The notes below the pieces were generated by a model that was not told the origin of the DNA, searched no databases, and saw only the letters and a list, made by a program, of their open reading frames with translations. The translations under genes were made by a program, and so were the position numbers. A DNA stretch of 36,016 nucleotides from Candidatus Eiseniibacteriota bacterium (lineage in GTDB: Bacteria > Orphanbacterota > Orphanbacteria > Orphanbacterales > Orphanbacteraceae), in the NCBI GenBank assembly GCA_024276995.1, contig JAJRWB010000005.1, positions 1 through 36,016 of the forward strand. Reading direction: 5' to 3'. Of the stretch, positions 1 through 36,016 are shown piece by piece; position 1 is the first letter of the stretch, and every line of letters starts with the position of its first letter.

Positions 1-471
1 GCGTACGATCACTCGACGTGGACGTGCAACGGTGGAAACCCGTACACAGCTTCCGGATTTCGTCTTCCGACGGACGCGGAATGGGAATACGCGGGGCAGT
101 ACAACGACGAACGGATCTACCCGTGGGGGAACACGGCGCCTGCCTGCAGTCTGGCGAACTACTGGGATTGTCTTACGGGACCCTACCCGCGGACGTCTGC
201 TGTCGGGAGCTATCCCGCGGCCCCGGCGGGGCTCCACCTGTATGACATGGCGGGAAACGTCTGGGAGTGGTGCAACGACTGGTGGACGTGCTCTCTGGGC
301 ACGGTGGCGGAAACCGATCCACCCGGTCCGGTCTCCGGCTCGTCTCGGGTGCTGCGCGGCGGCTCGTGGGGCAGCGGCGGCGTGTACGACCTCCGCTCGG
401 CGGACCGGTACTACGACTACCCGAGCTACGCGAGCAGCCTCACCGGGTTCCGGGTTGCCCGCAGTCAGTAG
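1..471 (+). CDS. FGE-sulfatase-fold protein, C-terminal part
   Basis: The reading frame is open from the first base, so the 5' end lies outside the window; 156 residues are visible and end at TAG. Hallmarks of the formylglycine-generating-enzyme/SUMF1 fold follow in order: FRLPTDAEWEYA, YPWGN, LYDMAGNVWEWCNDWW, RVLRGGSW and a terminal GFRVAR. In true FGEs the segment after the RGGS motif holds the two catalytic cysteines; here it reads GSGGVYDLRSADRYYDY and has none. It is therefore unlikely to activate sulfatases, and more likely an FGE-fold protein of unknown function, such as the C-terminal module of a larger secreted or regulatory protein. A short GC hairpin (528-540, no T tract) lies downstream. 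Confidence 0.85.
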   Translation, partial: AYDHSTWTCNGGNPYTASGFRLPTDAEWEYAGQYNDERIYPWGNTAPACSLANYWDCLTGPYPRTSAVGSYPAAPAGLHLYDMAGNVWEWCNDWWTCSLGTVAETDPPGPVSGSSRVLRGGSWGSGGVYDLRSADRYYDYPSYASSLTGFRVARSQ

Positions 472-584
472 AATTGCTTCTGGATTCTGCTGTGCTGTGT
501 TCTCTGTTCTGAATCGTAACGTCCCTGGGGGCGAAGCCCCTGGTCGCCGCGAACGGTTTTGCCGGCAGGCTTGAAGGGAGAGTC

Positions 585-628
585 GTCGGATGAATTCCGA
601 TTCATCCGTGTTTCGGATTTCATCCGAC
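585..628 (+). other. Nested, mutually exclusive inverted repeats
   Basis: A 10-base arm at 585-594 (GTCGGATGAA) is perfectly complementary to 619-628. Eight bases of the same arm (587-594) are also perfectly complementary to the nearer copy at 601-608, with a 6-base loop. The two hairpins cannot form together. The element lies between the FGE-fold gene and the GcvT-like gene, about 100 bases upstream of the latter's start. No T tract follows. The role is unknown. Confidence 0.5.
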
Positions 629-728
629 TCCGCGTCTCCTTCTCCTCCCCAATTCGCTTCCCATTCCCCCTCGCTCTGCGATACGATGATGCCTGTTTGC
701 CGAACTTCTCAATCGGAGTGGAAACCGT

Positions 729-1916
729 ATGCCGTTACCGACACCGTTCCATCCGCGCACGTCGAAGCTCTGCACGAGCCTCCTCTACAAGGATTGGGGG
801 GGATACTACGCCGTATGTGCATACGGCACTCCTTTCGACAGGGAGTACCAGGCGTTTCGCCAGACCGCCGGGCTGATCGACGTAACGCCGCTGATGAAGT
901 ATGAGGTAACCGGCGCCGACGCCGGCCGGTTCCTCTCGCACGTGATGGTGCGGAACATCGTGAAGCTGAAGACGGGGCGGGTGACGTACTGCTGCTGGTG
1001 TGACGGAAAGGGGAAGGTGCTCGACGACGGGACGGTGACCCGGTGGGCGGAAGATCACTTCCGCGTGACCTCGAATTCGCCCGCGCTTCGCTGGTTTCAG
1101 AACGCCGCGCGAGGTTTCGATGTGACGATCGAGGAGAGCACCGATCGGATCGCCGTGCTCGCGTTGCAGGGACCGTCGGCGCGGAAGATTCTCGCGCCGC
1201 TCACCGACCCCGATATCGGCTCGCTCCGTTATTTCGGCGCCATGAAGACGAAAGTGTGCGGCATTCCGGTGGAAGTGACCCGCACCGGCTATACCGGCGA
1301 TCTCGGCTACGAGATCTGGACGAAGAACGATCACGCCCTGGCGCTCTACGACGCGATTTTCTCCGCCGGGAAGATCCACGGCATCGAACCGTGCGGTCTC
1401 GACGCGATGGACGTGACTCGCATCGAAGCGGGTTTCATCCTCCACGGCATCGACTACTTCTCCGCGAAGAGCTGCCTCCTCGAGTCGCAGAAATCGACAC
1501 CCTTCGAGATCGGTCTCGGCTGGTCGGTGCAGCTCGGGCGAGAGCCGTTCATAGGAAGCGCGGCGCTCCGTGCCGAGAAGAAGCGCGGCGCCGCGCGCGC
1601 CCTCGTCGGGCTCGAGATCGACTGGGACGACCTCGAGCGGCTCTTCGACGAAGAGGGTCTTCCCCCGTCGGTGCCGTGCCACGGCTGGCGCGACCCGATC
1701 CCCGTCTATTCGGGCGATGTCCAGGTCGGGCGGGCGACGAGCGGTGTCTGGTCCCCGATCCTCAAGAAGAACCTCGCCCTCGCCACGGTGGAGAGCGCTT
1801 TCGCCGCGACGGGCACGCCGCTCCTCATCGAACAGACCATCGAGTTCGCCCGCAGGAAGGTGCGCGCCGTGGTGGTGAAGAAGCCGTTCTTCGATCCCGA
1901 AAGGAAACGGAGCTGA
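729..1916 (+). CDS. GcvT-family aminomethyltransferase-like protein
   Basis: A 395-residue protein of the folate-binding GcvT/aminomethyltransferase family. Visible signatures are the N-terminal domain with LDDGTVTRW (the Asp region that contacts the folate/aminomethyl group in GcvT), LALQGPSARKIL, RTGYTGDLGYEIW, EPCGLDAMDVTRIEAGF and the C-terminal barrel motif ATSGVWSPILKKNLALA. The ATG at 729 has a GGAG at 715-718. Its stop overlaps the next gene's start (TGATG), so it is co-translated with the FAD oxidoreductases. No lipoyl-protein, GcvH or GcvP gene is nearby, so a glycine-cleavage role is unlikely. A tetrahydrofolate-linked demethylation or demethoxylation of an unknown substrate, driven by the partner flavoproteins, fits better (inference). 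Confidence 0.9.
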   Translation: MPLPTPFHPRTSKLCTSLLYKDWGGYYAVCAYGTPFDREYQAFRQTAGLIDVTPLMKYEVTGADAGRFLSHVMVRNIVKLKTGRVTYCCWCDGKGKVLDDGTVTRWAEDHFRVTSNSPALRWFQNAARGFDVTIEESTDRIAVLALQGPSARKILAPLTDPDIGSLRYFGAMKTKVCGIPVEVTRTGYTGDLGYEIWTKNDHALALYDAIFSAGKIHGIEPCGLDAMDVTRIEAGFILHGIDYFSAKSCLLESQKSTPFEIGLGWSVQLGREPFIGSAALRAEKKRGAARALVGLEIDWDDLERLFDEEGLPPSVPCHGWRDPIPVYSGDVQVGRATSGVWSPILKKNLALATVESAFAATGTPLLIEQTIEFARRKVRAVVVKKPFFDPERKRS

Positions 1917-3505
1917 TGGCGAAACGCTACGACGCGATCATCGTCGGCGGAGGCCACAACGGCCTGGTGTGCGCCGCCTATCTCGCCCGCGCGGGGAGGA
2001 AGGTGCTCGTCCTCGAGAAACGCCGCGTCCTCGGCGGCGCGGCGGTCACCGAAGAGATCTATCCCGGTTTCCGCTTCTCCGTGCTCTCGTATGTCGTGAG
2101 TCTCTTGAGGCCTCAAATCATTCGTGACCTCGAGCTGCCGAAATACGGTCTCGAGATTCTTCCTCTCGACGCCTCGTTCCTCCCTTTGCCCGACGGCCGA
2201 TCCCTCACGAGGTGGGGGGATTGGGAGAGGACGCGTCGGGAGATTTCGAAATTCAGCGCCCGCGACGCCGAAGTGCTCCCCGAGTTCGGCAAGCTGATGG
2301 TGCACATGAGCCGCTTTGTCAAGCCGCTCCTCGACATGGCGCCTCCCGACCCGACCTCCTTCGATCCGCGTGAACTCGCGCGCCTTGGAAAGCTGGGAAA
2401 AAGCTTCACCGAACTCGGCCCAGACCTCCAGCGGTTGAAATATAAAATGCTTACCATGAGCGCCGCCGATTTCCTCGACATGTGGTTCGAGTCGGACGAG
2501 CTGAAAGGGGTCATGTCGGTGAGCGGGATCATCGGCACTTTCCTCGGTGTGCGTTCACCGGGGACGGCATACGTGCTCCTTCACCACTACATGGGCGAAA
2601 TCGACGGCGTCTTCCGGTCGTGGGGTTTTTCGAAAGGGGGCACCGGCGGCGTCAGTCTCGCCATCGCACGGAGCGCCGAGGCGGCGGGCGCCGAGATCCG
2701 GACCGATGCGCCCGTGGCGAAGGTGCTCCTCGGCGGCGACGCGGCGGAAGGGGTGGTGCTGGAAAACGGCGACGAGTTCCGGGCGAAGGCGGTCGTCTCC
2801 GCCGTCGATCCGCGGCGGACATTCTTCGGACTCGTGGGGAAGGAGCATCTCGACGACGAGACGATCACGGCGATCGGCAACTATACCTACCGGGGCAGCT
2901 CGGGGAAGGTGAACCTCGCCCTCGACGCAGTGCCCGATTTCACCTGCCGGCCCGGGACCGGGCCGCACCTCTACGGCGACATCGCCATCGCCCCGAATGT
3001 GCGCTACCTCGAGAAGGCGTACGACGAGGCGAAGGAGGGCGATTTCTCGAGCCGGCCGTACATGAACATCGTCATCCCGTCGCTCTCCGATCCGACGGTG
3101 GCGCCCCCCGGGAAGCACGTGATGTCGATCTTCGTCCAGTACGCGCCCTACCATATCAAGGAAGGCCCCGAACAGTGGCCGTTGAGGAAGGACGCTTTCG
3201 GCGAGGCGGTCCTCTCGACGCTCGAAGAGTACTGTCCGAAGATCCGTGATTCGATCCTTCACATGCAGGTGATCACCCCCTGGGAGATGGAGCAGGAGTA
3301 CGGCCTCACCGAAGGGAACATCTTTCACGGCGAGCTGAGTCTCGAGCAGCTTTTCTTCCTGAGGCCGACGGCGAAGATGGCCCGTTACCGGACGCCGGTG
3401 AGACACCTGTGGATGTGCGCGTCGGGCACCCACCCGGGCGGGGGGATCATGGGGGCTTCGGGCATGCTCGCCGCGCGGGAGCTGATGAAGGCGGGGGGCG
3501 TGTGA
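1916..3505 (+). CDS. FAD-dependent oxidoreductase, COG1233/PYROXD2-like
   Basis: A 529-residue flavoprotein of the phytoene-desaturase/PYROXD2 group. The N terminus has the FAD dinucleotide-binding motif VGGGHNGLVCAAYLARAG followed by EKRRVLGGAA. The C terminus has the family's closing block, CASGTHPGGGIMGASGMLAA, which contacts FAD. A central segment (VVSAVDPRRTFF) marks the return to the FAD domain. The start codon overlaps the stop of the GcvT-like gene, and its stop overlaps the next, paralogous oxidoreductase gene (TGATG). The substrate is unknown. Members of this family oxidise C-C or C-N bonds, and coupling to a GcvT-like protein suggests oxidative removal of a one-carbon group. Confidence 0.9.
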   Translation: MAKRYDAIIVGGGHNGLVCAAYLARAGRKVLVLEKRRVLGGAAVTEEIYPGFRFSVLSYVVSLLRPQIIRDLELPKYGLEILPLDASFLPLPDGRSLTRWGDWERTRREISKFSARDAEVLPEFGKLMVHMSRFVKPLLDMAPPDPTSFDPRELARLGKLGKSFTELGPDLQRLKYKMLTMSAADFLDMWFESDELKGVMSVSGIIGTFLGVRSPGTAYVLLHHYMGEIDGVFRSWGFSKGGTGGVSLAIARSAEAAGAEIRTDAPVAKVLLGGDAAEGVVLENGDEFRAKAVVSAVDPRRTFFGLVGKEHLDDETITAIGNYTYRGSSGKVNLALDAVPDFTCRPGTGPHLYGDIAIAPNVRYLEKAYDEAKEGDFSSRPYMNIVIPSLSDPTVAPPGKHVMSIFVQYAPYHIKEGPEQWPLRKDAFGEAVLSTLEEYCPKIRDSILHMQVITPWEMEQEYGLTEGNIFHGELSLEQLFFLRPTAKMARYRTPVRHLWMCASGTHPGGGIMGASGMLAARELMKAGGV

Positions 3506-5052
3506 TGTCGAAGTACGACGTCATCGTGATCGGCGCGGGGCACAACGGCCTTACGGCGGCGGCGCTTCTCGCCAAGGCGGGACGGAAAGTTCTCCTCCTC
3601 GAGCGGCGCGATTCGATCGGGGGGCTCGCCGGCGCGGTGTGTTTCCACGAAGGATACAGCGCGCCCGGTATTCTCCACGATACTTCAGGGGTGAGAGATT
3701 GGGTGGTGGAGAAGCTCGCCCTCGGGAAACACGGACTCGAGCGGGCGGGGAAGGAAGAGAGCGCCGTTTTCTGTCCGGAGGAGGAGGGGGGCGGTCTCTT
3801 GCTTCACCGCGATCCGGAAGACGCCGCGGACGAACTGCGCCGCGTCTCGCCCGGCGACGTCGAAGGGTATGCGCGATACCGGGAAACGATCGTTCGCTTC
3901 CGCCGCGTGCTCGAACCGCTTCTCAACGAATCTCCCCCGACGATCAACCCGTCATCCACCGGCGACTTCGCGCACCTTCTGCGGCTCGGCCTCAAGGCGC
4001 GCCTTCTCGGCGGCGAGGGGATGACCGGGTTTCTCCGCATCGTCCCGATGCCGGTGTCCGACTGGATGGACGAATGCTTCGTCTCGCCCGCGGTGAAGGC
4101 CCTCGTGGCGGGTCCGGCCCACGACGGGTCGTACCTCGGCCCGCGATCGCCCGGATCGGCGGCGGCGCTCCTCTTTCACGAGGCTGTGGCCGGAGCGCAA
4201 GTGAAGGGAGGGGGCGCGGCGCTCGTCGGCGCTCTCGAGAAAGCGTGCCGCGCGGCGGGCGTAAAGATCAGGCTCTCGTCCCCCGTGGAGGAGATCCGTT
4301 TCTCCGCCGGCGCGGTGAACGGCGTGACGGTGGCGGGCGACGAGAGGATCGAGGCCGATGCCGTCGCGTAGTCGTGCGATCCGGTCACCACGTTCCTTCG
4401 GCTGATCCGGTCGACCACTCTTCCCGTCGACTTCGCGGAGAAGATCGGCGCGTGGCGCGCGCGGGGAACGGCGGCAAAGATCCATATCGCCCTTTCGGGA
4501 AGGCCCCGTTTCGCAGGGAAGGAGTCGGATACGATCGCCCATGCCCGTTTCGCGTCGGATCTCGACGAAATCGAAAGGGCGTTCAACAGTGTGAAATACG
4601 GCGAAATACCGCCGGCGCCCTATCTCGACGTGACGATCCCCTCGTTCGCCGACCCCGCCCTCGCGCCGGAAGGGCATCACGTGATGTCGGTGCTCGCCTA
4701 CGGCGTGCCGTACGCTCTCGACGGCGGCTGGAAGGACGCGCGAAGGGAGGAACTCGGAGACCGCGTGGTGAAGCGGCTCGCCGCGGCCATGCCCGACATC
4801 GAGTCGAGGATCGTCGCTCGGCAGGTGCTCACGCCGCTCGACCTGGAAGAGGAATACGGCACGGCGGGGGGGCATCTCTTTCACGGGGAGCATGGTCTCG
4901 ACCAGCTTCTCTTCATGCGTCCCGACGTGTCGTGCGCCCGTTACGCCACGCCTCTCGGGGGGCTTTACCTCTGCGGTTCCTCCTCCCATCCCGGCGGGGG
5001 AATCACCTGCGCGCCCGGCGCTCTCGGCGCGTCCACCCTTCTCGGATCGTAA
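3505..5052 (+). pseudogene. Second COG1233 FAD oxidoreductase, interrupted by one amber codon
   Basis: The frame encodes a paralogue of the preceding flavoprotein: VIGAGHNGLTAAALLAKAG with ERRDSIGGLAG at the N terminus, and LYLCGSSSHPGGGITCAPGALGA at the C terminus. It is broken at codon 289 by TAG (4369-4371). The same frame then continues without further damage for 227 codons to TAA at 5050-5052, retaining family motifs. In the upstream paralogue the aligned motif is VVSAVDP; here it is VA-stop-SCDP, so the stop replaces a Ser position and one change (TCG to TAG) explains it. This could be a recent nonsense mutation, an assembly error, or readthrough. Without suppression only the N-terminal FAD-binding half is made. 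The stop lies 3 bases from the convergent selD stop. Confidence 0.85.
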
Positions 5053-5055
5053 GCG

Positions 5056-6114
5056 TCACGCCAGCGTGATCCGAGACGGCGTGCCTCCGGTCACCGTGCC
5101 GATCGTTGCGGCACGCCTTACACCGCGCCGGCGGAGCTCTTCGTGGAACGCTTCTTCCTGTTCGGGGGGAATCGCCACGAGCAGTCCCCCCGATGTCTGG
5201 GCGTCGGAGAGGAGAATACCGATCTTCTCCTCCGTGCCGGTCGAATCGACCGACCCTTTCAGATCGTTCCAGTTCGTCCGGCTTCCGCCGCAGATGCAGC
5301 CGTCATCGAGATACTTCATCGCCCCTTTCAGCAGCGGCACCTTCTTCCAGTCGATTTCCGCCGACACGCCGCTCGCCTCGAGGAGATTCATCAGGTGGCC
5401 GAGGAGTCCGAAGCCGGTGACATCGGTGGCGGCGCGTGCGCCGGAGGCGATCATCGCCTCGCACGCGCCCCGGTTGAGGGCGGCCATCGTCTCGATCGCC
5501 TCGTCGATCGCCCCTTCGCTGTCTTTCCCCTGTTTGAACGCGGTGGTCACCAGGCCGCTCCCGATCGGTTTCGTCAGCACGAGCCGATCGCCCGCCGCGG
5601 CGAGCGCGTTGCCGAGCACCCGGTCGGGGTGGACCGTGCCGGTCACGGCGAGCCCGTAGATCGGCTCTTCGCTCTTGAGCGTGTGGCCGCCGACGATGTC
5701 GATCCCCGCCTCCGCCGCCACCGCCGCGCCTCCCTTCAGGATCCGGGCGAGGACCTCGCCGGGAAGCGTCTTTTCGGGGAAGCCGACGATGTTGAGCGCC
5801 GAGAAGGGCGTCCCTCCCATGGCGTACACATCGCTGAGCGAGTTCGCCGCGGCGATCCGCCCGAAGGTGAACGGATCATCCACGATCGGCGTGAAGAAGT
5901 CGGTGGTCAGGATGAGCGCCACGTCGTCGCTCAGGCGCACCACGCCGGCGTCGTCCGACGTGTTCCCCGCCACGATCACGTTCCGGCCCGACGGGCCGGG
6001 CAATCCGCCGAGCACTTCCCTCAGGAAGGCGCGCGGATGCTTCGCCGCTCACCCCGCCTTGGCGGCGTAGCTCGTCAGACGGATCTTCTCGCGGTCGTCG
6101 TTCGTTTCGACCAT
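5056..6114 (-). CDS. selD: Selenide, water dikinase SelD (itself a selenoprotein)
   Basis: SelD makes selenophosphate from selenide and ATP, the selenium donor for Sec-tRNA and selenouridine. Translating from the ATG at 6114 gives IRLTSYAAKAG, an in-frame TGA (6051-6049, codon 22), then AAKH. This is exactly the catalytic Cys/Sec position of SelD, so UGA is read as selenocysteine. The total is 352 residues, the usual family length; a caller that treats UGA as stop keeps only the 319-residue part from 6015. Other family motifs are SDDAGVVRL, TTDFFTPIVDDP, GRIAAANSLSDVYAMGG, DIVGGHTLKS and TDVTGFGLLGH. It follows the DUF1573 gene by 29 bases, probably in the nupC transcript. Confidence 0.95.
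6008..6048 (-). promoter_or_regulatory. Candidate bacterial SECIS element in selD
   Basis: Twenty bases after the UGA (minus strand) lies CTTCC-TGAG-GGAAG, with the stem at 6028-6024 and 6019-6015. It can be extended by GC/GC pairing past a bulged T and by CCG/CGG further out. A hairpin with a small G/U-containing loop at this distance from UGA is what SelB-type bacterial SECIS elements look like. Pairing was assessed by eye; no folding energy was computed. Confidence 0.55.
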
Positions 6115-6143
6115 GCCGTTTCGTCTCCTGTCGCGTTTCTCGT

Positions 6144-6815
6144 CTATCGAATCTGCCCGAGCACCGGGACGTCGATCTCTTCGTATCCTTCGATCGTCGT
6201 GGCGATCCGTATCGTGTCGCGAATCGTCCTTCTCTCCTCCGAAGGGAGGAGCACCGCGTCGATCCGGTAATCATCTTTCTCTTCGAGGGGCGTCACGTCG
6301 AACCGGAAGAGCCCGGTCGCCGAACTTACCCCCGTGATCTCGAGGGGAACACCGCTCCCCGATCGGATTGTAATACTTTTCGTCAGGCTCCGGTTCAGCC
6401 GTGCGTTGGAAAAGAAGAGCGCCGTCGGCGAGTGGCTTACCGTGCGCACCACGAAGCCGTGGAGAATGAGCACGGCGCGCTCGCGCCCCGGGTCGTTGTT
6501 GATGATGAAGATGCTCTTTCGGATCTCCCCTTCCATCTTGCGCGTATCGAGCGATCCCTTCAACGGGACGGCGCCGCCGGGGGTGATCGTGCTGTCGGGA
6601 AGAACCGCCACCGTGCAGCCGCACGTGGTCGACACGTGGGTGATCCTGAGCGTTTCGTCCCCTTCGTTCCGCAGGGAAAGGGAGTACGGCACCACACGGT
6701 CCCCCTCGATGATCCCCAGGTCGGTCACGAGAGGATCGAAGACGAGGTGGGGCGACGCGACGGCGAAGCGCGGCGCGAGGAGAAGGAGCGCCAGAATCGC
6801 CGCGGAGGGTTTCAT
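6144..6815 (-). CDS. Exported DUF1573 protein
   Basis: A 223-residue protein beginning with a Sec signal peptide (MKPSAAILALLLLAPRFAVA, cleavage likely after AVA). It then shows an Ig-like DUF1573 domain: FDPLVTDLGIIEGDRV, SLSLRNEGDETLRI and THVSTTCGCTVA. The CGC motif is typical of DUF1573, common in the FCB group. A second beta-rich domain follows. The ATG overlaps the nupC stop (ATGA), so the two are translationally coupled, and selD follows in the same direction. The function is unknown; a periplasmic or surface location is predicted from the signal peptide. Confidence 0.88.
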   Translation of the reverse strand: MKPSAAILALLLLAPRFAVASPHLVFDPLVTDLGIIEGDRVVPYSLSLRNEGDETLRITHVSTTCGCTVAVLPDSTITPGGAVPLKGSLDTRKMEGEIRKSIFIINNDPGRERAVLILHGFVVRTVSHSPTALFFSNARLNRSLTKSITIRSGSGVPLEITGVSSATGLFRFDVTPLEEKDDYRIDAVLLPSEERRTIRDTIRIATTIEGYEEIDVPVLGQIR

Positions 6816-8080
6816 CGGATCAGCGTCCCCGCGATCGCCGCGGTCATCCACGAAGCCATCGCGCCCGCGAACATCGCCTTCAGGCCGATCCGCGCGAGGT
6901 CGCCCCGCCGTTCTGGAGCGATGCCGCCGATGCCGCCGATCTGGATCCCGATCGATCCGAGGTTGGCGAAGCCGCACAGCGCGTATGTGGCGATCACCAC
7001 CGACCGCGGGTGGAGCGTCTCGCGAAGCTCCCCCAGCTCGAGGTAGGCGATGAACTCGTTGATCGAGATCTTGGTGCCGAGCATGCCCCCCACGATGAAC
7101 ATGTCCTCCTTCGGAACGCCGATCGCCCACGCCATGGGGGAGAAGATGTATCCGAGAATCTCCTTCACGCTCGTGTGGGCGAAGCCGAGGAAGAAATCGA
7201 ACATGGCGACGAGGGCGATGAACGCGAGGAGCATGGCGCCCACGTTGAGGGCGAGCTTGAGCCCCTGCGCCGCGCCGTCGGCGGCTGCATCGATCACGTT
7301 GATCGACGTCTTCTCGATGGCGAGCTTCGCGCCCCCCGCGGTGACCGGCGTGCCGATCTCGGGGATCATGATCTTGGCGAGTACGAGCGCCGCCGGCGCG
7401 GACATCACCGACGCGGCGAGAAGATTCCCGGCGTCGATGCCGAAGCGGACATACGCCGCCATCACGCCGCCTGCCACGGTGGCGAAGCCCCCCACCATGA
7501 CCACCATCAGCTCCGACTGGGTCATCTGCGAGATGTAAGGCCGGATCACGAGAGGCGCTTCCGTCTGGCCGACGAAGATGTTCGCCGACGCGGAGAGCGT
7601 CTCCGCCCCGCTCGTGCCGAGGGTCTTCTCCATGATCCACGCGAAGAGGCGGACGATCCTCTGCATGACGCCGAGGTGGTAGAGCACCGACATGAGCGAT
7701 GAGAAGAAGATGATCGTCGTGAGGATATGAAACGCGAAGATCGTTCCGATGGGGACCGCGTCTCCCGTGGAGAGATCGATGATACCGAACGGCCCCGGGC
7801 CGCCGATCGCCTCCACCACCCCGGGCACGCCGCGGTAGAGATTGCCGAAGAGGAACGACGCGCCGTTGTCGGTGAAGCTGAGCAGTTTCGCCACCGCCAC
7901 GCGGGCGAAGGCGAACATCGCCTCGCCGGGGGCGGTGCGCAGGATGATGAGAGCGAAGATCCACTGAAGGGAAAGTCCGCCGGCGACGAGCCTCCAGTTG
8001 ATCTTCCGCCGGTTGTTCGACAGGAGCCACGCGATGCCGACGATGAAAGCCACGCCGAAAAGGGATATGAAACGCTCCAA
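6812..8080 (-). CDS. nupC: Concentrative nucleoside transporter (CNT/NupC family)
   Basis: A polytopic inner-membrane permease that takes up nucleosides with a cation. Family signatures include FVGQTEAPLVIRPYI, the nucleoside/cation site segment TKISINEFIAYLEL, and CGFANLGSIGIQIGGIGGIAPERR. I place the start at TTG 8080 (422 residues): it has AAGGAG six bases upstream, and a near-consensus promoter (-35 TTGACA, -10 TACAGT) overlaps the farther upstream TTG at 8110, which would then lie at the transcription start region. Starting at 8110 would add ten residues. It is the first gene of a likely nupC-DUF1573-selD transcript. Confidence 0.92.
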   Translation of the reverse strand: MERFISLFGVAFIVGIAWLLSNNRRKINWRLVAGGLSLQWIFALIILRTAPGEAMFAFARVAVAKLLSFTDNGASFLFGNLYRGVPGVVEAIGGPGPFGIIDLSTGDAVPIGTIFAFHILTTIIFFSSLMSVLYHLGVMQRIVRLFAWIMEKTLGTSGAETLSASANIFVGQTEAPLVIRPYISQMTQSELMVVMVGGFATVAGGVMAAYVRFGIDAGNLLAASVMSAPAALVLAKIMIPEIGTPVTAGGAKLAIEKTSINVIDAAADGAAQGLKLALNVGAMLLAFIALVAMFDFFLGFAHTSVKEILGYIFSPMAWAIGVPKEDMFIVGGMLGTKISINEFIAYLELGELRETLHPRSVVIATYALCGFANLGSIGIQIGGIGGIAPERRGDLARIGLKAMFAGAMASWMTAAIAGTLIR

Positions 8081-8109
8081 GAGCTTCTCCTTGTTCAGAT
8101 GGAACCACA

Positions 8110-8138
8110 ACTGTACGGGGGGCGATGGGGGGTGTCAA
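8110..8138 (-). promoter_or_regulatory. Sigma70-type promoter of nupC
   Basis: On the minus strand TTGACA (8138-8133) is separated by exactly 17 bases from TACAGT (8115-8110). Transcription would begin near 8103, just upstream of the AAGGAG and TTG start of nupC. The divergent glycosyltransferase gene begins about 50 bases to the other side. Confidence 0.8.
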
Positions 8139-8190
8139 CGGGCGTGATCGTCTGGTACTGTTGCCGTTGTTGCCGCGTGGAGGGTCGCGC

Positions 8191-9942
8191 TTGCGAAAGA
8201 AGCCCATTCTCATGACGGACGACGTGGCGATTCTCGCCGTCGCCCTCCTTGCCCGGGTGGTTTACCTGGTGACCATTCGGGACGACCCCCTCTTCGGTTT
8301 TCCGCAAGTCGATGCGCGCGTTTTCTGGGATCACGCCGTCCAACTCGCCCGTGGCGGCGGTGGGGAGGCGGTTTTCTACCGCCCGCCGCTCCTTTCATGG
8401 ATCCTCGCGATTGCGATCCGTCTCTTCGGCGAGAGCCCCGGAGCGGCGCGAACGGCGCTCGGCCTCTTCTCGGCGCTGGCCGCGCCACTCGCCGCGCAGA
8501 TCGCGCGGCCCGTGACGGGAAGATGGGGCGCCCTCGCCGCCGGTCTTTTCACCGCCCTCTTCGCGCCGGCGGTTTTCTACGGCGCCGAACTCCTCCCCGC
8601 CTCGACGGCGCTCGTGCTCGACCTTGCGGCGCTTCGCGCGCTGATCGCCGCCGAAGAGGGAAGAAAACCATTCCCCTACGGCGTCGCCGGCTCGCTTCTC
8701 GGCTTCTCGGCGCTCGGGCGGCCGACGATCCTCCTCTTCGTACCGCTGCTGCTGATCCGCCTCCGGCGCGCTCCCCGCTTCGCCTTCGCGCTCCTCGCCG
8801 GGACGCTCGTGGCGATCGCGCCGGCGACGATTCACAACGCGGCGGGAGGGGATCGCGTGCTCATCTCGTCGAACGGCGGGCTCAACTTCTATCTCGGAAA
8901 CCACGAAGGCGCCGACGGGCGGAGCGCGCGGGCGATCGATCTTCCCGACGAGCCGGGGGAGGCGCGGCGCGCGGCTTCGGCGATCGCCTCGCGAGAAGCA
9001 GGGCGAGCCCTCACGCCGTCGGCGATCTCCCGGTACTGGTTCCGCCGGGCGTTTCGCTGGATCGCGACCGATCCGGCCGGCTGGGCGGCGCTTACGGCGC
9101 GCCGACTCTTCTATCTTTGCAACAGCCACGAGATCTCGGACAACATCGATTTCTACGCTATCGCGGAAAGAAGCGCCCCCCTGCGATACCTCCCCTTCCG
9201 GTTTGCCATCCTTTTCGTGCTCGCCGCTCTCGGCACGCGACGACTCGTGACGGGCCGCGCGGGGAGGCTCGTGGCGCTCTACGCGCTCGCCGCCGCCGCG
9301 CCGCCCCTTCTCTTCTTCGTGGTCGGCCGTTTCCGTCTCGCCCTGCTCCCTTTCCTCGCCGTCTCCGCCGCCGCCGGCGTCGTCGAGATCGCCTCCCTCC
9401 GGCGGGCACCGCGCCGCCGGCTTCTCGCACCGATCGCCGTCGCCCTGGCGGCCGGCGCGCTCACAGGGTGGAACAGCTTCGGCGTTCGTGCCGACGCCAC
9501 GTGGCACTATCACTATCTCGTGGGCGATGCCCTCTACCGGCAGGGAAAGGTGAAGGAGAGCGCCGCCGCCTTCGAGGAGGCGTTTCGGCGGAATAGCAAT
9601 TCCGCGGCGACGCGAAACGCCCTCGGTTTCCTTTACGCCGAATCGGGGGGCGACCTCGACCGCGCCGAGGAGCTGGTGCGCGGGGCGCTCGCCCTCGACC
9701 CCGCTCGGCGCCGCTTCTACCTCGACAGCCTCGGGCGGGTTCTCTTTTGCCGGGGCGACCTCGCCGCCGCCGCCGCCGCCTTCGAGGAGGCGATTCCCCT
9801 CTTCCGGGAAGAGGAGTCGTTTTCGAAGAGAGAAGCACTCGGCCACCTGGCCGACGTGCGCGCCGCCCAGGGAAGGGAAGAAGAGGCGGCGGCGCTCCGT
9901 TCCCGGGCGGAAGCGATCGCGTTGGGCGGGCGTTTTCCTTGA
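8191..9942 (+). CDS. GT39-like membrane glycosyltransferase with C-terminal TPRs
   Basis: An integral membrane protein resembling ArnT/PMT-type (GT39, GT-C fold) glycosyltransferases, which use polyprenyl-linked sugars. About ten hydrophobic helices span the first 400 residues. FGFPQVDARVFWDHAVQLA lies in the first extracytoplasmic loop, where GT-C enzymes carry catalytic acids, and YRPPLLSWILA follows. The last 120 residues are soluble TPR-like repeats (GDALYRQGKVKESAAAFEEA, NALGFLYAESGGDLDRAEEL). I chose TTG 8191 because GGAGGG (8179-8184) precedes it by six bases; ATG 8212 and an ATG at 8125 are alternatives. The acceptor is unknown. The stop codon lies inside the tRNA-Lys promoter. Confidence 0.82.
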   Translation: MRKKPILMTDDVAILAVALLARVVYLVTIRDDPLFGFPQVDARVFWDHAVQLARGGGGEAVFYRPPLLSWILAIAIRLFGESPGAARTALGLFSALAAPLAAQIARPVTGRWGALAAGLFTALFAPAVFYGAELLPASTALVLDLAALRALIAAEEGRKPFPYGVAGSLLGFSALGRPTILLFVPLLLIRLRRAPRFAFALLAGTLVAIAPATIHNAAGGDRVLISSNGGLNFYLGNHEGADGRSARAIDLPDEPGEARRAASAIASREAGRALTPSAISRYWFRRAFRWIATDPAGWAALTARRLFYLCNSHEISDNIDFYAIAERSAPLRYLPFRFAILFVLAALGTRRLVTGRAGRLVALYALAAAAPPLLFFVVGRFRLALLPFLAVSAAAGVVEIASLRRAPRRRLLAPIAVALAAGALTGWNSFGVRADATWHYHYLVGDALYRQGKVKESAAAFEEAFRRNSNSAATRNALGFLYAESGGDLDRAEELVRGALALDPARRRFYLDSLGRVLFCRGDLAAAAAAFEEAIPLFREEESFSKREALGHLADVRAAQGREEEAAALRSRAEAIALGGRFP

Positions 9943-9967
9943 CAGTGCCGCCCGGCGATGCTAACTT
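9939..9967 (+). promoter_or_regulatory. Promoter of tRNA-Lys (and probably ssrA)
   Basis: A perfect TTGACA (9939-9944), a 17-base spacer, then TAACTT (9962-9967). The TGA inside the -35 box is the stop codon of the preceding glycosyltransferase gene. Mature tRNA begins 25 bases after the -10 box. Confidence 0.75.
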
Positions 9968-9992
9968 CTCCGGTCTGCATAGATGAATCGCC

Positions 9993-10068
<76 letters not shown>

Positions 10069-10146
10069 CCTTGCCGATTTCGTCTTTCTGGACGATATTG
10101 ATAGATAGGAAGTACGGTCGCGCCCCAGCGCGTCCTGTTCGTCAAG

Positions 10147-10502
10147 GGGGGCGAATGGATTCGACGGGTGCAGAGTAAGGAAAGGCCGCGTGCCGAGGAT
10201 GTCTCCGACCTCGTAAATACCGGTGGCAAAACACAAATGCCAACACCAATTTGGCACTGGCTGCCTAACTAAGGCAACCCGTCCGCTCCTCTCCTGCCCG
10301 TGGGGGGGTACCGGGCGACGCAATCACGGGATAGCCTCGATTCCATTCCCGGGGAGAGAGGCGAAACTTTAGGGATAGATCCTGCCGCGATCCCTGCCGG
10401 TCGGAGCGCGGCGAGGACGACAATAAAATGACCAGGCTACGCACGTAGACTCCTCTCTGGAAATGCTCTCGGACGCGGGTTCGATTCCCGCCGCCTCCAC
10501 CA
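10147..10502 (+). ncRNA. ssrA: Transfer-messenger RNA (tmRNA)
   Basis: tmRNA rescues stalled ribosomes and tags the incomplete protein for proteolysis. The 5' end GGGGGCG followed by AATGGATTCGACGGG is diagnostic, and it pairs with CGCCTCC before the encoded ACCA at 10499-10502. The T arm is GCGGG-TTCGATT-CCCGC. The most likely tag frame starts at GCC 10239 and reads ANTNLALAA, stopping at TAA 10266-10268, which fits the usual ALAA ending. It is a one-piece form of 356 bases. A weak promoter (TTGCCG 10071, GATATT 10094) may add to readthrough from the tRNA-Lys promoter. Confidence 0.97.
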
Positions 10503-10707
10503 GTTTTCGAAGGCCGATCACTCGCCGGCCCTGCTTATCCCTCCGGCCGCGGGCCTATCGCCGGCGCCGATCTTTCCTCCCTTTCGCCCCGCATGTGCCA
10601 TAATCATCTCGAAGGGCGGCGTTCGTCTCTCTTTACGGGACGAAGAGCACCGCGAAGAGAGAGTCGTTTCAAGGATCAAGTGCTCCGCTTGCTTGGAGTG
10701 GATTGAA

Positions 10708-11748
10708 ATGAGCTTCCGTTTCTGGCGAAGAATCCGGATCGCACCCGGCGTGACGCTCAACCTGAGCAAGTCGGGCGGATCGTTCTCGTTCGGGCCGCGG
10801 GGCGCGAAGTTCACCGTCGGGTCGCGCGGGGGGCGGGCGACGGTCGGCCTTCCGGGTACGGGGATCTTCTATACGCAGACCCTTTCGCCCGGGAAGGGGC
10901 GACGGCGAAGAGTCGCTCCTTCCCGGACGCCCGCGATCGATTCCGGCGAGGGCGTGGACCGCCTTACCCTCGGATTCTTCAAGCGACTCGTCACATCGGA
11001 CGATGAGAAAGCGCTCGTCGACGGGTGTCGCGAGCTTTTTCTCGGCCACGAAGATGTAGCGCTCGCTCATCTGGAGAAGGCGGTCCATCTCGCCGACGGG
11101 GCGTATCTCGCCGGCTTTCTCGCCCTCAGGAAAGGTCGCGCGGAAGAAGGGGCGAAGTATCTCGCCGCGGCGGCGAAGATGCACGATCGCCTCGGCGGCT
11201 GTTTTTCGAAATACGGCGTTTCCGCCATGATGACGCTGCCGATTACCGGTGAAATCGCCGCCACCGTGGGGCCCGATCTTCGCGGCGTGCTCCTCGGATT
11301 GGTCGAGGCGTACCAGCGGCTCGATCGCCGGCGCGACGCGGCGGCCTCTCTCGAAAAGCTCCGCCGGCTCGAGCCGGACGACGTGGTGGTGAAGCTCTCT
11401 CTCGCGGAGGTGCTCCTCGAGGGGAAAACCGATCGAAAGGCCGCCGCGCAAAAAGTCGTGCGGCTTTGCGGAGGCGTGACAAACGAGACGGCCCTTCATG
11501 CGACGCTCATGCTTTACAAGGGAAGGGCTCTCCGTCGTCTCGCCCTCCCGACGGCCGCCCGCGACGTGCTGACCGCCGCCCTCCGCAGAAGGAAAGACCG
11601 CTCCGGCGCACTGCTCAAGGCGATCCGCTACGAACGGGCGCTCGTCTACGAGGAACTCGGTCGGAAGGGACGCTCGCGCGGCGAGCTCGAGAAACTCTAT
11701 GCGGAAGACCCGGACTACGAGGACGTGGCGAGGCGGCTCGGATTGTAG
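10708..11748 (+). CDS. DUF4236 domain protein with TPR-like C-terminal region
   Basis: Residues 1-55 (MSFRFWRRIRIAPGVTLNLS, then GPRGAKFTVGSRGG and GLPGTGIFYT) are a clear DUF4236 domain, a short N-terminal module of unknown function. After a basic linker the rest, to residue 346, is helical and repetitive (GYLA/GALLKAIRYERALVYEELG-like pairs), consistent with TPR-type repeats. Start ATG 10708 has GGAG at 10695-10698; a TTG at 10693 would add five residues. An extended -10 (TGCCATAAT, 10596-10604) lies about 100 bases upstream. No signal peptide is visible, so it is probably cytoplasmic. The role is unknown. Confidence 0.82.
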   Translation: MSFRFWRRIRIAPGVTLNLSKSGGSFSFGPRGAKFTVGSRGGRATVGLPGTGIFYTQTLSPGKGRRRRVAPSRTPAIDSGEGVDRLTLGFFKRLVTSDDEKALVDGCRELFLGHEDVALAHLEKAVHLADGAYLAGFLALRKGRAEEGAKYLAAAAKMHDRLGGCFSKYGVSAMMTLPITGEIAATVGPDLRGVLLGLVEAYQRLDRRRDAAASLEKLRRLEPDDVVVKLSLAEVLLEGKTDRKAAAQKVVRLCGGVTNETALHATLMLYKGRALRRLALPTAARDVLTAALRRRKDRSGALLKAIRYERALVYEELGRKGRSRGELEKLYAEDPDYEDVARRLGL

Positions 11749-11840
11749 CCGTTTCGCGGCCGGCGTTGCACGCGATGTCCGAAGAACACGGTCCCCGGCA
11801 CGAAGAGCGAGCTTTCGGAGAAAGGGGAAGGACCGTGATC

Positions 11841-14054
11841 ATGCGGCATACACGGAGGCGCCCGGGAACGGCAGCGGCTTGGTTCGTGGTATTTGCTCGG
11901 ATCGCATGGATGATCGGATCGATCGTGCAGGTCCGGTTCGCGGCGGCGGAAGAGCCGCCCGTCGTGAGGGCGGCCCCCCTGGAGGGCTCGATCCAGCTCG
12001 ACGGGGCGCTCGACGAAAGCGTGTGGCGCCGCGCCGGGATGATCGATGATCTCACGCAGCAGGATCCTTGTCCCGGAGAGGTCGTGCCGTACACGACCCG
12101 GGTCTTGCTGATCGTCGACGATCAGAACCTTTACGTCGGTGTGATTTGCCGCGACCCCGAGCCGTCGCGAATCGCGATTCACACGATGCAGCGTGACGGC
12201 AACCTCTTCGGAGACCAGAGGGTGACCCTCGTGCTCGATACTTTCGGCGATCGGCGTCGAGGCTACTTCTTCGAGGTTAACGCCGCCGGCGCGCGGCTCG
12301 ACGGGCTGATCTCGGGGCCGACGGATGTTTCCGACGATTGGGACGGGATCTGGGACGCGCGAACCCGGCGCACATCCGACGGCTGGACCGCCGAGATCCG
12401 CATCCCCGCGAGGACGCTCCGCTTCACGCCCGGTGTGTCCGCCTGGGGCTTCAACGTCGAGAGGCGGATCGCACGGGAGCGGATGACTCTTCGATGGGCG
12501 GGAACCACGCTCGACGCCCGGCTGGTCGACCTGAGCGTCGCGGGACGGCTCGAAGGGGTCGGCGGCCTGCGCCAGGGGAACGGATTGAGCATCAGCCCGT
12601 ACGGCCTTGCGCGGCGCGATGCCGACTTCGAAATCGCCCACTCCTCCATCCAAGGCGACGGCGGGCTCGATATCCTGTATAACCGGACATCCGATCTCAC
12701 CGCCATGCTGACCGTCAACAGCGACTTCGCCGAAACGGAAGTGGATACGCGGCAGGTGAATCTCACGCGGTTCCCCCTCTTTTTTCCGGAAAAGCGCTCT
12801 TTCTTCGTCGAAGGGTCGAACCTCTTCTCCTTCGGCTCGGGGCTCGGCGTGGACTTCATTCCGTTCTTCTCGCGCCGGATCGGGTTGTGGGGAGGTCGCC
12901 AGGTCCCCCTTCTCGCCGGGATCAAGGGGCTCTCGACGGCGGGAAGATGGAGCGTGGCGGCACTCGACGCGGTCACGGGAAAGAGCGCGGCCACGGAAGA
13001 CGCCAACCTCTTCGCCGGACGGGTGACGTGCGACGTCACCGACCGTCTCACCGTCGGCGCCATCTCCACCGAGGGCGATCCCGACGGCGTCCACCAAAAC
13101 ACGCTCGTCGGTGTGGATGCGCTCTGGCAGACGTCGAGCTTCCGCGGGAACAGGAATCTGGCCATCGGCGGTTGGGCCGCGTGGACCGGCGGAGAGACGC
13201 CGGAAGGACGGCGCGCCGGATGGGGTATGAAACTCGATTACCCGAACGATCTGTGGGATCTCTTCGTGATCTACAAGGAATTCGGCGACGGACTCGATCC
13301 GGCGCTCGGCTTCCTCCCACGACCGGGAACACGCTGGTACCAGGGGGGCGGTGCCTACCAACCGCGCCCCGATGGAAGGTTCCTCCGCTGGGCGAGGCAG
13401 TTCTATTTCGAGACGTATCTTTCCTATGTCGAGGATCTGGAAGGGCGGGCCGAGTCGTGGCGGGTGTTCACCGCCCCGTTCAACGCCCAGACCGAGTCGG
13501 GCGAACATATCGAGGCGAACGCGGCGCCCCAGTTCGAACGACTCGACGAGCCGTTCGAGATCGCCGCCGGCGTGGAGATTCCCCCGGGCGAATACCGTTT
13601 CACCCGCTATCGCGTCGAGGCGCAAAGCTCCCGGCACAGGCCGTGGCGCATCGGCTCGACCGTCTGGTTCGGCGACTTCTACACCGGTTCGCTCACCCAG
13701 TGGGAGAGCTTCGCCACGGTGACCGCGTTCCACGGCCATCTCCAGGTCGAAGTCGAGGCGGAGAACGACGACGGCCGTCTCCCCGAGGGGGACTTCATCC
13801 AGCGGCTCTGGCAGCTCAAGTTGGCGGAGGCGATCACCCCCGATTTCATCGTGTCGAACTATGTCCAGTACGACTCGGAATCGCGCAACCTGGGGATCAA
13901 CAGCCGCCTGCGCTGGACGGTCCGGCCGGGGAACGACCTTTACATCGTCTGGAACCACGGCTGGGAGCACCCGGTGGGAAGGGAAGACCGCCTGGCGCTG
14001 TTGCCGGTGAGCGACCAGATCGTCGTCAAGCTCCGGTGGACCTTGAGGAGTTGA
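11841..14054 (+). CDS. DUF5916 outer-membrane protein with CBM9-like N-terminal domain
   Basis: A 737-residue exported protein. A hydrophobic N-terminal segment (WFVVFARIAWMIGSIVQVRF, ending before AAAEE) is a likely signal peptide. Residues about 35-220 match the CBM9-like fold that heads these proteins: GSIQLDGALDESVWRRA, LLIVDDQNLYVGVICRD, and WTAEIRIPARTLRF. The rest fits DUF5916, with the characteristic FPLFFPEKRSFFVEGSNLF and FFSRRIGL motifs, then many amphipathic strands ending in KLRWTLRS, as expected for a beta-barrel with a C-terminal aromatic-rich strand. The start is ATG 11841 with GAAGGA upstream. Carbohydrate or glycan binding is only suggested by the fold. It is convergent with the next gene with no gap. 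Confidence 0.88.
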   Translation: MRHTRRRPGTAAAWFVVFARIAWMIGSIVQVRFAAAEEPPVVRAAPLEGSIQLDGALDESVWRRAGMIDDLTQQDPCPGEVVPYTTRVLLIVDDQNLYVGVICRDPEPSRIAIHTMQRDGNLFGDQRVTLVLDTFGDRRRGYFFEVNAAGARLDGLISGPTDVSDDWDGIWDARTRRTSDGWTAEIRIPARTLRFTPGVSAWGFNVERRIARERMTLRWAGTTLDARLVDLSVAGRLEGVGGLRQGNGLSISPYGLARRDADFEIAHSSIQGDGGLDILYNRTSDLTAMLTVNSDFAETEVDTRQVNLTRFPLFFPEKRSFFVEGSNLFSFGSGLGVDFIPFFSRRIGLWGGRQVPLLAGIKGLSTAGRWSVAALDAVTGKSAATEDANLFAGRVTCDVTDRLTVGAISTEGDPDGVHQNTLVGVDALWQTSSFRGNRNLAIGGWAAWTGGETPEGRRAGWGMKLDYPNDLWDLFVIYKEFGDGLDPALGFLPRPGTRWYQGGGAYQPRPDGRFLRWARQFYFETYLSYVEDLEGRAESWRVFTAPFNAQTESGEHIEANAAPQFERLDEPFEIAAGVEIPPGEYRFTRYRVEAQSSRHRPWRIGSTVWFGDFYTGSLTQWESFATVTAFHGHLQVEVEAENDDGRLPEGDFIQRLWQLKLAEAITPDFIVSNYVQYDSESRNLGINSRLRWTVRPGNDLYIVWNHGWEHPVGREDRLALLPVSDQIVVKLRWTLRS

Positions 14055-15491
14055 TCAGTCGACGTACCCGGCGGCGCGGAGCTTCTCCTTCTCCTCCTCG
14101 CTGAACGTCGCGTTCCCCCCGACCGGTGCGCCCGCCCAGTTTCCCCGCCGGGCGAAATCGTAGAGCTTCATCAAAAGATCCTCCCCGGCGGGCGATTCGG
14201 GTGAAAAGAGGTTCACCGTCTCCCCCGGGTTGGAGGCGACGTCGTACAGTTCCACGCCCCGCTTCACCGGTACACCTTTCACGTTCTTCTCCGGGCCCGA
14301 CGTGAGGATCAGTTTCCACGTCGCGCTCCTGGCGTACCAGCGGAAGTTGAACCGGCGGATCTCGCCGAAAACGACCGTGTCGCCGCCTCCTCCTTCCTCT
14401 GTCTCGAAGAGGGCACGGCCTTCGAACGTTTCGGGAAGGGGAACGCCGGCGAGATCGAGGATCGTCGGCGCCACGTCGACGAGAGAAGCGACGTGCGACA
14501 CCACCGCCGGATCAGCGCCGGGGCGCGCGATGATGAGAGGCACGCGGATCACTTCGTCGTAAAGGGTCCACCCGTGGCCTTCCATCGACCCGTGTTCCGC
14601 GAACTCTTCGCCGTGGTCGGCGGTGAATACGAGGATCGTTTTTTCGTCGAGCCGTCGTTTCGCGAGGGCGTCCACGAGACGTCCCACTTGGTCGTCGACG
14701 TAGCGGATCTCGCCGTCATACAGGTCGATCGCGCGCCGCCGGTCCGCCGGCGCGATCGTCGCCGTCGTGTCGCGGAGTCCCTTGATGTATGGACGGATCG
14801 ATTCATACGAACCGTCGAAGTCGCCGTCGTAGGACGCGCCGAAGAGCGTGTCGTACGGCGACGGCGGATCGTAATCGACATGGGGATCGAAGAGATGGAG
14901 GAAGAGAAAGAAGGGGGCGTCGTCGCCGTTGCGGTCGATCCACTCGACCGCACGGTCGACCGGCACGTCCGCTCTTACGTTGAGGCTCGTGTCGCGCTTC
15001 TTCGGGAGGTACTCGTTGTATTCGTCGAACCCGATATCGAAGCCGAGCCTCCAGGAAAGGTAGAACCAGGTGATGAACGCCGCCGTGCGGTAGCCCTCTT
15101 TCGAAAGCGCCCCGGCGAGGGTGGCGGCCTGCGGATCGAGCTTCCTGTCGGGCGCGTCGACGCCGTGCACGTGGGGGTATTCCGACGTCATGATCGACAT
15201 GTGTGCCGGGATCGTCCACGACGCGGGGGAGAACACGTTCTCGAAGCGCACCCCCCGGGAGGCGAGGGCGTCGATCGCCGGGCTCGTCGGCCGATCGTAA
15301 CCGTAACAGCCTAGATGGTCGGGCCGGAGGGTGTCGACCGAGATCAAGATGATGTTCGGTTTTCTTCCGCTTGAGCCGGTGCATCCGGCGCCGAGAAGGA
15401 CGAGAAAAAGAGCGATCGCCGTCGCCGCCCGTGAAGCGCGCCGTCCACGGCGCCGGGCTCCCGGAGAAACCGGCTTTCCATACCCGCGCAT
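14055..15491 (-). CDS. Sulfatase-superfamily lipoprotein with Thr at the nucleophile position
   Basis: A 478-residue member of the alkaline-phosphatase/sulfatase superfamily. A basic N terminus, a hydrophobic helix and the lipobox LGAGC (Cys37) predict an anchored lipoprotein. Metal-site motifs are PNIILISVDTLRPDHLG, FLHLFDPHVDYDPP and FTADHGEEFAEHG. Classical sulfatases have Cys or Ser in CxPSR, converted to formylglycine; the matching stretch here is SWTIPAHMS, with Thr93 at that position. It therefore more likely acts like the Thr-using LtaS/phosphoglycerol-transferase or phosphoesterase branch than as a true sulfatase (inference). The stop abuts the convergent DUF5916 gene. Confidence 0.88.
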   Translation of the reverse strand: MRGYGKPVSPGARRRGRRASRAATAIALFLVLLGAGCTGSSGRKPNIILISVDTLRPDHLGCYGYDRPTSPAIDALASRGVRFENVFSPASWTIPAHMSIMTSEYPHVHGVDAPDRKLDPQAATLAGALSKEGYRTAAFITWFYLSWRLGFDIGFDEYNEYLPKKRDTSLNVRADVPVDRAVEWIDRNGDDAPFFLFLHLFDPHVDYDPPSPYDTLFGASYDGDFDGSYESIRPYIKGLRDTTATIAPADRRRAIDLYDGEIRYVDDQVGRLVDALAKRRLDEKTILVFTADHGEEFAEHGSMEGHGWTLYDEVIRVPLIIARPGADPAVVSHVASLVDVAPTILDLAGVPLPETFEGRALFETEEGGGGDTVVFGEIRRFNFRWYARSATWKLILTSGPEKNVKGVPVKRGVELYDVASNPGETVNLFSPESPAGEDLLMKLYDFARRGNWAGAPVGGNATFSEEEKEKLRAAGYVD

Positions 15492-15811
15492 GACGGCGAT
15501 ACTAACCTCGATTCCACGAAAAATCCCGGCCGAAAGCGCGCACCCTCGCCCGGCCGACGCGTTCCGGCGGCCGTGGCGGAGTGGGTATAACGAGAGGACG
15601 AACCGTGTGGCGCCGTTCGGGTCCCCCCGACCTTCCCGGCACCGGCCGTCCTCTCTGAAAACGATGGACCCCGCGGCGGGGCGGAAGGTTACATGCGACG
15701 ACGAAGGGCACCCCCGCCCGGCATTGGAAAGGGATCGGTCGCACCGCGAATCGGTGTTGTGGAAGCGACCCGCCGGGGGTACAATCGAATGGATATAAAG
15801 GAATCGATCCG
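15492..15811 (+). other. Divergent intergenic region
   Basis: This 320-base gap separates the starts of the sulfatase-like gene (minus) and the hybrid kinase (plus). The right end holds the kinase promoter (15757-15785) and an AAAGGA ribosome-binding site at 15797-15802. I see no convincing promoter for the minus gene (a weak TAGTAT-like -10 only). There is no RNA gene; the GTGGCGGAGTGGG string near 15575 resembles a tRNA D arm but no cloverleaf can be closed. Confidence 0.5.
15757..15785 (+). promoter_or_regulatory. Candidate promoter of the hybrid histidine kinase
   Basis: TTGTGG (15757-15762), a 17-base spacer and TACAAT (15780-15785), 26 bases before the kinase start. The -10 matches five of six consensus bases; the -35 is weaker. 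Confidence 0.5.
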
Positions 15812-18217
15812 ATGGATAAAGAACCGATCGCCGGCGCCGATGATACCGTTCTTCGTCTTCGGGCGCGAATCGCCGCCCTCGAGGAACGGTTCTCCACCGC
15901 CCGGGAAGATCACGCCGGTGGAGAAGGTCTCACGGCGAGCCTCGCCGCCGCGGAGAAGCTCGCCCACGTGGGCGGATGGGAGTGGAACGTGACGGACGGC
16001 GCGTTCCGGATGACCCCCGAGTTCCGGCGGATTCTCGGCCTCGCCGGGAAAAGGGACGAATCGCTGACCCTCCGTCGGATCGTCGAGGAGAGGGTCCACC
16101 GCGAAGACCGGGGGAAAGTTCTCGACGCGGCGGGCAAAGCTTCCTCCGGAAAGCCGGGCGGTCGATTCGCCTTTCGTGTCGTTCGCCCCGACGGAGAGAT
16201 CCGGTGGGTGGAGGCGACGCCGCCGAGTGTCTGGAAGGCGGCGGACGACGGTACTCCCCGGATCCTGATCGGCGCGGTTCTCGATGTCACCGACCGGGTG
16301 CGGTCGAAGGAGGAACTCAGGCGGAGCGAGGAGAAATTCTCCAAGGCGTTCGCCGTCACTCCCGACGGGGCGTTGATCTCCCGGCTCTCCGACGGAAGGA
16401 TCATCGACTGCAGTCCGTCGCTGTGCGCGACATTCGGTTGGGAGCCGGGGAAAGCGATCGGAAAAACCACCCTCGAACTGAATGTCTGGCCCGATGCGGA
16501 AGATCGCAGGAAAGTGGTGCAGAAGCTGCGCGACGAGGGGAGCTTCACGAATCTCAGGGTCCGTGTCTGTCACGACGACGGCCACATCTTCAACACCCTC
16601 GCTTCGGCCCGGCGGATCGACATCGACGGCGAACCGTGCATGCTCACCATTATCCGGGATATGACCGAACTCGATGAGACGATGGCCACCCTCCGGCAGC
16701 TTCGCAGGGCGCTCGACGAGACGTTCGACGGTTTCGCCACCATCGATCTCGACGGGACGGTCACCTCGGTGAACCGTGCATGGGCGGCGATGCACGGTTG
16801 GACGAAGGAAGAGCTGATCGGGAAGAACTTCAGTATTTTTCACACGCCGGAACAGATGAAAAATGATGTGCTCCCCGTTTTCAGGCAGCTCCGGGAGGGG
16901 AAGTTCGCGGTGAACGACGTGGGACATGTCCGGAAAGGGGGGGAGACGTTTCCCACGCGGATGTCGTCGAGCTATCTCCGCGATGAAAGCGGTAAGCCGG
17001 TGGGTGTTCTCGGCATCGCAAGGGATATGACCGAACAGTGCGAACTCGAGAAGAGGCTCCGCCATTCCCAGAAGATGGAGGCGGTGGGCACCCTCGCGGG
17101 GGGGATCGCCCACGATTTCAACAATCTTCTCTATGTGATCCTCGGGTACACCGATCTCGCCATGGGCGATCTCGGCGAGGAGAGTCCGCCGTTCCACTCG
17201 CTTTCCGAGGCGAGAAAGGCGATCCTCCGGGCGTCCGACCTCGTGGCGCGCATCGTTCGGTTCAGCCGCGGCACGGAACGGCTTCGAGGGGCGTGCGAGC
17301 CGGCCCCCGTCCTCGAGGAGGTTCTCGGTCTGATCGAAGGATCGGTTCCCGCCACGGTGGAGCTGCGAACGCGGATCGCCGCCGGCGACCACCGCCTCGC
17401 CCTCGACGCGACGCAGCTTCACCAGGTGGTGATGAACCTGTGCACCAACGCGCTCCACGCGATGCGGGAGAAGGGGGGAGTGCTGACCGTCGCGTTTCGT
17501 GTCGAGGAGGATACCGGCGAGACCGCCCGGGCGCCGGGTGAAGCCGCCGGAATGATCGGCGTGCTCACCATCGGCGATACCGGCGAGGGAATGACCCCCT
17601 CGGTGCTCGAGCGGATCTTCGAACCGTACTATTCGAAACGCGAGGGGGGGACCGGGTCAGGTCTCGGGCTTCCCACGGTGCACGGCATCATGCGCGAGTG
17701 CGGCGGCTCGATTTCGGTGAAGAGCGAACCGGGCGCGGGGAGCGAGTTCACCGTGCGCATCCCGCTCACCGACGAGGAGCCGACCGGGCTCGACGACGGG
17801 CGAACCTTGCCGGTGGTCGGGAAGGGAAGTGGTCGTGTCCTTTTCCTCGACGACATGGAGCAGATCACGAAATGGGCGAAAACCATCCTCGAGGGGCGCG
17901 GTTACGTGGTGGAGCCGTTCACGTCGGCGAAGAAGGCGATCGAGCGTTTCCGGAGCGACCCGGAGGCGTTCGACATCGTGATCACCGATCAGACGATGCC
18001 CGGCATGAGCGGCGTCGATGTGGCGAACGAGGTGAGAAAGATCCGCCCGGAGTTGCCGGTGGTTCTGTGCACCGGGTACAGCGATTCGGTCGATCGTACG
18101 GAGGCGGAAAGACTCGGCATCGGCGCGTTTCTCATAAAACCGATCACGAGCGAAACACTCGCCGCCGTCATGAACGATCTGCTGAAGGGAAAGGGTAAGG
18201 CGGACCGGGCGCGTTGA
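15812..18217 (+). CDS. Cytoplasmic hybrid histidine kinase (PAS-PAS-PAS-HisKA-HATPase-REC)
   Basis: An 801-residue sensor kinase without membrane helices. After a short coiled N terminus, three PAS domains lie at about 48-165, 172-288 and 298-410 (each ending in a DVTDR/RDMTE-type PAC strand). The HisKA box [21 protein letters not shown] puts the phosphoacceptor at His434. HATPase motifs are [26 protein letters not shown] and GTGSGLGL. The C-terminal receiver has DD680-681, the phosphorylated Asp726 in [12 protein letters not shown] and Lys776 in FLIKPI, all intact. The signal is probably cytosolic. No partner response regulator or output gene is adjacent. Start ATG 15812 has AAAGGA nine bases upstream. 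Confidence 0.95.
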
Positions 18218-18224
18218 TCCGTCG

Positions 18225-19499
18225 TCAGTCGAACTCGAGCCGTCCGTTTTCGCTCGCCAGCGACGTGATCAAGTTGATCTCCTCGCCGTACACTTTCGCC
18301 GGGAAGAGGAGGGGGAGCAGTTCCCGGAGGAACTGCCGCCGCTTGTACGAAGTGTGGCTCGCGAAATGGGAATCGTAGAGGGTACGAAGGTAGTCGTCCA
18401 CCGGGTAGATCTGGATCTCCACCGAAAACATGTACGGCGTGGCGTTCGAAGGATCCTCGATGAGAATGTCGACGATCTGCTTCAGCACGCGAAATTCGCT
18501 CGAGGATTGCGAGCCGAGTCGCGCGCGGTCGTGCTCTCCGCTCAGCGTGTCCACACGGTCGCGCCACCGGAACGGTCCTCCCAGGGCATGGATCAACCGC
18601 CTCTCGAGGGCGTACGCGTCGTCGCGGCTCCCGACGATGAACATCGCGCCGATGAGATCCTGGATCATCCTCGGATCGTCGATTCCTCGTCGGATCATCT
18701 TGCTCACGATCGAGCCGCTCCGACGTCCGATACCGGGCCAGCGGGGCGATTCGTTGAGCCGCCAAAAGCCGGTGCGTGTTTCCCGGTCGGGTGTGGGGGT
18801 GGCGTCCTTCTTGAACCGCGTGCGTGAGTGGAAGATCCGGATCGGCGGTCGCCCGTCCCGGCCCGGGATCCGCCTGACCCGGTACCGCCAGCAACGGGAC
18901 GCCTCGCTCCGGGGCACGCCGACATCGAGATGCTCGACGCCGTCCTCGTCCCGGTTCATCAGGCAACAGACCTCGACTTCTTCGCCGTTCTCGGCGTCCG
19001 CCCAGAGAACCTTGTCGAGCAGCTTCTCGAAGAACTCCTTGTGGCGTACCGCGTCGCGCACCGAGCGGCAATGGTCGACATCGAAAAGGAGCTTCGCGAG
19101 ATAGAGTTTCCGCTGCGCCTCGTAGCGCCGCCGTGCGTCGTCTTCCTCGAAACTCGCGACGAAGAGCTTCCGGATGTCGCAGTTCTCCCTCGTGGCAGGC
19201 GTCACTTCGAGGAGCTTCGCGATCCGTTCGGGCACGAGGCGAAGGAGGTCGTCGAGGTAGTAGTCGGCGTCGTGGCAGTAGCTTTCCAGCGTGCGCAGCG
19301 TCTCGTCCGGGCCGCCCGGGTCGAGGGAGTACGCCCGCACGAGATATTTCGCCGCGTCGCGATCCTCGCGGATCCTCCGGTACGCGGTGATCCACATCTT
19401 CGCCACGGCTGGCTGGTGGCTTGGAAGATTCGGGTCGAGGAGAGGATGGACCTGGTAGGCGCGGGGAACAGCGATTCCACTTTCGACGGTTTCAATCAT
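18225..19499 (-). CDS. Divergent RelA/SpoT-type nucleotidyltransferase-like protein
   Basis: A 424-residue soluble protein with no obvious name. The C-terminal half resembles the (p)ppGpp synthetase fold: residues 258-268 (GRRSGSIVSKM) with RGIDDPRMIQ then DLIGAMFIV (281-289), where RSH enzymes have GRxKSxxSxxxKM followed by DLxAxRxIV; FSVEIQI (358-364) matches VEIQIRT, including the catalytic Glu; ASHTSYK (380-386) matches the following AxHWxYK. Missing are the Arg of AxR and a recognisable YxSLH block (SEFRVLKQIVDI lies there). No HD hydrolase motif is secure in the N-terminal half. It could be an active alarmone synthetase, a toxin-type pyrophosphokinase, or an inactive relative. I chose ATG 19499 (GGAG five bases upstream); a promoter covers the farther GTG at 19550. 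Confidence 0.6.
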   Translation of the reverse strand: MIETVESGIAVPRAYQVHPLLDPNLPSHQPAVAKMWITAYRRIREDRDAAKYLVRAYSLDPGGPDETLRTLESYCHDADYYLDDLLRLVPERIAKLLEVTPATRENCDIRKLFVASFEEDDARRRYEAQRKLYLAKLLFDVDHCRSVRDAVRHKEFFEKLLDKVLWADAENGEEVEVCCLMNRDEDGVEHLDVGVPRSEASRCWRYRVRRIPGRDGRPPIRIFHSRTRFKKDATPTPDRETRTGFWRLNESPRWPGIGRRSGSIVSKMIRRGIDDPRMIQDLIGAMFIVGSRDDAYALERRLIHALGGPFRWRDRVDTLSGEHDRARLGSQSSSEFRVLKQIVDILIEDPSNATPYMFSVEIQIYPVDDYLRTLYDSHFASHTSYKRRQFLRELLPLLFPAKVYGEEINLITSLASENGRLEFD

Positions 19500-19520
19500 G
19501 GACGCTCCGTTTCTCCGTTC

Positions 19521-19550
19521 AGCATAGTCGACGGTGTGCAGAAAAGTCAC
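19521..19550 (-). promoter_or_regulatory. Candidate promoter of the RelA/SpoT-like gene
   Basis: On the minus strand GTGACT (19550-19545), 18 bases, TATGCT (19526-19521), about 20 bases before the chosen ATG. Both boxes are four of six to consensus. It supports rejecting the upstream GTG as the start. Confidence 0.4.
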
Positions 19551-19602
19551 CCCCCGGACCGGGAAAGGTTCGCTTTTCTCCGCCCTCGCCGCCGCAATTC
19601 CG

Positions 19603-19632
19603 TTGCCCCTCCCCGCCGCGGGGTGCTAATCT
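19603..19632 (+). promoter_or_regulatory. Candidate promoter of yggS
   Basis: TTGCCC (19603-19608), 18 bases, TAATCT (19627-19632), 28 bases before the yggS start. The same -10 word occurs upstream of the STAS gene. Confidence 0.4.
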
Positions 19633-19660
19633 GCCTCCGTTCGCCTCGGGGGAGATGAAG

Positions 19661-20350
19661 ATGAGTGCCATTGCGCGGAACCTGGCCGTCGTGAACGATC
19701 GGATCGCGGCGGCGGCGGCGCGTGCCGGTCGCTCGCGTGACGATATCCTCCTGGTGGCGGTTACCAAGACGGTGCCTTCCGGAAGGGTGAACGAGGCGAT
19801 CTCCGCCGGCGTCGGGGCCATCGGCGAGAACCGTGTCCAGGAGGCCCGCGCCAAGTGGCCCGGGCTTCGCGGCGATGTGGAGAAACATCTAATCGGCCGG
19901 CTCCAGAGGAACAAGGTCTCCCGCGCGGTGGAGCTTTTCGACTGGATCGAATCGGTCGATCGTATCGAACTCGCCGAGGAGATCTCGAAACGGGCTGTGG
20001 CGGTGGGGAAGGTGATGCCGGTTCTCGTCGAGGTGAACTCGAGCGGAGAAACGAGCAAGGCGGGCGTTTCTCCGAAGGAGGCCGGTGCGCTGATCGAGCG
20101 CGCGGCGCTCCTTCCGGGGATCCGGGTGGAAGGATTGATGACCATCGGGCCGCTCACGCCGGACGAAGAGGCGGTGCGCCTCGCCTTTCGCGAAACGCGC
20201 CGGCTCTTCGACCGACTTCGCGACGAACCTCCACGGGGCGCGGAGATGAACCGCCTCTCCATGGGAATGTCGGGGGATTTCGAAATCGCCGTCGAGGAAG
20301 GCGCCCACATCGTCCGGATCGGCAGCGCCATCTTCGGCGACCGTTCTTGA
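19661..20350 (+). CDS. yggS: PLP homeostasis protein YggS/PROSC
   Basis: A 229-residue fold-type III PLP-binding protein involved in pyridoxal-phosphate homeostasis. Family motifs are complete: LLVAVTKTVP (PLP Lys), GAIGENRVQEA, HLIGRLQRNK, VEVNSSGETSKAG, EGLMTIGPL and LSMGMSGDFEIAVEEGAHIVRIGSAIFG. Start ATG 19661 has GGGGGAG six bases upstream; an in-frame ATG at 19655 lies too close to that site. yggT follows after 27 bases. The yggS-yggT-divIVA-ileS order is the one typical of Gram-positive division clusters. Confidence 0.96.
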   Translation: MSAIARNLAVVNDRIAAAAARAGRSRDDILLVAVTKTVPSGRVNEAISAGVGAIGENRVQEARAKWPGLRGDVEKHLIGRLQRNKVSRAVELFDWIESVDRIELAEEISKRAVAVGKVMPVLVEVNSSGETSKAGVSPKEAGALIERAALLPGIRVEGLMTIGPLTPDEEAVRLAFRETRRLFDRLRDEPPRGAEMNRLSMGMSGDFEIAVEEGAHIVRIGSAIFGDRS

Positions 20351-20377
20351 GCGCCCCCGGAGGGAGTTGAGTAAGAG

Positions 20378-20965
20378 ATGGAAGGATTCGCGATTCTAAG
20401 GCCCCTTCTTCACACGGCGGTGCAGTACCTCTCGGTGGCGCTCGTCATCATCCTGGTGATCCGTCTGTTCAGCCCGCCGAGGGGACGCTATCCGAGCGGT
20501 TCGCCGATGACGCGGCTGAACCGGTTTACCGACCCGATCGTATTGCCGATCGAGTCGATGCTCCCGCCGGGGACCTCCCCCGCCGTGGCGGTGGTGCTCG
20601 CCATCTTCCTCGTTCTCATGGCGGGCTATTTCTACCTCGCCATCGTCGATGACCTGCTGATCGGCGTGCTCGGCTTCCTCGCCGGACTTCTCGGCGGAAG
20701 GCCCGTCGCCGCCCTCGGCGCGCTCCTCTACGCCGGCGTATCGCTCTTCACCACGATTGTGATCGTGAGGATCCTCTTTTCCTGGATCCGTGTCGGCTAC
20801 TACACCGGCGGGGCGCTGACCCGCTTCATCTACGACACGACCGAGCCGGTGCTCGCGATCTTCCGGGGCCTGATTCCGCCGATCGCCGGGTTCGACCTGT
20901 CGCCGATCCTCCTTTTCTTCCTCCTGAGCTTCGTAAAGAACGCGATCCGCGGCTTGCTGATGTAA
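20378..20965 (+). CDS. yggT: YggT family membrane protein
   Basis: A 195-residue inner-membrane protein with two tandem YggT modules, each one helix pair with the GG/FSWIR-type signature. The first covers about residues 12-95 (RLFSPPRGRYPSGSP, RFTDPIVLPIESMLPPG); the second covers 108-190 (RILFSWIRVGYY, FIYDTTEPVLAIFRGLIPP). This two-module length matches the family's usual size. GGAGGG lies 13 bases before ATG. YggT proteins act in division, osmotic tolerance or membrane-protein assembly in different bacteria; the exact role here is not known. Confidence 0.93.
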   Translation: MEGFAILRPLLHTAVQYLSVALVIILVIRLFSPPRGRYPSGSPMTRLNRFTDPIVLPIESMLPPGTSPAVAVVLAIFLVLMAGYFYLAIVDDLLIGVLGFLAGLLGGRPVAALGALLYAGVSLFTTIVIVRILFSWIRVGYYTGGALTRFIYDTTEPVLAIFRGLIPPIAGFDLSPILLFFLLSFVKNAIRGLLM

Positions 20966-20999
20966 AGGCGCCGCCCGCCCCGCCACAACCCCTTTTTGC

Positions 21000-21028
21000 T
21001 TGGATCGACGGGGCCGATCGGCTATTCT
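21000..21028 (+). promoter_or_regulatory. Candidate promoter of divIVA-ileS
   Basis: TTGGAT (21000-21005), 17 bases, TATTCT (21023-21028), 43 bases before the divIVA GTG. It lies in the 105-base gap after yggT and would let divIVA-ileS be transcribed apart from yggS-yggT. Confidence 0.5.
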
Positions 21029-21070
21029 GAATCGTCAATACCAACTCCGGCCGGCACGAGGGGGATCACG

Positions 21071-21736
21071 GTGAAGATCACGCCGCTCGATATTCGAAAG
21101 CAGATGTTCCGCAAGGTGCTGCGCGGCTTCGACGAACACGAGGTGAACGCGTTTCTCGAGCTGATCGCCTCCCAGGTGGAGGAGTTGCTCCAGAAGAACC
21201 GGGGTCTCGAGGAGCAGATCGCTTCGATGGAAGTGCAGGTGGAGAACTACAGGAAGATCGAGGAGGCGCTCCGGAACGCCCTCGTCACCGCCGAGAAGGT
21301 GGCGCGGGAGACGAAGATGAACGCCGACCAGGAAGTGGAGCACACGCTGAAGGACGCGCAGCACAGGGCGCAGCGGGCTGTGGAGTCCGCCCGGGGGATT
21401 CTCGAGGGAGTGCAGAACGATCTGAGCGAAATGGCGAAACAGCGCCGCGACTATCTCACCCGCTTCCGGCTCCTCGTGGAGACGCAACTCAAGATGCTTG
21501 ATCTCAAGCAGATCGAGTTCGAAGACGCCGAGAATATCCGCCGCCTCGAGGAGATCCAGAACGATTTGTTCGAGCGCGACTCCAGGATCGATGAGGGGGA
21601 AGAGAAGAAGCGGTTCGAGCCCGATGCGGCCGGGGAAACGGAGGGCGCTCCCGGCGGCGGTGACGTTCCCCCGGTGGTCGACATCGTGGCCGCCGACTCG
21701 ATCCCTTCGGCGGCGCCGACAGACAATCCCTCCTGA
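21071..21736 (+). CDS. divIVA: DivIVA-family coiled-coil protein
   Basis: A 221-residue protein. The N-terminal DivIVA lipid-binding module is clear: VKITPLDIRKQMFRKVLRGF followed by DEHEVNAFLELIASQVEELL. A long coiled coil follows (heptads through about residue 175), then an acidic, Pro/Ala-rich tail. DivIVA proteins bind curved membrane at division sites or poles. GTG 21071 is chosen because the family begins at exactly this residue and GAGGGG lies seven bases upstream. It sits directly before ileS, as in Firmicutes and Actinobacteria; no sepF or ylmH homologue is present in between. Confidence 0.92.
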   Translation: MKITPLDIRKQMFRKVLRGFDEHEVNAFLELIASQVEELLQKNRGLEEQIASMEVQVENYRKIEEALRNALVTAEKVARETKMNADQEVEHTLKDAQHRAQRAVESARGILEGVQNDLSEMAKQRRDYLTRFRLLVETQLKMLDLKQIEFEDAENIRRLEEIQNDLFERDSRIDEGEEKKRFEPDAAGETEGAPGGGDVPPVVDIVAADSIPSAAPTDNPS

Positions 21737-21788
21737 TCGCCGGCGTTCGGCCGGATTCACGAATATGAATCAACAGGGAAACGCGAAT

Positions 21789-24700
21789 ATGAAGAACGCC
21801 TCGCCATTCCGCTCGCCCGGGAAGTCCCCGGCTCCGAAGCGGGAAGAAGAGATCCTCCGCTTCTGGCAGGAAAGCCGCGTCTTCGAGCGGAGCCTCGAGG
21901 GGAAGGGGCGCGGCGATTTCGTCTTCTACGAAGGCCCCCCCACGGCGAACGCCCACCCGGGAATCCACCACGCCGCCTGCCGCGTCGTGAAGGATCTGAT
22001 CTGCCGCTACTGGACGATGAACGGTTTCCGGGTGGTGCGGAAAGGGGGATGGGATACCCACGGTCTCCCGGTGGAACTGGAGGTGGAGAAGGCCCTCGGC
22101 ATGAAGCACAAGGGGGAGATCGAAGAGTACGGCATCGGCCCGTTCAATGAACAGTGCCGCGCCCGGATCTTCCGCTTCGCCGAGGAGTGGGAACGCATGT
22201 CCGACCGGATCGGTTTTTGGGTCGACATGAAAGACCCATATATTACCTGTGTAAATGAATATATCGAGTCGGTCTGGGCCGTGATGAAGAGTTTCTGGGA
22301 CGCCGGTCTCGTCTACCAGGGACACAAGGTGATCCCCTACTGTCCGAGGTGCGGCACGCCGTTGTCGAGCCACGAGGTGGCCCAGGGTTACGCCGAGGTG
22401 AGCGATCCCTCGGTGACCGTCCGCTTCCGCCGGACGGGCGGCGGGAATGCGAGCTTTCTCGTCTGGACCACAACGCCGTGGACTCTTCCGTCGAACGCGG
22501 CGATCGCCGTGGCACCGGACGAGACGTATGTGGAAGTGGAGCAAAGCGGCGAGCGGCTGATCCTCGCCGAGGCGAGGCTCGAGCACCTCTTCGAGGAGCC
22601 CCCAAAGCCGCTTCGCCGTTTCCGGGGGAGCGATCTCGTGGGGGAGCGGTACGAAAGGCTTTTCCCCTTCGCCCCGGAAGACGACGGCGCGTGGCGCGTG
22701 ATCGCCGCCGATTTCGTCTCCCTCTCGGAAGGGACGGGAATCGTGCATATCGCCCCCGCCTACGGGGAGGACGACTACCGCGCAGGGAGGAAGGAGGGCC
22801 TCCCGGTGATCCATCTTGTCGACGGGGAAGGGAACTTCGTCGACGCCGTCACGCCGTGGGCGGGAAAGTTCGTCAAGGACGCCGATCCGTTCATCGTGGA
22901 GAGCCTGGAGGAGAAGGGCCTCCTCTTTCGCATGGAGAAGGTCAAACACAGCTATCCCCACTGTTGGCGCTGTTCCTCGCCGCTCCTCTACTATGCCCGC
23001 GAGAGCTGGTTCATCCGGACCACCGAAATGAGGGAGCGGATGATCGAGGAGAACGCGAAGATCGCGTGGTATCCGGCGGAGGTCGGCGCGAATCGCCTCG
23101 GCAGGTGGCTCGAGAACAACGTCGACTGGGCGATTTCACGGGATCGCTTCTGGGTAACACCGCTTAACGTATGGCGGTGCGAGCGGTGCGGCGCCGACGA
23201 CTGTATCGGCGGCGTGGAAGAGCTTCGGCGCCGCGCGGGCGATCTTCCCGAACCGATCGATCTCCACCGGCCGTGGATCGACGGGATCACTTTCGAGTGC
23301 TCCTCGTGCGGCGGCGTCCTGCGCCGCGTTCCGGAGGTGATCGACGTCTGGTTCGACTCCGGCTGCATGCCTTACGCCCAATACCACTACCCCTTCGAGA
23401 AGGATGGGCGGTTCGAGAGCCAGTTCCCGGCGAGGATCATCGCCGAGGGAATCGACCAGACGCGGGGCTGGTTCTATTCGCTTCTCGCCGTTTCGACCCA
23501 CGTATCGGGACAAAGCAGCTTCCAGGCGTGTTACGCCCTCGGCCATATCCTCGACGAAGAGGGGAAGAAGATGTCGAAGTCGAAGGGGAACGTCGTCGAT
23601 CCGTGGAAGGTGCTCGACGAGTACGGTGCCGACGTGCTCCGATGGTATCTCCTCTGGCCGTCGCCCCTCTACCTTCCCCGCCGCTTCAGCCTCGAGACGA
23701 TGCGCGACGTGGGCCACCGCTTTCTCGATACCCTTCGCAACACGCACTCCTTCTTCTCCCTCTACGCCATGCTCGACGGTTTCGTACCGGAAGAGCGCCC
23801 GCGCGGAACGGCAGGGCGGAACGAGATGGATCGCTGGGTGCTCTCCCGGCTCCACTCCACCATCACCGTGGTGCGCCGGAGTCTCGAGAGTTACGACCTG
23901 AACCGTGCCGCCAGGGCGATACAGGAGTTGGTGCTCGACGATGTAAGCAACTGGTACGTGCGGCGGAGCCGCCGCCGCTTCTGGAAGAGCGACATGGATA
24001 AGGTCAAGCGCGCCGCCTTCGAAACGCTCTACGAGATCCTCGTCACCGTGTCGAAGCTCTCCGCACCCTTCGTCCCGTTCGCGGCGGAGGAGCTTTACAG
24101 GGGGCTGGTGGTCCCCGTCTTCGACGATGCTCCCGACTCGGTGCACCTCGCGTCGTTCCCCGTGGCGGACGACGCCCTCGTCGATCGTTCCCTCGAGGAG
24201 TCGATGGAACTCGCCCGCGAGGCGGTGAACCTGGGCAGGGCGATCCGGATGCGCGTCTCGCTGAAGACGCGCCAGCCGGTGAGCCGTATCGTGGTGGCCC
24301 TTCCCGAGAAGGAGGGTCGAGAGGGGCTTCGGTCTTTGAAAGAAGTGATCCGCGAGGAGCTGAACGCCAGGGAGATCGAGTTCGTCGACACCGGCGCGGA
24401 GTGGATCGGCCTCGACGCGAAGCCTCTCTTCCCGAAGATCGGGCCGGTTTTCGGGAAGAAGGCGAACCGTGTGGCCGCGGCGATTCGCGAACTCGACGGT
24501 GACACGATCCGGCGGATCCGCGACACCGGGAGCGCCTCGGTGACAGTGGACGGCGACGAGGTGCTCCTCGAGGCGGAACAGATGGAGATCGAGGAGAGGG
24601 CACAGGCGCCGTGGGAGTTCGAGCGGGGGGAGAGACTCGCCGTTTTCCTGAACACCGCGCTCGACGAGGACCTGATCGAGGAAGGCTTCGCCCGGGAGAT

Positions 24701-24947
24701 GATCAACAAGATCCAGTTCATGCGCAAGGAAGCCGGATTTGACGTGGCGGACCGGATCCGGGTAACCTGCGAAAGCGGCGAGAGGCTCCGCGGAGCCATC
24801 GAGAGATTCGCCGCCCAGATCCGCGAGGAGACGCTGGCCGTCTCTCTTCACGCCGGTGAGGCGGCGGGCGAGGCGGTGAAGAAGTGGAACCTGAACGGTG
24901 AGGCCGCCGAGATAGGCATCGCCCGCATCGAGGGCGGGGGAGGTTGA
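21789..24947 (+). CDS. ileS: Isoleucyl-tRNA synthetase, type 2 (IleRS2)
   Basis: A 1052-residue class I synthetase charging tRNA-Ile. The HIGH motif appears as PPTANAHPGIHH (residues 50-61) and the catalytic loop as KKMSKSKGNV (about 593). GGWDTHGLPVE and LVWTTTPWTLPSNAAIAV (editing domain) are also present. Cys pairs occur at CPRCG, CWRCSS, CERCG and CSSCGG. Motif variants and overall length point to the eukaryote/archaea-like type 2 form, which is intrinsically mupirocin-tolerant in characterised cases. There are two candidate starts: ATG 21765 without a ribosome-binding site, and ATG 21789 with AGGGA nine bases upstream; I prefer the second. The next gene starts 3 bases after the stop. Confidence 0.96.
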   Translation: MKNASPFRSPGKSPAPKREEEILRFWQESRVFERSLEGKGRGDFVFYEGPPTANAHPGIHHAACRVVKDLICRYWTMNGFRVVRKGGWDTHGLPVELEVEKALGMKHKGEIEEYGIGPFNEQCRARIFRFAEEWERMSDRIGFWVDMKDPYITCVNEYIESVWAVMKSFWDAGLVYQGHKVIPYCPRCGTPLSSHEVAQGYAEVSDPSVTVRFRRTGGGNASFLVWTTTPWTLPSNAAIAVAPDETYVEVEQSGERLILAEARLEHLFEEPPKPLRRFRGSDLVGERYERLFPFAPEDDGAWRVIAADFVSLSEGTGIVHIAPAYGEDDYRAGRKEGLPVIHLVDGEGNFVDAVTPWAGKFVKDADPFIVESLEEKGLLFRMEKVKHSYPHCWRCSSPLLYYARESWFIRTTEMRERMIEENAKIAWYPAEVGANRLGRWLENNVDWAISRDRFWVTPLNVWRCERCGADDCIGGVEELRRRAGDLPEPIDLHRPWIDGITFECSSCGGVLRRVPEVIDVWFDSGCMPYAQYHYPFEKDGRFESQFPARIIAEGIDQTRGWFYSLLAVSTHVSGQSSFQACYALGHILDEEGKKMSKSKGNVVDPWKVLDEYGADVLRWYLLWPSPLYLPRRFSLETMRDVGHRFLDTLRNTHSFFSLYAMLDGFVPEERPRGTAGRNEMDRWVLSRLHSTITVVRRSLESYDLNRAARAIQELVLDDVSNWYVRRSRRRFWKSDMDKVKRAAFETLYEILVTVSKLSAPFVPFAAEELYRGLVVPVFDDAPDSVHLASFPVADDALVDRSLEESMELAREAVNLGRAIRMRVSLKTRQPVSRIVVALPEKEGREGLRSLKEVIREELNAREIEFVDTGAEWIGLDAKPLFPKIGPVFGKKANRVAAAIRELDGDTIRRIRDTGSASVTVDGDEVLLEAEQMEIEERAQAPWEFERGERLAVFLNTALDEDLIEEGFAREMINKIQFMRKEAGFDVADRIRVTCESGERLRGAIERFAAQIREETLAVSLHAGEAAGEAVKKWNLNGEAAEIGIARIEGGGG

Positions 24948-24950
24948 GCC

Positions 24951-25361
24951 GTGTGCCCGGAGCGCCGGGCGGGAAAAGAGGGGACGTTGGATAAGAAGGA
25001 CCTGAAGCATTTCGAGGAGAGGCTTCTCTCGGAGCGGGAAAGGCTCGTCCGGGATATGGAACGCCTCGAGGAGACGACATCGAATCAGCAGCGAGAATCG
25101 TCGGGTGATCTGTCGGCGTACTCGTTTCACATGGCCGACGCGGGCACCGACGCCAACGAGAGGGAAAAGACATTCCACCTCGCCTCGAGGGACACCCGGT
25201 TGCTCTACCATATCGACCAGGCTCTCGAGAGGGTTCACAGGGGCGAATACGGCGTGTGCGAAACGTGTGCGGGGGAGATCAGCCACGCCCGGTTGGAGGT
25301 GGTTCCCCACGCCCGCCTCTGTCTCCCGTGCAAGGAAAAGGAAGACAGTCGAAAGCGTTGA
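24951..25361 (+). CDS. DksA/TraR-type zinc-finger protein (YteA-like)
   Basis: A 136-residue small regulator. An N-terminal coiled coil (LKHFEERLLSERERLVRDME) is followed by HMADAGTDANEREKTFHLAS, the YteA-type variant of the coil tip. The zinc finger is CETC, 17 residues, CLPC, the DksA/TraR spacing. Such proteins bind RNA polymerase through the secondary channel or act as sporulation/stress-linked relatives. The tip here has DAGTDA rather than the strict DxxDxA of DksA. GTG 24951 has GGAGG seven bases upstream; a TTG at 24987 at the domain start is an alternative. Tightly coupled to ileS and rluD. Confidence 0.88.
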   Translation: MCPERRAGKEGTLDKKDLKHFEERLLSERERLVRDMERLEETTSNQQRESSGDLSAYSFHMADAGTDANEREKTFHLASRDTRLLYHIDQALERVHRGEYGVCETCAGEISHARLEVVPHARLCLPCKEKEDSRKR

Positions 25362-25383
25362 ACTCTCCCGTGTTGAGGTCCGA

Positions 25384-26382
25384 ATGACCACGCCGCCGGC
25401 AGGAGAGGAGAGAAGGAAGATCACCGTCCCCGCCGAGGGGGAAGGGCAAAGGCTCGATCTCTTCCTCGCCGGGAGCGGTGTCGTCCTATCGCGCACCTTC
25501 GGCGCGAAGCTGATCCGCGAGGGAAAAGTCCTCGTGAACGGCAAGAAGACGCGCCCCGGAACCCGCCTGCGCGCGACCGACCGGATCACCGTCGAAATCC
25601 CTCCCGTCGAACCGTCGTCCCTCGAAGCGGAACCGATCGATCTCGACATCCGCTACGAGGACGAACATCTTATCGTGGTGAACAAGCCCGCCGGACTGGT
25701 GGTGCATCCGGGAACGGGCGTGCCGGGCGGGACGCTGGTGAACGCCCTCCTCCACCACGGATCGCTCCCGGGGCAAGGGGGCGGGACCGAGCGCCCCGGT
25801 ATCGTCCATCGCCTCGACAGGGATACGAGCGGCCTTCTCGTCGTGGCGAAGACGAGGGAGAGTCTCGCGCGCCTCGGCGAGGCGATCCGCCGGCGGGAGG
25901 TGAGCCGCCGCTACGTCGCCGTCGTGTGGGGAAGCATCGACGATCGGGGCGTCGTCGACGGCCCGATCGGACGTTCCCGGCGGGACCGAACGCTCATGGC
26001 GGTCACGCCGGGCGGAAAGAGCGCGCGCACGCGCTTCGAGTTGCGCGAGGCGTACCGATTCGCGTCGCTCGTCGACGTCGCCCTCGACACCGGGAGAACC
26101 CACCAGATCCGCGTGCATTTCAGCAGTCTGAACCACCCGGTGTTCGGCGACGAGGCGTACGGGGGGCGGGAGAAGATGCTCGGAGGAATCGCCCCCCAGC
26201 GGAGGTTGAGCGCCCGGAGAGCGCTCGGCCTCCTGTCGAGACAGGCGCTTCACGCCGCCGCGCTCGGCTTCATCCACCCCGCCACGGGAAAAAAACTCGC
26301 CTTCCGGTCGGAAATCCCCACCGATATGGAGGCGCTGATCGAGTTTCTCCGCGCCGATCTCGCCGGCGGAGACGGGGCGTAG
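25384..26382 (+). CDS. rluD: RluD/RluA-family pseudouridine synthase
   Basis: A 332-residue RNA modification enzyme. An S4 RNA-binding domain covers about residues 20-75 (RLDLFLAG, REGKVLVNGKK). The synthase domain follows with DEHLIVVNKPAGLVVHPG and the catalytic loop HRLDRDTSGLLVVAKT (Asp145), then GRTHQIRVHF and HPVFGDEAYGG. Length and order match RluD, which modifies 23S rRNA helix 69; RluA-family relatives with other targets cannot be excluded. The start ATG has GAGG seven bases upstream. In many genomes lspA sits just before this gene; here the DksA-like gene directly precedes it. Confidence 0.93.
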   Translation: MTTPPAGEERRKITVPAEGEGQRLDLFLAGSGVVLSRTFGAKLIREGKVLVNGKKTRPGTRLRATDRITVEIPPVEPSSLEAEPIDLDIRYEDEHLIVVNKPAGLVVHPGTGVPGGTLVNALLHHGSLPGQGGGTERPGIVHRLDRDTSGLLVVAKTRESLARLGEAIRRREVSRRYVAVVWGSIDDRGVVDGPIGRSRRDRTLMAVTPGGKSARTRFELREAYRFASLVDVALDTGRTHQIRVHFSSLNHPVFGDEAYGGREKMLGGIAPQRRLSARRALGLLSRQALHAAALGFIHPATGKKLAFRSEIPTDMEALIEFLRADLAGGDGA

Positions 26383-26406
26383 AACCGGCCCGGCCGCTCG
26401 ATTCCT

Positions 26407-26436
26407 CTGGCATCGACCGACCGGCTCGGGTAATCT
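26407..26436 (+). promoter_or_regulatory. Possible promoter of the partner-switching operon
   Basis: CTGGCA (26407-26412), 18 bases, TAATCT (26431-26436), in the 124-base gap between rluD and the STAS gene. Both boxes are weak. A GGCGCC inverted repeat lies just downstream. Confidence 0.3.
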
Positions 26437-26506
26437 TTTCTCAGCGGCGCCACGGCGATGTCCGGGGCGCCACGAGGTGCGTTGCACGAAGCCAAGGAGG
26501 GCAGCC

Positions 26507-26851
26507 GTGAATCTCAAACGCCGCGATGAGGAAGACGTAACTGTCCTCGAGCTGTCCGGAAAGCTGATGGGCGGGCCGGATGCCGTCGTTTTCGGGGACA
26601 CGATCAAGGAACTGATCGGAGCCGGTCGCACGGCGATCGTCGCCGATCTCGAGAAGCTGAGCTGGGTCAATTCCACCGGCCTCGGTATCCTGATCTCGGG
26701 ATACACTTCAGCGAAGAACGCCGGGGGGGTGATGAAACTCGCCGCCGTGGCGAGCCGCATCGAATCGATCCTGATGATCACTAAGCTCACCACGGTGTTC
26801 GAAACATTCAAGACCGTGGACGAGGCGGTCGCGAGCTTCCGGAACGGGTGA
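26507..26851 (+). CDS. STAS-domain anti-anti-sigma factor
   Basis: A 114-residue single STAS domain, like SpoIIAA/RsbV. The phosphorylation loop is intact: LSWVNSTGLGILISGY, with Ser56 the expected target of the anti-sigma kinase. GTG 26507 is preceded by a strong AAGGAGGG five bases upstream, which decides the start over an upstream in-frame ATG-like codon at 26477. The next two genes supply the matching kinase (RsbW-like) and phosphatase (SpoIIE-like), so the three form a partner-switching module. No sigma factor or other obvious output protein is in the window. Confidence 0.93.
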   Translation: MNLKRRDEEDVTVLELSGKLMGGPDAVVFGDTIKELIGAGRTAIVADLEKLSWVNSTGLGILISGYTSAKNAGGVMKLAAVASRIESILMITKLTTVFETFKTVDEAVASFRNG

Positions 26852-26854
26852 TCG

Positions 26855-27301
26855 ATGATGGGAAGTGAGAGCGAAACGCTGGACCTCACTATTCCCAGCT
26901 CCATGGACTACCTCTCGCTGGTCAACGGGGTGGTCGAGGATATCTGTGGCCGGATCGGCGCGGACGAGACCGCCGGGGATCTTCTTACCACGTCGGTGAT
27001 CGAGGCGTGCACCAACGCCATCGAGCATGGGAACGGCGAGGATCCCGGAAAGCTCGTGACTCTTCACTTCCTCTTCGACAGGACAAAGATCGAAGTGTTC
27101 GTCACCGACGAGGGGGAGGGTTTCGATCCGGATGCCGTGGCCGACCCCGTTCAGCCGGAGAACCTTCTTCGGGAAAGGGGACGCGGGATTTTCATCCTGA
27201 GATCCTTTATGGATGAAGTCGATTTCCGGTTCACGCCGTCCCGCGGCACCACCGTCCACCTGGTCAAGAACCTGGGCGGCACGAGACGGGCGGCCGGGTA
27301 G
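26855..27301 (+). CDS. RsbW-like anti-sigma factor / Ser-Thr kinase
   Basis: A 148-residue GHKL ATPase of the RsbW/SpoIIAB type. The N box is SVIEACTNAIEHGN, the G1 region is VTDEGEGFDP, and the ATP lid and following helix are RERGRGIFILRSFMDEV; all are conserved, so kinase activity is expected. It would phosphorylate the STAS protein encoded 3 bases upstream and sequester its own partner. ATG 26855 is followed at once by a second ATG at 26858, so either may be used. Confidence 0.92.
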   Translation: MMGSESETLDLTIPSSMDYLSLVNGVVEDICGRIGADETAGDLLTTSVIEACTNAIEHGNGEDPGKLVTLHFLFDRTKIEVFVTDEGEGFDPDAVADPVQPENLLRERGRGIFILRSFMDEVDFRFTPSRGTTVHLVKNLGGTRRAAG

Positions 27302-27331
27302 GAAGGACGATTCGGCGGGAACGGGAGCGGA

Positions 27332-29602
27332 ATGAGTCTGAATCTCCTGGGGGCCTCGCTCTACCTCGCGTGCGGAGGCGCCGTCTTCCTCCTCGGCGTG
27401 CTCGTGCTGCGTGAAAACCCGGGAAACCGGCTGAACCGAATCACTTCCACGATGATGTTCTTCGGCGGTTTCGGCCCTCTCATGGGAGGTGTCCGCGCCC
27501 TCCTGGCCCTTTACGGCCCCGGCAGGCCGGTGCCGGGACGGGACATTTCGAGCGCCTTTTCCGTGATCTGGGAGATGTTCTTCCCCTCGCTCCTCCTCTT
27601 TTCCCTCGCCTTCCCCGTGGAGAAGAAGGTGCTTCGGAAATACTCCCGTTTCGCCCTCCTTCTCTTCTCTCCGTACGCCTTTCATCTCGTCCTCGTACTC
27701 TTCCTCGGGCTGTACGGAGGGGACGTCGCCGCATGGATCCCGAGGGGAGGCGGCGGACACGGAGTGATCGAACGGAGCTTCGCGGTGGTCTCCACCCTCG
27801 GTTCTCTCGCCGTGGAGGGACTCACGCGGTTCCACATGAGATTCTTCTCCTTCGTGGACGTGGTGTTCAGCATCGCCGCGATCGTCATCCTCGGCCGGAG
27901 CTACAGTGCCATGACCCGTCCCAAGATCCGGCGGCAGCTCTCGGTGATCCTCTTCGGACTCGGATCGTGCGTGGCGATCTACACCCTCTCGGTGCCCCTT
28001 CCGAAAGTGTTCGCCTACACCGTGCCTGAGGTGATCCGCGCCGTGCTGATCTCGGTGGCTCTCCTCCTCGGCACGGGGGCGATCGCCTTCGCCATCGTGA
28101 GCCGGAGTTTTCTCGACGTCGGTACCGTCGTCCGCCGGGCGATCCTTCTCTCCGGGGCGTCGGGCATCTTGGTCATCACCTACTTTCTTACGGCGCGGCA
28201 GCTCGATGCGCTCCTCGCCGCCGCCGCCGGCGTCGATCTTCCCCTCTTCCAGACGCTCTTCGTTCTGTTGGCGATCGTCTTCTTCCATCCGCTCCTCGGC
28301 CGCCTCGAGGAGAACACCGACCGTCTCCTCGCCGGAGACCGGGTGGCGCCGCGCAATGTGATGCGCCGTCTCGGCAGGGAGATGACCGCCCTTCTCGACC
28401 TGCCGACGTTGAGCGATACCGTGGTGGGCACCCTTCGGGACGCCCTCGCCGTGGAGCGCGCGTGCCTCGTTCTGCGCGACCGCGGCGGTGGGAGCTTCAC
28501 CGTGCGGGGCGACGGTGAGGACGCCGGTGAGTCGATCGACGCCGACCACCCTCTCGCAAGGGTGGTCGCCAGGAGCAGCGAGCCCGAACTGGCCGAATCG
28601 CTCATCGGTGAAATCGACGCCGCCGGCGGCCGGGAACAGGCGCGCCGGTTGGTGGAGCGGCTCGGCGCCAGGTTGATTGTTCCCGTCCAGCTTCCCGACG
28701 AGGAGGAGTGCGCCGGCTTTCTCGCCTTCGGCCCGAAGGTGACCGGCGCTCGCTTCAACAGCGAGGAAGTGACCCTCCTGTCGATTCTCGCCACCCAGGT
28801 GGCGATCGCCGCCCGGAACGCACGCCTCCACGAGGAGGCGGTGGCGCGGAAAGTGGTGGACGAGGAAATCGCCATGGCGCGGTCGATCCAGCAGGCGATC
28901 CTCTCGCCGGAGCTTCCGGAGTGCGCCGGCGTCGACGTGGCGGCGCTCAGCATCCCGAGCCGCCAGGTGGGGGGGGACTACTTCGACGTGACCGACACGG
29001 GGGGGCGGACTCTCGGCGTCGCCATCGGCGATGTGTCGGGCAAGGGGGTGCCCGCCGCGCTTCTCATGTCGATGCTTCATGCGGCGCTTCATGCGCGCAT
29101 CGACGAAATCGTCTCGGCGGGCGACATGATGAGCCGGCTGAACGGGATTCTCTGCAGTTCCACCTCGACGGAGAAGTTCGCCACCTTCTTCTTCGGTATC
29201 TATGATGCGGAAAGGAGGCTTTTCCGCTACGCCAACGGGGGGCATAATTATCCCATCCTTCTCGGCGCCGACGGGTCGGCGCGTTTCCTCGACGAGGGGG
29301 GGCTTCTCATCGGCATGGTGCCCAACTCCCCTTACGACGAAACGACGATCACCCTCGCCGAAGGAGATCTCCTCGTCCTTTACACCGACGGGGTGACCGA
29401 GGAGCCGGCGGCGGGCGATAACGACGATCTTTTCGGCGAGGAGAGGCTCGTCGAACTCCTCCGCCGCAACCGGCACGCCTCGGCACGGCGGATCGTCGAC
29501 GCGGTACGGAGCGGTGTGGAGGAATTCGCCCGCGGGGACGGCTTCACCGATGATTTCACTCTCATCGCGCTCAAGGCGGTCGGGGAGAAAGATGAACGGT
29601 AA
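27332..29602 (+). CDS. Membrane SpoIIE/RsbU-type Ser phosphatase with GAF domain
   Basis: A 756-residue protein. Residues 1-330 carry about nine hydrophobic helices forming a 7TM-like sensor region. A GAF-like domain follows at about 340-505 (VGTLRDALAVERACLVLRDR, LLSILATQVAIAARNARLHEEA). A linker helix with MARSIQQAILSPELPE leads to the PP2C domain. Its metal-binding motifs are all present: GGDYFDV, IGDVSGKGVPAALLMS, NGGHNYP, LYTDGVTEE and GFTDDFTLIAL. It should dephosphorylate the STAS antagonist in response to a membrane or cytosolic signal. The 3' end overlaps the ABC ATPase gene by 11 bases, which ties the switch to the transporter operon. Confidence 0.93.
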   Translation: MSLNLLGASLYLACGGAVFLLGVLVLRENPGNRLNRITSTMMFFGGFGPLMGGVRALLALYGPGRPVPGRDISSAFSVIWEMFFPSLLLFSLAFPVEKKVLRKYSRFALLLFSPYAFHLVLVLFLGLYGGDVAAWIPRGGGGHGVIERSFAVVSTLGSLAVEGLTRFHMRFFSFVDVVFSIAAIVILGRSYSAMTRPKIRRQLSVILFGLGSCVAIYTLSVPLPKVFAYTVPEVIRAVLISVALLLGTGAIAFAIVSRSFLDVGTVVRRAILLSGASGILVITYFLTARQLDALLAAAAGVDLPLFQTLFVLLAIVFFHPLLGRLEENTDRLLAGDRVAPRNVMRRLGREMTALLDLPTLSDTVVGTLRDALAVERACLVLRDRGGGSFTVRGDGEDAGESIDADHPLARVVARSSEPELAESLIGEIDAAGGREQARRLVERLGARLIVPVQLPDEEECAGFLAFGPKVTGARFNSEEVTLLSILATQVAIAARNARLHEEAVARKVVDEEIAMARSIQQAILSPELPECAGVDVAALSIPSRQVGGDYFDVTDTGGRTLGVAIGDVSGKGVPAALLMSMLHAALHARIDEIVSAGDMMSRLNGILCSSTSTEKFATFFFGIYDAERRLFRYANGGHNYPILLGADGSARFLDEGGLLIGMVPNSPYDETTITLAEGDLLVLYTDGVTEEPAAGDNDDLFGEERLVELLRRNRHASARRIVDAVRSGVEEFARGDGFTDDFTLIALKAVGEKDER

Positions 29603-30488
29603 CGCTCAGGCGATCGAATGGCGGTCGGTGTCGAAACGCTTCGGCGCCCGGCGCGCCCTCGACGGTCTCACCGTCTCCGTCGGGCGGGGAGAGCTGTTCG
29701 GTTTTCTCGGCCCGAACGGCGCCGGGAAAACGACGGCCCTCCGGATCGTGACCGGCCTCGTCCGGCCGGACGACGGAGAGGCGCTCCTCGACGGGATCGT
29801 CGTCTCACGCCCCGAATCGCGCCGGCGCGTGGTTTATCTTCCCGAGGAGATCCGCTTCGCCGCCGGTGTGCGTCTCGACGAATGGCTTACCCACCAAGTG
29901 GCGCTCAGGGGACGAGGGGAGGAGCGGATCGCCCCCGCTCTCGAGCGGGTGGGACTTCACCGCCACGCCCCCGCGCGGGCCGATTCCCTTTCGAAGGGGA
30001 TGCGCCGGCGCGCCGCGCTGGCCCTTCTTCTCGCCGTATCCCCATCGATCTGGCTCCTCGACGAGCCGACCGCCGATCTCGACGTCGAGGGGAGGGACTT
30101 GGTGGAGGAGATCCTTCTCGAGGGAAAGGGGAAGGGGGCGACGATTTTCTTCTCTTCCCACATCCTTTCCGACGTGGAGAGGGTGTGCGACCGTGTCGGC
30201 GTGATCGACGGCGGAAAGCTCGTGCGCTCCGCGCCGCCCGCGTCGTTTCTTCCCGAGCCGTTCCTCGTGGAACTCACCCTCGAGCGCCTTCCGGAGGATG
30301 CGGCGTCGTTCGCCGCGGGACGAACGTTTCTTCTCAACACGCCTGCGAGGCGGTTGAGGGTGTTCGTGGCGACCCGCGCCGAAGGGGAGGCGGTCGCCGG
30401 CCGCCTGGAGGAGGGGGGATACGCCGTCGCGCGCTCCACCTTCCGTCCCGCTTCGCTCCGGGACGCCATCGGGAGTCTTCTCTCGTGA
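29592..30488 (+). CDS. ABC-2 type transporter ATP-binding protein
   Basis: A 298-residue ATPase. Walker A is GPNGAGKTT (40-48), the signature is LSKGM (133-137), and Walker B is IWLLDEPTADLD (153-164), followed by SSHILSDVE with the switch His. The C-terminal 80 residues are the usual extra domain of exporters of the NatA/CcmA-like group. ATG 29592 lies inside the end of the phosphatase gene. The stop overlaps the start of the permease gene (GTGA), so the two form one transporter. The substrate is unknown. Confidence 0.93.
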   Translation: MNGNAQAIEWRSVSKRFGARRALDGLTVSVGRGELFGFLGPNGAGKTTALRIVTGLVRPDDGEALLDGIVVSRPESRRRVVYLPEEIRFAAGVRLDEWLTHQVALRGRGEERIAPALERVGLHRHAPARADSLSKGMRRRAALALLLAVSPSIWLLDEPTADLDVEGRDLVEEILLEGKGKGATIFFSSHILSDVERVCDRVGVIDGGKLVRSAPPASFLPEPFLVELTLERLPEDAASFAAGRTFLLNTPARRLRVFVATRAEGEAVAGRLEEGGYAVARSTFRPASLRDAIGSLLS

Positions 30489-31353
30489 CGGCGTCGATCC
30501 GGGCGGTGTGGGTCGCCTTCCGCCGGGGGAAGGGGCCGATCGTCACCGGTGCGGTCCTTTCCTCCTCGGGTGGCTCGTGGCGGGCGGTCTCGCCATGGAA
30601 GGGGTGGTGGCGGTGAACGGCGTCGTGTCGTCCCTCGACGACGGTGCGCGCGGTCGCCTCGTCATCGGCTTCGCGCTGCGTTGCCTGAATTTCTTCCTCA
30701 TGCTCTTCGTCGCCCTGCGGGGTGTGGGGATTCTCCTTTCCGACGCCGACAGGGGGGGCGCCACGTTCGACCTCACAGCCCCGCTCGGGCGGGGACGCTT
30801 CCTCCTCGGACGCGGCATCGGGCTGATCCTCCTCCTCGCCGCCATCTGGGCCGTCTTTCTCGCGCTCCTTGCCGGCGCGATGAGATGGCGCCTCGGGGCG
30901 GTGCACGGAAACCTCCTTGCCGGGGGCGTGATCCTCCTTCTCGGACAGATCCTCCTCGGCGAAGCGGTCCTCTCCCTCCGCCTCCTTCTCGGTCGCGGCT
31001 GGGGAGAGCTGACCGGCCTTCTCCTCTGGGCGGCGAGCGGGCTTCTCTCCCTCGATATCGTCGAGTCGTATCTCTTCGACACGGGGGGGAGCGCCGGTGG
31101 GGCGTCATGGTGGTACCCGATGTTCGAACCTTACCTGGCGGGGGCCCCCGCCGGCGGCGCGGCGACGTTCCTGAGGCTGCTCGTCCGCTTCTTTCCGCCC
31201 GCGGCGAATGTTCAAAGCGTCGGGATCGATGTCGCCACCGGGGCGACGGTCTTCCCCCGGCTCGACTACCAGGCGATCCCCGTGGCGGCGGTCTGGTGCC
31301 TCCTCCTCGGGGGAATCGCCTCTTTCCTCTTCCGGCGGAAGGATCTGGCGTGA
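30485..31353 (+). CDS. ABC-2 type permease, apparently frameshifted near its start
   Basis: Starting at GTG 30485, which overlaps the ATPase stop, the frame gives MTASIRAVWVAFRRGKG then PIVTGAVL before running out of frame. From there the next frame continues FLLGWLVAGGLAMEGVVAV and on to the stop at 31353. One extra T in the TTT at 30558-30560 would join both halves and restore the first membrane helix. The repaired protein is about 289 residues with six hydrophobic segments (for example LIVILLLAAIWAVFLALLAG-like) and a large extracytoplasmic loop rich in Gly. Without repair, translation would need an internal start such as ATG 30595. An assembly or sequencing error, or a genuine mutation, are both possible. 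Confidence 0.8.
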
Positions 31354-31817
31354 ACGGCGGCGCGGTGATCGGCATCGATTTCGGCGGCAAGCGCGTCGGT
31401 GTGGCACTGAGCGATCCCGACCGGAAAGTGGCGTTTCCCTCCGCGGTGCTCGACGGTTCCGACACGGAACGCCTCGCCCGCGAAATCGCCCGCCTCGTGG
31501 AGGAACGGGAGGCGACTCTCGTGGTGATCGGCCTGCCGAAACAGATGGACGGATCGATCGGAGAGAGTGCCGGCGCGGTGCTCCGTTTCGCCGCGCGTCT
31601 CGAGGAGGTGACGACTGTCGAGGTGAAAACGTGGGATGAGAGGCTCTCCTCGGTGGAGGCGGAAAGGACGATCCGATACGGTACGGGGAGGGAGACGCGC
31701 AAGGGGGAGAAACCGCCGCGCCTCCGCCGCCGGAAGGGGAAGAAGGAGGATGTCGATCGGATCGCCGCGGTGCTGATCCTTCAAGGGTGGCTCGACCGGC
31801 AGCGAGGAGAGCGATGA
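31350..31817 (+). CDS. ruvX: RuvX/YqgF-family RNase H-fold nuclease
   Basis: A 155-residue member of the YqgF family, linked to pre-16S rRNA 5'-end processing and Holliday-junction resolution. The catalytic acids lie in IGIDFGGKRVGVALSDP, TWDERLSSVEAE and DRIAAVLILQGWLD; LVVIGLPKQMDGSIG is the standard second block. A basic insertion (residues about 112-132, rich in Arg/Lys) sits before the last motif and makes it slightly long. GTG 31350 overlaps the permease stop and has AAGGA seven bases upstream. mltG follows with an ATGA overlap, a pairing common in bacteria. Confidence 0.94.
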   Translation: MNGGAVIGIDFGGKRVGVALSDPDRKVAFPSAVLDGSDTERLAREIARLVEEREATLVVIGLPKQMDGSIGESAGAVLRFAARLEEVTTVEVKTWDERLSSVEAERTIRYGTGRETRKGEKPPRLRRRKGKKEDVDRIAAVLILQGWLDRQRGER

Positions 31818-32824
31818 ACACCCGCCAGGCCGCTCTTCTCGCCGTCGCGGCGCTCCTCGTTCTTCTCGCCCTCGGCGCGCTCGCCTGGCAGGGGTTCCAC
31901 GCGCACGGCGCCGGGGCGGAGAGAGATGTCGATTTCCGCGTCCCCGCGGGCGCCCGGTTCGACGACGTGTGCGATTCCCTCGAAGCCGCCGGGCTCCTCC
32001 GTTCACGCTGGATCTTCCGTCTCTCCGCGCGGTGGACGGGAATCGACCGGAAGGTCGGCGCGGGGTGGTACTCCATCTCGCGGGCGGCCTCACCGGCGGC
32101 GCTCCTCGATCAACTCCGGCAAGGTCCGAATGTGGTGGTGAAGCTCACCGTGCCCGAAGGGCTGTGGGTCGTCGAAACGGCCTCGATCATGGCACGCACA
32201 CTCGACCTGGACAGCGCGGAGGTCGTAACTCTATGTAAAGACAGCAGTTTCGTCGCCTCCCTCCACGTGCCCGGCCCCACGCTGGAAGGCTACCTCTTCC
32301 CCGATACCTATCGCTTTCCCAAGGGCGTCACCGCCCGGGAGGCGCTCGAAGCGATGACGGAACGGTTTCATGCCGTTTTCGGTCCCGACGAGGAGGCGCG
32401 GGGGCGCGAACTCGGCCTCACACCACGCCAGGTGATCACCCTGGCGTCGATCATCGAGGCGGAAGCGGTGCTCGACGAGGAGCGCGCCCGCATTTCGGCC
32501 GTATTCCACAACCGCCTGCGTCTCGGCTGGAAACTGCAGGCCGACCCGACGGTGCAATACGCCAGGGGAAGCCGGAGAAAGCTTTACAGCCGCCACCTCC
32601 GGATCGACTCTCCGTACAACACTTACGTCGTCCCCGGTCTCCCTCCCGGGCCGATCTGCTCCCCCGGGGGGGCGTCGATCGAGGCTGCGCTCCATCCGCT
32701 CGAGCCGTGCCGGGACCTCTACTTCGTGGCCGCCCGGGATGGGGGGCGGCATATCTTCTCCCGTTCCAACCGGGAGCACCGGCGCGCCCGGGAGAGAGTG
32801 CGCGCCGTTACCAAATCCCCTTGA
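31814..32824 (+). CDS. mltG: Endolytic murein transglycosylase MltG
   Basis: A 336-residue membrane-anchored lytic transglycosylase that cuts nascent peptidoglycan. One N-terminal helix (residues 6-26) anchors it, and a LysM-like region follows at about 40-105. The YceG catalytic domain shows EGYLFPDTYRF, LASIIEAEA with catalytic Glu215, LQADPTVQYA, DSPYNTYVVPGLPPGPIC and DLYFVARDGGRHIFS-type C-terminal motifs (here DLYFVAARDGG). The ATG overlaps the ruvX stop. Its own TGA stop lies within the -35 box of the next promoter. Confidence 0.95.
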   Translation: MNTRQAALLAVAALLVLLALGALAWQGFHAHGAGAERDVDFRVPAGARFDDVCDSLEAAGLLRSRWIFRLSARWTGIDRKVGAGWYSISRAASPAALLDQLRQGPNVVVKLTVPEGLWVVETASIMARTLDLDSAEVVTLCKDSSFVASLHVPGPTLEGYLFPDTYRFPKGVTAREALEAMTERFHAVFGPDEEARGRELGLTPRQVITLASIIEAEAVLDEERARISAVFHNRLRLGWKLQADPTVQYARGSRRKLYSRHLRIDSPYNTYVVPGLPPGPICSPGGASIEAALHPLEPCRDLYFVAARDGGRHIFSRSNREHRRARERVRAVTKSP

Positions 32825-32850
32825 CAGTCCGGAAGGGATGGCGGTTTAAT
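32821..32850 (+). promoter_or_regulatory. Promoter of the small membrane protein gene
   Basis: A perfect TTGACA (32821-32826), 18 bases, TTTAAT (32845-32850). The TGA in the -35 box is the mltG stop codon, the same arrangement as at the tRNA-Lys promoter. Transcription would begin near 32857. Confidence 0.75.
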
Positions 32851-32891
32851 CATCCCGGTCCGTGGGGCGGGTCATCCCGCCGGAGGAGATG

Positions 32892-33113
32892 ATGGCGAAA
32901 CAGGTGATCAGGCAGAAGAAGAAAGCCGGGCGATCCGGCGGTGGGGAGAACTCGATCCCCTTCACGAAAAAGAATTACCTCCTCTTCACTGCGGGGATCT
33001 TCGTGATTCTGGTGGGTTTTCTCACGTTGAGCCGCGGCTCGATCACCCTCGCACCGATTCTCCTCGTGGCGGGTTACTGCGTCCTGATTCCGCTCGCAAT
33101 TGCGCTAAAGTAA
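32892..33113 (+). CDS. Small two-helix membrane protein, DUF3098-like
   Basis: A 73-residue protein. A basic N terminus (QVIRQKKKAGRSGG) is followed by IPFTKKNYLLFTAGIFVILV and a second helix TLAPILLVAGYCVLIPLAIA. The pattern F-x-K-K-N-Y before helix 1 and the LAPILLVxG start of helix 2 resemble DUF3098 proteins of Bacteroidetes. The function is unknown. ATG 32892 is chosen because GGAGG (32882-32886) is five bases upstream; the ATG at 32889 abuts that site. Confidence 0.75.
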   Translation: MAKQVIRQKKKAGRSGGGENSIPFTKKNYLLFTAGIFVILVGFLTLSRGSITLAPILLVAGYCVLIPLAIALK

Positions 33114-33128
33114 ATCATTGTAAATAAT
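33100..33128 (+). promoter_or_regulatory. Candidate promoter of tRNA-Val
   Basis: TTGCGC (33100-33105), 17 bases, AATAAT (33123-33128), 9 bases before the mature tRNA. It overlaps the 3' end of the small membrane protein gene. A 5-base inverted repeat (TGTAA/TTACA) is centred on the AT-rich -10 region. Confidence 0.45.
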
Positions 33129-33136
33129 TACATCCG

Positions 33137-33210
33137 GGGCGGATAGCTCAGCCGGTTAGAGCGCCTGCCTTACACGCAGGAGGTCACAGGTTCGATCCCT
33201 GTTTCGCCCA
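33137..33210 (+). tRNA. tRNA-Val (anticodon TAC)
   Basis: Acceptor GGGCGGA pairs with TTCGCCC (one G-T), the D arm is GCTC/GAGC, and the anticodon stem is CCTGC/GCAGG with loop CTTACAC, giving anticodon TAC. The T arm is ACAGG/CCTGT with TTCGATC. The discriminator A is followed by CAC, so the 3' CCA is not encoded and must be added enzymatically. Confidence 0.97.
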
Positions 33211-33289
33211 CACCTGCGGGCGCAACTCGCGACCATGGAACCTGCTTTCAGAATCCCCTGTTTTTCATGGACTTAACCGGACAATTCGG

Positions 33290-33318
33290 TTGACTTCGCC
33301 CTCCCGTTCTGGTAAGAT
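33290..33318 (+). promoter_or_regulatory. Upstream tandem promoter of the dockerin-like protein gene
   Basis: TTGACT (33290-33295), 17 bases, TAAGAT (33313-33318). A GGGCGG/CCGTCC hairpin (33337-33352) follows before the second promoter. The leader from here to the start codon would be about 330 bases. Confidence 0.7.
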
Positions 33319-33382
33319 TCTTGCCGAAAGGTAGAAGGGCGGATTTCCGTCCGTGTGCTCCACGGGGAGATGGGGTTTGCGG

Positions 33383-33411
33383 TTGACGGTATCCACCGAA
33401 TCTGGTATAGT
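33383..33411 (+). promoter_or_regulatory. Downstream tandem promoter of the dockerin-like protein gene
   Basis: TTGACG (33383-33388), 17 bases, TATAGT (33406-33411), five of six in both boxes. The leader to the start codon is about 235 bases. Confidence 0.75.
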
Positions 33412-33652
33412 GGTGCTTGCTGCCACGAATGCGATTGAGTTCTCCCGCTGCCGATAACTGGTATTATGCCTTTGTGTCTGCGAAAGGAGGTGCCGGGGTA
33501 GTAGCGATTGATTCAGTGTTTACCGTGTTCCGAGGTGGTTTTGAATAGACCGGGGGCTCTTCTCCCACATAGATCAAGATGAGAGTCCCGCCAATCGGTA
33601 ACAGTTTCGACGTTCTTCACGATTGGACATCCTGCAGGAGGTAATGAAAGCA
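33412..33652 (+). other. Long 5' leader without a recognisable gene
   Basis: The 442-base gap between tRNA-Val and the secreted protein gene holds the two promoters above and then this leader. I see no open frame with a good ribosome-binding site. A possible weak -10 (TATTAT, 33462-33467) and an AAAGGAGGTG string at about 33483-33492 not followed by a suitable frame are the only other marks. The leader ends in AGGAGG (33636-33641). Confidence 0.5.
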
Positions 33653-34357
33653 ATGAAGAAAGGTCTGGTTCTCGGCATCGTCGCCATCGCAGTCGCCGGA
33701 CTCACCGGTCTGGCATCGGCCGGACTGCCGTGCGCGGCTTACTCGACGGCTACTCTCTCGGCTGTTCAGATCAAAGTCTGTTCGACCACGGACGTGATCT
33801 GGGACGGTCCGGGCGCCGCCGGCTATCTGAAGATCGACGTTACGGTCCATGACTGCCTGGACAACCCGGTGGACACCTGCTCGGTGCGCCTCGACATGAC
33901 CGCCGACTTCACTCCCGATCCGTCGCTCACCGGCGTGGGCGGGATTCTCTGCGGCACCGGTACGATGACCGCCGTGACCAATGCGAACGGTGCGGCGAGC
34001 TTCACCATCACCGGTGGCGGTGCCGGCGCGCTCGCGCTGAATTACACCATCACCGCCGAGTGCGCGATTCCGGAAGTGGAGCTCGCTTCCGTGTCCGACA
34101 CGGTCTGCGTGAAGTCGACCGACTTCAACGGCAACGGCGGCACCAACTTCTTCGACACGTTCAAGTACCTGCCCCAGCTCAGCTCGGGGACAGGCTACAC
34201 GGGCGACCTGGCCGGCTGCAGCTCTGCGAACGGGGTCAACTTCTTCGACACCTTCGTCTACCTGCCGGCGCTCTCAGGCGCGTATGCCTGCCCGTCGGGC
34301 GGCGTGACCCTCTCGAACGTGGGTACGCCCTCGTGCAGCGGTCCGCTCCTTCCGTAG
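33653..34357 (+). CDS. Secreted protein with Ig-like region and duplicated dockerin-like motif
   Basis: A 234-residue exported protein. The signal peptide is MKKGLVLGIVAIAVAGLTGL with cleavage likely after ASA. Residues about 24-150 are beta-rich and Cys-containing, with VTNANGAASFTITGGGAG, as in bacterial Ig-like domains. The C-terminal part repeats a calcium-loop motif 31 residues apart: DFNGNGGTNFFDTFKYLPQL (from Asp157) and ANGVNFFDTFVYLPALSG (Asn196 onward). Each resembles a dockerin half (DxNxxGxxNxxD), although the second loop lacks the leading Asp/Asn set. ATG 33653 is 11 bases after AGGAGG; ATG 33644 would be too close. It has its own promoters and terminator. Role unknown; surface assembly is a guess. 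Confidence 0.8.
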   Translation: MKKGLVLGIVAIAVAGLTGLASAGLPCAAYSTATLSAVQIKVCSTTDVIWDGPGAAGYLKIDVTVHDCLDNPVDTCSVRLDMTADFTPDPSLTGVGGILCGTGTMTAVTNANGAASFTITGGGAGALALNYTITAECAIPEVELASVSDTVCVKSTDFNGNGGTNFFDTFKYLPQLSSGTGYTGDLAGCSSANGVNFFDTFVYLPALSGAYACPSGGVTLSNVGTPSCSGPLLP

Positions 34358-34410
34358 ATAGGGAGCAAAGGCGTAGCGGCGGATCGCCGCCGAGGTCTTG
34401 AGAAACGAAC

Positions 34411-34443
34411 AACCTGCCCCTCCTGCAGGAGGGGCCGGTTTTC
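34411..34443 (+). terminator. Intrinsic terminator of the dockerin-like protein gene
   Basis: A perfect palindromic stem CCCCTCC/GGAGGGG (34417-34434, TGCA centre), flanked by AACC/GGTT as an outer stem, then TTTTCATT. It lies 53 bases after the stop codon. The T tract is short. Confidence 0.72.
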
Positions 34444-34459
34444 ATTCCCGGTTAACGGA

Positions 34460-34489
34460 TTGACGGGGAGGGACGATATCCTGTATAAT
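34460..34489 (+). promoter_or_regulatory. Strong promoter of an unexplained transcript
   Basis: TTGACG (34460-34465), 18 bases, perfect TATAAT (34484-34489). It lies just after the terminator of the preceding gene. No confident gene lies directly downstream. Confidence 0.8.
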
Positions 34490-34495
34490 GGAAAC

Positions 34496-34779
34496 AGAAG
34501 AGTCAAACGAGGAAAGGGGGTGAGCGGGAGAAAAAAGGCTACCACCATCGGGCAAGGCATCCGCCTTGTCGAGGGGGCGGGCCGGCTACGGCCCGCCTCG
34601 AGTTCCGGTAAGGAGCCGTTCCTTGTCTCCAATCCGGCTGGACGATCACAGTGTGAATGGATTCGCAATTCTGGGGAGTCCGGTGGCCGTCCGGGGGAAG
34701 GACGGAAGGGGAATGCTCTTTAACGTATTGTAACGAAGTGAGTTACAGGGGAAAAAAAGGAGAGGAAAGTTCCATTTTT
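34496..34779 (+). other. Hairpin-rich transcribed region of unknown function
   Basis: Downstream of the 34460 promoter come four inverted repeats: GGCAAGGC/GCCTTGTC (34551-34570, loop ATCC), a perfect GGCGGGCC/GGCCCGCC (34576-34597), CCGTCC/GGACGG (34687-34705 region) and TGTAAC/GTTACA (34730-34747 region). A long frame crosses this area (GTG 34520 to 34723), but its composition is dictated by the hairpins and it resembles nothing. It does not match tmRNA, SRP, RNase P or 6S as far as I can see. It could be a structured RNA or a leader for the small frame at 34623. It ends before the next promoter at 34783. Confidence 0.45.
34623..34733 (+). CDS. Possible 36-residue small protein
   Basis: TTG 34623 has TAAGGAG (34609-34615) seven bases upstream, one of the better ribosome-binding sites in the window. 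The frame reads SPIRLDDHSVNGFAILGSPV and then AVRGKDGRGMLFNVL after the initiator, and stops at TAA 34731-34733. It lies within the transcript expected from the 34460 promoter. No family is recognised and the length makes chance occurrence plausible. Confidence 0.28.
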   Translation: MSPIRLDDHSVNGFAILGSPVAVRGKDGRGMLFNVL

Positions 34780-34782
34780 CGG

Positions 34783-34811
34783 TTGACTTTCTAATCCGTC
34801 CCTGATACAAT
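34783..34811 (+). promoter_or_regulatory. Promoter of the second secreted protein gene
   Basis: TTGACT (34783-34788), 17 bases, TACAAT (34806-34811). The leader to ATG 34980 is about 160 bases and contains no convincing gene. Confidence 0.78.
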
Positions 34812-34979
34812 CTCACATGACCGTTAAGGTATCGTGCCTCCGGGCGTTTCGGAAGTCGGGAAGCTCTTCGAAGCGTGCGGGGAATGGCTGAAGCGATGGA
34901 CTGGGTCCCCAGAACGGAAGCCGGCGCGAATAGTCAGGTGAGATTCGAGTTCTAAACCTGTTTGGAAGGAGTTTTTGGA

Positions 34980-35513
34980 ATGAAAAAAGCTCTTGCTGTT
35001 GCGTTCCTTTGCGCAATTTTCGCGGGCTTTGTTGCCGCTCAGACGATCGAGCTGGACCTCGATGGTACTCCGGGCAACGGTCCCGATGTCGTTCCGGCCG
35101 CCGTTAGCGATTACATCAATGTCGATGTGTACATCAACGGCACGGGAATGCTCTTCTCGGCGAACTTCACGATCTGCAACCTGGACGGCTCGCTCGAGTT
35201 CCAGGGCTATGCGTACAACACCCCGTGGACGAACACGCCCCCGGTCGTGACGCCTCCTTGCGTCCTGATCCAGGCGACTGACTTCACGTTCGGCTCGCCC
35301 CTCGCGATGCCGTTCCTGCACGGAACCGCCACGTATCATGCGGCCGTCGATGCTTCGCTCGACGACCTCACGATCGATCTCGCCAACTCCGGCTGGTTCA
35401 ACGACCAGTTCCTGAGTGGTGCGTTCAGCGACTTCGTCGGCGGAAGCGTTCAGATCGGTTCGTCTGCCACCGAGCAGACCAACTGGGGCGCGGTGAAGGA
35501 CCTCTTCCGGTAG
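34980..35513 (+). CDS. Small secreted beta-sandwich protein, possibly cohesin-like
   Basis: A 177-residue exported protein. The signal peptide MKKALAVAFLCAIFAGFVAA is followed by mature QTIELDLDG. The mature part is rich in beta strands and small/aromatic residues: YINVDVYINGTGMLFSANFT, LEFQGYAYNTPW, and a late GTATYHAAVDASLDDLTIDL. The pattern (a constraint strand before a hydrophobic FSANFTI strand, later A-T-Y-H-A strand) recalls cohesin-type modules, but I cannot confirm it. ATG 34980 has AAGGAG eight bases upstream. It has its own promoter and a strong terminator. No enzymatic motif is visible. Confidence 0.75.
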   Translation: MKKALAVAFLCAIFAGFVAAQTIELDLDGTPGNGPDVVPAAVSDYINVDVYINGTGMLFSANFTICNLDGSLEFQGYAYNTPWTNTPPVVTPPCVLIQATDFTFGSPLAMPFLHGTATYHAAVDASLDDLTIDLANSGWFNDQFLSGAFSDFVGGSVQIGSSATEQTNWGAVKDLFR

Positions 35514-35556
35514 TCGAATACGACTGTCGCAGAAGAGTTTCTGCTTTGTTTGATAG

Positions 35557-35592
35557 GGCGATCCGGTTTCGACCGGATCGCCTTTTTCTTTT
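35557..35592 (+). terminator. Strong intrinsic terminator
   Basis: An 11-bp perfect stem GGCGATCCGGT/ACCGGATCGCC with a TTCG tetraloop (35557-35582), followed at once by TTTTTCTTTT. It lies 43 bases after the stop of the preceding secreted protein gene and insulates the next promoter. Confidence 0.95.
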
Positions 35593-35616
35593 CTCCGGTC
35601 CGTTCGCAATTTCCCG

Positions 35617-35646
35617 TTGACAGTTGAGAGAGCCTCTTCCTATAGT
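35617..35646 (+). promoter_or_regulatory. Promoter of the third secreted protein gene
   Basis: Perfect TTGACA (35617-35622), 18 bases, TATAGT (35641-35646). The start codon is 54 bases downstream, after AAGGAG (35685-35690). Confidence 0.82.
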
Positions 35647-35699
35647 AGCGGCAAAGCTCATGGTCTTTCCGGAAGGCGAATAACAAGGAGAAAATCTCG

Positions 35700-36016
35700 A
35701 TGGGAAATAGGCGTAACACGGTTTTGCGGATCGCGATGGCGGGTGGTTTCTCGTTCGCTCTTCTTCTCATGGCCGCGGGCGGGGTTTCGGCGCAAGCCTC
35801 CGTGATAATCGGATTCGATTCGAATGCCGACACCCTCTGCGATGGCTCTTCAGACATGAACGTCGTCGGAGCATCCGCCGGCGATCCGGTATCGATCCAG
35901 GTCTTCTGGGAGGCGGCGAGCACCGGCCTTTACTCGTTCAACTGCACGTTCTGCGTGGAAGATTCGACCATGGTGGATGTGGCGAGCGAGCTGTGGACGC
36001 CCGGCCAGGAGATTAC
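35700..36016 (+). CDS. Secreted protein, N-terminal part (runs off the window)
   Basis: Open from ATG 35700 to the window end with no stop: 105 residues visible. A long signal peptide (TVLRIAMAGGFSFALLLMAA, cleavage likely after VSA) is followed by SVIIGFDSNADTLCDGSS, then a beta-strand pattern GDPVSIQVFWEAASTGLYSF and CTFCVEDSTMVDVASELW. The last block has the look of a cohesin-like opening (a VSIQV strand, then a strand with paired hydrophobics before a VEDS turn), as in the preceding protein, but this is a guess from part of the domain. AAGGAG precedes the start by about ten bases. Confidence 0.8.
   Translation, partial: MGNRRNTVLRIAMAGGFSFALLLMAAGGVSAQASVIIGFDSNADTLCDGSSDMNVVGASAGDPVSIQVFWEAASTGLYSFNCTFCVEDSTMVDVASELWTPGQEI

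Follow-up and report, generated by a model that had tools for sequence, protein, structure and literature searches.

Organization of the P1-P2-P3 locus

The window, the whole stretch of DNA analysed here (36,016 nucleotides), is an entire contig (C49) of a 3.76 Mb genome (G000) that is 96% complete. Close to its right end, downstream of a tRNA-Val gene (33137-33211), three consecutive genes on the plus strand encode proteins with signal peptides, namely P1, P2, and P3. P1 (33653..34357, +) consists of 234 amino acids, comprising a signal peptide, an Ig-like domain of the Big_1/invasin-like type, and a C-terminal dockerin-like module. P2 (34980..35513, +) consists of 177 amino acids with a signal peptide, a single domain of predicted cohesin fold (AlphaFold, Foldseek), and a C-terminal tag. 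P3 (35700..36016, +) is a paralogue of P2, of which the first 105 amino acids are present before the contig end truncates the gene.

A promoter-like site lies 5' of each of the three genes, that of P2 at 34783..34811 (+), and terminator-like hairpins lie 3' of P1 (34416..34435, +) and 3' of P2 (35555..35584, +). These sites are consensus matches only. They are consistent with P1, P2, and P3 as monocistronic units, and the original prediction of three adjacent monocistronic secreted proteins holds on these features. Between the promoter-like site and the start codon, P2 has a conserved 5' leader (34817..34979, +). In an alignment of five loci, the leader contains the invariant blocks GGGAAGC and TGGGTCCCC; its covariation is weak, with 15 pairs showing double changes among the five sequences and many pairs broken, and the leader has no convincing counterpart in Rfam. 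Between P1 and P2 lies a further conserved intergenic element (34460-34640), in which a promoter-like TTGACG-18-TATAAT is followed by AGGGGGTG and GGCTACCACCATC; it is possibly a small RNA or a leader.

The final 77 bases of P3 (35940-36016) are common to the ends of three contigs, C49, C34, and C36, as would be expected if the assembly branched at a recently duplicated P3-type gene. On C34, P3 runs on to ATEDVSWGAIKELFR and a stop, and a further paralogue, P4, lies downstream of it. The C36 copy is interrupted by an in-frame stop and continues into a long multidomain protein, and the C30 copy is truncated.

The Ig-like domain and the two-repeat module of P1

The Ig-like domain of P1 spans about residues 25-155 (33725..34117, +) and is modelled by AlphaFold as a beta-sandwich, with pLDDT values by block mostly between 61 and 96. 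Besides the modelled strands, its assignment draws on a Big_1 match in Pfam that stays under the cut-off (E 9e-4 for P1, 1.5e-5 for the best relative) and on Foldseek matches that include invasin, intimin, and pilus chaperones. Beyond this domain, P1 contains the two predicted calcium-loop repeats, TNFFDTF and VNFFDTF, at a spacing of 31 residues. Repeat 1 (34121..34180, +) is formed by the loop DFNGNGGTNFFD, a full DxNxNGxxNxxD calcium loop, and the following helix. Repeat 2 (34205..34273, +) is formed by DLAGCSSANGVNFFD and a helix, and this loop is indeed degenerate, as had been proposed, with a three-residue insertion and lost ligands, while the FF dyad is kept. Both repeats are placed by the family alignment and by the AlphaFold model, in which the helices after the loops span residues 167-176 and 199-207 and the module part has a pLDDT of 66-72. 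Shuffled P1 sequences yield an exact 6-mer repeat in about 0.5% of shuffles. Judged from the sequences, the NFFDTF repeat of P1 is not a product of chance, because 41 distinct proteins of the phylum share the two-repeat module.

All seven genomes analysed from the small phylum to which the window belongs contain the module, in 4-11 copies per genome, and none of 53 genomes outside it does. Among 84,980 species genomes scanned, the module turned up at 11 loci, all within three metagenome assemblies. The EF-hand-like loops that the original prediction called for are conserved family-wide: in repeat 1, the 12-residue calcium loop is complete and its ligand positions are held in 41/41 distinct modules, always with D1, G4, and D12, with N/T/S at position 3, D/S/N/T at position 5, and F/Y at position 10. 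For repeat 2, a length of 12 residues is found in 16/41 modules; the rest carry 1-7 extra residues and have often lost ligands. In P1 and its positional orthologues, the loops of repeat 2 are degenerate and NFFD or NFQD is kept.

Across the family, the F/F/D/T/F/L/P residues are conserved. Position 10 is aromatic in both repeats, and the residue pair before the final loop Asp is F followed mostly by F (F10, usually F11). Classical dockerins recognise cohesins through the residue pair that precedes the final loop Asp (Ser-Thr). In the module, the aromatic pair persists where the calcium ligands decay, and because of this we infer that the putative binding face may be under stronger selection than calcium binding. 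The pivotal role of the recognition pair in dockerins has been discussed (PMC5301203), and the pair mutated in PDB 2ccl is S45/T46.

The module resembles Dockerin type I (PF00404) in its tandem pattern of a 12-residue DxNxDGxxNxxD loop, complete in repeat 1 and often altered in repeat 2, with a helix modelled at modest confidence after each loop, and in its C-terminal location on secreted proteins. Unlike Dockerin type I, it remains below the Pfam cut-off, has an aromatic NFFD for the Ser-Thr pair, followed by TFxYLPxL, often shows insertions or lost ligands in repeat 2, and is found in one small phylum only. Dockerin_1 matches 3 of 15 module members, with a best E of 0.021, none over the cut-off, and P1 has no match. 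The best PDB match of the module family profile is the dockerin 2y3n of a GH48 enzyme (E 0.036), and an hhalign comparison with the genome's own Dockerin_1 repeats gave 8% and no significant match. A relation between the module and Dockerin_1 is suggested by pattern and sub-threshold scores.

In the X-dockerin dyad of type II cellulosomal scaffoldins, an Ig-like module immediately precedes the dockerin. By analogy, the layout of P1, an Ig-like and then a dockerin-like module, resembles this dyad, which differs from P1 in that the Ig part of P1 is Big_1/invasin-like.

The predicted fold and the C-terminal tag of P2 and P3

The AlphaFold model of P2, built from 13 sequences, has a mean pLDDT of 86 and a core of 94-97. 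When the model is compared to the PDB using Foldseek, ranks 1-37 are all cohesins or cohesin-containing chains, headed by 6kgc_A (E 1.1e-9, probability 1.00, target TM-score 0.75), with the non-cellulosomal cohesin 2xdh at rank 14. P2 is therefore a predicted cohesin-fold beta-sandwich. P3 is homologous to P2, and its cohesin fold is assigned via this homology only. The cohesin fold is a jelly-roll related to CBMs, and fold similarity is no proof of binding.

P2 thus resembles cohesins (PF00963; PDB 6kgc, 4ums, 2xdh) in its predicted fold, with a target TM-score of about 0.75 and E values of 1e-9 to 1e-7; it differs in being a small one-domain protein with a tag at its end and in its sequence, in which no similarity is detectable. 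The Pfam cohesin model (PF00963) matches 0 of 13 members of the P2 family, a PDB sequence search with P2 gave nothing useful, and in an hhalign comparison the P2 family reached 2% with the FlgD cohesins, which is no significant match. The cohesin-like character ascribed to both neighbours of P1 hence stands for the modelled fold of P2, and for P3 by homology, but not as a Pfam sequence match.

Two settings are seen for the P2-type domain, namely small proteins that carry the tag and larger chains of about 1000 residues. Of the latter, at least one (on C20, 980 amino acids) has a FlgD-Ig end. P2 and the C34 version of P3 terminate in (S/T)ATExxSWGxVKxLFR, also written TATEExSWGxVKxLFR, directly before the stop. 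In P2, the tag WGAVKDLFR (35484..35510, +) is predicted to be helical (model helix 165-175). The original prediction had not included this element. The six-frame translation of G000 contains 21 copies of its core, WGxxKxL[FY]R, compared to 0 in a reversed control; a stop follows directly in 20/21 copies, and one Arg precedes the stop in the remaining one. The tag is found in 7/7 genomes of the phylum, with 7-32 copies each. Outside the phylum, five other families carry 6-25 copies each, and eight more genomes have a single match apiece; it is missing from the remaining 173 of 193 genomes scanned, and the reversed control never exceeds one.

A signal-peptide-like N-terminus is present in 52 of 55 tagged proteins longer than 130 residues and in 16 of 56 background genes, an approximate contrast obtained with a crude test that allowed alternative starts for the tagged set. 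The bodies of tagged proteins differ and include lectin-like, PPC, choice-of-anchor X, and cohesin-fold types. No NCBIfam match falls on the tag region in nine tag-bearing proteins, and no NCBIfam or Pfam model lies over the tag in the proteins scanned. The tag is apparently undescribed. From its placement on exported proteins, it is possibly a new sorting or anchoring signal.

Like the T9SS C-terminal domains (Por_Secre_tail, PF18962; CHU_C, PF13585), the tag is a C-terminal element of Sec-exported proteins in bacteria with a T9SS, and the P2-type domain pairs with either a FlgD-Ig end or the WG tag. Unlike these domains, it comprises about 16 residues with a predicted helix and is not an Ig-like domain; P1 and P2 have no recognised match to Por_Secre_tail or CHU_C. 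We tentatively consider, as an idea with somewhat less than even prospects, that the tag defines a new C-terminal sorting or anchoring class in several phylum-level lineages, which would serve as an alternative to T9SS C-terminal domains and here display sockets of cohesin fold at the cell surface to a phylum-specific NFFD-type dockerin. The recurrent 16-residue tag, seen on dozens of unrelated secreted proteins, provides a testable prediction on protein sorting in these bacteria, and it would make many unannotated secreted proteins recognisable.

Two further tagged loci were observed in G000. At L213 (C77, 17830-17859), a stop lies directly 5' of the tag (TQT, stop, ETSWGGIKKLFR, stop), which severs the tag from a body of more than 280 residues. 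At L045 (C24, 81437), a tagged protein is built of two related halves, each with a tag-like end, the internal one being AQWGALKAMFR; the motif can therefore also be internal, in a looser form.

Gene neighbourhoods and the proposed pairing

The P1-P2-P3 order is kept across five genera. In four genomes (G001, G002, G003, and G004), the three genes adjoin the same ABC/YqgF/MltG genes, with a single gene inserted between P1 and P2 in G003, and in G005 they are located behind MltG, as in the window. A cohesin-type neighbour accompanies 14 of 42 dockerin-like genes, 13 times directly downstream on the same strand, and 28 have no adjacent cohesin gene. At locus L227, a dockerin-like gene and a tagged cohesin-fold gene are divergently oriented.

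A separate arrangement is seen at eight loci in five genomes, where a large InhA/M36-like peptidase ending in the module (assigned by Pfam for two of the eight) is followed by a cohesin-FlgD gene on the same strand, with gaps of -10 to 54 bp. The cohesin domains of the eight downstream FlgD-Ig proteins score 17.7-34.9 bits in Pfam, where the cut-off is 24.1; three exceed it (34.9, 30.3, and 26.1), one is just under it (24.0), and four are lower. These cohesin-FlgD neighbours carry a recognised T9SS C-terminal domain, and SprA, the outer-membrane component of the T9SS, occurs in 7/7 genomes of the phylum and in 0/14 control genomes. As orthologous loci are not independent, the loci amount to at least three independent arrangements of dockerin-like and cohesin-type genes. 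The conserved synteny of P1-P2-P3 and the separate peptidase/cohesin-FlgD pairs lend independent support to a cohesin-dockerin reading.

We postulate that P1-P2-P3 probably constitute a small non-cellulosomal cohesin-dockerin-like set that holds secreted proteins at the surface. Following Sec export, P2 and P3 would be brought to or held at the cell surface via their C-terminal WGxVKxLFR tag. P1, an Ig and dockerin-like didomain, would then dock into the P2/P3 sockets in a calcium-dependent manner, through its calcium-folded repeats, with the pair before the last loop Asp (F10 and usually F11) standing in for the classical Ser-Thr pair. By analogy, the secreted InhA/M36-like peptidases, which have the same Ig and dockerin-like C-terminus, may dock on the T9SS-exported cohesin-FlgD proteins. 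The proposal is supported by the conservation of repeat 1, the fold matches of P2, the synteny, the cohesin-type neighbours, SprA, and a precedent in Cloacimonadota (PMC8542988). Counting against it are the lack of sequence homology between P2, linked to cohesins by predicted fold only, and cohesins; a module that never exceeds the Dockerin_1 cut-off and is modelled at pLDDT 66-72; the degenerate repeat 2 of P1; and the 28/42 dockerin-like genes without a cohesin neighbour. Of the small non-cellulosomal cohesin-dockerin pair envisaged originally, the parts are supported and the pairing itself is plausible.

The module is located at or near the C-terminus in 40/41 copies, 2-31 residues from the end. 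In the copies read, it is found on unrelated bodies and never together with the WG tag or a FlgD-Ig tail. It could accordingly be a phylum-specific C-terminal sorting or anchoring module read by a secretion or attachment component, with calcium merely folding it and no cohesin binding as a dockerin, a non-classical role that the lost ligands of repeat 2 would suit. A C-terminal position is, however, usual in classical dockerins too, and the dockerin-like pattern of the loops, together with the recurrent location next to cohesin-type genes, argues against this explanation, which we regard as unlikely. The size of the P2 family, with 7-42 matches per genome (the weakest covering the tag only) and far more members than dockerin-like genes in several genomes, would fit P2 and P3 as ordinary adhesin- or CBM-like surface beta-sandwich proteins of cohesin fold without dockerin binding. 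P1 would then be an unrelated Ig adhesin, and shared regulation would explain the neighbourhood; the promoter-like and terminator-like sites of the individual genes fit as well. Given the cohesin-specific Foldseek ranking and a gene order kept in five genera, we hold this to be unlikely as well. A reading of the repeats as a calcium-stabilised spacer, and of the array as a recent, functionless paralogous expansion, as the C36 duplicate with its in-frame stop and the truncated C30 copy might suggest, is very improbable in view of positions conserved across five genera and of the conserved F/F/D/T/F/L/P residues.

The proposed cohesin-dockerin-like set can be compared with known non-cellulosomal systems, namely the Archaeoglobus cohesin 2xdh and the complex of Cloacimonadota, in which dockerin enzymes occur with a scaffoldin-like cohesin protein carrying a surface-attachment CTD (PMC8542988). 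Shared features are a cohesin and a dockerin outside cellulosomes, peptidases bearing the dockerin, and a T9SS-type CTD for surface attachment. In contrast to these systems, no multi-cohesin scaffoldin is found among the loci read, P1 combines Ig and dockerin-like modules without an enzyme, and a second type of C-terminal tag is present. A cellulosome was considered and rejected because these loci contain no scaffoldin, CBM, or glycoside hydrolase; P2 and P3 are single-domain proteins, and the partner enzymes found for the module are the InhA/M36-like peptidases. Searches of the open-licence literature for Eisenbacteria with dockerin or C-terminal sorting, and for Krumholzibacteria with T9SS, found no papers. 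If the proposal is true, cohesin-dockerin-like pairings gain a further kind, distinguished by its aromatic recognition motif, from a phylum that metagenome assemblies represent here, and the cohesin-dockerin principle would extend beyond cellulose degradation to peptidases and adaptors held at the surface.

Elsewhere in G000, contig C1 (L019/L032, 14159-26082) carries four clustered cohesin domains of Pfam level, with FlgD-Ig-like ends, and one protein of this cluster combines dockerin-like repeats and a cohesin in a single chain.
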